The notes below the pieces were generated by a model. The model was given only the letters and a program-made list of their open reading frames with translations, made no database searches and was not told the origin of the DNA. This document shows positions 1-64,000 of a stretch of DNA of 64,000 nucleotides, in pieces (the stretch's first letter is position 1; every line of letters starts with the position of its first letter). The translations under genes were made by a program, and so were the position numbers. Source of the stretch: Nocardioides pocheonensis (GTDB lineage: Bacteria > Actinomycetota > Actinomycetes > Propionibacteriales > Nocardioidaceae); NCBI RefSeq assembly GCF_003725535.1, contig NZ_RJSF01000040.1, positions 773,477 through 837,476 of the forward strand, written 5' to 3'.

Positions 1-441
1 CTCGTCTCGGTGCTCCGGGTGACGGACGACGCTCCGCTCGCCCCGCAGCCACGCCTGGCGGCGCTGCCGGCGCTCGTCGAGCGCACCACCGCCGAAGGGA
101 CGCCGACCCGCCTGAAGGTGAGCGGCGAAGCCGGCGAGCTGCCCGCGGGGGTGGACCTTGCGCTCTACCGGATCGTCCAGGAGGCCCTCACCAACGTGCG
201 TCGTCATGCGCGCGCCAGTCGCTGCGAGGTCTGCCTGCACTACGGCCCCGACGCGGTCAGCGTCGAGGTCGTGGACGACGGCCCCGGGGGAGCCGACGAC
301 ACCAGTGGCTCAGGGCACGGGCTGATCGGCATGCGCGAGCGAGCCGATCTGTACGGCGGGGAGCTGGTCGCCGGGCCGATGCCCTCGGGAGGCTTCGCCG
401 TGCGGGCGACCCTGCCGCTGTCCCCGACGAGCGGACGGTGA
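1..441 (+). CDS. Sensor histidine kinase, C-terminal part (5' end outside window)
   Basis: Only the last 146 or so residues are present and the reading frame is open to the left edge of the window. The segment ALYRIVQEALTNVRRHA is the N-box of the HATPase domain in NarL/DesK-type kinases, followed by the ATP-lid glycine motifs VVDDGPGG and GHGLIGMRERA. These kinases autophosphorylate a histidine in a HisKA_3 domain, which would lie upstream of the window. The gene ends 7 bases before the response regulator at 449, so the two form a typical kinase-regulator operon. The signal sensed cannot be judged because the input domain is missing. Confidence 0.9.
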   Translation, partial: LVSVLRVTDDAPLAPQPRLAALPALVERTTAEGTPTRLKVSGEAGELPAGVDLALYRIVQEALTNVRRHARASRCEVCLHYGPDAVSVEVVDDGPGGADDTSGSGHGLIGMRERADLYGGELVAGPMPSGGFAVRATLPLSPTSGR

Positions 442-448
442 ACCGCCG

Positions 449-1117
449 GTGAGCCTCCGTGTGCTCGTGGTCGACGACCAGGAGCTGGTGCGCGCCGGGT
501 TCCGGATGATCCTCGAGCGCAGCGGACTGGAGGTCGTGGCCGAGGCAGCCGACGGCGTGGAGGCCGTGCGTCTCGCCCACGACCTCGCCCCCGACGTGGT
601 GCTCATGGACGTGCGGATGCCGCGGATGGACGGCATCGAGGCGACCCGCCAGATCGTCGCCCGACGACCGGAGACGCGGGTCGTCGCGCTGACGACGTTC
701 GACCTCGACGAGTACGTCTACGAGGCGGTGCGGGCCGGCGCCAGCGGGTTCCTGCTCAAGGACATCTCGCCCGCCGACCTCGTGCACGCGGTCGGCGTCG
801 TCGCGCGAGGCGATGCCCTCCTGGCCCCCGCCCTGACGCGTCGGTTGCTCGACCGGTACGTCGCCCGGCCGCTGCCGGGCTCCCGGCCCGACCCGCTGGC
901 CGCGGCGACGGACCGCGAGGTCGACGTGCTGCGCCTGGTCGCGCAGGGCCGCTCCAACGGGGAGATCGCGGGCGAGCTGTTCCTGAGCGAGGCGACCGTC
1001 AAGACGTACGTCTCGCGGCTGCTGACCAAGCTCGACCTGCGCGACCGGGTGCAGCTGACCGTGCTCGCGTACCGGTGCGGGCTCGTCGCGCCGGAGGACG
1101 GAGCCGCGGGTCACTAG
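449..1117 (+). CDS. NarL/LuxR-family response regulator
   Basis: The 222-residue protein has an N-terminal receiver domain with acidic pair D9/D10 and phospho-acceptor D54 in VVLMDVRMP. A C-terminal LuxR-type helix-turn-helix follows (TDREVDVLRLVAQGRSNGEI, then SEATVKTYVSRLLTKL). The length is normal for the family. The GTG start is chosen because it places the first beta strand LRVLVVDDQ right after the initiator. It is the cognate regulator of the kinase ending at 441. Target genes are unknown. Confidence 0.93.
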   Translation: MSLRVLVVDDQELVRAGFRMILERSGLEVVAEAADGVEAVRLAHDLAPDVVLMDVRMPRMDGIEATRQIVARRPETRVVALTTFDLDEYVYEAVRAGASGFLLKDISPADLVHAVGVVARGDALLAPALTRRLLDRYVARPLPGSRPDPLAAATDREVDVLRLVAQGRSNGEIAGELFLSEATVKTYVSRLLTKLDLRDRVQLTVLAYRCGLVAPEDGAAGH

Positions 1118-1126
1118 GCTCGTGGA

Positions 1127-1813
1127 ATGCACCCGCCGACGTGGCTCACGGCGTTCCTCGACCTCCCGGCCGACGAGTTCGACGCGGCCGTCGCGTTCTG
1201 GCAGGCGGTGACCGGCTACTCGCTGTCGGCGTACCGCGGCGAGCGCGAGGAGTTCGCGACGCTGCTTCCCGCGGCGGGCGACGCCTTCCTGCGCGTGCAG
1301 AGCGTCGAGTCCGGGCCGGCGGGCGTGCACCTCGACCTGCATGCCCCGGACCAGGTGTTCGAGGTACGCCGGTCGCCCGGCGGCCTTGCGTACTGCCTCG
1401 TGTCCGGCACGGAGTCCGAGCGGCCCGCGCCGACCACCTGGGAGGACGGCAACCGCTCGCAGGTCGACCAGGTGTGCATCGACATCCCGCCGGCGCTCTG
1501 GGACGACGAGTGCGCGTTCTGGGCGTCGGCGACCGGCTGGGAGCTGGTCCAGGGTGGCCGGCCGGAGTTCCGGAGGCTGCGGCGGCCGGCCCGTCAGCCG
1601 CTGAACATCCTGCTGCAGCGGCTCGACGAGCCGGACGGCCCGGTGCGGGCCCATCTCGACCTGTCGGCCGACGACCGCGCGGCGGAGGTGCGCCGGCACG
1701 AACGGCTCGGCGCGCAGGTCGATCGGGTCCACGAGGGCTGGACGGTGATGCGGCCGCCCGCCGGTCCGGTCTACTGCGTCACCGGTCGCGTGCCGTCGGC
1801 CGACCCGACCTGA
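1127..1813 (+). CDS. Glyoxalase/VOC-superfamily protein, two-domain
   Basis: This 228-residue protein has two similar halves, each with the pattern of a vicinal-oxygen-chelate fold: a start like TWLTAFLDLPADEFDAAVAFWQAVTGYSLS is echoed by VDQVCIDIPPALWDDECAFWASATGWELV, and each half ends with a histidine-containing strand (GVHLDLHAP; RAHLDLSADD). Such duplicated VOC proteins are common in actinobacteria, and their substrates are mostly unknown. It follows the response regulator by 9 bases and may be co-transcribed. Its 3' end overlaps the convergent DUF402 gene by about 35 bases. No enzymatic activity can be assigned. Confidence 0.8.
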   Translation: MHPPTWLTAFLDLPADEFDAAVAFWQAVTGYSLSAYRGEREEFATLLPAAGDAFLRVQSVESGPAGVHLDLHAPDQVFEVRRSPGGLAYCLVSGTESERPAPTTWEDGNRSQVDQVCIDIPPALWDDECAFWASATGWELVQGGRPEFRRLRRPARQPLNILLQRLDEPDGPVRAHLDLSADDRAAEVRRHERLGAQVDRVHEGWTVMRPPAGPVYCVTGRVPSADPT

Positions 1814-2321
1814 GCCGCGCTATCCAGTCGAGGTGCACGCCGGCGAACGGTCCGGTCAGGTCGGTGACCGCCTGGAGCACCTGCGCACAGCTCGCCTCGG
1901 CCGCGGCGATCACGTCGGCGGGGTAGCCGAGCGAGTGCTGGTGCTCGGCGAACTCGTCCTCGTCGTCGACCCACACTCGTCCGTCGGGATCGCGGATCAC
2001 GTCCAGGTCGAGGTCGACCGTGCGCACGGACGCGTCCGCCTCCGACCACGTCGACGGTGTGCTGATGTCCACGTAGACGTCGACCGGCCGGTCGGCGTCG
2101 TCGCCGTACATCGTCGCCACCCACCAGGCGTCGTGGGGAACCAGCACGACGTGGTCGCACCAGGCATGGAAGCCGCGCTCGGGCCGGGAGAGCCACGTGC
2201 CGGCCGGTACGCCGACCCAGTGCCCGTGCCCGTCGACCCCGAGCCGCACCGCGTCGAACTCCCAGTGCGGAAGGTCGGGCCACTTGCGGGTCAGCACGCG
2301 CACGGTGCGCCGGTCGGTCAC
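1779..2321 (-). CDS. DUF402 domain protein
   Basis: A 180-residue product if read from the GTG at 2321; an upstream in-frame ATG at 2381 would add 20 residues of unlikely sequence (MGRLRRCTDEGPLLRPYRCG). DUF402 features are visible: the strand PHWEFDAVRLGVDGHGHWVG, the central TMYGDDADRPVDVYVDIS with catalytic-type acidic residues, and VRTVDLDLDVIRDPDGRVWVDDEDEF. Characterised DUF402/FomD-like proteins are metal-dependent nucleoside di- or triphosphate phosphohydrolases, so a phosphohydrolase role is plausible but inferred. The 3' end overlaps the VOC gene tail to tail. Confidence 0.82.
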   Translation of the reverse strand: MTDRRTVRVLTRKWPDLPHWEFDAVRLGVDGHGHWVGVPAGTWLSRPERGFHAWCDHVVLVPHDAWWVATMYGDDADRPVDVYVDISTPSTWSEADASVRTVDLDLDVIRDPDGRVWVDDEDEFAEHQHSLGYPADVIAAAEASCAQVLQAVTDLTGPFAGVHLDWIARLRSGRPTARDR

Positions 2322-2352
2322 GCCGCAACGATACGGACGCAGGAGGGGGCCC

Positions 2353-3390
2353 TCATCGGTGCACCTCCGGAGACGTCCCACCCGAGCGGAGCCGCTCGAG
2401 GATCGCGTCCGGCAGGAGCGCCCGCGCCAGCGCCAGCCGCCGAGGAGCAGAGGTCATCGCGAGGAAGACGACGTCGCCGTGGACGTCCACGGCGCGGACC
2501 TCGTCGAACCGGATGTCCCGGGTCCAGCGCGCGGTCCGCGAGACGAGCCGGTCGTCGAGCGTCTCGATGCTCGCGACCGATCCGCTCGGCGTCGCGCGTG
2601 CCATGGCCTCGCGCGTGCGCAGGTAGGCGACCGTCACGGCGATCAGGGCGAGTGCGGGACCCACCGCGAGCCACAGGGGCCCGGCGGCGTGCGCTGCCAC
2701 GCCCGCGACCAGCAAGGCCAGACCCAGCCGCGCCCAGAACCGTGGCGAGCGGAGCGTGGCCCGGACGCTCACGGCGGCGACGTGTGCTGCCCACCCCTCG
2801 GGGACGACCAGGTCCCGCACGGGTCCGGTCGGCGCCGGGGACCAGGCGGGTGGCCTGGCGCCGGCCGCGCGTGCCTCCAGGGTCTCGACCGCCTGGTCCG
2901 GCAACAGGCTCGCCGGCAGCACCTCGACGAACGGTCGTGCCCGTACGACGACCCAGCGCGTGTGCTCGTACCGACGCACCCGACGGACGCGGTCGTAGGG
3001 AACCGTCCGTGTGCTGGCCGGACGGGTGAGCACCAAGGCGTCCTGTTCGAGCCGAACTTCCGTGACCGATCCGGTGGGGAAAAGGCGTCGCATGCGGGCG
3101 CGGCTCACGGCTCGGCCGATGATCATGCCGACCAGGCCGGCGATGACCGTCACCAATGCCATGACCACTCCCGAGAGGAGGGAGAGCAGCACGACTTCGC
3201 CCGGGTGGTACGGCAGTGATGCACGGTTGGCGCCGAGGAGAAGGGTGGACCCGAGTCCGAAGCCGACAAACGCCGTCGCACTCCAGGCGAGTGGACGGTT
3301 GACCCGCGCCATGGTGTCCCGGTCCAGGACAGTCGGCATCTGACCGTCGGAGACGTAGCGGTAGGTGACAGGCGTCCCGGGATCCGTCAT
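2353..3390 (-). CDS. Membrane protein of unknown function
   Basis: A 345-residue product from the ATG at 3390 (MTDPGTPVTYRYVS). The open frame runs back to 3579, but that extension translates an inverted repeat (PWLGSTTPWL) and is rejected. Two pairs of hydrophobic helices are visible, near residues 33-90 (AFVGFGLGSTLLLG; VVLLSLLSGVVMALVTVIAGLVGMIIG) and 225-265 (FWARLGLALLVAGVAAHAAG; WLAVGPALALIAVTVAYL). Each is followed by a beta-rich cytoplasmic segment that could be a PH-like or YcxB-like fold. The two halves look like a tandem duplication. No catalytic motif was seen. Confidence 0.65.
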   Translation of the reverse strand: MTDPGTPVTYRYVSDGQMPTVLDRDTMARVNRPLAWSATAFVGFGLGSTLLLGANRASLPYHPGEVVLLSLLSGVVMALVTVIAGLVGMIIGRAVSRARMRRLFPTGSVTEVRLEQDALVLTRPASTRTVPYDRVRRVRRYEHTRWVVVRARPFVEVLPASLLPDQAVETLEARAAGARPPAWSPAPTGPVRDLVVPEGWAAHVAAVSVRATLRSPRFWARLGLALLVAGVAAHAAGPLWLAVGPALALIAVTVAYLRTREAMARATPSGSVASIETLDDRLVSRTARWTRDIRFDEVRAVDVHGDVVFLAMTSAPRRLALARALLPDAILERLRSGGTSPEVHR

Positions 3391-3498
3391 CGGCCGATCG
3401 TAGGCGCGAACGATCAGCCGGTCGGGCGAATCCCGGATCGAACCGGACCCGCAGACGAGCCCGGACCCTGCGCCACCTGGGCGGCGTCGGGCTCTGGT

Positions 3499-3608
3499 GG
3501 TTTCGGCAGGCTCAACCATCCGGGTGGTCGAGGCCAACCACGGGGTGGTTGAGCCCAACCACGGGGTGGTCGAGCCCAACCACGGGGGTGGTTGAGCCTG
3601 CCGAAACC
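3499..3608. repeat. Dispersed inverted repeat with internal tandem units
   Basis: Perfect 20-base terminal inverted repeats (GGTTTCGGCAGGCTCAACCA at 3499-3518; its complement at 3589-3608) enclose about 70 bases made of roughly 23-base units of the form aaccacggggtggttgagccc, repeated about three times. A shorter relative lies at 26885-26968. It sits just past the stop codon of the short-chain dehydrogenase and could act as a terminator or RNA-stabilising hairpin for that operon. Confidence 0.85.
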
Positions 3609-3609
3609 C

Positions 3610-4461
3610 TCAGACGGACTTGTGCGGGATCACCCGTCCGGCGATGCGCGCCACGACGTCCTGGTAGCGCGAGCCGGTGAACTTGGCGAAGTGGTGGATC
3701 AGGTGGGCGTCCATGCCGACCAGCTGGCGGGCCTTCCCGGCGGCGGCGGCGTCGAGGATGATGCGCGCTGCCTTGTCCGCGGGCATCCGGGCCAGCTTCT
3801 CGTCGAAGAGCCGGTCGATCGCGGTGGCGTCCTGGCCCTTGGTCTTCCGGCCGTTGCGGGCGATGCCGGTCTTGATGCCACCCGGGTGGATGCAGGTGAC
3901 CGTCACCGGGTGTCCGTTGATCAGCATCTCCTCGCGGAGCGCCTCGGTGAAGCCGCGGACGGCGTACTTGGTCGCGTTGTACGCCGTCTGGCCCGGCATC
4001 GAGATCAGCCCGAAGAGCGAGGAGATGTTGACCACCGCACCGTCGCCCGACGCGATCAGGTGGGGCAGGAACTCCTTGGTGCCGTTCACGACACCGAGGA
4101 AGTTCACGCCGACGATCCAGTCGAAGTCGGTGTACTCCATGTCCTCGAAGTCGCCGGTCACCGTCACCCCGGCGTTGTTCACGATCATGTTGACCCGGCC
4201 GAACTGCTCGGCGACCGCGGTCGCGTAAGCGGCCATCGCGGCGCGGTCGGAGACGTCGAGCACGTCGCTGCGCAGCTCGCGCACGCCGGCCGCCTTGACC
4301 AGGTCGACGGTCTCGGCGAGACCCTCGGGGTTCCAGTCGGAGATCGCGACCACGGCGCCGCGCGTGGCGGCGAGGATCGCCATCTCCCGGCCCATGCCCG
4401 AGCCGGCGCCGGTGATCACGACGACCTTGTCGTCCAGGGACTTCTTCGACGCTGCGCTCAT
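3610..4461 (-). CDS. Short-chain dehydrogenase/reductase (SDR)
   Basis: A 283-residue classical SDR. The NAD(P)-binding motif ITGAGSGMGREMA is near residue 16, the NNAG motif near residue 93 and the catalytic YxxxK (AYNATKYAVRG) near residue 162, with the catalytic serine in VNISSLFGL. The long C-terminal region (about residues 205-283) is typical of SDRs that travel with flavin monooxygenases. The ATG at 4461 overlaps the stop codon of the upstream monooxygenase (ATGA), so the two are translationally coupled and probably act in one catabolic pathway. The substrate is unknown; an alcohol or ketone related to the partner enzyme is the best guess. Confidence 0.93.
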   Translation of the reverse strand: MSAASKKSLDDKVVVITGAGSGMGREMAILAATRGAVVAISDWNPEGLAETVDLVKAAGVRELRSDVLDVSDRAAMAAYATAVAEQFGRVNMIVNNAGVTVTGDFEDMEYTDFDWIVGVNFLGVVNGTKEFLPHLIASGDGAVVNISSLFGLISMPGQTAYNATKYAVRGFTEALREEMLINGHPVTVTCIHPGGIKTGIARNGRKTKGQDATAIDRLFDEKLARMPADKAARIILDAAAAGKARQLVGMDAHLIHHFAKFTGSRYQDVVARIAGRVIPHKSV

Positions 4462-6005
4462 GACGCGATCTGCTCCTTGGTGGCGGGGGCGTCGGACGCG
4501 GTCGTCACGACGTACTTCTCGAGGTCGAAGCGGCGCAGCAGCGCGCGGAAGGCGAACGTCGAGCGCGGCCACAGCGTGGTGTTGCGGCCGTGCTCGTCGA
4601 GGTACCAGCTGGCGCAGCCTCCGGTGCTCCAGACCGTACGCCGCATCCGCCGCTGCAGATCGGCGTTCCAGGCTGCCTGCGCCTGCGGGGTGGGCTCCAC
4701 CGCGACGATGTCGCGCTGCTTCATCTGCTCGAGCGCCGAGAGGATGTAGGCGATCTGGCTCTCGATGATGAACACCATGCTCGAGTGGCCGAGCCCGGTG
4801 TTGGCGCCGACGATCTGGAAGAGGTTCGGGAAGCCCGCCGTCGTGGTGCCCTTGTACGACGCCATGCCGTGCTCGGCCCACACGTCGGCAAGGGTCCGGC
4901 CGTCGCGACCCTTGACGTGGTGGGCGATCGGCTGGTCGGTCGTGTAGAAGCCGGTGGCCACGATCAGGCAGTCGATCTCGCGCTCCGTGCCGTCCGCGGT
5001 CACGACGCCGGTGGGCGTGACCTCGACGATGCCGTCGGTGACCAGGTCCACGTTGTCGCGGTCGAGGGCGGGGTAGTACGTGTTCGAGATCAGGATCCGC
5101 TTGCACCCGATCTGGTAGTGCGGCGTGACCGCCTCGCGCAGCGCGGGGTCGGAGATGCCCTTGGCGATGTTCGCCAGGCCCATGGCCCGTGCCGGTGCGG
5201 CGAGCTTCGGCTGGAGCGTGAAGCCCGGCACGTAGGCCTCGCGACCCCAGTAGATCGCCCTGCGGTAGGCCTTCTGCACGAACGGCAGGTGGCGGAACGC
5301 CAGCCGCTCCAGCCGGGTGTAGGTGCGGTCGTTGCGGGGGATGACCCACGGCGCGGTCCGCTGGTAGACGTCGAGGTGAGCGACCTTCGGCGCGATCTCG
5401 GGCACGATCTGGATCGCCGAGGCGCCGGTGCCGATCACCGCGACCCGCTTGCCGGTGAGGTCGTAGTCGTGGTTCCAGCGCGCGGAGTGGAAGATCTCGC
5501 CGGTGAACTCCTCGATGCCCTTGATCTCCGGCAGCTTCGGCTCGGAGAGCCCGCCCGAGCCGCTGATCAGGACGTCGGCGGTCACCGTGCCGGCGCTGGT
5601 CGTCACCTGCCAGACCCGGTCCTGCTCGTCCCAGCTCGCGTCCTCGACCGTGACGCCGAACCGGAACCGGTCGAGCACGCCGGACTCCTCGGCAACCCGC
5701 TGGAGGTAGGCGTGGATCTCCGGCTGCGGCGAGAACGACCGGGACCACTCGGTGTTGGGGGCGAAGGAGAAGGAGTACAGCTGGCTCGGCACGTCGCACG
5801 CCGCGCCCGGATAGGTGTTGTCGCGCCAGGTGCCGCCGACGCTGTCACCCTTGTCGACGACCAGGAAGTCGCGCTCCCCGGCCTCGTCGAGCTTGATCGC
5901 GGCCCCGAGCCCGGCGAAGCCGGCACCGAGGACGAAGATCCGGACCCGGTCGGGGAGGGAGGGGGTCTGCGCGGCGCGCTCGCCGGCGGAGGTCGTCGTG
6001 GCCAT
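4458..6005 (-). CDS. Flavin-containing monooxygenase, Baeyer-Villiger type
   Basis: 515 residues, the usual size for single-component FAD/NADPH monooxygenases. The FAD-binding Rossmann motif VLGAGFAGLGAA is near residue 26 and the NADPH-binding motif VIGTGASAIQ near 189. Between them is the Baeyer-Villiger fingerprint FTGEIFHSARWNHD (FxGxxxHxxxW). The segment GGTWRDNTYPGAACDVPS is also typical. Such enzymes insert oxygen beside a ketone to give an ester or lactone. It is the first gene of an operon with the SDR, and divergent from a TetR regulator 71 bases away that probably controls it. The natural substrate cannot be read from the sequence. Confidence 0.93.
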   Translation of the reverse strand: MATTTSAGERAAQTPSLPDRVRIFVLGAGFAGLGAAIKLDEAGERDFLVVDKGDSVGGTWRDNTYPGAACDVPSQLYSFSFAPNTEWSRSFSPQPEIHAYLQRVAEESGVLDRFRFGVTVEDASWDEQDRVWQVTTSAGTVTADVLISGSGGLSEPKLPEIKGIEEFTGEIFHSARWNHDYDLTGKRVAVIGTGASAIQIVPEIAPKVAHLDVYQRTAPWVIPRNDRTYTRLERLAFRHLPFVQKAYRRAIYWGREAYVPGFTLQPKLAAPARAMGLANIAKGISDPALREAVTPHYQIGCKRILISNTYYPALDRDNVDLVTDGIVEVTPTGVVTADGTEREIDCLIVATGFYTTDQPIAHHVKGRDGRTLADVWAEHGMASYKGTTTAGFPNLFQIVGANTGLGHSSMVFIIESQIAYILSALEQMKQRDIVAVEPTPQAQAAWNADLQRRMRRTVWSTGGCASWYLDEHGRNTTLWPRSTFAFRALLRRFDLEKYVVTTASDAPATKEQIAS

Positions 6006-6034
6006 GGGCAGAACCCTAGCCGCTGTTGAACAGA

Positions 6035-6054
6035 CGTCAATAGCGTTGTTGACG
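6035..6054. promoter_or_regulatory. Inverted repeat, candidate TetR operator
   Basis: CGTCAATAGCGTTGTTGACG has 6-base inverted arms (CGTCAA/TTGACG) around 8 bases. It lies midway in the 71-base gap between the divergent monooxygenase and TetR genes, where an autoregulatory operator would be expected. The surrounding bases (ttgaacagacgtcaa) add partial dyad symmetry. Binding is inferred from position and symmetry only. Confidence 0.5.
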
Positions 6055-6076
6055 GCAATTCAGTAATCTGGCGCAC

Positions 6077-6682
6077 ATGACCACGCCGTCGACCGGCCGG
6101 GTGCGGATGTCCCCGGAGAGCCGCCGCGAGCAGCTGCTCGATCTCGGCACGCGGCTGCTCGCCACCCGGACCCTCGACGAGGTCTCGATCGAGCTGCTCG
6201 CCGAGGAGGCCGGCATCTCGCGGGGGCTGCTGTACCACTACTTCGGCAACAAGCAGGAGTTCCACGCGGCGGTCGTGCGCCGTGCGGTCGAGGACATCTA
6301 CGCGATCACGGCGCCCCGCGGCATCGAGGACCCGCTCGAGCAGCTCGCGGTCTCCCTGGGCGCGTACGTCGACTACGTCAAGGAGAACTACACCGGCTAC
6401 GTCTCGCTGATCCGCGCGGCCGCCGGGGGCAACGAGGAGCTGCGCGCGATCTACCAGCAGGCACGGCGGGCGCTGACCGACCGGATCTTCGAGATCGCGG
6501 GGGCCGAGCAGCTCGCGGAGCTCGGCGTGGTCGACTCCGCCGCCACCCGCCTGCTGGTCGACGGGTGGGCGGCGTTGGTCGAGAACGTCGTGGTCGCCTG
6601 GGTCGAGGACCCCGCCGGCCTGTCGCGCGACGAGCTCCTCCAGCGGCTCGCGCTCGTGCTGCCGGCGATCGTCACCCGCTGA
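6077..6682 (+). CDS. TetR-family transcriptional regulator
   Basis: 201 residues. An N-terminal TetR helix-turn-helix is visible at about residues 14-60 (SRREQLLDLGTRLLAT, then VSIELLAEEAGISRGLLYHY and FGNKQEFHAAVVRRA). The remaining helical part would be the ligand-binding and dimerisation domain. The gene is divergent from the monooxygenase-SDR operon and likely represses it until a pathway compound binds. The ATG start at 6077 is supported by the normal N-terminal length before the HTH. Confidence 0.93.
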   Translation: MTTPSTGRVRMSPESRREQLLDLGTRLLATRTLDEVSIELLAEEAGISRGLLYHYFGNKQEFHAAVVRRAVEDIYAITAPRGIEDPLEQLAVSLGAYVDYVKENYTGYVSLIRAAAGGNEELRAIYQQARRALTDRIFEIAGAEQLAELGVVDSAATRLLVDGWAALVENVVVAWVEDPAGLSRDELLQRLALVLPAIVTR

Positions 6683-6850
6683 CCGCAGCGGGTTTCGACC
6701 CGCCCCTCGCAACGTCGCGGCTCGGGTTTCGACCCGCCCTTGCGGGTTCGCGACCTCCCTTCGAGGCTCGCTGCGCTCGCACCTCAGGACGAGCACCCAG
6801 GCTCGCTCTACCTCCTCGCGTCGCGACCTTGCTCGTGCCTCGCAGTGTCG
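6683..6850. repeat. REP-like intergenic repeat, overlapping the end of the next gene
   Basis: Between the TetR gene and the convergent glycosyltransferase lie two copies of cgggtttcgacccgccc and two of cgc(a)a/gtgtcgcggctcgg, plus a segment rich in gaggctcgctgcgctcg. These self-complementary GC-rich units resemble dispersed repeats in actinobacterial genomes. The last codons of the glycosyltransferase (6808 onward) lie inside this repeat, suggesting the repeat supplied a new C-terminus. It may also act as a bidirectional terminator. Confidence 0.6.
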
Positions 6851-8073
6851 CGGCTCGGACGGACGAAGATCCACGCCTTCATCGCCACGAACCGCAGCAC
6901 GGTGACGAGCAGGTTGGCGCCGGTCAGGGCGACCACCTCCAGCGTGGGGTGGGTCCGCGGCATCGCCCACAGCACCGCGCTGGTGAAGCCGAGGCCGAGC
7001 GCGAAGACCGCCAAGCCCTGGAGCTGGTGGCGCAGGCGGCCCTCGGGGCCCTGGACGCCGAAGCTCCACCGGCGGTTGGCCGCGGTGTTCGCCACGGCCG
7101 TCAACAGGAGCGCCAGCAGGTTGGCCTCCATCGCGCCGGTGACCTGGCGCAGGCCGAGGTAGAGCGCGGCGTACGCGATCGTGGAGAGCACGCCGACCAC
7201 GAGGAACATCGCGACCTGGAGGCCGAGGCGGCCGGTGCCGGCCTCGGCCGAGACCCGGCCGAGGCGCTCGCCGACCTCGCGCAGCGGCAGCCGGCCTCGG
7301 GCGAGGCTCGCGCCGAGGCGCACGACGCCGCGCAGGTCGTCCAGGGCCGTGCGGACGATGTCGACCCGGCTGTCGGGGTCGTCGACCCAGTCGACCGGCA
7401 CCTCGTGGATCCGGAGGCCGGCGCGCTCGGCCACCGTGAGCAGCTCGGTGTCGAAGAACCACTGCTGGTCGTGCACCAGGGGCAGCAGCTCGCGTGCGGC
7501 GTCGCGCCGGATCGCCTTGAAGCCGCACTGGGCGTCGCTGAAGCCGACCCGCAGCGTCCGGCGCAGGATGAGGTTGTAGCTGCGCGAGATGAGCTCCCGC
7601 TTCAGCCCGCGCTGCACCCGCGACGAGCCGGCCAGGCGCGACCCGATCGCGAGGTCGGAGTGCCCGCTGATCAGCGGAGCCACCAGCGGCAGCAGGGCGT
7701 CGAGGTCGGTGGAGAGGTCGACGTCCATGTAGACCAGCACGTCGCTGCCCGACCGGCCCCACGCCTGCTTGAGCGCGCGTCCGCGGCCCTTCTCGGCGAG
7801 GTGCTCGACGCGGACCTCGGGGTGCTCGTGGCTGAGCCGGCGGGCGATCACCGAGGTCTGGTCGGTCGACGCGTTGTCCGCGATCGTCACCCGGTAGGTC
7901 CACGGGAGCCGGTCGAGGGCGTCCAGCACCCGGCGTACCGAGGCGGCGAGCTGGGCCTCCTCGTTGTGCACCGGGATCACCACGTCGATGACCGGCGGGG
8001 CGATCCCCGTGGCCGCGGCTGCCCGGGCGCCCGACGGCTCGGGCAGCGGGGTGGGGTCGGCGACGGCGCTCAT
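6808..8073 (-). CDS. GT2 glycosyltransferase fused to GtrA-like membrane domain
   Basis: 421 residues. The N-terminal GT2 domain (about residues 28-260) resembles dolichol-phosphate sugar synthases: VIDVVIPVHNEEAQL, then DNASTDQTSV, and the metal-binding DVDLSTDLDALL. The C-terminal part (about residues 285-405) has four hydrophobic helices typical of GtrA. Enzymes of this design load a sugar on polyprenyl phosphate and help move it across the membrane. The ATG at 8073 overlaps the stop of the transferase upstream (ATGA), so the lipid-linked sugar is probably the donor for that partner. The tail RPSRDTARHEQGRDARR is encoded by a repeat and is likely not conserved. Confidence 0.9.
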   Translation of the reverse strand: MSAVADPTPLPEPSGARAAAATGIAPPVIDVVIPVHNEEAQLAASVRRVLDALDRLPWTYRVTIADNASTDQTSVIARRLSHEHPEVRVEHLAEKGRGRALKQAWGRSGSDVLVYMDVDLSTDLDALLPLVAPLISGHSDLAIGSRLAGSSRVQRGLKRELISRSYNLILRRTLRVGFSDAQCGFKAIRRDAARELLPLVHDQQWFFDTELLTVAERAGLRIHEVPVDWVDDPDSRVDIVRTALDDLRGVVRLGASLARGRLPLREVGERLGRVSAEAGTGRLGLQVAMFLVVGVLSTIAYAALYLGLRQVTGAMEANLLALLLTAVANTAANRRWSFGVQGPEGRLRHQLQGLAVFALGLGFTSAVLWAMPRTHPTLEVVALTGANLLVTVLRFVAMKAWIFVRPSRDTARHEQGRDARR

Positions 8074-10160
8074 GCCGCACCTCCGGAGAGGTCGTAGAGC
8101 GTGACGCCACCGACGGTCTGCGCTGTGAAGTTCGCCTCGACCCACGCGGTGATCGCCGAGCTGGTGCTGCTGCCCGATCCGCCAGGACCACCCATGCCAC
8201 CGCCGGCGATGAAGTAGTGGATCTTGCCCGCGCCGACGTAGGCCTGGAACTGGGCGAGGGTCGGGCTCGGGTCGGAGCCGTTGAACCCGCCGATCGCCAT
8301 CACCGGGTCCTGCGTTGCGAGCTGGTAGCCGGAGGCGGTGTTCGACCCGACCGCGGCGGCCACCCAGGTGTAGGAGCCGGCGTCGGCCTTCAGGAGGGCG
8401 GTGAGCTCGCTGCTCGGGGTGCTGCCGTTGAGCAGGCCGCCGGCGGCGCCGCCACCCATGCCCTGGGGCATTCCCTGGGTGCCCTGGGTGCCCTGGGCGG
8501 TTCCGGTCGTGCCGGGCATCGCCGGTGGGGCCCCGCCCATCTGGCCGGGAGGCATGCCGCCGAACCGGCCACCCGGCCCGCCGCCCGGCATGCCCATCCG
8601 TCCGGCGGACGCCGGGCCGGCCGTGGGGATCGAGCCGGTGTGCGCGGTCCCGGCCGTGCTCAGCGAGTACGCCGCGGGGGCGGCGACCGCCGAGGCCAGG
8701 GCCGCCGCCGCGGCGACGCCGACGAGCCGTCGTGGCAACCAGGCCAGCCCGACGAGCAGGGCCGCGCCCATCAGGCCGGCGACGAGCACGGCGTACCGCA
8801 GCCAGGGCAGGTAGTCGGGCGTGCGACCGAGGACCACGAACGCGAGGAGGACCGTGGCCACGAGGGCGGCCGCCAGGCCGGCGCGGGCGACGACGTCGTC
8901 TCGTCGACGCCAGAGCAGCCAGGCACCGATGCCGACCAGGGCGGCGATCGGCGGCGCGAGGGCAACGGTGTAGTAGGCGTGGAAGATCCCGGCCATGAAG
9001 CTGAAGGTGAGGCCGGTGACCAGGAGCGTCACGCCCCAGAGGGTGGTCGCTGCCCGGATGCGTCGGTCGGAGCGGCCGAACCACAACGCTGCGCCGCCGA
9101 GGACCAGGGCCGCGGGGACCAGCCAGGCGACCTGGCCGCCGATCTCGGAGTTGAACAGCCGGCCGATGCCGGTGGCGCCCCAGCGGCCGGCCTGGCCGCC
9201 CATGCCGCCGACGGAGCCGGTCTCGTCACCGCTCAGCCTGCCGAGGCCGTTGTAGCCGAGCGTCAGCTCCAGGATCGAGTTGTTCTGCGAGCCGCCGATG
9301 TAGGGGCGGCTGCCGGCCGGCCACAGCTCGACGATCGCGACCCACCAGCCGCCGGCGAGGACCATCGCGCCGAACGCGCCGACCAGGTGCAGGACCCGCT
9401 TGCCGAACGAGGCCCGCGCGAAGAGGAGGTAGGTCAGGCCCAGGGCGGGGAGCACCAGGAACGCCTGCAGCATCTTGGCGAGGAACGCCAGGCCCACGAA
9501 GGCGCCCGCGAGCAGCAGCCACCGCAGGGGATGGCCCTTCTCGAGCCCGCTCTGATCCACGGCGCGCAGGGTGGCGCCGCTGGCCGCCACGAGGAGCAGC
9601 ACGAGCATCGCGTCGGGGTTGTTGAACCGGAACATCAGCACGGCCACCGGGGTCAGCGCCATGGCGGCTCCCGCGAGGAGGCCGGCGGCGTCGGAGCCGG
9701 TGCTGCGCCGCACGATCCGGTGGAGCAGGTAGACGGTGGCCACGCCCTCGAGCGCCTGCGGCACGAGGATGCTCCAGCTGGAGAGCCCGAAGATCCGCAC
9801 GGAGAGCTCCATCGGCCAGAGCGCCAGCGGTGTCTTGTCGACGGTGATCGCATTGGCGGCGTCGGAGCTGCCGAAGAAGAACGCCTTCCACGACTCCGAG
9901 CCGGCCTGCACGGCGGCGGAGTAGAAGGAGTTCCCCCAGCCGGACTGGCCGAGGCCCCAGAGGTAGAGGAGGCCGGTCGCCACCAGCAGCCCGACGAGCG
10001 CCGGACGTGCCCACGCGGGGCGGCCGAGGTCGGCCCCGACGCCTCGGCCGTCGGCCTGTTGTCCCGGTGGTGCGGCGGTACGCCGGCCGCGTCGCACGGT
10101 GCTCGCGCGGGCGCCGAGGAAGGCGAGGGGGCGGGGTGTCGAGGTCTGGGTCAGGTCCAT
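8070..10160 (-). CDS. ArnT/PMT-like membrane glycosyltransferase (YkcB type)
   Basis: 696 residues from the ATG at 10160; earlier in-frame codons lie in a palindromic repeat and are rejected. About a dozen membrane helices start near residue 47. The first outer loop holds the expected acidic motif in NAITVDKTPLALWPMEL, as in GT39/GT83 enzymes that use polyprenyl-phosphate sugars. After the last helix comes a long Gly/Met/Pro-rich linker (GRMGMPGGGPGGRFGGMPPG and onward, about residues 525-580) and a C-terminal extracytoplasmic domain (VMAIGGFNGSDPSPTL; GKIHYFIAGGGMGG) like that of YkcB. It is coupled to the GT2-GtrA gene. The acceptor is unknown, with cell-wall polymer or protein as options. 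Confidence 0.88.
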   Translation of the reverse strand: MDLTQTSTPRPLAFLGARASTVRRGRRTAAPPGQQADGRGVGADLGRPAWARPALVGLLVATGLLYLWGLGQSGWGNSFYSAAVQAGSESWKAFFFGSSDAANAITVDKTPLALWPMELSVRIFGLSSWSILVPQALEGVATVYLLHRIVRRSTGSDAAGLLAGAAMALTPVAVLMFRFNNPDAMLVLLLVAASGATLRAVDQSGLEKGHPLRWLLLAGAFVGLAFLAKMLQAFLVLPALGLTYLLFARASFGKRVLHLVGAFGAMVLAGGWWVAIVELWPAGSRPYIGGSQNNSILELTLGYNGLGRLSGDETGSVGGMGGQAGRWGATGIGRLFNSEIGGQVAWLVPAALVLGGAALWFGRSDRRIRAATTLWGVTLLVTGLTFSFMAGIFHAYYTVALAPPIAALVGIGAWLLWRRRDDVVARAGLAAALVATVLLAFVVLGRTPDYLPWLRYAVLVAGLMGAALLVGLAWLPRRLVGVAAAAALASAVAAPAAYSLSTAGTAHTGSIPTAGPASAGRMGMPGGGPGGRFGGMPPGQMGGAPPAMPGTTGTAQGTQGTQGMPQGMGGGAAGGLLNGSTPSSELTALLKADAGSYTWVAAAVGSNTASGYQLATQDPVMAIGGFNGSDPSPTLAQFQAYVGAGKIHYFIAGGGMGGPGGSGSSTSSAITAWVEANFTAQTVGGVTLYDLSGGAA

Positions 10161-10230
10161 GTCTCGACGATGTCGGGGGCCGCTGCGGGGACCGTGTGGC
10201 ACGTCTGTGCGGCGTCTGTGAGGCTCGGGC

Positions 10231-10318
10231 GAATTCGCAACCCGGGTTGCGAATTGGCCGCTTCCCACACGGAATCCGGTGTGAGAAGCGGCGAATTCGC
10301 TACCCAAGTAGTGAATTC
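10231..10318. repeat. Three consecutive palindromes
   Basis: Three dyads stand side by side in the 166-base gap between the histidine kinase and the glycosyltransferase. The first, 10232-10255, is a perfect 24-base palindrome beginning AATTCGCAACCC. The second, 10257-10292, has arms GCCGCTTC/GAAGCGGC with inner CACAC/GTGTG pairing. The third, 10293-10318, is an imperfect palindrome bounded by GAATTC on both sides. The outer two share the GAATTCGC-N-GCGAATTC design. They could be hairpins that limit read-through from the kinase genes, or operators for the downstream transferase genes. Confidence 0.8.
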
Positions 10319-10326
10319 TGCGCGGC

Positions 10327-11784
10327 TCAGCGGCGCGGCAACGTGACCGTGAAGGTCGTGTCGCCCGGCGTCGAGGTCACCGCGGCCGAGCCGCCGTGGG
10401 CCTCCGCGATGGCGCTCACCAGCGACAGACCGAGGCCGGCGCCGCCGGACGCGCGGGTGCGGCTGGAGTCGCCGCGGGTGAAGCGGTCGAAGGCCTCGCC
10501 GACGAGGTCGGGCGGGAGACCGGGGCCGTCGTCGTGGACCGTGACGGTCACGTGGTCGTCGTACGCCGCGGCGCCGACCGTGACCGTCGTGCCGGTCGGG
10601 GTGTGGCTGCGGGCGTTGTTGAGCAGGTTGGTGATCACCTGATGGAGGCGGGCGTCGTCACCGACGACGGTCACCGGCTCGTCGGGCAGGGAGAGCTGCC
10701 ACTTGTGGTCGGGTGCGACGACGCGGGCGTCGGCGACGGCCTCGAGCAGCAGCCGGGTCAGGTCGACCTCGGCGCGCGCCAGCGGCCGCCCGGAGTCGAG
10801 ACGAGCCAGGAGCAGCAGGTCGGCCACCAGGTCGCCCATCCGGTCCGCCTCGGTCTCGACCTTGTTGAGGGCCAGCAGGAGGGCCGCTGCGTCGTCGGCC
10901 GTGTCTCCCGAGAGCTGGCGGCGGGACAGCTCGGCGTACCCGTGGATCGTGGCCAGCGGGGTGCGCAGCTCGTGCGAGGCGTCGGCGACGAACTGGCGCA
11001 CCTGCTGCTCGCTGCGGTGCCGGGCGGCCAAGGCTTCGTCGATGTGGTCGAGCAGGGTGTTCAGCGCGAAGCCGACCTTGCCGACCTCGGACTGCTCGTC
11101 GGTGAGCTCTTGCGGCACGCGGGTCTCGATCGCCGTCTCGCCGGTGGAGAGCTCCTGCGTCGAGACCGCGCGGGCGGTCTCGGCCACGGCGTACAGCGGG
11201 CGCATCTGCCGGCGGACCAGGAGCGTGCCCGCAGCACCGGCGATGCCGACCCCGAGCAGGGTGAGCAGCGCGAACCAGGTCAGCATGCTGTTGATGGTGC
11301 GGTCGACGTCCGAGGTGGGCAGACCGACGACGAGCTTGGTACCGGCGCTGTCCTCGCGGAGCATGGCGCGGTAGCTCGTTCCGGAGATCTTGACCGTCTG
11401 CCCGTCCACCCCGCCGTCGAGGGCGCGGAGCGTCGTGATCGTGGATGTGGGCAGGGAGGTGACGCCCAGCCGCTCGGTGAGGACCCCGCCGACAGGGGCG
11501 ACCGACGAGTCGGCCGGGATGATCACGCTGAGCGTTCCGGGGATCTGTCCCAGGGAGCGGTCCGCGCCGTCACCCGGACCGTCGGGGATCCCCCGGGCGG
11601 TGCGGTCGGCCCGTTCGAGCGCGTCGCGAACCCTCCCGTCCAGCTGGTCGGTGAGGTAGCTCCGCATCGCGATGGTCGCGCTCGCCGCGACGAGGATGCC
11701 CACCAGCGCCACCAGCGCGACCGCGGTGACCACCAGCCGCGCGGTGAGGGTGCGAGGGAGGAGGCGCTCGGGCCGAAGGTTCAC
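10327..11784 (-). CDS. OmpR-type sensor histidine kinase
   Basis: 485 residues. Order: N-terminal membrane helix (LVVTAVALVALVGILVAASA, about residues 17-38), an extracytoplasmic domain of about 125 residues, a second helix (MLTWFALLTLLGVGIAGAAG), HAMP linker, HisKA with phospho-histidine in VADASHELRTPLA near residue 270, then HATPase (NLLNNARSHTPTG; DDGPGLPPDL; GGAGLGLSL). It starts with GTG and overlaps the regulator stop (GTGA). It resembles the TrcS/MprB group. Being next to the glycosylation genes it may sense envelope state, but this is inference. Confidence 0.93.
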   Translation of the reverse strand: MNLRPERLLPRTLTARLVVTAVALVALVGILVAASATIAMRSYLTDQLDGRVRDALERADRTARGIPDGPGDGADRSLGQIPGTLSVIIPADSSVAPVGGVLTERLGVTSLPTSTITTLRALDGGVDGQTVKISGTSYRAMLREDSAGTKLVVGLPTSDVDRTINSMLTWFALLTLLGVGIAGAAGTLLVRRQMRPLYAVAETARAVSTQELSTGETAIETRVPQELTDEQSEVGKVGFALNTLLDHIDEALAARHRSEQQVRQFVADASHELRTPLATIHGYAELSRRQLSGDTADDAAALLLALNKVETEADRMGDLVADLLLLARLDSGRPLARAEVDLTRLLLEAVADARVVAPDHKWQLSLPDEPVTVVGDDARLHQVITNLLNNARSHTPTGTTVTVGAAAYDDHVTVTVHDDGPGLPPDLVGEAFDRFTRGDSSRTRASGGAGLGLSLVSAIAEAHGGSAAVTSTPGDTTFTVTLPRR

Positions 11785-12497
11785 GGAGCCATCGCTTCGA
11801 CCGGCTTGAGCACGTAGCCCGCCCCGCGCATGGTGTGGATCATCGGCTCCCGGCCGGCGTCGATCTTCTTGCGCAGGTAGGAGATGTAGAGCTCGACCAC
11901 GTTCGCCTGGCCGCCGAAGTCGTAGTTCCAGACCCGGTCGAGGATCTGCGCCTTGGACAGCACCCGCTTCGGGTTGCGCATCAGGTAGCGGAGCAGCTCG
12001 AACTCGGTGGCGGTCAGGTTGACCGGCACGCCGTCGCGCGAGACCTCGTGGCTGTCCTCGTCGAGCACGAGGTCACCGACGGTGAGGATCGAGTGCTCGG
12101 CGGTCTGCTGTGCGCCGGCGCGGCGCATCAGCGCGCGGAGCCGGGCGACGACCTCCTCCAGGGAGAACGGCTTGGTCACGTAGTCGTCCCCGCCGGCGGT
12201 CAGGCCGGCGACCCGGTCCTCGACGGCGTCGCGGGCGGTCAGGAACAGCACCGGTACGTCCGGCTGCTCGGTGCGCAGCCGGCGGAGCACCTCCATGCCG
12301 TCGAAGTCGGGCAGCATCATGTCCAGCACCACGGAGTCCGGTCCGAGCTTGCGGGCCGTGCTGACCGCCTGGCTCCCGGTCAGCGCCACCTCGACGTCCC
12401 ACCCCTCGTAGCGCAGGGCCATCCTGAGGAGCTCGGCGATGTTGGGCTCGTCGTCGACGACCAGCACCCTGAGCGGGGTGCCGTCGGGGCGGGTCAT
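11781..12497 (-). CDS. OmpR-family response regulator
   Basis: 238 residues from the ATG at 12497. In-frame alternatives at 12530 and 12551 would lengthen the N-terminus by 11 or 18 residues, but the chosen start gives the normal short lead before RVLVVDDEP. The receiver domain has D15/D16, phospho-acceptor D59 in VVLDMMLPDFDG and K in VTKPFS. The C-terminal winged helix is clear (TATEFELLRYLMRNPKRVLS, DRVWNYDFGG, YISYLRKKI, MRGAGYVL). It pairs with the overlapping kinase. A direct repeat upstream of the gene is a candidate self-binding site. Confidence 0.93.
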   Translation of the reverse strand: MTRPDGTPLRVLVVDDEPNIAELLRMALRYEGWDVEVALTGSQAVSTARKLGPDSVVLDMMLPDFDGMEVLRRLRTEQPDVPVLFLTARDAVEDRVAGLTAGGDDYVTKPFSLEEVVARLRALMRRAGAQQTAEHSILTVGDLVLDEDSHEVSRDGVPVNLTATEFELLRYLMRNPKRVLSKAQILDRVWNYDFGGQANVVELYISYLRKKIDAGREPMIHTMRGAGYVLKPVEAMAP

Positions 12498-12575
12498 CTC
12501 GGGGCCTCGACCAGGTGCGTGTGCTGCCATGTGCCCCAGCCTCGTGCACACGGTGATGGGCTGACCATGGGTTCG

Positions 12576-12592
12576 CTGTGAAAAGCCTGTGA
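12576..12592. promoter_or_regulatory. Direct repeat, candidate OmpR-type regulator site
   Basis: CTGTGA occurs at 12576-12581 and again at 12587-12592, exactly 11 bases apart, in the gap between the divergent response regulator and small membrane-protein genes. OmpR/PhoB-family regulators usually bind two direct half-sites 11 bases apart. A further TTCACAG on the opposite strand follows at about 12620. Binding by the adjacent regulator is inferred. Confidence 0.45.
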
Positions 12593-12659
12593 GGGCCGGT
12601 CGGGGGATTTCGTGGCGACTTCACAGCGCGGTGACAGGTTCCGGGTGCACGCTGGAGGC

Positions 12660-13127
12660 ATGGCAGACGACGACAGCGTCTCGGGAAGCCCTGACCCCAC
12701 GGTGCCGCCCGAGCCGGGCCCGCCTCCCGGCCCGACGCCCGGCGACGAGACCGCCGTCGACCGGACGGCTGTCACCGAGCCCGCCGCGTCTGCCCCGGCA
12801 CCCGTCCTGAAGACCCGCTGGCGCGACCGGGCCTGGACCTTCCGGGCGATGCTGGCCGTGGCCGCGGCCTCGCTGGTGATCGGCGGCGTCGCCGGTGGCG
12901 TCATCGGTGCGGCGGCCGGACACGAGGACAACGATCGCTACCAGATGGGCCCGGGGGGTCCCGGCATGGGGATGCCTCCCGGCTGGCGCAAGCACGGCCG
13001 CGGGTTCGGAGGCGACGGCGGTCCTGGTTGGCGGTGGAACGACGGTCCCCCGCAGGGCGGCCCGCTGACGCCGTACGGCGGGACGAGCCCGTCCCCGGCG
13101 CCGCCGTCGTCGAGCCCCACCGGCTGA
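12660..13127 (+). CDS. Small membrane protein with Gly/Met/Trp-rich outer tail
   Basis: 155 residues from the ATG at 12660, preceded closely by TGGAGG. Residues 1-58 are acidic and proline-rich and probably cytoplasmic. One membrane helix follows (FRAMLAVAAASLVIGGVAGGVIGAAAG). The outer tail is low-complexity (MGPGGPGMGMPPGWRKHGRG and later glycine-tryptophan segments) and ends in a Pro/Ser run. The protein is divergent from the OmpR-type two-component genes. The Gly/Met composition mirrors the linker in the YkcB-type transferase. No known family was recognised; metal binding or a sensor accessory role is only a guess. Confidence 0.75.
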   Translation: MADDDSVSGSPDPTVPPEPGPPPGPTPGDETAVDRTAVTEPAASAPAPVLKTRWRDRAWTFRAMLAVAAASLVIGGVAGGVIGAAAGHEDNDRYQMGPGGPGMGMPPGWRKHGRGFGGDGGPGWRWNDGPPQGGPLTPYGGTSPSPAPPSSSPTG

Positions 13128-13239
13128 CCGGACGGGCGCGGGCAGCCCCCGGTCCCGCGCCTGACCCGGCACCCTTCCCGCGACCTGGCACCCGGCCGGG
13201 TGGCGCGCGCTTGTCGGCGTTCGTCAGACTGGCCGGGTC

Positions 13240-16200
13240 GTGCACATCAAGTTCCCCGCCGAGCTCCCGGTCTCGGCTCGCCGCGAGGACATCGCCGAGG
13301 CGATCCGTGACCACCAGGTCGTGATCGTCGCCGGCGAGACCGGGTCCGGCAAGACCACGCAGCTGCCGAAGATCTGCCTGGCGCTGGGTCGCGGGCAGGA
13401 CGCCATGATCGGGCACACCCAGCCGCGCCGGATCGCCGCGCGCAGCGTCGCCGAGCGCATCGCCGAGGAGCTCGGCACCGAGCTCGGCGACGTCGTGGGC
13501 TACCAGGTGCGGTTCACCGACCGGACCTCGAGGTCCAGCCGGGTCAAGGTGATGACCGACGGCATCCTGCTGGCCGAGCTGCAGCGCGACAAGCAGCTGA
13601 AGCGCTACGACACGATCATCATCGACGAGGCGCACGAGCGCAGCCTGAACATCGACTTCCTGCTCGGCTACCTCAAGCAGCTGCTGCCGCGCCGGCCCGA
13701 CCTCAAGCTGATCATCACCTCCGCGACCATCGACCCCGAGAAGTTCGCCCGGCACTTCGCGGGTTCCGACGGCACCCCGGCGCCGATCATCGAGGTCTCC
13801 GGGCGCACCTATCCCGTGGAGATCCGCTACCGCCCGCTGGTGCAGGTCCCGGACAGCGACGAGGAGGGGGAGGTGCTCGTCCGCGACCAGACCGAGGCGA
13901 TCGTCGCGGCGGTCGACGAGCTGCGAGCGGAGACGCCCGGCGACGTCCTGGTCTTCCTCCCCGGCGAGCGGGAGATCAGGGACACGGCGGACGCGCTGAA
14001 GAGGCGGGCCGAAGGTCCGCGCGGGTTCGACATCGTGCCGCTCTACTCCCGGCTCTCGGCCGCCGAGCAGCACCGGGTGTTCGAGCGCCACACGCGCAGG
14101 CGGGTCGTGCTCGCGACCAACGTCGCGGAGACCTCGCTCACCGTGCCCGGGATCTCCGCGGTGATCGACACCGGTGTAGCGCGGATCAGCCGCTACTCCG
14201 TCCGCACGAAGGTCCAGCGGCTCCCGATCGAGCCGATCAGCCAGGCCTCGGCGAACCAGCGGTCCGGACGCTGCGGCCGGGTCGAGGCCGGGATCGCGAT
14301 CCGCCTCTACTCCGAGGACGACTACCTCGCGCGGCCGGAGTTCACCGACCCCGAGATCCTGCGCACCACCCTGGCCAGCGTGATCCTGCAGATGACCGCG
14401 CTCGGCCTCGGTGACATCGCACGGTTCCCGTTCGTCGACCCTCCCGACGCGCGCAACGTCCGGTCCGGCGTACTCCTCCTCGAGGAGCTCGGCGCGCTGG
14501 CCGGCCCGACCACCCAAGGCGTGACCACGAAGGAAGGGCGCGGCGGGCGGACCCGGCTCACGGGCGTCGGCCGCACGCTCGCCCGGCTGCCGATCGACCC
14601 GCAGCTGGGACGGATGCTGCTCGCCGCCGACCGGCTCGGCTGCCTGCGCGAGGTGCTCGTGATCGCCGCGGCGCTCTCGATCCAGGACCCGCGCGAGCGT
14701 CCGGTGGAGCAGCAGGCGCGTGCCGACCAGATGCACGCGCGGTTCCGCGACCAGCGCTCGGACTTCCTGGCCTGGCTCAACCTCTGGCGCCACCTCCGCG
14801 AGCACCAGGAGAAGCTCGGGTCCAGCGCGTTCCGGCGGATGTGCCGCGACGAGCACCTGAACTACCTGCGGGTGCGCGAGTGGCAGGACTTCGAGCGCCA
14901 GCTGCGCCAGGTCTGCAAGGAGGTCGGCCTGACCGTCCCCAAGGGCGGCATCGGCTCGACGGGCGAGGGCAGCCTCGACGAGGACGCGGTCCACCAGGCG
15001 CTGCTCACCGGGCTGCTCTCGCACATCGGTCTGCGGGACGCGGAGAGGCGCGACTACCTGGGCGCCCGCGGCACACGGTTCTCGATCTTCCCCGGCTCCG
15101 GACTGTTCCGGAAGCAGCCGGAGTTCGTGATGGCCGCCGAGCTGGTCGAGACCTCGCGGCTGTGGGGCCGCCAGTGCGCCGCGATCGACCCGCTCTGGGC
15201 CGAGCGGGCCGGCGAGCACCTGGTCAAGCGCACCTGGTCGGAGCCGCACTGGTCGCAGAAACGAGCGGCAGTGATGGCCCGCGAGCGCGTGACCCTGTAC
15301 GGCGTGCCGCTGGTCGCCGACCGCCTCGTCAACTACGGCAAGCACGATCCCGAGCTCGCCCGTGAGCTGTTCCTCCGGCACGCGCTCGTGCAGGGCGAGT
15401 GGCACGCCCGACACCGGTTCCTGGCCACCAACCGGCAGCTGCTGGAGGAGGCCGAGGAGCTCGAGCACCGCGCCCGCCGGCGCGACCTGGTCGTCGACGA
15501 GCAGACCCTCTTCGACTTCTACGACTCGGTGGTCCCTCCCGAGGTCGTCTCCGGTGCCCACTTCGACGCCTGGTGGAAGCAGGCCCGCCGCGACCGTCCC
15601 GACCTGTTGACCTTCGACCCGCAGATGCTGCTCAGCGACCGTGCCGCCGAGGTGCGGCCCGAGGACTTCCCCGACGCGTGGCACGAGGACGCGCTCGCGC
15701 TGCCGCTGCACTACCAGTTCGCGCCGGGTGAGGTGGAGGACGGCGTGCGGGTCGACGTACCGCTCGCCACCCTGAACCACCTCGACGGAGCGTCGTTCAC
15801 CTGGCACGTCCCGGGACTGCGCGAGGAGCTGGTGGTGGCCCTGCTGCGCTCGCTGCCGAAGCGGCTGCGGGTGAGCTTCGTGCCGGCGCCGAACGTCGCC
15901 CGGGCGTTCCTGGCCGCGGTGCCGCCGGGGGAGGAGAGCATCACGGACGCGCTGGCCCGGCACCTGCGTGCGACCACGGGCGTGCACGTGCCCGAGGACA
16001 CCTGGGACTGGTCGAAGGTGCCCGACCACCTGCGGCCCACCTTCCGCGTCGTCGACGAGACGGGCGCCGTCGTGGCGGAGGGCAAGGACCTCGACGCGCT
16101 GAAGGCACCGTTGCGCCCGGCCTTCGAGGAGGCCGTGGCGTCGGCGGCCGCGGACTCCGGGGTCGCCCGGACCGGCCAGACGGCGTGGACCTTCGGGACG

Positions 16201-17016
16201 ATCGAGCCGTCCTTCCGGCAGGTCCGGGCCGGCCACGAGGTGGTCGGATTCCCCGGGCTGGTCGACGAGGGCACCACGGTCGGCCTGCAGGTGCACGCCA
16301 CGGCCGAGGAGCAGGATGCCCACCACCGGCGCGGCGTACGCCGGCTGCTGCAGCTCGGCACCACCGCCCCCGACCTGCTGTCGGGGCTCGACAACGCCGC
16401 GAAGCTCGGCCTCGCGGGCTCGCCGTACGCCTCGGTGAAGGAGCTGGTCGACGACTGCGTGCTCGCCGCACTCGGCGAGCTGGTGGAGCTCGCCGGACCC
16501 GTCTGGGACGAGGGAGCCTTCGACGCCCTGCTGCAGCAGGCGCGGCGCGAGCTCCCGGAGCGGGCGGCGGCAGTGCTGCAGCAGACGTCTCGCGTGCTGG
16601 CCGACTGGCGCGAGGTCGACCGGCTGCTGCACGGCCGGGTCGACCTCGCCGTGCTGCCGTCGATGAACGACATGCGCCAGCACCTCGGTCGGCTCGTGGG
16701 CCGTGGCTTCGTCGCCGACGCCGGCGTGGTGGCGCTGCGCAGCTACCCGCGCTACCTGGCCGCCCTCCGCGAGCGGCGGCGTCAGCTCGACGCGTCGCCG
16801 GCCCGCGACCTGGAGCTGCTCGGCCGGGTGACCGAGTTCCAGCAGGCCTGGGACCAGCGGATGTCCGCCCTCCCGCCGGGCCGGCCGCCCGGAGCCGGGC
16901 TGGAGCGGTTGCGCTGGATGATCGAGGAGTACCGGGTCTCGCTGTGGGCCCAGCAGCTGGGGACGGCCGCCCCCGTCTCCGACACGCGCCTGCGCAAGCT
17001 GGTGGCTCAGCTCTGA
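13240..17016 (+). CDS. hrpA: ATP-dependent RNA helicase HrpA
   Basis: 1258 residues, close to the usual 1300 of HrpA. Walker A GETGSGKT is at 32-39, the DEAH box at 129-132, SATID (motif III) near 167, then the helicase C domain (TNVAETSLTVPGI; QRSGRCGR). HA2, OB-fold (DUF3418-type) and a long C-terminal region complete the family pattern. HrpA-type DEAH helicases act on RNA, including mRNA processing and rescue of stalled ribosomes in E. coli. The GTG start at 13240 places the ordinary short lead before the first helicase motif. The 3' end overlaps the convergent PemK-like gene by 10 bases. Confidence 0.96.
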   Translation: MHIKFPAELPVSARREDIAEAIRDHQVVIVAGETGSGKTTQLPKICLALGRGQDAMIGHTQPRRIAARSVAERIAEELGTELGDVVGYQVRFTDRTSRSSRVKVMTDGILLAELQRDKQLKRYDTIIIDEAHERSLNIDFLLGYLKQLLPRRPDLKLIITSATIDPEKFARHFAGSDGTPAPIIEVSGRTYPVEIRYRPLVQVPDSDEEGEVLVRDQTEAIVAAVDELRAETPGDVLVFLPGEREIRDTADALKRRAEGPRGFDIVPLYSRLSAAEQHRVFERHTRRRVVLATNVAETSLTVPGISAVIDTGVARISRYSVRTKVQRLPIEPISQASANQRSGRCGRVEAGIAIRLYSEDDYLARPEFTDPEILRTTLASVILQMTALGLGDIARFPFVDPPDARNVRSGVLLLEELGALAGPTTQGVTTKEGRGGRTRLTGVGRTLARLPIDPQLGRMLLAADRLGCLREVLVIAAALSIQDPRERPVEQQARADQMHARFRDQRSDFLAWLNLWRHLREHQEKLGSSAFRRMCRDEHLNYLRVREWQDFERQLRQVCKEVGLTVPKGGIGSTGEGSLDEDAVHQALLTGLLSHIGLRDAERRDYLGARGTRFSIFPGSGLFRKQPEFVMAAELVETSRLWGRQCAAIDPLWAERAGEHLVKRTWSEPHWSQKRAAVMARERVTLYGVPLVADRLVNYGKHDPELARELFLRHALVQGEWHARHRFLATNRQLLEEAEELEHRARRRDLVVDEQTLFDFYDSVVPPEVVSGAHFDAWWKQARRDRPDLLTFDPQMLLSDRAAEVRPEDFPDAWHEDALALPLHYQFAPGEVEDGVRVDVPLATLNHLDGASFTWHVPGLREELVVALLRSLPKRLRVSFVPAPNVARAFLAAVPPGEESITDALARHLRATTGVHVPEDTWDWSKVPDHLRPTFRVVDETGAVVAEGKDLDALKAPLRPAFEEAVASAAADSGVARTGQTAWTFGTIEPSFRQVRAGHEVVGFPGLVDEGTTVGLQVHATAEEQDAHHRRGVRRLLQLGTTAPDLLSGLDNAAKLGLAGSPYASVKELVDDCVLAALGELVELAGPVWDEGAFDALLQQARRELPERAAAVLQQTSRVLADWREVDRLLHGRVDLAVLPSMNDMRQHLGRLVGRGFVADAGVVALRSYPRYLAALRERRRQLDASPARDLELLGRVTEFQQAWDQRMSALPPGRPPGAGLERLRWMIEEYRVSLWAQQLGTAAPVSDTRLRKLVAQL

Positions 17017-17450
17017 GGCGTGGGTAGGTACGGGGTCGCGGCTTCGACCACCGCGTCGAAGATGGGCTTCGGCAGGGCACCGCCTTCGCGGCGCACGACC
17101 TTGACGTCGAGGACCAGTGCGCGGTTCAGCCGGACCTCGCTCTGCCGTCGCTGGGCATCCCAGTCTCCCGTGCCGATGTCCATCCAGAACCGGCCGACAC
17201 GAGCCTCGTAGTCGCTGTTGTGGTCGTGGTCCTTGGAAGTCAGCGGAAGGGCGATCACCGTCGTGCGGTTGCAGGCGATCACCAGCACCGGGCGGTCCTT
17301 GCCCTGAGTCGGGTCGTCCTCGAACGGCACCCACGCCCAGACCACCTCACCCGGGTCGGGCCGGCCGTTGCGACGCGGGGCGTAGTGCAACCTGAGCCGC
17401 GGGGTGCTCGGGTTGAACAGGCGGCGCAACCGGGGGAGACCAAATGCCAT
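17007..17450 (-). CDS. PemK/MazF-like toxin-family protein, solitary
   Basis: 147 residues from the ATG at 17450. The central region matches the PemK/MazF fold: GEVVWAWVPFEDDPTQGKDRPVLVIACNR carries the conserved E/W and the KDRPVLV strand, followed by VIALPLTSKDHD. MazF-type proteins are ribosome-independent mRNA endoribonucleases. Typical toxins are preceded by an antitoxin gene, but no antitoxin-like frame was seen in the 187 bases upstream, where the extended frame (to 17633) has no convincing coding character. It may be a housekeeping derivative rather than an active toxin. Confidence 0.82.
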   Translation of the reverse strand: MAFGLPRLRRLFNPSTPRLRLHYAPRRNGRPDPGEVVWAWVPFEDDPTQGKDRPVLVIACNRTTVIALPLTSKDHDHNSDYEARVGRFWMDIGTGDWDAQRRQSEVRLNRALVLDVKVVRREGGALPKPIFDAVVEAATPYLPTPQS

Positions 17451-17637
17451 CGTGCGAGGACGGTACCCAACTCGCCACGTTGGTGCGGTCAGAGTTGGTG
17501 TGCACCGGACCGGGAGCGCCTCACGGCGCGTGGCCGCTCGAAGCGGCTGATTTTGGGACCCGGGGCTGCCGCGGTCCGGCGCACTCGGAGAGTCTAACCG
17601 CTGGCCGGTGAGCAGCGGTGGATCTCCACACAACCCG

Positions 17638-18258
17638 TCACAGCTTGCCTTCGAGCTCCAGGTGGCCCGCGCGTTCCAGCTGGTCGGCGAGGGTCAACAG
17701 CCGGGCGGCGGCCAGGTCGGAGTGGTACGACGAGTCGCCGTCGGCCTCGGCCAGGGCGCGTCCGGCCGCGGCCACGCGCGCGAAGGCAGCCGCCCGGAAG
17801 ACCGTGTCGGCGAAGTCGCCCACGACCACGCCGCCCAGCACCGCGTCGACGAGCGCCTGCACCTCGGGGGGACCCGGTGGCTCCTCGACCCCGGAGATCG
17901 CCTCGGCGACGGGAGCCAGCGCCCGGCCGCGGTCGAACTCGCGGGCGGCCGTGCCCGGGTCGGCGTACACCCAGCTGCGCAGCACGTAGAGCCGCCAGAG
18001 GACCCCGGCCAGCGAATCGGCGGGTGCGCCCGCCCACAGTTCCGCGAGGGTCTCGAGGCCCTCGGTGTCGGCGAGGTGGACCACGCGGGAGACCAGCGCC
18101 TCGTCGGCCTGGTCACGCGCGCCGCGGACGAGGGCTGTGGCGGCACGGTCGGCCGCCTCGGCGAGGAGCGCGGGGTCGGCGCCGTGGTCGGTCGTCTCGA
18201 TCGCCTCGAAGCTGGCCGACCCGGGCATCGCCGGGCGGTGATGCTGACGCTCGCTCAT
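17638..18258 (-). CDS. Conserved hypothetical helical protein
   Basis: 206 residues, alanine-rich and probably all helical, without membrane segments or catalytic motifs that I recognise. The stretch VVHLADTEGLETLAELW followed by LWRLYVLRSWVYADP recalls actinobacterial proteins of unknown function. Coding character is supported by length and third-position GC bias. It stands between the PemK-like gene and a lipoprotein gene on the same strand, with gaps that suggest separate transcription. Confidence 0.7.
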   Translation of the reverse strand: MSERQHHRPAMPGSASFEAIETTDHGADPALLAEAADRAATALVRGARDQADEALVSRVVHLADTEGLETLAELWAGAPADSLAGVLWRLYVLRSWVYADPGTAAREFDRGRALAPVAEAISGVEEPPGPPEVQALVDAVLGGVVVGDFADTVFRAAAFARVAAAGRALAEADGDSSYHSDLAAARLLTLADQLERAGHLELEGKL

Positions 18259-18322
18259 CCGACCACGATAGGCGGCGTGTCCTGCTGTGGCGCGCTTCGA
18301 GGTGCCGGCGAAAGACGTGTCC

Positions 18323-19069
18323 TCAGCCCGAGGTGCCGGACAGCCTGCCGGCCGCGGCGACGACCATGCCGACCATCGGGTCCTTGCCGGGCGGATAGCG
18401 ATGATCCGGCCCGCTGTGGGCCATCCGGAGCACGGCGATGCGGGTGCCGTCGAGCACCGTGCCGAACGTCTCGAACCGCCCGGTCTCCTCGCCGGCAGGC
18501 GTCCAGGACACGATGTACCACCGGGCCGAGCCGGTCGGGACCGGTGCGGTCGTGAGCGGGCCGACCTGGAGCCGCGCGGCGGTGTCCATCGCGCCGCTGC
18601 AGCGGTCGTGCCAGGCCTTGAGCACGGTCCACGCGGTGGCTGCCGTCCTGGCGTCGGGGAACTCCGCGACCTGCTCGGCCGCGAGGTCGTCGCTGTCGTC
18701 GGCCGGGAAGAAGGTCCTCGTCACGACGTCGGTCGCGCCGATGCTCGCCAGGTCTGCCTTCGCGCAGACCCCGAACGGGTCTGTGGTCGCCGGCCCGGTC
18801 TCGCCGTCCTGCCACGGCCTCTGCGCGTTGAGCGCCGGGACCTGGTCGGTCGCGAGCAGCCGGTCCGCCAGCGGGACCGCGGTCGGGGACGCCGGCGGCG
18901 TGCTGCTCGGCGGCGTCGCCGGCGAGGTCGGGGACTCCGCAGGCGAGGTGGAGCCGACCGTGTCCGGTGACGCGGGTGCGTCCGGGGTGCCGCCGCACCC
19001 GGCCACCACCGCCAGCGCGGGGAGCAGGCACAGGGCGGCGAGGGTGCGGGACGGGCGGTGCAGACGCAT
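18323..19069 (-). CDS. Lipoprotein of unknown function
   Basis: 248 residues. A signal peptide with arginine-rich start and hydrophobic core (LAALCLLPALAVVAGC) ends in a lipobox at residue 25, so the mature protein is anchored to the outer face of the membrane. A Pro/Ser/Thr-rich linker follows to about residue 65. The globular part has two cysteines in FGVCAKA and HDRCSGAM that could form a disulfide. The layout is reminiscent of PknH-type extracellular sensor domains, but I could not confirm that family. Confidence 0.75.
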   Translation of the reverse strand: MRLHRPSRTLAALCLLPALAVVAGCGGTPDAPASPDTVGSTSPAESPTSPATPPSSTPPASPTAVPLADRLLATDQVPALNAQRPWQDGETGPATTDPFGVCAKADLASIGATDVVTRTFFPADDSDDLAAEQVAEFPDARTAATAWTVLKAWHDRCSGAMDTAARLQVGPLTTAPVPTGSARWYIVSWTPAGEETGRFETFGTVLDGTRIAVLRMAHSGPDHRYPPGKDPMVGMVVAAAGRLSGTSG

Positions 19070-19239
19070 GGAGCCACGGTAGGGGGACGAGCATCACATC
19101 GCCGGGCACCGGTCGGGGCGGCGTGTCCCGCTATCGTGACGGTGCCCTGGGCGAACGCCCGGCCCACGAGCATGTCGGTGTGCCGGCCGGGCACGACGCC
19201 TTCGCCAGGGAGACCGCAGGTGCAGTGAGGAGGGGTGCA

Positions 19240-20649
19240 GTGCTCGGCAGTCGCCGGATCAGGAAGTCCGTGCTCGGGTCCCTGGTGGTCCTCGCGGCTC
19301 TGGTCGTCACTGCCGCCTGCTCGTCGTCGGGCGCGGAGCCGAAGGCCGTGACCACCACGACCGCGACCCCCACCGGACCCACGCTGCTGACCTTCGCGGT
19401 GTACGGCCCGCCGCAGGTGATCACGGCGTACACCAAGATCGCGGCGGACTTCTCCGCCGAGCACCCCGACACCGTCGTGAACGTCCGCCCCTACGACTCC
19501 GCGCAGCAGGCCGAGGAAGCGCTGGCGAAGGAGCAGGCGGCCGGCGACCCCCCGGACGCGTTCCTGACCAGCCTCGACCAGGTGCCGTCGCTCGTGCAGG
19601 CGAAGGCGGTACGCCGGCTCGACGAGCTGCTCGGCGCGCGGCACGTCGACTTCGGTGACGGCTTCCAGCGGGACGCCCTCCAGGCGTTCAGCTCCGACAA
19701 CGCGCTGCAGTGCATGCCGGTCGACGTCTCGCCGCTGGTCGTCTACTACAACACCGACCTGATCAGCCTGGCCGGGCTCACCGGCCCGGGGCAGCGCCCG
19801 ATCACCGCCGACAGCGGCTGGAACGTCGACGAGTTCGCGGCTGCTGCGCGGCAGGCGACGCGGGGCGGCATCCGCGGGGTGTACGTCGCGCCGGACCTCG
19901 ACCAGGTGGCCCCGTTCGTCTGGTCCGCCGGTGGTCAGGTCGTCGACGACCTCGAGAAGCCGACCACGCTGACGCTGTCCGACACCGCCAGCGCGTCCGG
20001 TCTGGAGAAGCTGCTCGAGGTGGTCCGGGACCCCCACATCACCTTCAACCAGGCCCAGCTGGCCCGCCGCTCGGCGCTGCAGCGGTTCAAGAGCGGGTCG
20101 CTCGCGATGATGCTGGGCTACCGCAACCTGACTCCCGAGCTGCGGTCGCAGGTGAACCTGCGCTTCGACGTGATGCCGCTGCCCAAGGTCGGCACCCGCG
20201 CCACCAGCGGGGAGAGCTCCGGGCTGTGCCTGTCGAGCGCGTCGGAGCACCCGGAGAAGACCGCCGACTTCCTCGCCTACGCCGTGTCCGACGACGCGAT
20301 GGCCCTGCTCGCCGGCACCGGATACGTCGTACCGACCAACCTGGACGTGGAGAACTCCGAGGCCTTCCTCCAGACCGACGAGATGCCGGCCAGCGCCTCG
20401 GTGTTCACCTCGACGATCCGCGCGATCCACGCGGAGCCGCACGTGGTCACGTGGGACTCCGTGGCCACCAGCACCGCGAACCTGCTGAGCGGGCTCTTCT
20501 ACGACCCGGTGATCGACCCGCTCGAGGACCGGCTCAAGGCCATCGACGCCGCGTCGGCGCCGCTGTTCACACCGGTGCCCACCGCGTCCCCGTCGCCGGG
20601 CGCCCCGTCCTCCAGCCCGTCCTCCAGCCCGCCCTCGCCCGCGGGCTGA
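19240..20649 (+). CDS. ABC transporter solute-binding lipoprotein (sugar type), orphan
   Basis: 469 residues from the GTG at 19240, which has GAGGAGGGG about 5 bases ahead; the open frame begins further upstream at 18967 without a good start. The lipobox VVTAAC falls at about residue 25. The mature part has features of carbohydrate-binding family 1 proteins: FAVYGPPQVITAYTKIAADFSAEHPDTVVNV, then DAFLTSLDQVPSLVQAKAVRRLDEL and GQVVDDLEKPTTLTLSD. No permease or ATPase gene is nearby, so its transporter must be elsewhere, or it works as a sensor. A Pro/Ser-rich tail ends the protein. Confidence 0.88.
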   Translation: MLGSRRIRKSVLGSLVVLAALVVTAACSSSGAEPKAVTTTTATPTGPTLLTFAVYGPPQVITAYTKIAADFSAEHPDTVVNVRPYDSAQQAEEALAKEQAAGDPPDAFLTSLDQVPSLVQAKAVRRLDELLGARHVDFGDGFQRDALQAFSSDNALQCMPVDVSPLVVYYNTDLISLAGLTGPGQRPITADSGWNVDEFAAAARQATRGGIRGVYVAPDLDQVAPFVWSAGGQVVDDLEKPTTLTLSDTASASGLEKLLEVVRDPHITFNQAQLARRSALQRFKSGSLAMMLGYRNLTPELRSQVNLRFDVMPLPKVGTRATSGESSGLCLSSASEHPEKTADFLAYAVSDDAMALLAGTGYVVPTNLDVENSEAFLQTDEMPASASVFTSTIRAIHAEPHVVTWDSVATSTANLLSGLFYDPVIDPLEDRLKAIDAASAPLFTPVPTASPSPGAPSSSPSSSPPSPAG

Positions 20650-20655
20650 CCGACG

Positions 20656-21966
20656 TCAGTCCGCCTCGGGCCGATCGTCCGGCGCGGCTGCCTCGACCTG
20701 CTCCTCCGGCGCGGCGGGCTCGGCCGGATGCCGGATCGCCTCCGCGATGAGCGGAGCCATCAGGTCGACCTGCCACTGCCGCGCTCCGAGCCGGAGCAGC
20801 TCGGCGCCCACGGCCTCCTCGAGCTGCGCCTCGGCCACCTTCGGCGGGCTCCAGAGCACCCGGCGCATGTAGTCGGGCGTGAGCAGGTTCTCGATCGGGA
20901 CGTTGCGCTCCTCGGAGAGGGCGGTGACGGCCGTGCGGGCGGCGTTGAGCCGGGCCGCGGCCACAGGATCGCGGTCGGCCCACGACCGCACCTGCGGTGG
21001 CCCGTCGGACCGGTTCGCCAGCGGGGGCAGCTCGGCATCCGGGAGCGCACGAGCGCGCTTGAGCGCCTCCACCCAGGTGTCCAGGTAGCGCCGGGCGCCC
21101 CGCCCGTGGAAGCCGGGGGTGCTCATCAAGAGCTTGCCGTTGGTGGGCAGGGCGTTGGCCGCGGCGATCACGGCGGCGTCGGGGATCAGGCGGCCCGGGG
21201 TCGTGTCGAGCTCCTCGGCCAGCTCGTCGCGCACGGTCCAGAGCTCGCGGACCGCGGCGAGGGCACGGCGGCCCTTCGCCTTGTGGATGCCCGAGGTGCG
21301 CCGCCACGGGTCGAGCCGGGGGGACGGCTCGAAGCTGATCAGGTGCTCGAACTCCTGGCGCGCCCACTCGGCCTTGCCGGTCTCCTCCAGCTCACGGCCG
21401 AGCACCTCGCGCAGCTCGAGGAGCACCTCGACGTCGAGGGCGGCGTACTCGAGCCAGGGTGTCGGGAGCGGTCGCTGCGACCAGTCGGCGGCGGAGTGCT
21501 CCTTGCGCATCGACTTGCCGACGATCGACTCGACCAGCGTGGCCAGCCCGACGCGCGGGTAGCCGAGCAGGCGCGCGGCCAGCTCGGTGTCGAACAGGGC
21601 GGCCGGACGGAGCCCGACCTCGCGCAGGCAGGGTAGGTCCTGGCTGGCCGCGTGCAGGATCCACTCGGCGTCGCCGATCGCCTCGTTGAGGGAGGTGAGG
21701 TCGGGGAACGCGACCGGGTCGATCAGGGCGGTGCCGGCCCCCTCCCGCCGCAGCTGCACGAGGTAGGCCCGCGCGGAGTACCGGTAGCCGGAGGCTCGCT
21801 CGGCGTCCAGGCCGATCGGCCCGGTGCCGGCCGCGACCCGCGCGACGACGGCGGCGAGGCCCTCGGGCGTGTCGGTGATCTCGGGGAGCCCGTCACGCAG
21901 CGTGAGCAGGGGCGCGGTCTCGTCGGGGGGCTCTTCGCCGGTGGGCGAAGGTGTGTCCGTGGTCAT
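20656..21966 (-). CDS. rnd: Ribonuclease D-like 3'-5' exonuclease with HRDC domain
   Basis: 436 residues. The DEDD exonuclease motifs are visible: [15 protein letters not shown] (Exo I, DxE), [16 protein letters not shown] (Exo II) and [15 protein letters not shown] (Exo III, YxxxD). The HRDC domain follows about residue 225 ([20 protein letters not shown]). RNase D trims 3' ends of tRNA and other small RNAs. It overlaps the upstream DUF3000 gene by one base (TGATG), an arrangement common in actinobacteria. The gene is convergent with the solute-binding protein, only 6 bases apart. Confidence 0.93.
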
Positions 21967-22565
21967 CAGTCTGTGCCGCGCTGTCCCCGTCGGCTCGGCA
22001 TGGTGACGACACCCTCGGGCACCGGCGGAAGCCCCGCGGCCGTGCAGAGCAGCTCACCCCAGGCTTCGACGTGCGGGGTCAGCTCGCCGACCGGCGTCCA
22101 CGAGGCGCGGATCTCGATCTGGGCCGTGCCGGGCTCGGTCGCCATGCCTCCGAAGCTCTCGGAGGCGACCGTGGTGACCGTGCCGGAGGGCGCGGCATAG
22201 GTGGCGCCGTGGGCCTCGAGTGCCTCGGTGAGCCAGGTCCACCCGACCTCCGCGAGCAGCGGGTCGGTGACCAGCTCGGGGTCGATGTCGGCGCGGGCGT
22301 AGGCGACGCAGCGGAAGGTGCCCTCCCAGGCGTCGTTGCCGGCGGGGTCGTGCAGCACCACGATCCGGCCCGTGCCGATGTCGACTCCGTCGGACGTCAC
22401 GTCCGCGGACAGCGCCGAGGCGTACGGCGCGATCCGCTGGGGCGCGGGCATCTCCTCGGTGAGCACCTCGGGGCGGAACCGCGCGGACCGGAGCTGCTCC
22501 ACGGCGCGCACGAACTCGGCCGGCATCGGCGGAGGCTCGCGGTGGCGTTCCCGGGGTGCAGGCAT
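21966..22565 (-). CDS. DUF3000 family protein
   Basis: 199 residues. The sequence ([20 protein letters not shown], then [15 protein letters not shown] and [20 protein letters not shown]) fits DUF3000, a family restricted to actinobacteria and usually found between hemE and the RNase D gene, as here. The function is unknown. The start lies 69 bases from the divergent hemE start, so both probably share a bidirectional promoter region. Its stop overlaps the RNase D start. Confidence 0.92.
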
Positions 22566-22634
22566 GGCCTCAGATTAGGCGGATCGGGGGGTCCCGCGTC
22601 CCCGACTCGCCGCCCGACCTGCGAAGATCGACCC

Positions 22635-23720
22635 ATGTCGGACGCGGCCCAGTCACCACCTCTCGCCGGGGGACAGGTGGCCCCGCCGAGCACCCCGCTG
22701 GCCGCCTCGGCGTTCCTGCGCGCGGCCCGCGGCGAGCCCGTCCCGCACACGCCCGTCTGGTTCATGCGGCAGGCCGGGCGGTCGCTGCCGGAGTACCTCG
22801 CGATCCGCGAGGGCGTGAGCATGCTCGACTCCTGCATGCGGCCCGACCTGGTCACCGAGATCACGCTCCAGCCGGTCCGCCGGTACGCCGTGGACGCCGC
22901 GATCTTCTTCTCCGACATCGTGCTCCCGCTGAAGGCGATCGGCGTCGACCTCGACATCGTGCCCGGCGTGGGCCCGGTGGTCGCGCGGCCCGTCCGGACG
23001 CTCGACGACGTCGCCGCGATCCCCGACCTCACGCCCGAGCACGTCCCCTACATCACCGAGTCGGTGCGGCTCCTCGTCGCCGAGCTCGGTGCTACCCCGC
23101 TGATCGGCTTCGCCGGCGCGCCGTTCACCGTGGCGTCGTACCTCGTCGAGGGCGGGCCGTCGAAGGACCATGCCCGCACGAAGGCGCTGATGTTCGGCGC
23201 CCCGGGCGTCTGGAACGCCCTCCTCTCCAAGATCGCCGGCATCTCGGCGGCGTACCTCGGTGTCCAGGTCGAGGCCGGCGCCAGCGCCGTGCAGCTCTTC
23301 GACTCGTGGGCCGGGGCGCTGACTCGTGCCGACTACGAGCAGCACGTGCTCCCGTTCTCCCGCCAGGTGCTGGAGGCGGTCGGCCGGCACGGCGTGCCCC
23401 GCATCCACTTCGGCGTCGGCACCGGGGAGATCCTCGACCTCATGGGCGCCGCGGGTGCCGAGGTGGTCGGCGTCGACTGGCGCGTCCCGCTCGCCGAGGG
23501 CGTACGCCGGGTCGGGGGTCGCTGCGTCCAGGGCAACCTCGACCCGACCCTGGTCTTCGCCCCGACCGAGGTGATGCTCGAGCGGGCCGACCAGGTGCTC
23601 GCGGCCGGTCGGGCGGCGCCGGGCCACATCTTCAACCTCGGCCACGGCGTGATCCCCTCCACCGATCCCGACCAGCTCAAGCGGCTGACCGACCACGTGC
23701 ACGAGGTCAGCAGCCGCTGA
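22635..23720 (+). CDS. hemE: Uroporphyrinogen decarboxylase
   Basis: 361 residues from the ATG at 22635. The N-terminal signature [15 protein letters not shown] contains the substrate-binding arginines, and [19 protein letters not shown] and [20 protein letters not shown] are typical of the family. HemE decarboxylates the four acetate arms of uroporphyrinogen III to give coproporphyrinogen III in the cytosol. It is the first of three heme genes on this strand in the window; a DUF4349 lipoprotein gene on the other strand lies between it and hemY. Confidence 0.97.
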
Positions 23721-23748
23721 TCGTCCGGGGTGGTCCGGACCGGGGCCG

Positions 23749-24663
23749 CTAGGGCTCCGGCGCCGGCGCCGGCGGGGGAGCCGCCACGAGCCGACGACGG
23801 CGGGTCAGCCACACGACGGGACCGCCGAGCAGCGCCACGACCACGGCGAAGGGCAGCACCGCTCCGATCGCCGTACCGATCACGACCAGGGTCTGTCCCA
23901 ACGCGTGCCAACCGCCCTCCAGGCCGCCGAGGAAGCCGGGCGCCGGTGCACTTTCGTGGTGCCGGGGCGGGCGGGTCAGGGTGACCTGGATCGAGGACAG
24001 GGAGGTCTGGTCGGCGAGGTACTTCTGCTGCTGCACGAGGGAGTCCAGCTCGGCCTGCCGGGTGCTGAGCTCCCGCTCGACCGACATGATCTCGGCAATG
24101 GTGTTCGCGCGGGCGAGCAGGCGCTCGATGCTGTCGACGCTGTCGCTCTGCGCCTTGACCCGGGCGTTGATGTCGATCACCTGCGTGGTCACGTCCTCGA
24201 CCGTCTGCTGACGGTGCCGGACCGTGCCGAGCGCGGCCAGGCCGTCGAGAGCACGCTCGAAGGAGTCGGCGGGCACCCGGACGGTGAGGTCGACCCGCTC
24301 GAGCCGGCCGCGGGTGTCGGAGAGAGAGTGCTCGTCAGCCAGGTGACCGCCGAGACCGGTGACCAGGTTGATCGCGTCCTGACGGACGCCGGCGAGGTCC
24401 TCCGTGCTGAGCCGCACGTTGCCGTTCGCGATCACCGCGCGCTGGAGTGCACGGTCGACGGCCGGCTTGGCCGCCACGCCGTCGGCTGCCCGGGCGTCCT
24501 GCGGGGTCCGCGCCGCGTCGGACGAGCCACCGACGTCGGACGCGGTCGACCCGGAGCTCCCGGAGGTCTTCTGGTCGGAGCCGGCGCCGCCACCGCAGGC
24601 GGTCAGCGCCGCGGCGAGCGGCAGGGTCAGCAGGGCGAGCGCGAGGCGGTGTCGGAGCTCCAT
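23749..24663 (-). CDS. DUF4349 lipoprotein
   Basis: 304 residues from the ATG at 24663. A lipoprotein signal peptide (LALALLTLPLAAALTAC) ends at cysteine 23. The DUF4349 core is recognisable: VIANGNVRLSTEDLAGVRQDAINLV, HLADEHSLSDTRGRLERVDLTVRVPADSFERAL, and a coiled-coil region with heptad pattern around residues 165-215 (IERLLARANTIAEIMSVERELSTRQAELDSLVQQ). A membrane helix near the C-terminus (VVIGTAIGAVLPFAVVVALLGG) precedes an arginine-rich cytoplasmic stub. The function of this family is unknown. Confidence 0.88.
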   Translation of the reverse strand: MELRHRLALALLTLPLAAALTACGGGAGSDQKTSGSSGSTASDVGGSSDAARTPQDARAADGVAAKPAVDRALQRAVIANGNVRLSTEDLAGVRQDAINLVTGLGGHLADEHSLSDTRGRLERVDLTVRVPADSFERALDGLAALGTVRHRQQTVEDVTTQVIDINARVKAQSDSVDSIERLLARANTIAEIMSVERELSTRQAELDSLVQQQKYLADQTSLSSIQVTLTRPPRHHESAPAPGFLGGLEGGWHALGQTLVVIGTAIGAVLPFAVVVALLGGPVVWLTRRRRLVAAPPPAPAPEP

Positions 24664-24730
24664 GGCGCTTGGACGTGGACGTGCGGGGGCCGGTTCCCCG
24701 GCGGCCCGGCAGGTTTGGGACAGTGGGCAC

Positions 24731-26149
24731 GTGGAGAAGACCGAACGGCCGACCGTCGCCGTCGTGGGCGGCGGGATCGCCGGGCTGGCCGCGGCTGCCC
24801 GTGTGCGCGCCGAGCGGCCCGACGTCGACGTCGTGCTCCTCGAGTCGTCTCCCGACATCGGCGGCAAGCTGCGGCTCGGCGAGGTCGGCGGCGTGGTCGT
24901 CGACGTCGGTGCCGAGGCGATGCTGAACCGCCGGCCCGAGGCGGTCGAGCTCACCCAGGCCTCCGGGCTGGGTGACGCGATCGTCCACCCCGCGACGACC
25001 GCGGCCAACCTCTGGTCGCGCGGCGAGCTGCTGCCGATGCCGCGCACGCTGATGGGCATCCCCACCGACCTCAAGGGACTGGCCGACAGCAAGGTGATCT
25101 CGAAGGCCGGCCTCGCGCGCGCCGCGATGGACGCCGTGCTGCCCGCCTCGTCGCTCGACGGCCGCGACGCGAGCATCGGCGGACTGGTCGAGGAGCGGTT
25201 CGGCAAGGAGGTCGTCGACCGGCTCGTGGAGCCGCTGCTCGGCGGCGTCTACGCCGGCCACGCCCGGGAGATCTCGGCGCGTGCTGCGGTGCCCCAGGTG
25301 GTCGCGCTGCTCGACCGGGACCGCTCCCTCACCAAGGCCGCGGCCCGCGCGATGAGCGGCCCGGCCAGCGACACCCCGATCTTCGCCGGCATCACCGGCG
25401 GAGTCGGGCGGCTGCCCGCCGCGGTCGTCACGTCGTCGGGCACGCGGGTCGAGACCGACGCGACGGTGCGCGACCTGGCCCGCCGCTCCGAGGGCGGCTG
25501 GACCCTGGTGGTCGGGTCCACCCGCGAGCCGCGGCTGGTCCAGGCCGACGCGGTGGTGCTCGCGGTGCCCGCGCCGCCGGCCGCTCGCCTGCTCAGCGAC
25601 GTCGCCCCGGCGGCCGCGCTGGAGCTCGCCCGCATCGAGTACGCCTCCGTCGCGGTGGTCACGCTCGCCTTTCGGCTGCGCGACTTCCCCGAGGTCGCCG
25701 GCTCCGGGTTCCTCGTTCCTCCCGTCGACAAGCGGGCGGTGAAGGCCGCGACGTTCTCCTTCGCCAAGTGGGACTGGGTGCGCGACGCGGGCGGCGGGGA
25801 GCTGCTGCTCATGCGCTGCTCGCTCGGTCGCCACCGCGAGGAGCACCAGCTGCAGCGCCCCGACGAGGAGCTGGTCGAGGTGGCGCTGCACGACCTCGCC
25901 GATGCGATCGGGCTCTCGGTGCGGCCGGTCGACGCGCACGTGCAGCGCTGGGGCGGGGGCCTGCCGCAGTACGCCGTCGGGCACCTGCAGCGCGTCGCTG
26001 CGATCCGGGCCGACGTCGCCCGGCAGCCGGGCCTCGCGGTGTGCGGCGCGGCGTACGACGGGGTCGGCATCCCGGCCTGCATCGCCTCGGGCCGACGGGC
26101 GGCCGACGAGGTCCTGGCCGCGCTGGCCGCCCCGGCGCCCGAGCGCTGA
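24731..26149 (+). CDS. hemY: Coproporphyrinogen III / protoporphyrinogen oxidase
   Basis: 472 residues from a GTG at 24731. The FAD-binding motif [17 protein letters not shown] starts near residue 8, and [27 protein letters not shown] is characteristic. The C-terminal FAD contact region is near [16 protein letters not shown]. In Gram-positive bacteria HemY oxidises coproporphyrinogen III to coproporphyrin III in the coproporphyrin-dependent heme route. The presence of hemQ 22 bases downstream supports this route here. Confidence 0.95.
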
Positions 26150-26171
26150 CGGCCGCTGGGACAATGGCGTC

Positions 26172-26882
26172 ATGACGACGAGCGGGAAGCCGGCCGGGAA
26201 GTCGGCCCGGGAGATCAACGAGACCATTCGCTACGCGATGTGGTCGGTCTTCAAGCTGCGCGACCCGCTGGGCGACGCCGACCGGGAGACCGAGGCGGCC
26301 GAGGTCGAGACGCTCTTCAAGGAGCTCGACGCGGACGACGTCGTGGTCCGCGGTGTCTACGACGTCTCCGGCCTGCGCGCCGACGCCGACCTCATGGTCT
26401 GGTCGCACGCCGCGTCCTCCGACCAGCTCCAGGAGCTCTACCACCGGCTCCGTCGCACGCGCTTCGGCCGCCGGCTCGACCCGGTCTGGTCGCAGATGGC
26501 GCTGCACCGCCCGGCGGAGTTCAACAAGAGCCACGTGCCGGCGTTCATGGCCGACGAGGAGGTGCGCCGGTACCTCTGCGTCTACCCGTTCGTCCGCTCG
26601 TACGAGTGGTACCTCCTCCCCGACGAGGAGCGCCGCGCGCTCCTGGTCGAGCACGGCCAGATGGGCCGGGGCTACCCCGACGTGCGGGCGAACACCGTGC
26701 CCGCGTTCGCCCTCGGCGACTACGAGTGGATCCTCGCCTTCGAGGCCGACGACCTCGACCGGATCGTCGACCTGATGCGCGACCTGCGCGCCTCCGGGGC
26801 CCGGCGCCACGTCCGCGTGGAGATCCCGTTCTACACCGGCCGCAAGGTCAGCCCGACCGAGCTGATCGACGCGCTGCCCTGA
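26172..26882 (+). CDS. hemQ: Heme synthase HemQ (coproheme decarboxylase)
   Basis: 236 residues, ATG at 26172. The family signature is [11 protein letters not shown] at the N-terminus, and [13 protein letters not shown] includes the tyrosine that becomes a radical during decarboxylation. HemQ removes two propionate carboxyls of iron-coproheme with peroxide to yield heme b. It belongs to the chlorite dismutase superfamily but is the heme-synthesis type. The ferrochelatase gene of the route is not in this window. The gene ends just before an inverted-repeat element. Confidence 0.95.
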
Positions 26883-26884
26883 GG

Positions 26885-26968
26885 GGTTTCGGCAGGCTCA
26901 ACCACCCGTGGTCGAGCCTGCACTCCGGTGGTCGAGCCTGCACTCCGGTGGTCGAGCCTGCCGAGACC
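26885..26968. repeat. Second copy of the GTTTCGGCAGGCTCAACCA inverted repeat
   Basis: Arms of 22 bases (GGTTTCGGCAGGCTCAACCA and two more bases at 26885-26906; near-complement at 26947-26968 with two mismatches) flank two direct 20-base units of the form ggtcgagcctgcactccggt. It fills the gap between the convergent hemQ and msrB genes and is well placed as a bidirectional terminator. It is a relative of 3499-3608. Confidence 0.85.
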
Positions 26969-26971
26969 GGC

Positions 26972-27379
26972 TCAGCCCTCGGCGGGCTCCAGGGTCAGGC
27001 TGATCGAGTTGATGCAGTAGCGCTGGTCGGTCGGCGTACCGTAGCCCTCGCCCTCGAACACGTGGCCGAGGTGCGAGCCGCAGTTCGCGCAGCGCACCTC
27101 GGTGCGCACGCTGCCGAACGACCGGTCCTCGAGGTACTGGACCCGGTCCTCGGCGAGCGGCGCGTAGAACGACGGCCACCCGCAGTGCGAGTCGAACTTC
27201 GTGTCCGAGCGGAAGAGCTCGGCGTTGCAGGCACGGCAGCGGTAGACGCCGGTGGTCTTGGTGTCGGTGTACTCCCCGGTGAACGGGCGCTCGGTGCCGG
27301 CCTTGCGGAGGACGGCGTACTCCTCGGGGCTCAGCTGCTCGCGCCACTCGGCGTCGGTCTTCTCCACGGCGTAGGACAT
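26972..27379 (-). CDS. msrB: Peptide methionine-(R)-S-oxide reductase MsrB
   Basis: 135 residues. Zinc-binding cysteines are C48/C51 (YRCRACN) and C97/C100 (VRCANCG). The catalytic cysteine is C122 in RYCINSISL, and C66 in SHCGWPSFY is a candidate resolving cysteine. GHVFEGEGYGTPTDQRY is the usual active-site stretch. The enzyme reduces the R-form of methionine sulfoxide in damaged proteins using thioredoxin, in the cytosol. Length and motifs are complete. Confidence 0.97.
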   Translation of the reverse strand: MSYAVEKTDAEWREQLSPEEYAVLRKAGTERPFTGEYTDTKTTGVYRCRACNAELFRSDTKFDSHCGWPSFYAPLAEDRVQYLEDRSFGSVRTEVRCANCGSHLGHVFEGEGYGTPTDQRYCINSISLTLEPAEG

Positions 27380-27474
27380 GCCGGCAACGGTAGTCGGGCC
27401 GAGCAGCCCACCCCAGCGCCGGCGATGACAAATGAGTGACGTCGGCCGGTGGTCGGTGTCCTAGGTTGGTCCGC

Positions 27475-28560
27475 ATGGCCAAGACCGCTCCTGCCGCCGA
27501 GGTCGTCGCCGGCGGCCGCGCCGTCCGGGTGTCGAGCCCCGACCGGGTGATCTACCCCGCGACCGAGCGCACCCCCGAGGTCACGAAGCTGATGGTGGCC
27601 GAGTACTTCGCGTCCGTCGGCGACGGGCTGATGCGGGCGCTGCGCGACCGGCCCACGGCGCTGGAGCGCTGGCCCGCCGGTGTGCTGCCGGGCATCAAGC
27701 TGGCCACGGGCAGGCCAGGGGAGAAGGCCGACGCGTTCTACCAGAAGCGGGTCCCGAAGGGTGCGCCCGACTACCTCGAGTCCGTCGAGGTGACGTTCCC
27801 CTCCGGCCGCACCGCCGACGAGATCTGCCCCACCGAGCCGGCGGTCCCGGTCTGGTGCGCGCAGATGGGCACGCTCACGTTCCACCCGTGGCCGGTACGC
27901 CGCACCGACGTCGACCGGCCCGACGAGCTGCGGATCGACCTCGACCCGCAGCCGGGCACCGACTTCGCCGACGCGGTCCGGGTGGCGGGCGTCGCCCGTG
28001 AGCTCCTCGAGGACCTCGGTCTGGTCGGCTTCCCGAAGACGTCGGGCAACCGCGGTGTGCACATCTACGTGCGGATCGAGCCGCGCTGGGACTTCGTGGA
28101 CGTGCGCCACGCGGCGATCGGCTTCGGCCGCGAGCTCGAGCGGCGCGACCCCGGCGTCACCACCGCCTGGTGGAAGGAGGAGCGGGGGAGCCGCATCTTC
28201 GTCGACTTCAACCAGAACTCCCGCGACCGCACCATTGCCTCGGCGTACTCGCTGCGGCCGATACCCGGCGCCCCGGTCTCGACACCGATGACATGGGAGG
28301 AGCTGGCCGGCGTCACCGACCCGCGGGAGTACAACCTGTTCACCGTGCCCGACCGGATCGCCGACGGCGACCCGTGGGCCACGATCGACGACCGGGCCTG
28401 CTCCCTGGAGCCGCTGCTCGGACTGTTCGAGGAGCAGGGTGCGGTCGAGCTGAACTACCCGCCCGACTACCCGAAGATGCCCGGCGAGCCGCCGCGCGTG
28501 CAGCCGTCGAAGAAGGTGGCCGAGCACTGGGACGAGGACGGCAACAGGATCGCGCCGTGA
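27475..28560 (+). CDS. Primase-polymerase of the LigD-Pol/PrimPolC type
   Basis: 361 residues from the ATG at 27475. Archaeo-eukaryotic primase motifs are present: catalytic aspartates in LRIDLDPQPG, the SGNRGVHIYVRI motif, and RIFVDFNQNSRDRTIASAYSLRP. A stand-alone polymerase domain with a separate ligase nearby (30508-31632) resembles the mycobacterial PrimPolC/LigC pair, which fills short gaps in base excision repair, more than the fused LigD of end joining. No Ku gene is in the window. The GTG of the next gene overlaps its stop (GTGA), coupling it to the YchJ-like gene. Confidence 0.9.
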   Translation: MAKTAPAAEVVAGGRAVRVSSPDRVIYPATERTPEVTKLMVAEYFASVGDGLMRALRDRPTALERWPAGVLPGIKLATGRPGEKADAFYQKRVPKGAPDYLESVEVTFPSGRTADEICPTEPAVPVWCAQMGTLTFHPWPVRRTDVDRPDELRIDLDPQPGTDFADAVRVAGVARELLEDLGLVGFPKTSGNRGVHIYVRIEPRWDFVDVRHAAIGFGRELERRDPGVTTAWWKEERGSRIFVDFNQNSRDRTIASAYSLRPIPGAPVSTPMTWEELAGVTDPREYNLFTVPDRIADGDPWATIDDRACSLEPLLGLFEEQGAVELNYPPDYPKMPGEPPRVQPSKKVAEHWDEDGNRIAP

Positions 28561-28943
28561 CGGCCGTGGGTCCGGTCGGGTGTCCCTGCGGGTCGGGGCT
28601 CGCCTACGACGAGTGCTGTGGTCCGGTCGTCCGCAACGAGCGCCCCGCCGACACGGCCGAGGAGCTGATGCGCTCCCGCTACACCGCCTACGCGCTCGGC
28701 GACGTCGACCACGTGTTCCGCAGCTGGCACCCGGCCACGCGTCCCGACGAGCTCGACCAGCTGCCCCGGCTCGACTGGACGGGCCTGGAGATCGTGGAGA
28801 CGGTCGACGGCGGCCCGGGCGACGACCATGGAGTGGTGGAGTTCCGGGCGTCGTACGCCGGCGGGGTGCTGCACGAGCGCAGCCGCTTCACCCGGCGCGC
28901 CGGACGCTGGGTCTACCTGGACGGGATCACGAGTGAGGAGTGA
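28557..28943 (+). CDS. YchJ-family (UPF0225) SEC-C protein
   Basis: 128 residues with a GTG start that overlaps the polymerase stop. The N-terminal SEC-C-like zinc motif is CPCGSGLAYDECCGP, followed by a conserved helix (TAEELMRSRYTAYALGDVDHVFRSWHPATRP) and an NTF2-like beta region (GVVEFRASYAGG; RSRFTRRAGRWVYLDG). This is the standard YchJ layout. Function is unknown; the zinc motif resembles those that bind protein partners such as SecB. Coupling to a DNA-repair polymerase is probably incidental. Confidence 0.93.
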   Translation: MTAVGPVGCPCGSGLAYDECCGPVVRNERPADTAEELMRSRYTAYALGDVDHVFRSWHPATRPDELDQLPRLDWTGLEIVETVDGGPGDDHGVVEFRASYAGGVLHERSRFTRRAGRWVYLDGITSEE

Positions 28944-28949
28944 GCAGCG

Positions 28950-29468
28950 ATGAGCGAGGCGAGCAGGGGCGACCGCGAGGAGCCGGCGGCGACGACGGGT
29001 GACCCGGTCGCGTTGTTCCCGGCGTACCTGCGCTTCTACCGGGAGACCGCGATCGCGAAGGTGGCGTCGTTGCCCGAGGCCGAGCAGCGCACGTCGCGGC
29101 TGCCGAGCGGCTGGACCCCGCTGGAGCTGCTCCAGCACCTCGCCTACATGGAGCGACGCTGGCTGAGCTGGCACTTCCTCGGGGACGAGGTCGAGGAGCC
29201 GTGGGGAGACCGGAGCGACGACCGCTGGCACGTCCGCGACGAGGTCACTCTCGACCTGGTCGCCACCCTGCTGCGCGAGGGCGGTGCTCGCACCGACGAA
29301 GTGCTGGCGTCGCACGGGTTCGCGGAGATGGGTACGCCGGCGCCGTCCTACCCGCGTCCGGCCGCTCCGCTCGGGTGGATCTGCTTCCACGTGCTCCAGG
29401 AGTACGCCCGGCACGTCGGCCATCTCGACGTCGCGGTGGAGATCGCCGGCGGTCCGACGGGGGAGTGA
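28950..29468 (+). CDS. DinB/DUF664-family protein
   Basis: 172 residues. The DinB four-helix pattern is suggested by PAYLRFYRETAIAKVASLPE, then TPLELLQHLAYMERRWLSWHF with metal-ligand candidate H63, and a C-terminal HVLQEYARHVGHLDVAVEI with two more histidines in the expected HxxxH arrangement. DinB/YfiT-like proteins bind a metal through three histidines, and some act as thiol-dependent transferases (for example mycothiol S-transferases). That activity is possible in an actinobacterium but unproven. It follows the YchJ-like gene by 6 bases, likely in the same operon. Confidence 0.85.
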   Translation: MSEASRGDREEPAATTGDPVALFPAYLRFYRETAIAKVASLPEAEQRTSRLPSGWTPLELLQHLAYMERRWLSWHFLGDEVEEPWGDRSDDRWHVRDEVTLDLVATLLREGGARTDEVLASHGFAEMGTPAPSYPRPAAPLGWICFHVLQEYARHVGHLDVAVEIAGGPTGE

Positions 29469-29560
29469 CCCCGGCCGTTCGGGATCCGGCAGGCCGGATT
29501 TCCCGATTTCCGGCGAAATTGTCCGGTTTGTGAATACGATCCTTCCGAGGACCGGAGGTA

Positions 29561-29956
29561 GTGGGACCGACCGGTCAGCAGCCTCGGACGGTGCGCGTGG
29601 TCACGATCGGTGCGTTCATCCTCGCGCGCGTCGACGAGGACGCCTTCCTGGCCGGCCTCATGGTCGCGCGCTGCGCGCCCCGGAGGGGGCCGGGGGAGGG
29701 ACCTGCCGCCTGGGCCGGGTCCGGCTCGTGGAGCCCTCAGCGCGTGCTCGCCCTGTGCACCGCGCGCCGGCTTCTCGTCGAGAGCCACCGGGTCAGCGGC
29801 CGGGACGCGACGCCGTGCCCGTGCGCGAGTGCCGGGTCGGCGTACCCGCCCTGCCACACGCTGCGCGCCGTAGCCCTGGAGTGGGCCGACCACCCGGACT
29901 ACCGGCCCGAGTGGCGTGCGCACCCGGTGCCGCTGCAGGCCGCCCGCAGCGCCTGA
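29561..29956 (+). CDS. DUF6221-like protein
   Basis: 131 residues from the GTG at 29561, which has GGAGG just ahead; a shorter start at GTG 29597 (VVTIGAFILARVDEDAF) would match the usual beginning of the family better. The segment FILARVDEDAFLAGLM and the C-terminal ALEWADHPDYRPEWR are characteristic of DUF6221, a small actinobacterial and phage-associated family of unknown function. The gene stands alone between the DinB-like gene and a convergent pair. Confidence 0.65.
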   Translation: MGPTGQQPRTVRVVTIGAFILARVDEDAFLAGLMVARCAPRRGPGEGPAAWAGSGSWSPQRVLALCTARRLLVESHRVSGRDATPCPCASAGSAYPPCHTLRAVALEWADHPDYRPEWRAHPVPLQAARSA

Positions 29957-29971
29957 CGCCCGCACCGGCCG

Positions 29972-30508
29972 TCAGAAGCCGCTGATCCCCTCGCCCTCGC
30001 CCGCCTGCTCGTCGAAGGTCTCGTGCTCGAGCAGGTGCAGCACCGGCACGCCGAGCTTGCGCCGGGCCCGGGAGGTCCAGTCGAGGTGGAAGAACTCGCT
30101 CACCACGTGGGGCCGGGTCAGGATGATCGCCTCGCGCGCGTCGACCTCGGCGACCTTCTTGGCCAGCGCCTGGATCGGGTCGACGCTCACGACGTCGCCG
30201 ACGGCCTTGCCGCCGACCTTCGCGAGCGCGGCCACCGAGTCGCGCACGGCGCTCCGCGCGTCGTCGAGCACCTCGCGCCGGATCTCGTCGGCGTCCTCGG
30301 GCTCGAGGAACATCGTCGGGGTGGCGAGCACCTCACCGCCGGCGAGTGCTCCCATGCCGGTCTCGATCTGGGTCGCGCTGTCCTCCACCGGGACGAGCAC
30401 GTGGTAGGTCACCGGCTCCTCGATCGACTCGTGGAGCCCCCGCACCTGTGCGGCGTCCTGGGCGCTCAGGGTCTGCTCCACGAGCAGGACCACGTCATAG
30501 TCACTCAT
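29972..30508 (-). CDS. Conserved hypothetical protein coupled to DNA ligase
   Basis: 178 residues from the ATG at 30508, which shares one base with the ligase stop (TGATG). The N-terminus YDVVLLVEQTLSAQDAAQVRGLHES, then EEPVTYHVLVPVED, and the C-terminal EAIILTRPHVVSEFFHLDWTSRARRKLGVPVLHLLEH suggest an alternating alpha/beta fold like universal stress proteins, with the last strand carrying a tail. No ATP-binding glycine motif is visible. Translational coupling hints at a role with the ligase or a shared stress response, but the function is unknown. Confidence 0.72.
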   Translation of the reverse strand: MSDYDVVLLVEQTLSAQDAAQVRGLHESIEEPVTYHVLVPVEDSATQIETGMGALAGGEVLATPTMFLEPEDADEIRREVLDDARSAVRDSVAALAKVGGKAVGDVVSVDPIQALAKKVAEVDAREAIILTRPHVVSEFFHLDWTSRARRKLGVPVLHLLEHETFDEQAGEGEGISGF

Positions 30509-31632
30509 CACAGCTCCTGCTCACGGTCGGAGTCCACGTCCAACACTCTAGTGAGGTCGTAGCTCACCGGCTCCTCGAGCTGCTCGTATCCGCACGACTC
30601 CGGGTCGCGGTCGGGACGCCACCGCTTGAACTGCGCCGTGTGCCGGAAGCGCCGGCCCTCCATGTGCTCGTAGCCGACCTCGAGCACGCGCTCCGGACGC
30701 AGCGGGGTGAACGAGAGGTCCTTGCCCTGGCTCCACCGGCTCTGGGTGCCGGGCACGCGGTCGGGGTTGGCGATCGCCCACTCGGCCCACTCGCCCCAGG
30801 GGTGGTCCGAGAGGTCGCACTCGAGCGGACGGAGCTCCTCGAGCAGCTCGGCGCGCCGGCTCTCGGTGAACGACGCGGCGACCCCCACGTGCTGGAGCTT
30901 CCCGCCGTCGTACAGACCGAGCAGCATCGAGCCGAGCAGCGGCCGCTCGGGCGTGGAGTTCTTGTGCAGCCGGTAGCCGGCCAGGACGACGTCGGCGGTG
31001 CGCGCGTGCTTGATCTTGAGCATCGTGCGCGCGTTCTGCTGGTACGGCGCGGTCATCGGCTTGGCCACCACGCCGTCCAGTCCCGCGCCCTCGAACTGGT
31101 CGAACCACTCCTCGGCCTCGGCGGGGTCGAGCGTGGTCCGGGTGAGGTGCATGCGCCCGGGGATGCCGTCCAGGGTCAGGTGCCCGAGCGCCTCCTCGAG
31201 CCGGGCCCGGCGCTCGGAGAACGGTCGCGCGGTGAGGTCGTCGTCGCCGAGCGCGAGCGCGTCGAAGGCGACGAAGCTGGCCGGGGTCTGCTCGGCGAGC
31301 AGGTTGATCCGCGACGCGGCCGGGTGGATCCGCTCCTGGAGCGTCTCGAACTCCAGTCGCGTGCCCAGCGCGACGAACAGCTCGCCGTCCAGCACGCAGC
31401 GCTCGGGCAGCTGCTCCTTCGCCGCGGCCACCACCTCGGGGAAGTAGCGGGTCAGCGGTTTGGTGTTGCGCGAGGTCAGCTCGACCTCGTCGCCGTCGCG
31501 GAAGAGGATGCAGCGGAAGCCGTCCCACTTCGGCTCGAAGCTCAGCCCGCCGTCGAACTTCGCCGGGTCCGGGATGCCCTTGACCGACTTCGCGAGCATC
31601 GGCTGGACGGGCGGCATCACGGGGAGGTCCAT
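30508..31632 (-). CDS. ligC: ATP-dependent DNA ligase, LigC type
   Basis: 374 residues, near the size of mycobacterial LigC. The nucleotidyl lysine is K35 in motif I (FEPKWDGFR). Motif III (FVAFDALALG), motif IV (LDGVVAKP) and motif V (MLKIKH) are in order, followed by the OB-fold. It seals nicks after forming a ligase-AMP intermediate. The primase-polymerase at 27475-28560 on the other strand is the likely functional partner in gap repair. There is no polymerase or nuclease domain on this polypeptide, unlike LigD. Confidence 0.93.
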   Translation of the reverse strand: MDLPVMPPVQPMLAKSVKGIPDPAKFDGGLSFEPKWDGFRCILFRDGDEVELTSRNTKPLTRYFPEVVAAAKEQLPERCVLDGELFVALGTRLEFETLQERIHPAASRINLLAEQTPASFVAFDALALGDDDLTARPFSERRARLEEALGHLTLDGIPGRMHLTRTTLDPAEAEEWFDQFEGAGLDGVVAKPMTAPYQQNARTMLKIKHARTADVVLAGYRLHKNSTPERPLLGSMLLGLYDGGKLQHVGVAASFTESRRAELLEELRPLECDLSDHPWGEWAEWAIANPDRVPGTQSRWSQGKDLSFTPLRPERVLEVGYEHMEGRRFRHTAQFKRWRPDRDPESCGYEQLEEPVSYDLTRVLDVDSDREQEL

Positions 31633-31685
31633 GGAGCGGAGCCTACTGACGGGCCCCGACGCCTGCGTCTCACTAGAGTCGGGGC

Positions 31686-32552
31686 ATGAGCAAGCGCAGC
31701 GAGGGACCCTTGGGGTCGAGCATCGGCCAGCTGCTGAGGCTGCCGCCCGGTCCCGTCGACCTGTCGGCGATCGACACGAACGGCAAGCCCGGGTTCGAGG
31801 ACGGGAAGGCCGAGGGGAAGAAGGCCCTCGCCGCGCTCGGCGCAGAGCTGGCCGAGCTGCAGGAGCGCCTGTTCGCGCAGGCCTACACCGGCGCGTCTCG
31901 TCAGCGGCTGCTGCTGGTGCTCCAGGGCATGGACACCTCCGGCAAGGGCGGCATCCTCAGCCACACAGCAGGCCTGCTGGACGTCTCCGGGCTGGCGCTG
32001 AAGTCGTTCAAGAAGCCGACCGAGGAGGAGCTGGCGCACGACTTCCTGTGGCGCATCGAGCGCGCGCTCCCCGCGCCGGGAGAGATCGGGATCTTCGACA
32101 GGTCGCACTACGAGGACGTCCTCGTGGTGAAGGTGCACGGGCTGGCGGAGCCCGACGAGATCGAGCGGCGCTACACCGCGATCAACGTCTTCGAGCGCAA
32201 GCTCACCGACACCGGCACGACGCTGGTCAAGTGCATGTTGCACGTCTCGGCCGACGAGCAGCGCAAGCGGTTCCTCGCGCGCCTCGACGACCCGACGAAG
32301 CAGTGGAAGTTCAAGCCCGGCGACGTCGACGAGCGCGGGCACTGGGCGGAGTACCAGGCGGCGTACGAGACCGCCCTGGAGCGGTGCAACCCGGAGAACG
32401 CACCCTGGTACGTCGTACCGAGCGACCGCAAGTGGTACCGCAACTGGGCGATCGCCCAGCTGCTGCTCGAGCACCTGCGTGCGCTGGACCTGCAGTGGCC
32501 GACGCCGGACTACGACGTGGCCGAGCAGCGGGCCCGGCTCGGGTCCGCATGA
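31686..32552 (+). CDS. Polyphosphate kinase 2 family protein
   Basis: 288 residues. The P-loop GMDTSGKGG is at 81-89, the Walker B-type FDRSHYEDV at 137-145, and the lid arginines lie in EQRKRFLARLDDPTKQWKF. PPK2 enzymes move phosphate between polyphosphate and nucleotides. This single-domain form is close to the PPK2-related phosphotransferases. It heads a cluster with the HipA-like, DUF3037 and M1 peptidase genes, with ATGA overlap to the next gene. Direction of the reaction (NTP made or polyphosphate made) cannot be told from sequence. Confidence 0.93.
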   Translation: MSKRSEGPLGSSIGQLLRLPPGPVDLSAIDTNGKPGFEDGKAEGKKALAALGAELAELQERLFAQAYTGASRQRLLLVLQGMDTSGKGGILSHTAGLLDVSGLALKSFKKPTEEELAHDFLWRIERALPAPGEIGIFDRSHYEDVLVVKVHGLAEPDEIERRYTAINVFERKLTDTGTTLVKCMLHVSADEQRKRFLARLDDPTKQWKFKPGDVDERGHWAEYQAAYETALERCNPENAPWYVVPSDRKWYRNWAIAQLLLEHLRALDLQWPTPDYDVAEQRARLGSA

Positions 32553-33331
32553 GCGGGCTCCCGACCGTCACCGCCACCCGGTTCGTCGCGCCGCTGCGCG
32601 AGGGCGGCTCGCTGCCCGGACTGGTCGAGGCCGACGACCTGGGCACCTACGTCTGCAAGTTCCGCGGCGCCGGACAGGGTCTCGGCGTGCTCGTCGCGGA
32701 GGTCATCGTCGGCGAGCTGGCCCGCGCCCTCGGCATCCGCACGCCCGACCTGGTGACGGTGGAGCTCGCCGAGGGGATCGCGCGCTACGAGGCCGACGAG
32801 GAGGTGCAGGACCTGCTCCGGGCCAGCCTCGGTCTGAACCTCGGCGTCGACTTCCTGCCGGGCTCGTTCGGGTTCGACCCGTCGGTCGAGATCGACCCGG
32901 AGACGGCCGGACGGATCCTCTGGCTGGACGCGTTCGTCGCGAACGTCGACCGCAGCTGGCGCAACCCCAACCTGCTGGTCTGGCACGGCGACGTCTGGGC
33001 GATCGACCACGGCGCCGCCCTGTACTTCCACCATGCCTGGTCCTCCGGGCTGACCGACCCGGCCCGCTTCGCCGAGCAGCCGTGGTCGGCCGACGACCAC
33101 GTGCTGCGCGGCCACCTCGACGCCGTGCCCCTCGTCGCCGACGACCTCGCCGCGAGCGTCACCGACGAGCTGCTCGAGCGGGTGACGGGGCTGGTGCCGG
33201 ACGACTGGCTGGTCGGCCCCCAGGCGCCGGCCGACCTCTCCCCGGACGACCTGCGGGTGGCGTACCGCGCGTTCCTCCGTGCCCGCCTCGACGGCTCGCG
33301 CTCGTGGCTCCCGACGCGACGGGTGGCGTGA
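32549..33331 (+). CDS. HipA-like kinase (HipA_2 family)
   Basis: 260 residues with ATG overlapping the PPK2 stop. The N-terminal lobe has a strand with the ATP-binding lysine in GTYVCKFRGAGQG and the helix VLVAEVIVGELARALGI. The catalytic loop is likely DAFVANVDRSWRNPNLLVW (N-rich as in HipA), and the metal-binding aspartate AIDHGAAL. This is the short HipA_2 type without the N-terminal subdomain of classical HipA toxins. It is paired with DUF3037 downstream, a recurrent gene pair in bacteria. The substrate is unknown; HipA itself phosphorylates glutamyl-tRNA synthetase. Confidence 0.85.
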   Translation: MSGLPTVTATRFVAPLREGGSLPGLVEADDLGTYVCKFRGAGQGLGVLVAEVIVGELARALGIRTPDLVTVELAEGIARYEADEEVQDLLRASLGLNLGVDFLPGSFGFDPSVEIDPETAGRILWLDAFVANVDRSWRNPNLLVWHGDVWAIDHGAALYFHHAWSSGLTDPARFAEQPWSADDHVLRGHLDAVPLVADDLAASVTDELLERVTGLVPDDWLVGPQAPADLSPDDLRVAYRAFLRARLDGSRSWLPTRRVA

Positions 33332-33333
33332 GC

Positions 33334-33717
33334 ATGGGCGAGCGTCTTCCCTACCAGTACGTCGTGCTGCGGTGCGTGCCGCGCGTGGACCGCGAGGAGT
33401 TCGTCAACGTCGGGGTGGTGGCGTACTGCCAGGCCGCCGACTTCCTCGGGGCCGACTGCCACGTCGACGAGGAGCGGCTGCGCACGCTGTCGCCGGCGAT
33501 CGACCTTGCGGCGGTCCGGCACGCGCTGGCGTTCGTCGAAGGCGTCTGCCGGGGCGATGCGTCGCTGGGCGATCCGGCGACCGGTGACCTCGGCACGCGG
33601 TTCGGCTTCCTGAAGGCACCGCGCTCGACCGTCGTCCAGCCGGGTCCGGTGCACGGCGGTCTCACCGACGATCCCTCGGCCGAGCTCGGGCGCCTGCTCG
33701 ACGTGCTGGTCCGGTGA
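33334..33717 (+). CDS. DUF3037 family protein
   Basis: 127 residues from the ATG at 33334, two bases after the kinase stop. The family signature is YQYVVLRCVPRVDREEFVNVGVVAYC near the N-terminus, with a C-terminal segment that is probably extended. It always tends to travel with HipA_2 proteins, which suggests that the two work together, perhaps as kinase and modulator. It overlaps the M1 peptidase start (GTGA). No catalytic residues are recognised. Confidence 0.87.
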   Translation: MGERLPYQYVVLRCVPRVDREEFVNVGVVAYCQAADFLGADCHVDEERLRTLSPAIDLAAVRHALAFVEGVCRGDASLGDPATGDLGTRFGFLKAPRSTVVQPGPVHGGLTDDPSAELGRLLDVLVR

Positions 33718-35534
33718 CCGGGACGCAGCCGGTGGGTCAAGCCGAGGAGCCGCTCCTCCCCGACGACCCGCACTCGTACTCCCGCGCACGGGAGGTCGCG
33801 GTGCGCCACCTGAGCCTCGACCTCGAGGTGGACTTCGAGTCCCGGAGCCTCGCCGGCTCGGTGCGGCTCGACCTCGACCGCCACGCGCCCGACGCGTCCG
33901 AGCTGGTGCTCGACACCTGGCAGCTCGAGGTCGGCGACGTCACATTGGGAGACGGCAGCCGCGCGGCGTACGAGCTCGGCGAGCACGACCCGCTCCTCGG
34001 CAGCCCGCTCCGCGTCCGGATCGGCGACGCAGACTCCGTGGTCGTGCACTACCGCACCCACCCCGAGGCGCGCGCGCTGCAGTGGCTCGAGGCGGAGCAG
34101 ACCAGCTCGGGGCACCCGTTCCTGTTCACCCAGTCGCAGGCGATCCTCGCGCGCAGCTGGGTGCCGCTCCAGGACAGCCCGGCGGTCCGCTTCAGCTACG
34201 ACGCGACCGTCCGGGTGCCGCCGCAGCTGCTGGCCCTGATGAGTGCCGGCAACCCGACCGCGCGCAACGGCGACGGCGTCCACCGGTTCTCGATGCCGCA
34301 GCGGGTGCCGTCGTACCTGATGGCGCTCGCGGTCGGCGACCTGGAGTTCCGCAGCACCGGTCCGCGCAGCGGGGTGTACGCCGAGCCGGACGTCGTCGAC
34401 GCCGCGGCCTGGGAGTTCGCCGACACCGAGCAGATGATCGACGCCGTGCAGCGCCGCTTCGGCGGCTACCGGTGGGACCGCTACGACCTTCTGGTCGCGC
34501 CGGCGAGCTTCCCCTTCGGCGGCATGGAGAACCCCCGGCTCACCTTCCTGACCCCGACCCTCCTTGCCGGCGACCGCTCCCTGGTGTCGGTCGTTGCCCA
34601 CGAGCTGGCGCACTCCTGGTCGGGCAACCTGGTCACGAACGCGACCTGGAACGACCTGTGGCTCAACGAGGGGTTCACCGAGTACCTCGAGACCCGCATC
34701 GTCGAGGACGTGTACGGCGAGCGGTTCGCGACGATGATCCTCCAGCTGTACCGCCAGGAGCTGCTCTCCGCGCTGCCGCGGCTGGACCCTCGCGACACCT
34801 GGCTGGAGCAGGACCTCGCGGGCCGCGACGCGGACGACGCGGCCGGCCCTGTGGCGTACCACAAGGGCTCGCTCTTCCTCTCGATGCTCGAGCAGGTCGT
34901 CGGGCGGGAGCGGCTGGACGCGTTCCTGACGGCGTACTTCGACCGCTACGCGTTCCGGTCGATGGACACGCCGACCTTCGTCGGCCACCTGCGCGCGGAG
35001 CTCCTCGATCCGGCCGGCGTGACGCCCGAGCAGGTGCAGCTGGAGGCGTGGCTGCACGGACCGGGGCTCCCGGACAACGCACCGGTGTGGCACTCGGAGG
35101 CGTTCGCGGACGTCGACCGGGCGGTCGAGGCGCTCGTGGCGGGGCGAGTGGCGGCCGAGGTCGACGTCTCCGGCTGGAGCCCGCACGAGTGGATCCACCT
35201 GCTGCGCGCGCTGCCCGACGACCCGGGCGCCGGCCTGCTCGCCGACCTCGACGAGACCTTCGGGCTCAGCGAGAGCCGGAACTCCGAGATCCTCTTCACC
35301 TGGCTCCGGTACGCCGTGGAGTCGGGTCACGTCTTCGACTCCCTGCGGGCCGACCGCGCCCTCGCCGACTTCCTGCGGCGCCAGGGGCGGATCAAGTTCC
35401 TCCGGCCGCTCTACACGGCGCTCGTCGAGACCGACGCGGGACGGGCCCGCGCGCGTGAGATCTACGCGGTCGCGCGTCCGGGCTACCACGCGGTGGCCGC
35501 CGGGGTCGTCGACCGGATCCTCGACCGGTCCTGA
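33714..35534 (+). CDS. M1-family zinc aminopeptidase (leukotriene A4 hydrolase-like)
   Basis: 606 residues. Family M1 landmarks: exopeptidase motif GGMEN at 269-273, zinc motif HELAH at 296-300 with the third ligand E319 in LNEGFTEYLE, and a C-terminal armadillo-like domain (FLRPLYTALVETDAGRARAREIY) as in leukotriene A4 hydrolase. No signal peptide is seen, so it is probably cytoplasmic and trims N-terminal residues from peptides. A GTG start overlaps the DUF3037 stop. The gene is convergent with the aminotransferase gene one base away. Confidence 0.93.
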   Translation: MTGTQPVGQAEEPLLPDDPHSYSRAREVAVRHLSLDLEVDFESRSLAGSVRLDLDRHAPDASELVLDTWQLEVGDVTLGDGSRAAYELGEHDPLLGSPLRVRIGDADSVVVHYRTHPEARALQWLEAEQTSSGHPFLFTQSQAILARSWVPLQDSPAVRFSYDATVRVPPQLLALMSAGNPTARNGDGVHRFSMPQRVPSYLMALAVGDLEFRSTGPRSGVYAEPDVVDAAAWEFADTEQMIDAVQRRFGGYRWDRYDLLVAPASFPFGGMENPRLTFLTPTLLAGDRSLVSVVAHELAHSWSGNLVTNATWNDLWLNEGFTEYLETRIVEDVYGERFATMILQLYRQELLSALPRLDPRDTWLEQDLAGRDADDAAGPVAYHKGSLFLSMLEQVVGRERLDAFLTAYFDRYAFRSMDTPTFVGHLRAELLDPAGVTPEQVQLEAWLHGPGLPDNAPVWHSEAFADVDRAVEALVAGRVAAEVDVSGWSPHEWIHLLRALPDDPGAGLLADLDETFGLSESRNSEILFTWLRYAVESGHVFDSLRADRALADFLRRQGRIKFLRPLYTALVETDAGRARAREIYAVARPGYHAVAAGVVDRILDRS

Positions 35535-35535
35535 C

Positions 35536-36717
35536 TCAAGCGAGCCCGGCGACCGCCTCGACCGCCCGCTGGACGTCGCCGGGGCTGACGAAGTAGTGCG
35601 GCGAGGCGCGTACGACGGCCTCCAGGCCGCGCTCGGCCATGTCGAGCCGAGTCGAGGCCGCGCCGCTGACCGTGACCGTGACCCGCTGGTCGGCGAGCCG
35701 GTCGCGCACCTCCTCGGCGCGGAGACCGTCGACGGTGAACGACACGATCCCGGAGAGGTCGGGACCGACGTCGCGCACGGTCACCCGCTCGAGGTCGTCG
35801 AGGCCTCGACGCAGGTCGTCGGCCCGCGAGCGCACGGCTGCCTCGACGTCGGCGACACCGAGGTCGAGCAGCTGGTCGACGGCGACCTTGAGCCCGAGCC
35901 GGGCCGCGACGTCGTACTCCCAGAGCTCGAAGCGGCGGGCTCCCGGCGCCAGCTCGTAGTCGTGGCTGCCGGTCCAGCTGGCGCCGCGCAGGTCCGCGCT
36001 CGCCGGCTCGAGAGCCTCCAGCACCTCGCGCCGGACGTGGAGGAAGCCGGTGCCGCGAGGTGCGCGCAGCCACTTGCGACCCGTCGCGGAGAGCGCGTCG
36101 ACCCCGAGCTCCTCGACGTCCACCGCCAGCTGGCCGACCGACTGGCAGGCGTCCAGGAGCACCAGCGCACCCGCCCGGTGCGCGAGCTCCACGACCTCGC
36201 GCACCGGGGCCACCTGGCCGGAGTTGGTCGGCACGTGCACCAGCGAGACCAGGCGCACACGCTCGTCGAGCACCGCCTCGAGCGCAGCCAGGTCGACGAG
36301 GCCACGGTCGTCGTTGGGGACGATCTCGACGACGCAGCCGTCCAGGCGGGCCCGCTGCAGCAGCGCGATCGCGTTGCTGGCGTACTCCGTGCCGCAGACC
36401 AGGACCCGGTCGCCCGCCGACCAGGGGAGTGCGGTGACGAAGAGGTCCCAGGCGCGGGTGGCGCTGTCGGTGAGCGCGACCAGGTCGGGGTCGCACCCGA
36501 GCAGCCGACCCACGGACTCCGGCACCGCGGCGAGCTCGGCCTCGCGCTCCGCGGCCGCGCGGTAGCCGCCGACCTCCGCCTCGCGCCGCAGGTGGCCGAC
36601 GACCGTCTCGAGCACCCGGGTGGTCGGCAGCGAGGAGCCGGCGCTGTCGAGGAAGACACGGTCGAGGCAGCCCGGTGTCTCGGCGCGCGCCGCGGACAGG
36701 TCGATCACGGGGCTCAT
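35536..36717 (-). CDS. egtE: Class V aminotransferase-fold protein, probable EgtE (C-S lyase)
   Basis: 393 residues, near the size of mycobacterial EgtE. The PLP lysine is in SATGRKWLRAPRGTGFL, the aspartate that contacts the PLP nitrogen in LVLLDACQSVGQ, and VHVPTNSGQVAPV is typical of class V. EgtE cleaves hercynylcysteine sulfoxide to ergothioneine. The assignment rests on the fold plus divergence from egtB and egtD across an 87-base gap. A cysteine desulfurase or kynureninase-like function is the alternative. Confidence 0.75.
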   Translation of the reverse strand: MSPVIDLSAARAETPGCLDRVFLDSAGSSLPTTRVLETVVGHLRREAEVGGYRAAAEREAELAAVPESVGRLLGCDPDLVALTDSATRAWDLFVTALPWSAGDRVLVCGTEYASNAIALLQRARLDGCVVEIVPNDDRGLVDLAALEAVLDERVRLVSLVHVPTNSGQVAPVREVVELAHRAGALVLLDACQSVGQLAVDVEELGVDALSATGRKWLRAPRGTGFLHVRREVLEALEPASADLRGASWTGSHDYELAPGARRFELWEYDVAARLGLKVAVDQLLDLGVADVEAAVRSRADDLRRGLDDLERVTVRDVGPDLSGIVSFTVDGLRAEEVRDRLADQRVTVTVSGAASTRLDMAERGLEAVVRASPHYFVSPGDVQRAVEAVAGLA

Positions 36718-36732
36718 CGTGCCGCATCGACG

Positions 36733-36744
36733 AATGTGAACATT
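36733..36744. promoter_or_regulatory. Short palindrome in the egtE-egtB divergent promoter region
   Basis: AATGTGAACATT is a dyad with 5-base arms (AATGT/ACATT) in the 87-base gap between the divergent genes. It is the only AT-rich symmetric element there and could be an operator or part of the promoter. The evidence is symmetry and position only. Confidence 0.35.
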
Positions 36745-36804
36745 TGCTGACCGGTCGGGCGCAGCCCTCGGAACTGTCGGCGCACGTGCCTAGGCTCGGT
36801 GTCC

Positions 36805-38132
<1,328 letters not shown>

Positions 38133-38136
<4 letters not shown>

Positions 38137-39137
38137 GCGCCCACGAGGCGCGCAGGAGCGCCGACGGCGTCCGGGAGCCGGTGGTCTCCGTGCTGCTCGA
38201 CCCCGACTGGGCGAGCGGCAGCCTGGTCGACGACGTGCGGCGCGGACTGGCCTCGCACCCGCGCACGCTCCCGCCGAAGTGGCTCTACGACGACGTCGGG
38301 TCCGGTCTCTTCGACGAGATCACCCGGCTGCCGGAGTACTACCCGTTCGCGGCCGAGCGCTCGATCCTCGAGGCCCACGCGGACGAGATCGCCGCTGCCA
38401 GCCACGCGACCACGCTGGTCGAGCTCGGCAGCGGCACGAGCGAGAAGACCAGGCTCCTGCTCGACGCCTTCACCGGCTCGGGCCAGCTCACCCGGTTCAC
38501 GCCCGTCGACGTCTCGGAAGGCACGCTGCGCGACGCCGCCCTCCAGCTCGCCGAGCGCTACCCCGGCCTCGCGGTGGAGGCGGTCGTCGGCGACTTCACC
38601 CTGCACCTGGCCGAGCTCCCTCGCGGAGGCCGCCGCATGGTCGCCTTCCTCGGCGGCACGATCGGCAACCTCTACCTCGAGGAGCGCCGCGCCTTCCTGG
38701 GGGCGCTTGCCGACGTGCTCGAGCCGGGCGACTCGGTGCTGCTCGGCACCGACCTGGTGAAGAGCGCCGACCGCCTCATCGCGGCGTACGACGACGAGGC
38801 CGGGGTCACCGAGCAGTTCGTGCTCAACGCCCTCCGCGTGCTCAACCGTGAGCTCGACGCCGACTTCGACCTGGACGGGTTCTCCTACATCCCGTTCTGG
38901 GACGCCCACATGGAGCGGATGGACCTGCGGCTGCGCTCGGAGATGCCGCAGCGGGTGTCGATCCCGGGCGCCGACCTGGTCCTCGACCTGGCCAGCGGCG
39001 AGGAGATCCGCGTCGAGATCTCCACCAAGTTCCGGGTCAGCACCGTCGCCGCCGAGCTCGAGGCGGCCGGCCTGGGCGTCACTCGGGTCTGGACCGACGA
39101 CCCCGGCGACTTCGCGCTCACGCTCGCGACCAAGTGA
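38133..39137 (+). CDS. egtD: Histidine N-alpha-methyltransferase EgtD
   Basis: 334 residues from a GTG overlapping the egtB stop. The SAM-binding motif is VELGSGTSEKTRLLL near residue 93 and GGTIGNL near 177; histidine-binding residues are expected in FSYIPFWDAHMERMDLRLRS and VEISTKF. EgtD adds three methyl groups to histidine to give hercynine, the substrate of EgtB. The entry TLPPKWLYDDVGSGLFDEIT is highly typical. Length is a little over the mycobacterial 321 because of the N-terminus. Confidence 0.95.
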
Positions 39138-39453
39138 CCGCCGCGAGCGGGCACTGAAGCTGGGTTGGTACGCCGCGAGCGGGCGCTGAAGCTGGGTTGG
39201 TACGCCGCGAGCGGGCACTGATGCTGGCCTGGGATGCGGTGAGCGGGCAGCGCTGCTGGCGTGGCGTCCGGTCAGCGGGCAGCGCTACTGGCGCGGGGTG
39301 CGGTGAGCGCGAGTGCCCGATCGGTGTCCTTGGATCCAGCGGGAGTGCCCGCTCGGCGTCCTAGGTCGCAGCGGGAGTGCCCGCTCGGCGCCCTTGCTCC
39401 CAGCAGGAGTGCCCGCTCGGCGTCCTTGGAACCAGCTGGAGTGCCCGCTCGCG
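39138..39453. repeat. Head-to-head tandem array of a 32-base repeat
   Basis: The whole 316-base gene-free gap is made of about ten 32-base units. The first half has units beginning gccgcgagcgggcactgaag, in one orientation. At about 39300 the array turns round, and the second half has units beginning agcgggagtgcccgctcggc. The unit core gagcgggcact/agtgcccgctc is shared, so the array as a whole can fold into a long hairpin. The units are contiguous, with no spacers, so it is not CRISPR. The last unit reaches the stop codon of the chelatase gene at 39454. A smaller relative is at 52014-52124. Confidence 0.88.
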
Positions 39454-40197
39454 TCAGACCGGGACGAGCTCGACGGCTCCGACGGCGTAGCGGGCCAGGA
39501 TCGTGCGGGCGACCTCGGGGTCGGCGCCGAGCGGCTCGGAGACGGCGACCGCACCGGCCTCGAGCGCGAGCTCCGCGGCCCGGTCGGGCAGGAAGCCCGG
39601 GGCGAGGAACATCGAGGCGACCGCGACGTGCCGACGGCCCTCGGCGCGGAACGCCCGCACGGCCTCGCCGGTGGCGGGCGGCGTCGCGGAGGCGAACGCC
39701 GCGGTCACCGGGAGCCGGTGGTGGGCGCCCCAGACGCGGGCGAGGCGGCCGACCGCCTGGTTGGCCAGCGGGTCGGAGGAGCCGGCTGCGGCGAGCACGA
39801 GGGCGTCCAGCTCGCGCACGCGGGCAGCGCGGAGCGCCTCCCGGAGCCGCTTGTCGAGCACCTCGAGGAAGGAGTGCTCGAGCCCGAGCACCTTGGTGGC
39901 GCGGATCTGGAGGCCGGGGTGCCGCGCGGTGGCCTGCGCGATCGCGTCGGGCACGTCGACCCGGGCGTGGAAGGCCTCGCTGAGCAGCAGCGGCACGACC
40001 ACGATCTCCTCGAACCGCGCGCGGACCAGCTTGTTGACCGCGGTCTCGAAGGAGGGCCGGACGTGGTCGAGGAAGGCGACCTCGATCCGGAGGTCCGGAC
40101 GCATCTGGCGGGTCTCGGCGACGAGCGCCTCGATGGTCGCCTTCGATCGGGGATCGCGGCTGCCGTGGGCAAGGGCGATGAGGGCTGGGGCGGTCAT
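39454..40197 (-). CDS. Sirohydrochlorin chelatase (CbiX-like)
   Basis: 247 residues, the long two-domain form. Active-site histidine motif ALIALAHGSRDPRSK is at the start, and VPLLLSEAFHARVDVPDAI contains the second metal-binding histidine region. The second half (VLAAAGSSDPLANQA; VASMFLAPGFLPDRA) is the duplicated domain with a degenerate site. It inserts iron (or cobalt) into sirohydrochlorin. Siroheme is needed by the sulfite reductase encoded two genes upstream, so the operon makes both enzyme and cofactor. Confidence 0.92.
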   Translation of the reverse strand: MTAPALIALAHGSRDPRSKATIEALVAETRQMRPDLRIEVAFLDHVRPSFETAVNKLVRARFEEIVVVPLLLSEAFHARVDVPDAIAQATARHPGLQIRATKVLGLEHSFLEVLDKRLREALRAARVRELDALVLAAAGSSDPLANQAVGRLARVWGAHHRLPVTAAFASATPPATGEAVRAFRAEGRRHVAVASMFLAPGFLPDRAAELALEAGAVAVSEPLGADPEVARTILARYAVGAVELVPV

Positions 40198-40288
40198 GGA
40201 CCGGCCTCCCTTCTCTTCGATCGCGCTGACGCCGTTGTCGCTTGCGATGGGTGTGTGTCGCTGTGGTCGGAGCTGTGTCTGTTCCTGG

Positions 40289-41035
40289 TTACTGGTTGAT
40301 GCCGCACTCGGTCTTGTTGGTTCCCGCCCATCGTCCGCTGCGGGGGTCCTCGCCTGGCGCGACCCGCTGGGTGCAGGGCCAGCAGCCGATCGAGGGGTAG
40401 CCGTCGTACACCAGAGGGTTGACGAGGACGCCGTTCTCCACGATGTAGCGCTCGACCTCCTCGTCGCTCCAGCGGGCGAGCGGCGAGACCTTCACCTTCT
40501 GCTTCTTCTCGTCCCACCCAACGACCGGTGCGATCACGCGGTTATGCGTCTCCGCCCGTCGCAGGCCGGTCGCCCACGCGTCGTACTCGGCGAGAGCGTC
40601 CTTGAGGGGCGCGACCTTGCGCAGCGCGCAGCACAGGTCGGGGTCGCGCTTGTAGAGCTCCGGGCCGTGCTCGGCGTCCTGCTCGGCCACGGTCTGCACC
40701 GGCGTGATCGTGAGCAGGTTCACCGGCAGGGTCGCGGCGACGGCGTCGCGGGTGCCGATCGTCTCGGCGAAGTGGTAGCCGGTGTCGAGGAAGACCACGT
40801 CGACGCCGGGCGCGACGGTGGAGGCGAGGTGGGACAGCACCGCGTCGCCCATCGACGAGGTCACGCAGAACCGGGCGCCGAACGTGGCCACCGCCCACTC
40901 GATGATGTCCTCGGCCGGCGCGAGCTCGAGCTCGGCCCCGACGTGCAGCACGATCTCCTTGAGCTCCTCGGTGCTGCGCCCCTCGGTGAGCGAGCCCCGG
41001 CGGGCCCGCGCGGCGAGGGTGTTGGGGGCGGTCAT
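40289..41035 (-). CDS. cysH: Adenylyl-sulfate (APS) reductase, CysH family
   Basis: 248 residues from the ATG at 41035. Iron-sulfur cysteines C135/C136 (CCALRKVAP) and C218/C221 (CWPC) show a [4Fe-4S] cluster, which marks the APS-using (not PAPS-using) type. The catalytic cysteine is C244 in KTECGIN at the C-terminus. It reduces activated sulfate to sulfite. Its start overlaps the sulfite reductase stop (ATGA), so the two steps are coupled. No cysD or cysN is in the window. Confidence 0.95.
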   Translation of the reverse strand: MTAPNTLAARARRGSLTEGRSTEELKEIVLHVGAELELAPAEDIIEWAVATFGARFCVTSSMGDAVLSHLASTVAPGVDVVFLDTGYHFAETIGTRDAVAATLPVNLLTITPVQTVAEQDAEHGPELYKRDPDLCCALRKVAPLKDALAEYDAWATGLRRAETHNRVIAPVVGWDEKKQKVKVSPLARWSDEEVERYIVENGVLVNPLVYDGYPSIGCWPCTQRVAPGEDPRSGRWAGTNKTECGINQ

Positions 41036-42765
41036 GCGGGGTCCAGCTGCTTGTCGCCGTAGAGAAGGACCTCTTCGGCGCGCGCCACCCACTGCGCGAA
41101 CGTCTCGGCGCTGCTGCTGCGGTCGACGAGGTAGTTGCGGACCACGGTGGTCACGTAGTCGCCCAGCGCGACGCTGGTGACCTTGTGGGCGCGCAGCTTG
41201 CGGCCGAAGTTGTCGGCGACCTCGCCCTCGAAGCCGATCGAGCCCCCGAGGTGCACCTGGAAGCCCTCGACCTGGTTGCCGTGGTCGTCGAGGACGAGCT
41301 GGCCCTTCAGGCCGAAGTCGGCGACCTGGGTGCGGGCACAGGCGTTCGGGCAGCCGTTGACGTTGATGGTGATCGGGGTGTCGAGGTCCGGGATGCGCTC
41401 CTCGAGCTCCGCGACGAGCGAGCGGGCGCGGTCCTTGGTGTCCACGATCGCGAGCTTGCAGAACTCGATGCCGGTGCAGGCCATCGTGAGCCGGCGCCAG
41501 TTGGAGGGCTCGGTCTCGAGACCGAGCTCGCCGAGACCGGCGACGACGGCCTCGACGTCGGCCTCGGCCACGCCGATCACGACGAGCTTCTGGTGCGCGG
41601 TGAGCCGTACGCCGGCCGCGCCGTACCGCTCGACCAGGTCACCGAGGCCGGTGAGGATCTCACCGTTGACGCGACCCACGACGGGGGCGGCCCCGATGTA
41701 GAACTTCCCGTCCTTCTGCGGGTGGACGCCGACGTGGTCGGCGCCGCGCAGGGTCGGCTCGGGGGAGGGGCAGTCGACGAGCTTCTTGCCGAGGTACTCG
41801 TTCTCGAGGACCTCGCGGAACTTCGCGACGCCCCAGTCGGCGACCAGGAACTTCAGCCGCGCCTTCGAGCGGAGCCGGCGGTAGCCGTAGTCACGGAAGA
41901 TGCCGGCGACACCGGCCCACGCGTCGGGCACCTCGTCGAGCGGGATCCAGACGCCGAGCTTCTCGGCGAAGCGCGGGTTCACCGACAGGCCGCCGCCCAC
42001 CCAGAGGTCGAAGCCGGGGCCGTGCTCGGGGTGCACGGTGCCGACGAACGACACGTCGTTGATACCCGGGACCGCGTCGTGGCTCGGGTGTCCGCTGGCC
42101 GAGGTCTTGAACTTGCGGGGGAGGTTCGAGAACGCCGGGTCGCCGATGTAGCGGCGCTTGATCTCCTGCAGGGCCGGCGTGGCGTCGATGATCTCGTCCG
42201 CCGCGACTCCGGCCACGGGGGAGCCGAGGAACGGGCGCGGGCTGTCGCCGCAGGCCTCCAGCGAGGTCATTCCGACCGCGTCGAGCCGCTCCCAGATCTC
42301 CGGGACGTTCTCGATCTCGATCCAGTGGTACTGGATGTTCTCCCGGTCGGAGATGTCCGCGGTGCCGCGGGCGAAGTCGGTCGAGATGCTGCCCAGGGCG
42401 TGCAGCTGGGGGGCGCCGAGGAGCGCGCCGTCGGAGCGGACCCGCATCATGAAGAAGCGGTCGTCGAGCTCCTCCTCCTCGAGCACGGCGGTCTTGCCGC
42501 CGTCGATGCCCGGCTTGCGCTGGGTGTAGAGGCCCATCCAGCGGAACCGGCCACGCAGGTCGGCCGGGTCGATCGAGTCGAACCCGCGCTTGGAGTAGAT
42601 GTGCACGATCCGGTCGCGGACGTGGAGCGGGTCGTCGTCCTTCTTGGACTGCTCGTTCTTGTTGAGCGGCTCGGTGTAGCCGAACGACCACTGGCCCTCG
42701 GCCCGCCGCGGACGGGGCACGTCGGTGTGACGCGGGGGCTCGGACTGGAAGCGCAGATCAGGCAT
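41032..42765 (-). CDS. sir: Ferredoxin-dependent sulfite reductase (NirA/SirA type)
   Basis: 577 residues. Siroheme/[4Fe-4S] cysteines lie in MACTGIEFCKLA and NGCPNACART, and substrate-contact segments are FKTSASGHPSH and LRLTAHQKLVV. There is no flavodoxin domain, so electrons come from ferredoxin. It reduces sulfite to sulfide for cysteine synthesis. It is the first enzyme gene of the operon, with cysH and the chelatase behind it and a small leader ORF ahead (42832-42921). A nitrite reductase is the alternative, but the cysH coupling favours sulfite. Confidence 0.95.
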   Translation of the reverse strand: MPDLRFQSEPPRHTDVPRPRRAEGQWSFGYTEPLNKNEQSKKDDDPLHVRDRIVHIYSKRGFDSIDPADLRGRFRWMGLYTQRKPGIDGGKTAVLEEEELDDRFFMMRVRSDGALLGAPQLHALGSISTDFARGTADISDRENIQYHWIEIENVPEIWERLDAVGMTSLEACGDSPRPFLGSPVAGVAADEIIDATPALQEIKRRYIGDPAFSNLPRKFKTSASGHPSHDAVPGINDVSFVGTVHPEHGPGFDLWVGGGLSVNPRFAEKLGVWIPLDEVPDAWAGVAGIFRDYGYRRLRSKARLKFLVADWGVAKFREVLENEYLGKKLVDCPSPEPTLRGADHVGVHPQKDGKFYIGAAPVVGRVNGEILTGLGDLVERYGAAGVRLTAHQKLVVIGVAEADVEAVVAGLGELGLETEPSNWRRLTMACTGIEFCKLAIVDTKDRARSLVAELEERIPDLDTPITINVNGCPNACARTQVADFGLKGQLVLDDHGNQVEGFQVHLGGSIGFEGEVADNFGRKLRAHKVTSVALGDYVTTVVRNYLVDRSSSAETFAQWVARAEEVLLYGDKQLDPA

Positions 42766-42831
42766 GGGTGGGGTGGTCCTTCGCTGAAGGGGTCGCGTGC
42801 GACGCTGCGCGCGAGGTGAACGGGCGGGCGT

Positions 42832-42921
42832 TCAGCGGGGCCAACAGATCATGCTGCGCGTACGACCGAGGTCCACGTGACGACGCGTCACGAGCCAGGT
42901 CGAGGTGGCAGCGCTGATCAT
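42832..42921 (-). CDS. Leader peptide ahead of the sulfur operon (candidate cysteine attenuator)
   Basis: A 29-residue frame from the ATG at 42921 to the TGA at 42832, 66 bases upstream of the sulfite reductase start on the same strand. It contains RRHVDLGRTRSMICWPR at the C-terminus. The RRHVDL core followed by a cysteine near the end is the pattern of actinobacterial leader peptides found before sulfur-assimilation genes, some of which act as cysteine-responsive attenuators in mycobacteria. Only one cysteine is present, fewer than the poly-cysteine type. Regulation of the operon by ribosome stalling is inferred. Confidence 0.75.
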   Translation of the reverse strand: MISAATSTWLVTRRHVDLGRTRSMICWPR

Positions 42922-42965
42922 GCGGACAAGTCTCAGGTTCCGGACACCGCTTCCACAAACCGGAA

Positions 42966-42980
42966 TCTCATGTCATGAGA
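42966..42980. promoter_or_regulatory. Palindrome between sulfur operon and glyA
   Basis: TCTCATGTCATGAGA is a perfect dyad with 7-base arms around one base. It lies 45 bases upstream of the leader peptide start on the minus strand and 71 bases upstream of glyA on the plus strand, well placed as an operator for either promoter. The regulator is unknown; a sulfur- or methionine-responsive repressor is a reasonable guess. Confidence 0.55.
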
Positions 42981-43050
42981 CGGCCGTCCGCGATTTGGTA
43001 CACGGTGAGGTGGCCCGGACACGGCGCAGGCCCGGCTCTAGGCTGGGCGC

Positions 43051-44532
43051 ATGAGCGACGTGAACCCCGCGAATCCCCCCGCGTCAGGCGCGGAAACCCT
43101 CGCCAAGACCGCCTCCACCGCGTACGACGCGGCGCTCGAGGTGATCGCCTCCGTCGAGCCGCGTGTGGCGGAGGCCACACGCAAGGAGCTCGCCGACCAG
43201 CGGGCCTCGCTCAAGCTGATCGCCTCCGAGAACTACGCCTCGCCGGCGGTGCTGCTGACCATGGGCACATGGTTCTCCGACAAGTACGCCGAGGGCACGG
43301 TCGGCCACCGCTTCTACGCCGGCTGCCAGAACGTCGACACGGTCGAGTCGCTCGCCGCCGAGCACGCGCGCGAGCTGTTCGGGGCGCCGTACGCCTATGC
43401 CCAGCCGCACTCCGGTATCGACGCCAACCTGGTGGCGTTCTGGTCGATCCTGGCCCACCGGGTCGAGACGCCGACCCTGGAGCGGCTCGGGGCGAAGAAC
43501 GTCAACGAGCTCTCCGAGGCCGACTGGGAGACGCTGCGCCACGAGTTCGGCAACCAACGCCTGCTCGGCATGTCGCTGGACGCGGGCGGCCACCTCACCC
43601 ACGGCTTCCGGCCGAACATCAGCGGCAAGATGTTCCACCAGCAGCAGTACGGCACCGACCCCGAGACCGGACTGCTCGACTACGACCTGGTCGCTGCCAA
43701 GGCGCGTGAGTTCAAGCCGGCGATCCTCGTGGCCGGCTACTCGGCGTACCCGCGCCGCGTGAACTTCGCGAAGATGCGCGAGATCGCCGACGAGGTGGGC
43801 GCCACGCTGATGGTCGACATGGCGCACTTCGCCGGTCTGGTCGCCGGCAAGGTCTTCACCGGCGACGAGAACCCCGTGCCGTTCGCCCACATCACCACCA
43901 CGACCACGCACAAGTCGCTGCGCGGTCCCCGTGGCGGGCTGGTGCTGGCCCAGGAGGAGTTCGCCGCCGACGTCGACCGCGGCTGCCCGATGGTCCTCGG
44001 CGGCCCGCTCTCGCACGTGATGGCCGCGAAGGCGGTCGCCCTGGCCGAGGCGCGGCAGCCGTCCTTCCAGGTCTACGCGCAGGACATCGCCGACAACGCC
44101 AAGGCGCTGGCCGAGGGCTTCCTGACACGCGGCGGCAAGCTCGTCACCGGCGGCACCGACAACCACATCGTGCTGCTCGACGTGACCTCGTTCGGCCTCA
44201 CCGGCCGGCAGGCCGAGTCGGCCCTGCTCGACGCCGGCGTGGTCACCAACCGCAACTCCGTGCCGCAGGACCCCAACGGCGCCTGGTACACCTCCGGTGT
44301 CCGCCTCGGTACGCCGGCGCTGACCACCCGGGGCTTCGGGCGTGACGAGTTCGACAAGGTCGCCGAGCTGATCGTCGAGGTGCTCTCCAACACCACCCCG
44401 AACAGCACGAAGGCGGGTGCGCCGTCGAAGGCGACGTACACGCTCGCCGACGGGGTCGCCGACCGGGTCAAGGCGCAGTCCGCCGAGCTGCTCGACAAGC
44501 ACCCGCTGTATCCCGGCCTCGAGCTCAGCTGA
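43051..44532 (+). CDS. glyA: Serine hydroxymethyltransferase, long form
   Basis: 493 residues from the ATG at 43051. The PLP lysine is in [15 protein letters not shown], the glycine-rich start [13 protein letters not shown] is classic, and [13 protein letters not shown] is the PLP-contact strand. Ordinary bacterial SHMT has about 420 residues; here an insert of about 45 lies between the VAFWSILA region and the YDLVAAKA region ([20 protein letters not shown] and onward). SHMT converts serine and tetrahydrofolate to glycine and methylene-THF. Divergence from the sulfur operon links one-carbon and cysteine precursor supply. Confidence 0.95.
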
Positions 44533-44538
44533 GCCTGC

Positions 44539-45222
44539 TCAACGGCGCCAGCGGTACTCCACCTCGGGACGTCCGCTGCCGCCGTAGCGCTGCGCCCGGT
44601 CGGCGAGGCCCTCGTCGGCCAGGTGCTCGAGGTAGCGCCGGGCGGTGACCCGCGAGGCCCCGATCACCGCGGCGACCTCCGTGGCAGACAGGCCGGCGGC
44701 TGCGGCGCGGAGCGCGTCGGTGACCTGGTGCAGGGACTCCGCGCTCATCCCCTTGGGGAGGGGAGCCGAGGACCCGCGCGTGCGGAGCGTGCCGATCAGC
44801 TGGTCGACGTCGGCCTGGACGACCTCCGTCGCGCTTGCGGCCAGGCGCGCGCGGTACTCGGCGTACTGCTCGAGCTTGGCGCGGAACGTCGCGAACGAGA
44901 ACGGCTTGAGCAGGTAGAGCACCACGCCCTGGGCGACGGCATGCCGCACCACCTCGGCGTCGCGGGCCGACGTCACCGCGATCACGTCGCACAGGTGACC
45001 GGCCGCGCGCAGCTTCTGCAGCAGTCCGAGCCCGTGCCCGTCCGGGAGATGCATGTCGAGCAGGACGAGGTCGATCGTCGGGTCGGCGGCCAGTGCGCGA
45101 GCGGCATCTCCGGCCGACCGGGCGACCCCGGCGACCTCGAAGCCCTCGACGCGGTTCGTGTACGTCGCGTGGGCCTCCGCGGCGAGCTGCTCGTCCTCCA
45201 CGACGAGGACGCGGACGGTCAC
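44539..45222 (-). CDS. CitB/DcuR-family response regulator
   Basis: 227 residues with GTG start overlapping the kinase stop (GTGA). Receiver domain: E9/D10 pocket and phospho-acceptor D56 in VLLDMHLPDGHG; K in LLKPFSF. The C-terminal part has an HTH (LSATEVAAVIGASRVTARRYLEHLADEG) as in DcuR/CitB/DctR. The paired kinase and the DctA transporter gene beyond it suggest it activates dctA in response to C4-dicarboxylates. Confidence 0.93.
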   Translation of the reverse strand: MTVRVLVVEDEQLAAEAHATYTNRVEGFEVAGVARSAGDAARALAADPTIDLVLLDMHLPDGHGLGLLQKLRAAGHLCDVIAVTSARDAEVVRHAVAQGVVLYLLKPFSFATFRAKLEQYAEYRARLAASATEVVQADVDQLIGTLRTRGSSAPLPKGMSAESLHQVTDALRAAAAGLSATEVAAVIGASRVTARRYLEHLADEGLADRAQRYGGSGRPEVEYRWRR

Positions 45223-46844
45223 GGGGTGCCTCGGACCGCGGCCGGCCGCTCGGGCGCGAGCGCCTCGGAGCCGAGGGTCACCGTGAAGCGCGCGCCTCCG
45301 AGCGGGGACGTCCCCACGTCGACGGTGCCACCCGACCTGCGCGCCACCTGGCCCACGAGGGCGAGGCCGATGCCCGACCCCGAGGTCTTCGTGGTCCAGC
45401 CGCGCTCGAGCACGTGCTCGGCGTCGTCCGGCGGGATCCCTGGCCCGCTGTCGCCGACCACGACGGTGACGAGGTGGTCGTCGCCGGAGAGGCGTACCTC
45501 GACCCGGCGGTCCTCGAGGCCGGCGACGGCGTCCATCGCGTTGTCGAGCAGGTTGCCGACGACCGTGACCAGGTCGCGCGGCTCCACGGGCAGGCGGCCG
45601 GCGCGGAGCTCGCCGTGGACGGACAGGTCGATGCCGCGCTCGGCCGCCTGGGCGGTCTTGCCGAGCAGCAGCGCCGCGAGCACGGGCTCCTCCACGGCAC
45701 CGACGACCTGGTCGGTGAGCTGCTGGGCGACGTGGAGTTCCTCGGTGGCGAACGCGACGGCGTCCTCGGGACGGCCCATCTCGATCAGGGAGACCACCGT
45801 GTGCAGCCGGTTCGCGGCCTCGTGGTTCTGCGAGCGCAGCGACTCGGACAGCCCCCGCACCACGTCGAGCTCACCGGTGACGTCGATCAGCTCGGTGCGG
45901 TCCCTGAGGGTGACCACCGCGCCGACGTCCTTGCCGCCCCAGAATGCGGGGGAGGAGCTCACCACGAGGACGTGGTCCCCGGTCACGTAGATGTCGTCGG
46001 CCTCCGCCGTGTCGCCCGTGACCGCGGCGACCAGCCCGGGCGGCAGGCCCAGGTCCGTGACCGGCCGCCCGAGCACGTCGTCGGGCAGGGACAGCAGCCG
46101 CCGGGCCTCGTCGTTGGCCAGCTGCACGCGGCCCTCGGAGTCGAGCAGCAGCAGGCCCTCCCGGACGGCGTGGAGGACGGCCCGGTAGTACTCGTACATC
46201 CGGGTGATCTCGCGCTCGCCCATGCCGTGGGTCTGTCGGCGCAACCGCCGGTTGATCAGCCCGGCGCCGCCGACCCCCAGGGCGAGCACGGCCAGCGCGG
46301 CGAGCCCGATACCCGCGAGGCTGCGGCGGAGCCGCGAGTCGATCTGGTCGAGCTTGATCCCGACCGAGACCATCGCCACCACGGTGCGGTCGGTCTCGGA
46401 GGCTCGCACCGGGACCACGGCGCGCTCCGAGGGACCGAGCGTGCCGGTGTACTCCTGGGTGAAGATCCCGCCCCGGGGTGCGCTCCCGAGGTCACCGATG
46501 AAGTGGCCCCCGATCTCCTTCGGGTTCGGGTGCGTGCAGCGGGTGCGGTCGAGCCGCATCACGACGACGAAGTCCACGTGGGTGTCCTGGCGCACCGCTT
46601 CGGCGTACGGCTGGAGGACGTCGCACGGGCCGCCGCCGGCGAGGGTGGTCCGGACGACCGGTGAGTCGGCCACCGACTCCGCGACCGCCACCGCCTGGTC
46701 GCGGGCGTGGTCCCGGCTGTCGCGCCGGGCGTTGTACGTCGCGAGTCCGACCGCCACGACGACCACGACGAGCACCATCAGCACCTGCAGCACCAGCACC
46801 TGGCGCGCCACGGAGCTCTCGCGCCCGGGGGCTGACCTCCGCAT
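45219..46844 (-). CDS. CitA/DcuS-type sensor histidine kinase
   Basis: 541 residues from the ATG at 46844 (a GTG six codons earlier is possible). Layout: membrane helix (VLVLQVLMVLVVVVVAVGLA), an extracytoplasmic PDC/PAS sensor of about 135 residues (VVRTTLAGG; FVVVMRLDRTRCTHP; GGHFIGDLGSAPRGG), a second helix near 180-200, a cytoplasmic PAS domain, the phospho-histidine in SQNHEAANRLHTV, and HATPase (GNLLDNAMDAVAG; DSGPGIPPDD; GSGIGLALVGQ). This is the dicarboxylate/citrate sensor architecture. It sits divergent to dctA. Confidence 0.94.
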   Translation of the reverse strand: MRRSAPGRESSVARQVLVLQVLMVLVVVVVAVGLATYNARRDSRDHARDQAVAVAESVADSPVVRTTLAGGGPCDVLQPYAEAVRQDTHVDFVVVMRLDRTRCTHPNPKEIGGHFIGDLGSAPRGGIFTQEYTGTLGPSERAVVPVRASETDRTVVAMVSVGIKLDQIDSRLRRSLAGIGLAALAVLALGVGGAGLINRRLRRQTHGMGEREITRMYEYYRAVLHAVREGLLLLDSEGRVQLANDEARRLLSLPDDVLGRPVTDLGLPPGLVAAVTGDTAEADDIYVTGDHVLVVSSSPAFWGGKDVGAVVTLRDRTELIDVTGELDVVRGLSESLRSQNHEAANRLHTVVSLIEMGRPEDAVAFATEELHVAQQLTDQVVGAVEEPVLAALLLGKTAQAAERGIDLSVHGELRAGRLPVEPRDLVTVVGNLLDNAMDAVAGLEDRRVEVRLSGDDHLVTVVVGDSGPGIPPDDAEHVLERGWTTKTSGSGIGLALVGQVARRSGGTVDVGTSPLGGARFTVTLGSEALAPERPAAVRGTP

Positions 46845-46895
46845 GGACGCATTGTGCCGCACCGGCTCCGCGCCGGTTCTGGGCCGCCCTCGAGC

Positions 46896-46934
46896 GTGAC
46901 GGCGGTGAACTCAACGAACACAACAGTGACGGCG
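46896..46934. promoter_or_regulatory. Direct repeat upstream of dctA
   Basis: GTGACGGCG occurs at 46896-46904 and 46926-46934, 30 bases apart (about three helical turns), in the gap between the divergent kinase and dctA genes. It is a candidate binding site for the adjacent response regulator. Supported by repetition and position only. Confidence 0.4.
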
Positions 46935-46995
46935 ATCACACGGCGACCGAGAGTGGGCGGACCGGGAAGCTCCCGGATCCCCCCTTGGAGGAACC

Positions 46996-48384
46996 ATGAC
47001 CACGACAGCTGAGACGTCCGGACGGAAGGCAGCGACGCCGCGCCGCGACCGGACCCACTACCTGTACCTGGCCGTCATCGTCGCCGTCGGCCTCGGCATC
47101 GTCACCGGCCTCGCGGCCCCGGACTTCGCCGTCCAGCTCAAGCCGGTCGGCACCGCCTTCGTCGGGCTCATCAAGATGATGATCCAGCCGGTCATCTTCT
47201 GCACGATCGTGCTCGGTGTCGGTTCGGTGCGCACCGCAGCGCGGGTCGGCAAGGTCGGCGGCCTGGCCCTCGGCTACTTCCTCGTGATGTCCACCGCCGC
47301 GCTCGCGATCGGCCTCGTGGTCGGCAACATCCTCCACCCGGGCTCCGGTCTGCACCTGACCAAGGCGGTCGCGAGCGCGGGTCACGCGCAGGCGGCTGGC
47401 GCCGGCGGGTCCACGAGCGAGTTCCTGCTCGGGATCGTGCCGGTCTCGCTGCTGTCCTCGCTGACGTCGGGCCAGGTCCTCCAGACGCTCGTCGTGGCGC
47501 TCCTCGTCGGCTTCGCGCTGCAGTCGATGGGCAAGGCCGGCGAGCCGGTCCTGCGCGGCGTCGGCCACGCCCAGCGGGTCGTGTTCCGCGTCCTCGCGAT
47601 GATCATGTGGGCTGCGCCCGTGGGCGCCTTCGGCGCGATGGCCGCGGTCGTCGGGGAGACCGGTGTCGACGCACTGAAGAGCCTGGCGGTCCTCATGGTC
47701 GGCTTCTACGTCACCTGCGCCCTGTTCGTGTTCGTGCTGCTCGGCGCGATCCTGAAGCTGGCCACCGGCGTCAACCTGTTCTCGCTGCTGCGCTACCTCG
47801 CCCGTGAGTTCCTGCTGATCGTGTCGACCTCGTCCTCGGAGTCGGCCCTGCCCCGGTTGATCGCCAAGATGGAGCACGCCGGCGTCGACAAGCCGACCGT
47901 GGGCGTCGTGGTGCCGACCGGGTACTCCTTCAACCTCGACGGCACCGCGATCTACCTGACCATGGCCTCGCTGTTCATCGCCAACGCGATGGGCACTCCG
48001 CTGTCGGTCGGCGAGCAGATCTCGCTGCTGCTGTTCATGATCATCGCCTCGAAGGGTGCCGCCGGCGTGACCGGTGCCGGGATGGCCACGCTGGCAGGCG
48101 GGCTGGCCTCGCACCGGCCGGCCATGGTCGACGGTGTCGGCCTCATCGTCGGGATCGACCGGTTCATGTCCGAGGCGCGCGCCGTCACCAACTTCGCCGG
48201 CAACGCTGTTGCGACGGTGCTCGTCGGCCACTGGACCGGAAGCCTGGACCGGGCCCGGCTCGACCGGGTGCTGGCGGGCCACGAGCCGTTCGACGAGGCC
48301 ACGATGCTCGACGAGGAGGACCTCGTGGTCACTCCGCCGGTGCCGACCGTCGGGGCTGCGTCTCCGGCACTCCAGCCCGCCTGA
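46996..48384 (+). CDS. dctA: C4-dicarboxylate:cation symporter DctA
   Basis: 462 residues, ATG with GGAGGAACC ahead. SDF/DAACS-family features: helices from residue 17 on (YLYLAVIVAVGLGIVTGLAA), serine-rich reentrant loop SSSESALPRLIAKME and substrate site GYSFNLDGTAIYLTMASLFIA. Asp/Asn contacts are in the last helices (NFAGNAVATVLVG). It imports succinate, fumarate or malate with sodium or protons. Regulation by the flanking two-component system is suggested by the gene order. A hairpin terminator follows. Confidence 0.94.
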   Translation: MTTTAETSGRKAATPRRDRTHYLYLAVIVAVGLGIVTGLAAPDFAVQLKPVGTAFVGLIKMMIQPVIFCTIVLGVGSVRTAARVGKVGGLALGYFLVMSTAALAIGLVVGNILHPGSGLHLTKAVASAGHAQAAGAGGSTSEFLLGIVPVSLLSSLTSGQVLQTLVVALLVGFALQSMGKAGEPVLRGVGHAQRVVFRVLAMIMWAAPVGAFGAMAAVVGETGVDALKSLAVLMVGFYVTCALFVFVLLGAILKLATGVNLFSLLRYLAREFLLIVSTSSSESALPRLIAKMEHAGVDKPTVGVVVPTGYSFNLDGTAIYLTMASLFIANAMGTPLSVGEQISLLLFMIIASKGAAGVTGAGMATLAGGLASHRPAMVDGVGLIVGIDRFMSEARAVTNFAGNAVATVLVGHWTGSLDRARLDRVLAGHEPFDEATMLDEEDLVVTPPVPTVGAASPALQPA

Positions 48385-48403
48385 CGGCAGCGGGACGAAC
48401 GAC

Positions 48404-48440
48404 GAAGCGGCGTCACTCTTCGCAGGAGTGGCGCCGCTTC
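48404..48440. terminator. Bidirectional hairpin between dctA and the thiolase gene
   Basis: A 14-base-pair stem (GAAGCGGCGTCACT with AGTGGCGCCGCTTC, one G-T pair) and a 9-base loop lie in the 72-base gap between two convergent genes. No long T-run follows, as is usual in GC-rich actinobacteria. Confidence 0.75.
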
Positions 48441-48456
48441 GCGTCGTACGGCGGGA

Positions 48457-49793
<1,337 letters not shown>

Positions 49794-49812
49794 GAAATCG
49801 TGGAGGACACTC

Positions 49813-51045
49813 GTGACCGCAGCGCCCACCCTGCCCGCCAACTTCGACCCGACGGACCCGAGTCTGTGCGAGGAGAGGATCCCGCTCCAGGAGTTCCTCG
49901 AGCTCCGGAAGACCGCCCCGGTGTACTGGGTCGAGCAGGCGCCGGAGGCGCGCGCCGGCTTCAACGACACGGGCTTCTGGGCGATCAGCAAGCACGCCGA
50001 CATCGCCGCGGTGTCGAAGAACAGCAAGGACTTCTCGGCCAACGAGAACGGCGTGATCATCCGCTTCGCCGCCGACATGACCCGCGAGCAGGTCGAGCTG
50101 CAGAGCGTCATGCTGGTCAACCAGGACCCGCCGGACCACACCAAGACCCGCCAGATCATCAGCCGCGGCTTCACCCCGCGCGCGATCGGCGCCCTGCACG
50201 AGGTGCTGGTCGAGCGGGCGAACAAGATCGTCGACGACGCGCTCGCCAAGGGTGAGGGCGACTTCGTGTTCGAGGTGGCCGCCGAGCTGCCGCTCCAGGC
50301 GATCGCCGACCTGCTCGGCGTACCGATGGAGGACCGGCGCAAGCTGTTCGACTGGTCCAACCAGATGCTCGCGTACGACGACCCGGAGTACGACGCGCAG
50401 CCCGACGTCGCGGCCGCCGAGATCCTGGGGTACGCGATGGCGCTCGCCGAGGAGCGCGCGAAGGACCCCAAGGACGACATCATCAGCAAGCTGGTGACCG
50501 CCGACGTCGACGGCCACAAGCTCGGGGACGACGAGTTCGGCTACTTCGTGATCCTGCTGGCCGTGGCCGGCAACGAGACCACGCGCAACGCGATCACCCA
50601 CGGCATGAACGCCTTCTTCGAGAACCCCGACCAGTGGGAGCTGTGGAAGCGTGAGCGCCCCTCGACGATGGTCGACGAGGTGATCCGCTGGGCGACCCCG
50701 GTCACCGTCTTCCAGCGCACCGCGCTGAACGACGTCGAGATCGGCGGCCAGCCGATCAAGAAGGGCGACCGCGTCGGGCTCTACTACGCGAGCGGCAACC
50801 ACGACGAGCAGGTCTTCGAGAACCCCGACAAGTTCGACATCCTCCGCGACCCGAACCCGCACCTGGCCTTCGGTGGGCACGGCGCGCACTACTGCATCGG
50901 TGCGAACCTCGCTCGCCTCGAGGTCGAGGTGATCTTCAACGTGATCGCCGACCGGATGCCGAACATCGTCAAGACCGGCGAGCCCCGCCGGCTGCGCCAC
51001 GCCTGGATCAACGGCATCAAGGAGCTCCCGGTCAAGTACGCGTAG
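49813..51045 (+). CDS. cyp125: Cytochrome P450, CYP125-like (steroid C26/C27 hydroxylase)
   Basis: 410 residues from the GTG at 49813, which has GGAGG 6 bases ahead; the frame opens at 49786 but there it covers an operator. The I-helix oxygen motif is AVAGNETTRNAI, the ExxR helix lies ahead of the heme loop, and the heme-binding loop FGGHGAHYCIGANLARLE contains the cysteine ligand. The C-terminal HAWINGIKELPVKYA is CYP125-like. CYP125 oxidises the terminal carbon of the cholesterol side chain so that beta-oxidation can begin. The stop codon lies within a 41-base repeat. Confidence 0.9.
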   Translation: MTAAPTLPANFDPTDPSLCEERIPLQEFLELRKTAPVYWVEQAPEARAGFNDTGFWAISKHADIAAVSKNSKDFSANENGVIIRFAADMTREQVELQSVMLVNQDPPDHTKTRQIISRGFTPRAIGALHEVLVERANKIVDDALAKGEGDFVFEVAAELPLQAIADLLGVPMEDRRKLFDWSNQMLAYDDPEYDAQPDVAAAEILGYAMALAEERAKDPKDDIISKLVTADVDGHKLGDDEFGYFVILLAVAGNETTRNAITHGMNAFFENPDQWELWKRERPSTMVDEVIRWATPVTVFQRTALNDVEIGGQPIKKGDRVGLYYASGNHDEQVFENPDKFDILRDPNPHLAFGGHGAHYCIGANLARLEVEVIFNVIADRMPNIVKTGEPRRLRHAWINGIKELPVKYA

Positions 51046-51193
51046 GCGCAGCCACGGGGGAGCGAAGCGACCGACCGTAAGTGAGCGAGGCCGAGTCGAG
51101 CTTGCTCGATCTCGTGCCGAGCGAGCGAGCGTTGAGGCGCGCAGCGCCGATCACGCGTAGGCGCAGCCACGGGGGAGCGAAGCGACCGACCGT
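51038..51193. repeat. 41-base direct repeat, two copies
   Basis: The segment beginning acgcgtaggcgcagccacgg is present at 51038-51078 and again, identical, at 51153-51193. The first copy includes the last codons and stop of the P450 gene, and the intervening 74 bases are rich in gagcgagc-type units. The second copy ends 7 bases before the stop of the YwiC-like gene. It looks like a recent duplication or insertion of a dispersed element. Confidence 0.85.
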
Positions 51194-51200
51194 GACCGCC

Positions 51201-51983
51201 TCACGCCAGCAGCGAGGTCGCCGCGACCGCCACGGTCGCGGCGACCTCGGCAATTCCGACCTGCTTCGGCGTCGGCCGGTGCGGCGGCACCAGGATCGCG
51301 CGCGCGAGCAGGGCGGCGAAGACGAGAAGCAACGCCCAGGCGGTGCCGGAGTTCTCGACCAGCCCGAACACCACCGCGAGCACGATCAGGGCGAACGCGT
51401 GGAAGATCCCGCTGAGCCAGCGGAACGCGACGTTGTCGCGCTCGCGGATCACGGTCTTGACGTAGAACACGGTGCCGGCGAAGTAGAGGAACTGCACCAG
51501 GGCGAGCTCCCAGGCCCGCGTGAGGTCGGTGCCCGGGCCCGCGTCGTACGCGACCACGGTCATCAGCGCCGATCCGGCAGTGGTCGCGAGCCCGGACACC
51601 AGCGCCCGGTCCTGACGGTGGGCGGCGGCGTACAGGCCGATCGCCAACGGGACCACGAACAACGGCGCCCAGCGAGTGAGTCCCGGCTGCATGAACACCA
51701 CGACGACGCCGAGCGCGACGCTGAGCACGGTGTAGGCGCGGACGGGCGGGAACCACTTCGCCCGTCGCCGGGACTTCAGCCAGAGCGAGGTCGCGAAGAA
51801 CGCGAAGTAGCCCGCGAACCAGAACGCGGCGAGGGGCAGCTGGACCCAGGCGACGCCTCCCGCGAGCGCGCCCACGAGCAGGGGAGAGGCGAGCATCGCC
51901 CAGGCGCCGTGCTGGTTCGGGACCCAGCCGGGCCCCCGGCGCTGCCGGCCCGGCCGGGTGCGGGGGGTCGTCGTGCTGGTCAT
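51201..51983 (-). CDS. YwiC-like membrane protein
   Basis: 260 residues from the ATG at 51983. The family motif VPNQHGAWAMLASPLLVG stands near the N-terminus, and at least seven hydrophobic helices follow (WFAGYFAFFATSLWLK; VLSVALGVVVVFM; WAPLFVVPLAIGLYAA; VQFLYFAGTVFYVKTV; IFHAFALIVLAVVFGLV). YwiC-like proteins have no assigned function; they are found in many actinobacteria and firmicutes. The frame extends upstream over a repeat, but that part is rejected. Confidence 0.85.
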   Translation of the reverse strand: MTSTTTPRTRPGRQRRGPGWVPNQHGAWAMLASPLLVGALAGGVAWVQLPLAAFWFAGYFAFFATSLWLKSRRRAKWFPPVRAYTVLSVALGVVVVFMQPGLTRWAPLFVVPLAIGLYAAAHRQDRALVSGLATTAGSALMTVVAYDAGPGTDLTRAWELALVQFLYFAGTVFYVKTVIRERDNVAFRWLSGIFHAFALIVLAVVFGLVENSGTAWALLLVFAALLARAILVPPHRPTPKQVGIAEVAATVAVAATSLLA

Positions 51984-52013
51984 GCGTCCCACTGTAGGAG
52001 CGGTCCGACCTTC

Positions 52014-52124
52014 GCCGAGAGGGCACTCGATCTGGCTGGAATGGCGCCGAGCGGGCAGTGCTGCTTCCAGTGCGAGCGCCCGCTCGGCGTGCTTCTGGGC
52101 AGCGGGAGTGCCCGCTCGGCTCAG
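52014..52124. repeat. Second copy of the 32-base inverted array
   Basis: Units like those at 39138-39453: two in one orientation (gccgagagggcactcgatct and gccgagcgggcagtgctgct), then turned round (gcgagcgcccgctcggcgtg and agcgggagtgcccgctcggc). The right end covers the stop codon of the next gene. Again it fills an intergenic gap. Confidence 0.8.
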
Positions 52125-52636
52125 AGGCCCGGGCCCTCCTCGCGCAGACGCTGCACGCTGGTCATCGCCTCGCGCAGCTGGGCGAGCCACTCGTCCGCGT
52201 GCTCGCCGACCAGCCGGACGCACCAACCCAGCGCGTCGGCCCGGCTCCGGGCCACCCCGGCCTCCACGAGCGTGTCGAGCACGCGCCGCTCGCGCTGGCG
52301 CAGCCGGGTCATCACCGGCGCCGCCACGTTGGTGAACAGCGCCCGGGTCTCGCCGCACGCAGCACCCCACGACACCTTGCGCTCGAACCGCCGCTCGGCC
52401 TCGCGCGCGATCCGGATCCGTTGGTCCCGGGTCTCCTCGCGGAACCGGGTGATCCGGCCGACTGCGGCCTCGCGAGCCTCGTCGGTGGATCCCTCGGCCC
52501 CGTCCGGTACGGCGATCCGCCCGATCACGACGATCTCGTCGCGGTCGACGCTCACGTCCGCCGGCTCGGTGAACCAGTCGTCCGGCAGCCGGCCGTGGAT
52601 CCAGCCGGCGATCTGCTCCTGCTCCGTCGCGCTCAT
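52121..52636 (-). CDS. Conserved hypothetical protein
   Basis: 171 residues. The N-terminal part has a short two-strand region (DVSVDRDEIVVIGRIAVPDGAEG), followed by long charged helices (EAREAAVGRITRFREETRDQRIRIAREAERRFERKVSWG) and a C-terminal helical region (VARSRADALGWCVRLVGEHADEWLAQLREAM). The last part resembles small regulatory helices, but no DNA-binding motif was recognised. The function is unknown. Its stop lies in the repeat array. Confidence 0.72.
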   Translation of the reverse strand: MSATEQEQIAGWIHGRLPDDWFTEPADVSVDRDEIVVIGRIAVPDGAEGSTDEAREAAVGRITRFREETRDQRIRIAREAERRFERKVSWGAACGETRALFTNVAAPVMTRLRQRERRVLDTLVEAGVARSRADALGWCVRLVGEHADEWLAQLREAMTSVQRLREEGPGL

Positions 52637-52690
52637 CGCGCCACCTCCTGTAACGATGTAATCATGTAATCACACCGGTCAAGAGGATGG

Positions 52691-53458
52691 TCAGGTCCGC
52701 GCCGTGAGCACCTCCGGGCCGTCCTCGGTGATCGCGACGGTGTGCTCGCTGTGCGCACCGCGCGAGCCGTCCGCGCTGCGCAGGGTCCATCCGTCGGGGT
52801 CGGTGTAGATCTCGTCGGTGCCGAGCAGGAACCACGGCTCGATCGCGATGACGAGGCCCGGCTGCAGCGGCAGGCCGCGACCCGCGCGGCCGTCGTTGGG
52901 CACGTGCGGGTCGCCGTGCATCGTCCGGCCGACGCCGTGCCCGCCGAACTGCAGGTTGATCCCGAGGCCGGCCTCGCGCGCGACGCTGCCGATGGCGTGG
53001 CTGATGTCGCCGAGCCGATGGCCCGGCTGCGCCTGCTCGATCGCGGCCGCGAGCGCGCGCTCGGTGGTCGCGATCAGCTCGAGGTCCTCCGGTCGCGGGG
53101 TGCCCACGACGAGGCTGGTCGCCGAGTCCGCCACCCAGCCTTCGACGGAGCAGGCGAAGTCGAGGCTGAGCAGGTCGCCGTCCTGCAGGCGGTAGTCGTG
53201 CGGGAGCCCGTGGAGCACGGCGTCGTTGACCGACGTGCAGAGCACCTTGCCGAACGGCATCGCGCCGAACGACGGGTGGTAGTCGACGTAGCACGACTCC
53301 GCACCGCGCTCGGCGATCATCCGGGCCGCGAGCGCGTCCATCTCGAGCAGGTTGACCCCGACGTCGGCGGCGTCGCGGAGGGCCTCGAGCACCTGGGCCA
53401 CGAACTGCCCGGCCGTGCGCAGCCTCCCGATCTCGGCGGCGTTGAAGAGCTCGATCAC
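52691..53458 (-). CDS. map: Methionine aminopeptidase, type I
   Basis: 255 residues. Metal ligands are recognisable in order: aspartates in LLSLDFACSVEGWVADSA, histidine in GHGVGRTMHGDPHVPN, glutamate in VIAIEPWF and SEHTVAITEDG. The substrate-site histidine is in VNDAVLHGLPHDYRL. It removes the initiator methionine from new proteins. It stands alone, on the same strand as the stress phosphatase and hypothetical gene. Confidence 0.96.
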   Translation of the reverse strand: MIELFNAAEIGRLRTAGQFVAQVLEALRDAADVGVNLLEMDALAARMIAERGAESCYVDYHPSFGAMPFGKVLCTSVNDAVLHGLPHDYRLQDGDLLSLDFACSVEGWVADSATSLVVGTPRPEDLELIATTERALAAAIEQAQPGHRLGDISHAIGSVAREAGLGINLQFGGHGVGRTMHGDPHVPNDGRAGRGLPLQPGLVIAIEPWFLLGTDEIYTDPDGWTLRSADGSRGAHSEHTVAITEDGPEVLTART

Positions 53459-53516
53459 GCGCCGAGCCTAGACGGGCCGACGCCAGGACCCGGACCGGTG
53501 TGGGCAGAGAGGCCGC

Positions 53517-54587
53517 TCAGTCCGGTAGGGGCGGGACCTGGAGCGCCACCAGCGCGATGTCGTCGCGGGGCTCCTGCCCCTGGAAGGCGAGGACGTCGTC
53601 GAGCACGCGGCCGATGAGCGGCTCGGCGGTGTCGACGCTCTCGTGGAGCAGCCGCATGAGGCGTTCCTCGCCGTAGAGCTCCGAGCCCCGACGGCCGTCG
53701 GTGACGCCGTCGGTGTACAGGAGGACGGTCGTCCCCGGTCGCAGCTCGAACCGGATGTCCTCGTAGGCGACGGACGGGAACGCACCGACGAGGTGGCCCG
53801 GCTCCCCGACGACGCGGGGGACCTTGTCGGTGTCGAGCACGATCGCCGGCGGGTGGCCGCCGGCCGCCATCGCGACGTCCCACCAGTCCCCGATCCGGCG
53901 CAACCGGAGGACCGCGGCGGTGCAGAAGCGCTCGCTCGGGTGGTCCAGGACGACCTGGTTGAGCTGGCTCAGGATGGTGGCGGGGCTGGTCTCGGAGATC
54001 GCCAGGGCGCGGATCGTGTGCCGCACCAGCGTGGCGACGGCTGCGGCCTCGACGCCCTTGCCGGCCACGTCGCCGATCGTGACGACCCAGTCGCTGGCGG
54101 AGACGGCGAACACGTCATAGAAGTCCCCGCCGATCTCGTCGCCCGTGCCCGCTGGCCGGTACGCCGTCGCGATGTCGAGACCGTCGATCCACGGGTTCCG
54201 CGGCGGCATCAACGTCTCCTGCAGGGTCCGTGCCAGCAGGGTCATGCGCTTCTCGGCGTCCTCGGCGCGCTTCTTGGCGGCGAGCAGCTCACGCTCGTAC
54301 CTGCGCCGTTCGGTGGCGTCGAAGACGGCGACCCGGGTGATGCCGGGCGCCCCGTCCTCAGCCCGGTCCAGGACCGCGTTGACGAGGACCGGAAGGCGGC
54401 TGCCGTCGTGGCGCAGCAGCTCCAGCGCGACCTCGCTGACCTGGCCGTCGAGGAGGAGCAGCGGCCGGAAGTGCGTCTCGTGGAAGAGCTTCGACCCGGC
54501 CGCGAGCAGGTCGATGAACCGAACCTGCCCGACGACGTCCCGGGACTCGTGACCGGTCCAGGTCAGGAACGTGGCGTTGGCCTTCAC
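53517..54587 (-). CDS. rsbP: PAS-domain PP2C phosphatase, RsbP-like
   Basis: 356 residues from the GTG at 54587. However the open frame continues to 54716 and encodes about 40 more residues (ALLVDDPEALYERAPCGYLS, then IDAAGLVVKANATF) that complete the PAS domain. No ATG, GTG or TTG lies in that stretch; an ATC at 54707 or a CTG are the only candidates. The PAS runs to about residue 90, then a coiled linker, then PP2C motifs (GDEIGGDFYDVF, IGDVAGKGVEAA, YTDGVTDGR, RDDIALVAL). RsbP dephosphorylates RsbV under energy stress. The RsbQ-like gene overlaps the extended part. Confidence 0.88.
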   Translation of the reverse strand: MKANATFLTWTGHESRDVVGQVRFIDLLAAGSKLFHETHFRPLLLLDGQVSEVALELLRHDGSRLPVLVNAVLDRAEDGAPGITRVAVFDATERRRYERELLAAKKRAEDAEKRMTLLARTLQETLMPPRNPWIDGLDIATAYRPAGTGDEIGGDFYDVFAVSASDWVVTIGDVAGKGVEAAAVATLVRHTIRALAISETSPATILSQLNQVVLDHPSERFCTAAVLRLRRIGDWWDVAMAAGGHPPAIVLDTDKVPRVVGEPGHLVGAFPSVAYEDIRFELRPGTTVLLYTDGVTDGRRGSELYGEERLMRLLHESVDTAEPLIGRVLDDVLAFQGQEPRDDIALVALQVPPLPD

Positions 54588-54708
54588 GACGAGCCCGGCG
54601 GCGTCGATGCTCAGGTAGCCGCAGGGTGCACGCTCGTAGAGAGCCTCGGGGTCGTCGACGAGCAGCGCCTTCTCGAACGCCGCCCTGGCCTGGTCGTGGC
54701 CGGTGATG

Positions 54709-55509
54709 TCAGGCCCTCACCTTGAGGAAGTCGTTCATGGCGTCGACGACCTCGCCGGGCGCGCTGAGGTGGGGGCAGTGCCCGGTGGCGTCGAGCACGA
54801 CCAGGCTGGCGTCGGCGAGGTGGTCGGCGACGTAGCGGCCGACCTCGGGCGACGCGATGATGTCCTCGCGGCTCTGCAGCACGAGGCAGCGGGCCGACAC
54901 GGCGGGCAGGTCGGCCCGGTTGTCGGCGAGGAACGTCGCTCGCGCGAAGCCCTCGGCGATCGCGGGGTCGACCGTGCAGAAGCTCGCCCGCAGCTCCTCG
55001 CCGAGCTCGGGACGATCGGGGTTCCCCATGATGGCCGGGGCCATCGACGCGGACCAGCCGAGGTAGTTGCCCGCGAGGGAGTCGAGCAGGTTGTCGATGT
55101 CGGCGGGCTCGAAGCCACCGTGGTACCCGGCGTCGTCGAGGTACCGGGGCGAGGGCCCGATCATGACGAGGGCGTCGAAGAGGTCGGGCGCGGCGACCTC
55201 GGCGAGCGCACCGATCATCGCGGAGACCGAGTGCCCGACGAAGACCACGTCGCGCAGGCCCAGCGCGCGGCAGATGCGGACCACGTCGTCGGCATAGCCG
55301 TCCAGCGAGGCGTACCGGTCGGGGTCGTAGGGAGCGCGCGCCCCGCCCGCACCCACGAAGTCGAACAGGACGACCCGGTAGCGGTCCTCGAACTGGGGCG
55401 CGACGTGGCGCCACATGTTCTGGTCGCAGCCGAAACCGTGGGCGAACACCATCACCTGTCCGTCGGGCCGGCCGCGGTCCGTGACGTTGAACGCCTCCAC
55501 CGGGTGCAT
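54709..55509 (-). CDS. rsbQ: Alpha/beta hydrolase, RsbQ-like
   Basis: 266 residues from the ATG at 55509. Catalytic triad S94 (VGHSVSA), D216 and H244 (TGHCPH) matches the spacing of Bacillus subtilis RsbQ, and HGFGCDQNMWRHVAPQFED and GPSPRYLDD are very close to that protein. RsbQ is required with the PAS phosphatase RsbP to turn on general stress signalling when energy falls, probably by giving a small ligand to the PAS domain. The related KAI2 receptors share the fold. Its TGA is immediately upstream of the phosphatase frame. Confidence 0.9.
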   Translation of the reverse strand: MHPVEAFNVTDRGRPDGQVMVFAHGFGCDQNMWRHVAPQFEDRYRVVLFDFVGAGGARAPYDPDRYASLDGYADDVVRICRALGLRDVVFVGHSVSAMIGALAEVAAPDLFDALVMIGPSPRYLDDAGYHGGFEPADIDNLLDSLAGNYLGWSASMAPAIMGNPDRPELGEELRASFCTVDPAIAEGFARATFLADNRADLPAVSARCLVLQSREDIIASPEVGRYVADHLADASLVVLDATGHCPHLSAPGEVVDAMNDFLKVRA

Positions 55510-55588
55510 CCGCCGATCGTAGGCCACGCCGCCGCGGGCGGCCGGTGCTCGAACCGGCCGGAGGTCTCGGTCGGACCTCGGTCGGGCT

Positions 55589-55816
55589 TCAGCCGGGCTC
55601 CGGGTCGCGGCGCTCGAAGTCGCGGGTGATCGCCTTGAGCAGGTGCGCCGGCAGCACCAGCTCGCCGGACCGGTGCCGGGAGAGCAGCTCGGCGAAGAAC
55701 ATCTGCGGATCGGCGGAGGCGAGCTCGAAGAGGTCGTGGGACCCGTCACCGGCGAGGTGGGAGCTCAGGAACTCGGCCAGCTCCAGGCGCAGCGAGGACC
55801 GCTCGTCCGTTCCCAT
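55589..55816 (-). CDS. Small acidic hypothetical protein
   Basis: 75 residues, probably helical: LRLELAEFLSSHLAGDG, then DPQMFFAELLSRHRSGELVLPAHLL. It lies between the STAS and RsbQ-like genes on the same strand, with a 15-base gap to the first and 79 to the second. Its place inside the stress module suggests an accessory role. No family was recognised, and coding is supported mostly by position. Confidence 0.55.
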   Translation of the reverse strand: MGTDERSSLRLELAEFLSSHLAGDGSHDLFELASADPQMFFAELLSRHRSGELVLPAHLLKAITRDFERRDPEPG

Positions 55817-55831
55817 GGTCGCGATGCTAGG

Positions 55832-56176
55832 TCAGAGCCCGACCGACGCGCGCCACTGGTCGTGCGACGGATGCACCGTGAAGACCAGGTCGAGCTTGGT
55901 GATCGTGAAGAGCCTGAGCAGCACGGGGCTGTCGCAGATGATCGCGAACGAGCCGCCGGCGGCGTACGCCTTGCGGCGGCCGCCGATGAGAGCGCCGAGG
56001 GCGGTCGAGTCGAGGAACTCCGTGCCCGAGAGGTCGACCACGAGGTTCGCCCGGCCTTGCGAGATCAGGTCGCCGATCCGGTTGCGCAGGGTCGTGTACG
56101 ACGCCAGGTCGATCTCTCCCTGCGGCGCGAGGATGTCGTACTCACCCTCGGTGCTGTGCCCGATCTCCAGCTCCAT
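55832..56176 (-). CDS. rsbV: STAS-domain anti-sigma factor antagonist, RsbV-like
   Basis: 114 residues from the ATG at 56176. The STAS signature VVDLSGTEFLDSTALGALIGG carries the phosphorylatable serine S57, at the RsbV position. In its unphosphorylated form such a protein binds an anti-sigma kinase and frees the sigma factor. RsbQ and RsbP-like proteins downstream would reactivate it. The kinase and sigma factor are not in the window. The gene is upstream of the others, probably in one transcript. Confidence 0.88.
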   Translation of the reverse strand: MELEIGHSTEGEYDILAPQGEIDLASYTTLRNRIGDLISQGRANLVVDLSGTEFLDSTALGALIGGRRKAYAAGGSFAIICDSPVLLRLFTITKLDLVFTVHPSHDQWRASVGL

Positions 56177-56249
56177 GAGCGCCCCCCTTGGCACGACGAC
56201 CGTCCTGACCCACGGCGGACGCTACACGCGCCAGGGGGCGTCCGCAGTG

Positions 56250-57419
56250 CTAGTTCGAGGGCTTGTCGGCCCCGACCACCCACATCGCGAAGAACTGCGA
56301 GCCACCTCCGTAGGCGTGGCCGAGTGCCTTGCGGGCACCGTCGACCTGGTGCTCGCCCGCCTCGCCCATGACCTGCAGGGACGCCTCGGCGAAGCGGATC
56401 ATCCCGCTGGCGCCGATCGGGTTCGAGGACAGCACGCCCCCGCTCATGTTCACCGGGATGCGTCCACCCAGCGCGGTCTCGCCGGCCTCGGTGAGCTTCC
56501 AGCCCTCGCCCTCGGCCGCGAAGCCGAGGTTCTCCAGCCACATCGGCTCGAACCACGAGAACGGCACGTAGATCTCGGCGCAGTCGATCTCGTCGATCGG
56601 GCTGGTGATCCCGGCCTGCTTCCAGAGCGCGGCAGCCGCCTCGCGACCGGCCTGCGGGTTCACCTGGTCGCGCTCGGCGGCGGTCGTCGGCTCGGAACGC
56701 ATCTGGGTGCCGTGGATCCACGCCGGGTTCGTGACGCCGGAGGTCCCGACCGCACTCTCCGAGGCGATCACCATCGCGCAGGCGCCGTCGGAGGACGGGC
56801 AGGTCTCGTCGTACCGGATCGGATCCCAGAGCATCGTCGAGGCGAGCACGGACTCGACCGTGGTGTTCTCGTTGCGCAGGTGGGCGTAGGGGTTCTTGAG
56901 CGCGTTCTGGCGGTCCTTGGCCGCGACGATCGCGCCGATGTTCGTCGGTGCGCCGGAGCGCCGGATGTAGGAGCGCACGTGCGGCGCGAAGTAGCCGCCC
57001 GCACCGGCGTGCACCGGCATGATGAACGGCACCGGCACCGACAGCGCCCACATCGCGTTGGACTCCGACTGCTTCTCGAACGCGACCGTCAGGACGCGCT
57101 CGTGCACGCCCGCCTGCACCAGGGACGCCGCCACGATGGCGGTCGAGCCGCCGACCGAACCCGCGGTGTGCACGCGCAGCAGCGGCTTGCCGGCGGCGCC
57201 GAGCGCGTCGGCGAGGTAGAGCTCGGGCATCATCACGCCCTCGAACAGGTCGGGCGCCTTGCCGACGACGACCGCGTCGATGTCGGCGAAGGTCAGCTGG
57301 GCGTCGGCCAGGGCCCGGTCGACCGCCTCGCGGAGGAGGCCGGCGATCGAGACGTCCTTGCGGGCGGCCTGGTACTTGGTCTGGCCGACGCCGATGACCG
57401 CTGCGGGAACCTTCGCCAT
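56250..57419 (-). CDS. ltp3: Thiolase-fold lipid-transfer protein, Ltp3-like
   Basis: 389 residues. The SCP-x/thiolase-like fold is shown by VPAAVIGVGQTKYQ, HTAGSVGGSTAI where the nucleophilic cysteine of thiolases is replaced, NMSGGVLSSNPIGASGMIRF and HAYGGGSQFFAMWV. The length fits Ltp3. In mycobacteria Ltp3 is next to Ltp4 and a DUF35 protein in the cholesterol regulon, as here. Related Ltp2/DUF35 complexes cleave the short side chain by retro-aldol chemistry. The role of Ltp3 itself is not certain. Confidence 0.87.
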   Translation of the reverse strand: MAKVPAAVIGVGQTKYQAARKDVSIAGLLREAVDRALADAQLTFADIDAVVVGKAPDLFEGVMMPELYLADALGAAGKPLLRVHTAGSVGGSTAIVAASLVQAGVHERVLTVAFEKQSESNAMWALSVPVPFIMPVHAGAGGYFAPHVRSYIRRSGAPTNIGAIVAAKDRQNALKNPYAHLRNENTTVESVLASTMLWDPIRYDETCPSSDGACAMVIASESAVGTSGVTNPAWIHGTQMRSEPTTAAERDQVNPQAGREAAAALWKQAGITSPIDEIDCAEIYVPFSWFEPMWLENLGFAAEGEGWKLTEAGETALGGRIPVNMSGGVLSSNPIGASGMIRFAEASLQVMGEAGEHQVDGARKALGHAYGGGSQFFAMWVVGADKPSN

Positions 57420-57420
57420 C

Positions 57421-58482
57421 TCAGTTGCTCCCCTTCTTCGAAGCCAGCGTGCAGACCAGGTTCTGCTGCAGCACCGGGCCGGACGTGCTGTGGGCCAGGG
57501 CCTTCTCGGACTCTCCGGCCCAGATCCTGCGGGACGCCTCGCCGATCCGGTTGAGGCCCGCGGTGAACATCGGGTTCGCGGTCAGCGCGCCGCCCGACGG
57601 GTTCACGGTCACGTCGCTGGCCAGGCCGAGCGCCTCGCGCAGGATGATCTCCTGGTGGCTGAACGGTGCGTGCAGCTCGGCGAGGTCGACCCCGGCGGTG
57701 CCGGCGGCGCGGCCGGCGAGGGCGGTGCTCGTCGAGGTGGTCAGGTCGCGGGCGTTCAGCGCGATCGGCTCGATCCGGTGCTCGAACCCGGTGATCCAGG
57801 CGGGCGTCTCCCGGGCCTCGTAGGCCTTGTCGCCGGCGGCGATCACGATGGCCGCGGCCCCGTCGGAGACCGGCGCGATGTCCCAGCGGCGCAGCGGGTC
57901 GGCGTACATCGGCTGGGCCAGCACGTCGTCGACGGAGGTCGCGCCCTTGCGGATCGCCCACTCGTTCGCCGCCGCGTCGGTCATCGACCGCGCCACCACC
58001 TCCGCGGTCGCCTTCTCGTCCCACAGGCCCTTCTCCAGGCCCTCGCGGGCCTGCAAGCCGTTGAGGGAGACGGTGTCGGGCCACAGCGGCTGGACCGTGT
58101 AGGGGTCGAGCTGGAGGGACAGGGTCCGGCGCAGCACGCCGGCGGAGGCCTTCCCGAACCCGTAGACGGCGGCCGTGTCGATCTCGCCGGTCTGGATCTT
58201 GACCCAGGCCTCGTAGAGCGCCCAGGCGGCGTCCATCTCGACGTGCGACTCCATCACCGGCGGCAGCGCGCCGATCGCGTCCACGGCGGAGACGAACGAG
58301 AACGACCGCCCGGCCAGGTAGTCGCTGGACCCGGAGCACCAGAAGTCGATGTCCTTCTTGGTCCAGCCGGTCTGCTCGTAGAGCTCGCCGAAGATCGGCA
58401 CGAGCAGCTCCACGCAGGTGGGGGATCCGTCCATCTCCTTCATCTGCCGCTGGCTGAAGGCAACGACTGCAACGTCTCTCAT
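57421..58482 (-). CDS. ltp4: Thiolase-fold lipid-transfer protein, Ltp4-like
   Basis: 353 residues from the ATG at 58482, very close to the mycobacterial Ltp4 length. The start MRDVAVVAFSQRQMKEMDG, then GVDLAELHAPFSHQEIIL and NPSGGALTANPMFTAGLNRI, fits the family. It ends 2 bases before the Ltp3-like start. The two proteins probably form a hetero-complex with the DUF35 protein encoded upstream. Substrates are steroid-CoA intermediates by analogy. Confidence 0.87.
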   Translation of the reverse strand: MRDVAVVAFSQRQMKEMDGSPTCVELLVPIFGELYEQTGWTKKDIDFWCSGSSDYLAGRSFSFVSAVDAIGALPPVMESHVEMDAAWALYEAWVKIQTGEIDTAAVYGFGKASAGVLRRTLSLQLDPYTVQPLWPDTVSLNGLQAREGLEKGLWDEKATAEVVARSMTDAAANEWAIRKGATSVDDVLAQPMYADPLRRWDIAPVSDGAAAIVIAAGDKAYEARETPAWITGFEHRIEPIALNARDLTTSTSTALAGRAAGTAGVDLAELHAPFSHQEIILREALGLASDVTVNPSGGALTANPMFTAGLNRIGEASRRIWAGESEKALAHSTSGPVLQQNLVCTLASKKGSN

Positions 58483-58498
58483 ATCTCTTCTCCGGTTC

Positions 58499-58520
58499 CT
58501 GAGCCTGTCGAAGGGCTCAG
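58499..58520. repeat. Short hairpin repeat CTGAGCCTGTCGAAGGGCTCAG
   Basis: Seven-base arms CTGAGCC/GGCTCAG flank an 8-base loop. It lies at the end of the DUF35 gene, overlapping its stop codon, and before the ltp4-like gene. Core gagcctgtcgaagg is a common dispersed motif in high-GC actinobacteria. Confidence 0.6.
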
Positions 58521-59491
58521 AGGTGCTGCTTGTAGGTCTCGTACTCCGCGTCCGGCTCACCGGTCGGGCGGAAGTACTTGATGTTGTTGAGGTCGGTGGT
58601 CCACTCCTCGCGGGGCTTCCAGACCGCCTCGACCCGCATGCCCATGCGCACGTCGGCGGCGTCGCACTCGAGGATCAGGTGCAGGAACGCGATGTCCGCG
58701 CCGTCGAGCAGCACGTACGCCGAGACGTAGGGGATCGGGATCTTCTGGCCCTGGAACGGCACGTTGACGATGCAGAACGTCGTGACCGTCCCGCGGTCGG
58801 GCAGCTCGATCTCCTCGGCGGTCGGGACGCCGTCGACCGGGCAGGCGCCGCGCGGCGGCACGTAGACCTTCTGGCACTTCGGGCAGCGCTGGCCAAGGAT
58901 CCGGCCCTCGGCGAGACCGCGGAAGAACTTCGACTCCTCGGGTGACGCGGCGTACATGTACTCCAGGTTGACCGGGCTGATGATCCCCGTGATCTCGGGC
59001 TCGCCCGTGGTCTCCACCGACGCGGACGGCGCGGGTTCCTCGTCGCCGACCGGCTCGAACCAGGCGATGTCGCGGATCGTGCCCGTCGGCTCGTCCGCCC
59101 AGCGCACCTTGACGCGCATGCCGGTGCTCATCGCCGCGGGGGAGTCGACCGAGACGGCGTGCAGGATCGGCGCGTCGGAACCGTCGAGCAGCACGTGCGC
59201 GAACGCGAACGGCCGGTCGAGCGGCTGGTCCTTCACCGGCTCCGTCACCCACGTCCAGGTCTGCACCACTCCGGCGGACGACACGGGAACCAGTTCGGTC
59301 ACCGCGGCGTGCGTCACCGGGTCGAACTCCGGCGGCGGCACGACGACGCGGCCGTCGGCGAGCACGCCGCCGAGCACCTGCTGCTGGGCGAGCGCGGACA
59401 TGAACCGGGAGAGCACGGGGCCGAGCGAGCGGGTGTAGTCGAACTCGACCTTCATCGGTGCACTGAGCACGCGCGATTCACTGGGGGCCAT
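58517..59491 (-). CDS. DUF35 OB-fold protein, double domain
   Basis: 324 residues from the ATG at 59491; a GTG six codons earlier lies inside the operator and an ATG at 59455 is also possible. Two DUF35 units are in tandem. The second has the zinc ribbon CPKCQKVYVPPRGACPVDG (four cysteines with the upstream ones) and OB-fold TVTTFCIVNVPFQGQKIPIPY. The first half (ALAQQQVLGGVLADGRVVVPP) has lost the cysteines. DUF35 proteins bind thiolase-fold Ltp partners and present acyl-CoA. The gene heads the operon with ltp4 and ltp3. Confidence 0.88.
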   Translation of the reverse strand: MAPSESRVLSAPMKVEFDYTRSLGPVLSRFMSALAQQQVLGGVLADGRVVVPPPEFDPVTHAAVTELVPVSSAGVVQTWTWVTEPVKDQPLDRPFAFAHVLLDGSDAPILHAVSVDSPAAMSTGMRVKVRWADEPTGTIRDIAWFEPVGDEEPAPSASVETTGEPEITGIISPVNLEYMYAASPEESKFFRGLAEGRILGQRCPKCQKVYVPPRGACPVDGVPTAEEIELPDRGTVTTFCIVNVPFQGQKIPIPYVSAYVLLDGADIAFLHLILECDAADVRMGMRVEAVWKPREEWTTDLNNIKYFRPTGEPDAEYETYKQHL

Positions 59492-59501
59492 GGCACCGAA
59501 G

Positions 59502-59515
59502 TGAAACACGTTCTA
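59502..59515. promoter_or_regulatory. KstR-type operator, DUF35/LLM divergent region
   Basis: TGAAACACGTTCTA fits TnnAACnnGTTnnA exactly. It lies 10 bases upstream of the DUF35 start and 58 upstream of the LLM oxidoreductase start, so it could control both. Confidence 0.78.
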
Positions 59516-59573
59516 GTTCTGGAGGCAAGGAACCGGTAGGGTCGCGCTGCTCGACGACCGATGGAGGAGTGCC

Positions 59574-60620
59574 GTGAAGCTGGGACTGCAACTGGGCTAC
59601 TGGGGGGCGCAGCCCCCGCAGGGCGTGGGCGAGCTGGTCGCCGCCGCCGAGGACGCAGGTTTCGACGCGATCTTCACCGCGGAGGCCTGGGGCTCCGACG
59701 CCTTCACCCCGCTGGCGTGGTGGGGGCGCGAGACCTCGCGCGTGCGCCTGGGCACCTCGATCGTGCAGATGTCGGGTCGTACGCCGACCAGCATCGCGAT
59801 GCACGCGCTCACGCTCGACCACCTCTCCGGGGGCAGGGTCGTGCTCGGCATGGGCGTCTCCGGGCCCCAGGTAGTCGAGGGCTGGTACGGCCAGCCCTTC
59901 GCCAAGCCGCTGGCGCGCACCCGCGAGGTCGTGGAGATCATCCGCAAGGTGCTCGCCCGCGAAGCGCCCGTCACCAACGACGGCCCGCACTACCCGCTGC
60001 CCTACGCGGGTCCCGGCTCGGTGGGGCTCGGCAAGCCGCTGAAGCCGATCGTGCACCCGCTGCGGGCCGACATCCCGATCTGGCTGGGGGCCGAGGGGCC
60101 GAAGAACGTCGCCCAGACCGCCGAGATCGCCGACGGGTGGATCCCGATCTTCTACACGCCGCGGTCAGCGGGCATGTACCAGCCGTGGCTGGACGAGGGC
60201 TTCGCCCGACCCGGCGCCCAGCGGACCCGGGCGGACTTCGAGATCGCGGCCACCTGCCACCTGCAGATCACCGAGGACAACGGGCCGGCGAAGCAGGCGG
60301 TCATCGACGCGATGAAGCCCTACGTGTCGCTCTACATGGGCGGCATGGGTGCCAAGGAGCAGAATTTCCACAAGCAGGTGTTCGAGCGGATGGGCTACGG
60401 CGACCTCGCCGACGAGGTCCAGCGGCTGTACCTGTCGGGGGAGAAGGACAAGGCCACGTCGCTGATCCCGGACGAGCTCGTCGACGACATGCACATCATC
60501 GGCGACGCCGGCTACGTCAGGGAGCGGGCCGCGGAGTGGGAGGCCACCGGCGTGACCACCCTGCTGCTCAGCCTCGGCTCGCCCGACGACATCCGGCGGA
60601 TCGCCGAGGTGCTCGCCTGA
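59574..60620 (+). CDS. LLM-class F420-dependent oxidoreductase
   Basis: 348 residues from the GTG at 59574 with GGAGG ahead. Luciferase-like fold: LGLQLGYWGAQPPQGVGELV at the start, TSIVQMSGRTPTSIAMHALTLDHLSGGR and LGMGVSGPQVVEGWYG are family segments. The size and the place next to the DUF35, ltp4 and ltp3 genes equal the mycobacterial cholesterol-regulon LLM gene. It would use F420H2 or FMN to reduce or oxidise a steroid-CoA. The exact reaction is not known. Confidence 0.88.
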   Translation: MKLGLQLGYWGAQPPQGVGELVAAAEDAGFDAIFTAEAWGSDAFTPLAWWGRETSRVRLGTSIVQMSGRTPTSIAMHALTLDHLSGGRVVLGMGVSGPQVVEGWYGQPFAKPLARTREVVEIIRKVLAREAPVTNDGPHYPLPYAGPGSVGLGKPLKPIVHPLRADIPIWLGAEGPKNVAQTAEIADGWIPIFYTPRSAGMYQPWLDEGFARPGAQRTRADFEIAATCHLQITEDNGPAKQAVIDAMKPYVSLYMGGMGAKEQNFHKQVFERMGYGDLADEVQRLYLSGEKDKATSLIPDELVDDMHIIGDAGYVRERAAEWEATGVTTLLLSLGSPDDIRRIAEVLA

Positions 60621-60635
60621 CGGGTCGCGACGACC

Positions 60636-61187
60636 TCAGCCGAACGTGACCGCCTCGGTGGGCACGACGGCTGCCTCCCGGCCCGGCCCGGTCTGGAACG
60701 TCCAGTAGAGGTTGGCGTGGGAGACCACCTGCTCCGGGGCCGGAGCGCCCCACTGGGTGAGGTCCTCGGTGGTGTGCGCGTCGCTGACCAGCGTGGTGTC
60801 GTAGCCGCGCACGAAGGCGCCGTGCAGGGTCGCCCGGATGCACGCGTCGGTCTGCGCGCCGGTGACCACGAGCTGGCCGACGGCCCGGTCGCGCAGGACG
60901 TCCTCGAGGTCGGTCGCCTCGAACGCGTCCCCGTGGCGCTTGTGCACGACCGGCTCCGCGTCGGCGGGATCCAGCTCGGGCACGAGTCGCCAGGCGTCGG
61001 TGTCGGGGACGAGCTCGTCGGACGAGTGCTGCACCCACACGACCGGGGCGCCGGCCTCGCGGGCACGCGTGACGAGCTGGTCGATGTTGGCCACGACCTC
61101 GTCGCGGTTGAACGAGCCGTCGACGACGCCGTTCTGCACGTCGACCACCAGGAGCGCGCGGTTCGGTCGGTCGGACAGGGTGGTCAT
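60636..61187 (-). CDS. Isochorismatase-family hydrolase
   Basis: 183 residues. Catalytic triad of the cysteine hydrolase family: D16 in LLVVDVQNG, K83 in VHKRHGDAF and C116 in QTDACIRATLHG. Such enzymes hydrolyse isochorismate, nicotinamide or other amides. Nothing in the sequence fixes the substrate. The gene is convergent with the LLM gene and 15 bases away. Confidence 0.9.
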   Translation of the reverse strand: MTTLSDRPNRALLVVDVQNGVVDGSFNRDEVVANIDQLVTRAREAGAPVVWVQHSSDELVPDTDAWRLVPELDPADAEPVVHKRHGDAFEATDLEDVLRDRAVGQLVVTGAQTDACIRATLHGAFVRGYDTTLVSDAHTTEDLTQWGAPAPEQVVSHANLYWTFQTGPGREAAVVPTEAVTFG

Positions 61188-61267
61188 GAGGAGCCTCCTC
61201 GTCGGTGGGGTCGCTTCACGACGAGACTAGATCGGCGCACCGACAGCCCGTCGGGGCCGAACCGGCC

Positions 61268-61708
61268 TCACGCCACGCAGAACTCGTTGCCCTCGGGGTC
61301 CTGCATGACCACGAAGTGGAAGGCGTCCTCGGGGTCGTCCTGGCTGGCCCGGCGCTGCACGCGCGCGCCGAGTGCGACGAGCTCGTCGACCTTGGCCTCC
61401 ACGAGGCGGACCCGCTCGGCGTACGGCAGCGCGTCGTCGCGGGCGGTTGCGTAGAGGTCGAGGTGGAGCCGGTTCTTGCCGGCCTTGGTCTCGGGCACCT
61501 CCTGGAACCACAGCGGCGGGCGCAGCCCCTCGGGGTCGAAGAGGCGGTCGTAGAACGTGCCGTCGTCGTCCGCGCGGCCGCGGTAGTGCGCCCACCACGT
61601 GGTGTCCGGCTCGGTGGGCGGCACGTGCACGTAGCCGAGGGCCCGGCCCCAGAACCGGGCCAGCCGGGCCGGGTCGTTGGCGTCGATGGTCAGCTGGAAG
61701 AACACCAT
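61268..61708 (-). CDS. Single-domain VOC/glyoxalase-like protein
   Basis: 146 residues from the ATG at 61708. The VOC fold is shown by FQLTIDANDPARLARFWGRALGY, FQEVPETKAGKNRLHLDLY, and the C-terminal FVVMQDPEGNEFCVA. Most such actinobacterial proteins have no known substrate; some give bleomycin-type resistance. The frame runs on to 61951, which is rejected because it covers an operator and the start of the fadD gene. Confidence 0.85.
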   Translation of the reverse strand: MVFFQLTIDANDPARLARFWGRALGYVHVPPTEPDTTWWAHYRGRADDDGTFYDRLFDPEGLRPPLWFQEVPETKAGKNRLHLDLYATARDDALPYAERVRLVEAKVDELVALGARVQRRASQDDPEDAFHFVVMQDPEGNEFCVA

Positions 61709-61780
61709 GCCGAGCAGGCTAGGGCTGTCTCCCGACAGGTGTCGTGGCGGTCGTCCCGCCCGTTCCCGTTGCCCCAGACC

Positions 61781-61794
61781 TAGAACACGTTCTA
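61781..61794. promoter_or_regulatory. KstR-type operator, fadD side
   Basis: TAGAACACGTTCTA is an exact TnnAACnnGTTnnA site with full dyad symmetry apart from its central AC, extending to CTAGAACACGTTCTAG at 61780-61795. It ends 11 bases before the fadD start, so the mRNA may be leaderless or have a very short leader. Confidence 0.85.
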
Positions 61795-61805
61795 GTCTGG
61801 CCGGC

Positions 61806-63437
61806 ATGACTGGCTCTGAGGACAACCTGCGCACGGGTACGCACAACGGCCACCTGATGGTCGCCGCCCTGAAGCGGCACCGGGACCGGCCGATCATCCA
61901 CCTGGGGGACGTGACGCTCACGGGGCAGCAGGTCGCCGAGCGGATCAGCACCTACGTCCAGGCCTTCGAGTCGCTCGGCGCCGGCAGCGGCACCGGCGGC
62001 GCGCTGCTCGCGCTCAACCGGCCGGAGGTCCTCTTCATCCTCGGCGCGGGTCAGACGCAGGGCTACCGGCGTACGTCGCTGCACCCGCTCGGGTCCGCCG
62101 ACGACCACGCGTACGTCATCAACGACGCCGACATCACGACGTTGATCGTCGACCCGTACTTCGCCGAGCGCGCGATCGAGCTGCTCCGGAAGTGCCCCGG
62201 CCTGACCCAGGTGCTCACCATCGGGCCGGTGCCCGAGGAGGTCGCGAAGGCCGCCGCCGACGGCGGCCGCACCACCGCCGACCTGACCGAGGTCGCCGCG
62301 GGGTTCGAGCCGCAGCGGCTGGAGGCGAAGCTGCTCCCGCCCGACCACATCGTGTCGATCACCTACACCGGCGGCACGACCGGCAAGCCGAAGGGCGTCG
62401 TCGGCCTGACCCAGACGATGAACACGATGACCAGCGTCCAGCTGGCCGAGTGGGAGTGGCCGGAGTCGCCGCGCTTCCTCATGTGCACGCCGCTCTCGCA
62501 CGCGGGCGCCGCCTTCTTCGTCCCGGTCGTGATCAAGGGCGGCACGCTGTTCGTCTCCGCGCGGTTCGACCCTGCCGAGGTCCTGGCCACCATCGAGGAG
62601 AAGAAGATCAACTCCCTGATGCTGGTGCCGACGATGCTCTACGCGCTGCTGGACCACCCTGACTCGCGCACCCGCGACCTGTCCTCGCTCGAGACCGTGT
62701 ACTACGGCGCTTCGGCGATCAACCCGGTCCGGCTCAAGGAGGCGATCGAGCGGTTCGGCCCGATCTTCGCCCAGTACTACGGACAGTCCGAGGCGCCGAT
62801 GGTGATCTCGTACTTCCCGAAGGGCGACCACGTCGACGCCGAGGGCAGGCCGATCGAGTCACGGCTGACCTCGTGCGGTCGCCCCGCCGCCCTGGTGCGC
62901 ACGGCGCTCCTCGGCGAGGACGGCAACCCGGTGCCTCAGGGTGAGCCGGGGGAGATCTGCGTCGCGGGCCCGCTGCTCTCCGGCGGTTACTGGCAGCTGC
63001 CCGAGCAGACCGCGGAGACCTTCCGCGACGGCTGGATGCACACCGGTGACGTGGCCCGCGAGGACGAGGACGGCTTCTGGTACATCGTCGACCGCACCAA
63101 GGACATGATCGTCACCGGCGGATTCAACGTGTTCCCGCGCGAGGTCGAGGACGTCGTCGCGGAGCACCCGGCGGTCGCGCAGGTGGGTGTGATCGGCACG
63201 CCGCACGAGAAGTTCGGCGAGGCGGTCACCGCGATCGTGGTGCTGCGCGAGGGCCACGATCTCACCGACGAGGTGGTCGCCGAGATCCAGGACATGGTCA
63301 AGGAGCGCAAGGGCTCCGTGCAGGCGCCCAAGCAGGTGATCGCCACCGACGCATTGCCGCTGACCGCGCTGGGCAAGCCGGACAAGAAGGCGCTCCGCGC
63401 CCGGTACTGGGAGGGTCAGGGCCGCTCGATCGGCTGA
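61806..63437 (+). CDS. fadD8: Acyl-CoA ligase, FadD8-like
   Basis: 543 residues from the ATG at 61806 (an upstream in-frame start at 61677 is rejected as it passes over the operator). AMP-forming motifs are YTGGTTGKPKG, YYGQSEAPMVIS and TGDVAREDEDGFWYIVDRTKD, with the late lysine region ALGKPDKKALRARYW. The start LRTGTHNGHLMVAALKRHRD resembles mycobacterial FadD8. It would activate a fatty or steroid side-chain acid to the CoA ester. The KstR-type site places it in the steroid regulon. Confidence 0.88.
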   Translation: MTGSEDNLRTGTHNGHLMVAALKRHRDRPIIHLGDVTLTGQQVAERISTYVQAFESLGAGSGTGGALLALNRPEVLFILGAGQTQGYRRTSLHPLGSADDHAYVINDADITTLIVDPYFAERAIELLRKCPGLTQVLTIGPVPEEVAKAAADGGRTTADLTEVAAGFEPQRLEAKLLPPDHIVSITYTGGTTGKPKGVVGLTQTMNTMTSVQLAEWEWPESPRFLMCTPLSHAGAAFFVPVVIKGGTLFVSARFDPAEVLATIEEKKINSLMLVPTMLYALLDHPDSRTRDLSSLETVYYGASAINPVRLKEAIERFGPIFAQYYGQSEAPMVISYFPKGDHVDAEGRPIESRLTSCGRPAALVRTALLGEDGNPVPQGEPGEICVAGPLLSGGYWQLPEQTAETFRDGWMHTGDVAREDEDGFWYIVDRTKDMIVTGGFNVFPREVEDVVAEHPAVAQVGVIGTPHEKFGEAVTAIVVLREGHDLTDEVVAEIQDMVKERKGSVQAPKQVIATDALPLTALGKPDKKALRARYWEGQGRSIG

Positions 63438-63454
63438 CCGTCCTCCGGACGCAG

Positions 63455-63490
63455 GTCGGCCGTGGTGCCCTCGGGGGCACCACGGCCGAC
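63455..63490. terminator. Bidirectional hairpin after fadD
   Basis: A perfect 16-base-pair stem (GTCGGCCGTGGTGCCC and its complement) with a 4-base loop lies 17 bases past the fadD stop and 10 before the stop of the convergent secreted-protein gene. It should end transcription from both sides. Confidence 0.85.
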
Positions 63491-63500
63491 GTCCCCCGGT

Positions 63501-64000
63501 TCAGCGGGGGCAGAGCGGGACGTTCGCGTTGTACGACGCGAACAGGCTCTGCGGGTTCTTCCGCCAGATCCAGGCGTGCAGCGTCCACAGCCCGAGCGAC
63601 GGGTTCGGGACCATCTGTTGTCCGAGGAAGTGCGGAGCGGTCGCCGCGTCGGACATCTTGACGATGTACTCGACCGCGACCAGCTTCAGGGTCCCGTCGT
63701 GCATCTCGTAGACCAGCGCCTCGGGATGGGTCCGGCTCAGCTGCCCGCCGTCGTTGAGCAGGTCGCCGTTGACCAGGTGGAAGCCCATGCCCTGGTTGGT
63801 GCTGGGGCTGTCGAAGCACGGCAGGCCCGGGTCGCCGTACCCCGCGGCCTCGGCCTGCGAGGTCGCGTGGAAGGCGGCGGTCGACGCCCGCACGTCGTCG
63901 AGCCCGTCGGTGTGCGCCTGGGCGCTCCCGGCGTACCCCGCCGCGAGGACTCCGGCCGCTGCTGCCGCGGAGACCGTCACGCGGACACCTGCGCGACGCA
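63501..64000 (-). CDS. Secreted protein of unknown function (5' end outside window)
   Basis: About 166 residues are visible; the frame is open to the right edge, where an arginine pair (RRAGVRVTV) precedes the hydrophobic core SAAAAAGVLAAGYAGSAQA, probably a signal peptide whose start lies outside. An internal GTG at 63980 would give 159 residues. The mature part begins near HTDGLDDVRASTAAFH and has two cysteines (GLPCFD and VPLCPR) that could pair. HPEALVYEMHDGTLKLVAVEYIVK fits a family of secreted actinobacterial proteins of unknown function. Confidence 0.75.
   Translation of the reverse strand, partial: RRAGVRVTVSAAAAAGVLAAGYAGSAQAHTDGLDDVRASTAAFHATSQAEAAGYGDPGLPCFDSPSTNQGMGFHLVNGDLLNDGGQLSRTHPEALVYEMHDGTLKLVAVEYIVKMSDAATAPHFLGQQMVPNPSLGLWTLHAWIWRKNPQSLFASYNANVPLCPR

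Follow-up and report, generated by a model that had tools for sequence, protein, structure and literature searches.

Background

The closest described system is the RsbQ-RsbP pair of Bacillus subtilis, a module whose action on SigB runs through RsbV and RsbW. The available part of Nadezhdin 2011 (PMC3183031) describes the RsbQ-PAS module from 45 pairs of adjacent genes; in Gram-positives, Streptomyces among them, the output domain is PP2C. According to the same part of that article, the PAS domains of the module are without a DIT motif, and the RsbP-PAS class is marked by nine residues, i.e. C10, L13, L48, Q53, F55, C56, Y59, E72 and P86. The term 'start codon' does not occur in this portion of the text.

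Quantitative data on bacterial starts outside ATG, GTG and TTG come from other sources, each cited here from a partial text. In a Mycobacterium smegmatis selection with a Shine-Dalgarno (SD) sequence, the reads kept comprised 20.5% ATG, 22.2% GTG, 28.7% TTG and 9.8% ATT, besides 0.2% ATC, which is termed low but above background, and 0.03% CTG (PMC4633059, in part). N-terminal proteomics of Escherichia coli yielded one ATC among 17 upstream starts (PMC13245402, in part), and in a gene-overlap study the related codon ATT is cited as reaching about 0.3% of ATG in the same species (PMC10666635, in part). The published data on ATC therefore indicate that this codon can work as a start, but weakly. 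In E. coli carrying mutant initiator tRNAs, ribosomes have been shown to re-initiate from codons other than AUG, a process in which IF3 takes part (PMC2268962, in part). In vitro, weak third-base pairs are excluded by IF3 (PMC10158994, in part), which counts against AUC as a partner of the normal initiator anticodon.

Gene content of the locus

The window, i.e. the whole stretch of 64,000 nucleotides of Nocardioides pocheonensis that was analysed, carries four open reading frames of interest on its minus strand. Their order is a gene for a STAS anti-anti-sigma (RsbV-like) protein (55832..56176), a 75-codon ORF without assigned family (55589..55816), a gene for an RsbQ-like alpha/beta hydrolase (54709..55509) and a gene for a PAS-PP2C (RsbP-like) phosphatase (53517..54707 if read from ATC 54707, 396 codons plus stop). 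A search of solved structures gives RsbQ of B. subtilis as the best match to the hydrolase (1wom_A, E 1.6e-82, residues 18-264). The protein carries S94, D216 and H244, which we take to be the positions of the RsbQ catalytic triad (Ser-Asp-His). The phosphatase matches the SpoIIE/PP2C family PF07228 (E 8.8e-44) and, above cut-off, the PAS S-box profile TIGR00229 (E 4.5e-9); Pfam PAS_9 and PAS match below their own cut-offs. Phosphatase and hydrolase match together in 94 of the 100 loci examined (window included). An earlier note on this DNA had read the locus as an RsbQ-RsbP module, on the grounds of the triad spacing in the hydrolase and of a PAS-PP2C phosphatase in the next gene, and our searches agree with it on all three points. 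Its further claim, a STAS gene with a serine at the RsbV position, stands as to the serine, which is part of a DST motif, but the gene is not the neighbour of the hydrolase, the 75-codon ORF (55816-55589) lying between them.

For the 75-codon ORF, a Pfam scan returned zero matches and a comparison with the homologous loci returned only the self-match at E 0.01. The scan for promoters and terminators had zero hits, and RNA folding at the hydrolase-phosphatase junction is ordinary (z -0.78). The genome furthermore encodes a SigBFG sigma factor above the family cut-off of the profile search (C34:20501-21172), and a weak, below cut-off HATPase_c_2 match, possibly an RsbW, is located just upstream on the same strand (C34:21400-21636). 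Together they may be tied to the STAS protein and the module.

As in B. subtilis, the hydrolase lies directly upstream of a protein composed of PAS domain, long helix and PP2C domain (Nadezhdin 2011, PMC3183031, available part). For the coiled-coil linker of the module, the candidate in the predicted structure is a single long helix (residues 131-165). The DIT motif is likewise absent where the PAS domain ends; there the window protein has FDATERR and three aligned homologs have FDATERR or FDARERR. The nine class residues, mapped by spacing alone in a hand-chosen register with one residue inserted between 13 and 48, correspond to C, L, L, K, F, H, H, E and P; without the insertion six of the nine misfit. 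The window differs from the B. subtilis pair, as far as the latter is covered by the available text, in about 19 extra residues before the conserved cysteine (29 vs 10), and furthermore in a STAS gene nearby and in a phosphatase without canonical start. Relative to the Streptomyces RsbQ-PAS-phosphatase pairs named in the same text, the pair and its order are identical. The best reading of the locus is an ordinary RsbQ-RsbP energy-stress module, already known, with an unusual start of the phosphatase; its signalling role would be that of the family.

The phosphatase frame upstream of its first canonical codon

The phosphatase frame is closed upstream by an in-frame TGA (54717..54719, minus strand), followed by the codons GGG CCT GAC ATC ACC GGC, and is without ATG, GTG or TTG as far as GTG 54587 (54585..54587, minus strand). 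The 40 codons before this GTG are coding: their base signature matches that of the remainder of the gene (GC1/2/3 of 0.75/0.45/0.93 vs 0.74/0.45/0.96), and of the 34 residues aligned with the nearest homolog, from an uncultured Phycicoccus (L061), 24 are identical. Identity to the same homolog amounts to 60/93 in residues 41-133 and to 162/257 beyond.

An AlphaFold model built from a four-sequence alignment (mean pLDDT 85.3, pTM 0.62, residues 1-20 poorly predicted) assigns residues 30-34 to PAS strand A and residues 39-43 to strand B. GTG 54587 is residue 41 and thus within strand B, so that a GTG-started protein would, on this model, lose strand A and have a broken strand B. The protein encoded directly downstream of the hydrolase therefore has an N-terminal PAS domain that is complete only if translation starts before this GTG. 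The coding signature and the modelled strand A bear out the earlier observation that the PAS domain begins about 40 residues ahead of the first usable GTG, in a frame devoid of ATG, GTG and TTG.

Candidate start codons

Only two near-cognate codons occur in the frame ahead of the conserved APCG motif. ATC (54705..54707, minus strand), the likeliest start, begins two bases past the hydrolase stop (TGA C ATC), at offset +4, and is preceded at a distance of about 6 nt by the SD-like stretch AGGTGAGG (54715..54722, minus strand) within the end of the hydrolase gene. The duplex energy of this stretch is -8.2 kcal/mol, all SD energies being computed with an assumed anti-SD sequence. CTG (54663..54665, minus strand), at offset +46, is the second candidate, with a duplex of -5.3 kcal/mol and long, poor spacing, and the GTG in the second PAS strand has -2.5 kcal/mol. 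For comparison, 106 canonical codons at homologous junctions (a locus may contribute several, some of which are not starts, in a junction set that predates the correction of L136) have a median of -3.3 kcal/mol, and 93% of them are weaker than or equal to the value of ATC.

GTG is found at the exact offset of ATC (+4) in two homologs, L046 and L040, and in L046 the codon count from +4 to the conserved AF equals that of the window. These two homologs do not prove +4 to be ancestral, because in Phycicoccus, the nearest homolog, ATG stands at +10 and at +25; at +25 the window reads AGG, one substitution apart from ATG. Among the three mechanisms put forward in the earlier note (a rare start codon, a frameshift, a sequencing error), a rare-codon start is best supported, and for ATC 54707, by its SD and by the GTG of the two homologs, more so than for CTG.

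Junctions in homologous loci

The main survey comprised 100 loci, i.e. 77 of the 80 rows from the family search (window included, three contig-end rows left out), three from another search and 20 class-sample loci, from which duplicates of family rows and rows without locus were omitted. Nine loci were dropped, six because the stretch retrieved contained no hydrolase match (L035, L080, L099, L125, L131 and L148) and three in which the phosphatase match starts past the APCG motif (L091, L100 and L126). ATG, GTG or TTG is present between -30 nt and the APCG motif in 88 of the 91 usable junctions, and the canonical codon nearest the hydrolase stop, a candidate start in each case, is GTG in 50, ATG in 35 and TTG in three. 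This nearest codon is located at -1 (NTGA) in 44 of the 91 junctions; L136 has the junction TAG-GTG. The three junctions without canonical codon are those of the window, L088 and L092.

The Streptomycetaceae set, with the family assigned by our own reading, consists of 67 loci (27 new and 40 further rows, other rows not taken in). Seven were dropped, five without hydrolase match and two whose hydrolase is interrupted early by a stop. In contrast to the window, which has none, all 60 usable junctions of this set possess a canonical codon near the stop, the nearest at +2 in 49 of them. The layout is that of termination coupling, the ATC of the window lying 2 nt past the stop and the nearest canonical codon of the homologs mostly at -1 or +2; close coupling appears to be usual at rsbQ-rsbP junctions.

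A second lineage with CTG

L088 and L092 represent two sister species with 95% identical phosphatases. In both, CTG occurs at -25 and again at -1 (CTGA), and a search back to -120 nt found no canonical codon. Their closest relatives, L093, L096 and L097 (70-76% identical), also possess CTGA, but have ATG or GTG at -25, and use of CTG is therefore required only in L088 and L092. The codon at -25 derives from hydrolase Ala-Trp codons read in another frame, and its SD is poor in L093, L096 and L097 (+0.4 to -1.7 kcal/mol). The SD of the -1 CTG ranges from -3.2 to -8.6 kcal/mol in all five loci, with the strongest value (-8.6) in L088 and L092.

The five loci make up a single clade (100/99) in a midpoint-rooted hydrolase tree of 94 rows. 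The window is placed as sister to Phycicoccus (100/99) and belongs with it to another well-supported group (100/98). As read from the drawn tree, ATC in the window and CTG in L088 and L092 appear to be two independent departures from a canonical start, because the two groups are separate and both well supported. A label test on the tree returned one change from six labelled rows only and is uninformative on independence.

Distribution

A relative of the phosphatase is present at E 1e-60 in 79 of the 341 genomes of the family searched (own included). At this threshold it occurs in none of the 23 other genomes of the genus examined, nor does the hydrolase at 1e-40. In the class sample the phosphatase is found at 1e-80 in 40 of 394 genomes (own and same-family genomes included), and at the same threshold in only one of 186 genomes in the family of the Phycicoccus genome, which is the Phycicoccus genome itself. 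Either horizontal transfer or repeated loss would explain this patchy distribution.

Alternative explanations

The earlier note had proposed that ribosomes shift frame at the end of the hydrolase and produce a hydrolase-phosphatase fusion, or that a single base was gained or lost in sequencing. Among homologs the two genes stand in every possible relative frame (0, 1 and 2), and the hydrolase stop stands ahead of the PAS motif in 151 of 151 usable junctions, which argues against a fusion by programmed +1 frameshift of the release factor 2 type. The Phycicoccus homolog, furthermore, shares both the relative frame of the window and the distance from the stop to a conserved TTC (+34, counted by eye), and an indel error, which is not needed to account for the junction, or a programmed frameshift is therefore unlikely. 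An ATG or GTG at the same place in homologs had been expected to reveal an extra base in the assembly; GTG does occur at that offset in the two homologs named above, but no shift of frame accompanies it. The TGA C context and the SD-like stretch upstream are presumably features of a release factor 2 frameshift site, and in these the junction resembles one, but re-pairing from GCC to CCT would be poor, and a +1 frameshift at GCC TGA C is scarcely credible.

A substitution error is a different matter: ATC is one substitution from ATG and the assembly is a single draft of 50 contigs, so that in the living strain the codon at 54707-54705 might be ATG or GTG, with nothing unusual about the gene. 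This seems unlikely, as the frames of both genes show no other damage, assembled genomes seldom contain substitution errors, and the two species of the second lineage are also without a canonical start. Equally unlikely is a recent loss of the canonical start from a decaying phosphatase made only in traces; ATC is a very weak start in the available part of PMC4633059 and the AGG at +25 is compatible with such a loss, but the 396-codon frame is intact, its N-terminal region is conserved as well as the remainder, and ATC is preceded by a good SD. That translation starts at GTG 54587, the first codon accepted by a plain ORF list, and yields a truncated PAS domain is quite improbable in view of its position inside strand B of the model, its weak SD and the 40 coding codons that would be left untranslated. 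A start at CTG 54665 would keep the APCG motif intact and give an N-terminus about as long as that of B. subtilis RsbP, whose equivalent cysteine is residue 10 (PMC3183031, available part). Its SD is poorly spaced, however, the hydrolase stop is 46 nt away, and CTG ranks below ATC in mycobacteria (PMC4633059, available part), which leaves this start highly improbable.

Discussion

The phosphatase of this RsbQ-RsbP module, without a canonical start, is probably translated at a low level by coupled re-initiation at ATC 54707. Ribosomes would end the hydrolase at its TGA and be held there by the strong SD match in the last hydrolase codons; re-initiation with fMet at ATC would then produce the phosphatase, presumably in low yield. 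By analogy with the family, the hydrolase would signal to the PAS domain of the phosphatase; dephosphorylation of a STAS protein by the phosphatase would then free a SigB-type sigma factor from its kinase. E. coli infC is a gene with a near-cognate start (AUU), and the ATC of the window belongs to the same type of start codon, one that IF3 discriminates against. It differs from infC in sitting directly behind an upstream stop, and control by IF3 is not evidenced here.

Its recurrence in two lineages makes the probable near-cognate start at the rsbQ-rsbP junction more than a curiosity, and it may serve as a lead. A broader and more doubtful proposal is that near-cognate codons took over from the canonical start on two or more occasions, as ATC in the window and as CTG in a clade of the Nocardioidaceae family. 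The new codon would follow the hydrolase stop immediately or overlap it, and where no canonical codon remains the SD is unusually strong (-8.2 and -8.6 kcal/mol). Either re-initiation would leave the identity of the codon nearly free, or the amount of phosphatase would stay much lower than that of the hydrolase and respond to IF3, rising when initiation is less strict. If the ATC and CTG starts are true, ordinary gene callers would cut these phosphatases short within the sensory domain, and a naturally occurring gene family would test whether re-initiating ribosomes tolerate codons that are rejected by fresh initiation.

Distribution and junction of the hydrolase-phosphatase pair

The pair of RsbQ-like hydrolase and PAS-PP2C phosphatase (53517-55509, minus strand) has a patchy, transfer-like distribution. 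None of the 23 other genomes searched in its genus carries it, and its closest relative is found in a Phycicoccus genome, itself the sole carrier among the 186 genomes searched in its own family.

Five related rsbQ-rsbP pairs (L088, L092, L093, L096 and L097), from the same family as the window, form one clade. Comparison of the junctions shows that in all five CTGA, i.e. a CTG overlapping the hydrolase stop codon, replaces ATGA or GTGA. In two of the five clade species (L088 and L092) the junction search found no ATG, GTG or TTG start back to -120 nt from the hydrolase stop. At three homologous loci, L091, L111 (genome G326) and L086 (genome G208), the phosphatase match starts late or lies in a frame different from that of the N-terminus; these phosphatase genes are probably either broken or carry frameshifts from assembly.

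Gene neighbourhood

The module is flanked in the window (49786-51045 and 56250-60620) by cytochrome P450-like, thiolase-like and luciferase-like genes, which, judged from their translations, look like a cluster for lipid or steroid catabolism. A 75-codon ORF (55589-55816, minus strand), which separates the hydrolase from the STAS gene, has no match in Pfam or among the compared rsbQ-rsbP loci.

In L032, L042, L044, L086 and L087 the neighbourhood comparison places STAS genes 5' of the pair and on its strand; among L142 and other loci of its family (read as Streptomycetaceae), several have one directly 3' of the phosphatase. These positions, upstream of the pair or behind the phosphatase, point to a STAS protein as the usual target.
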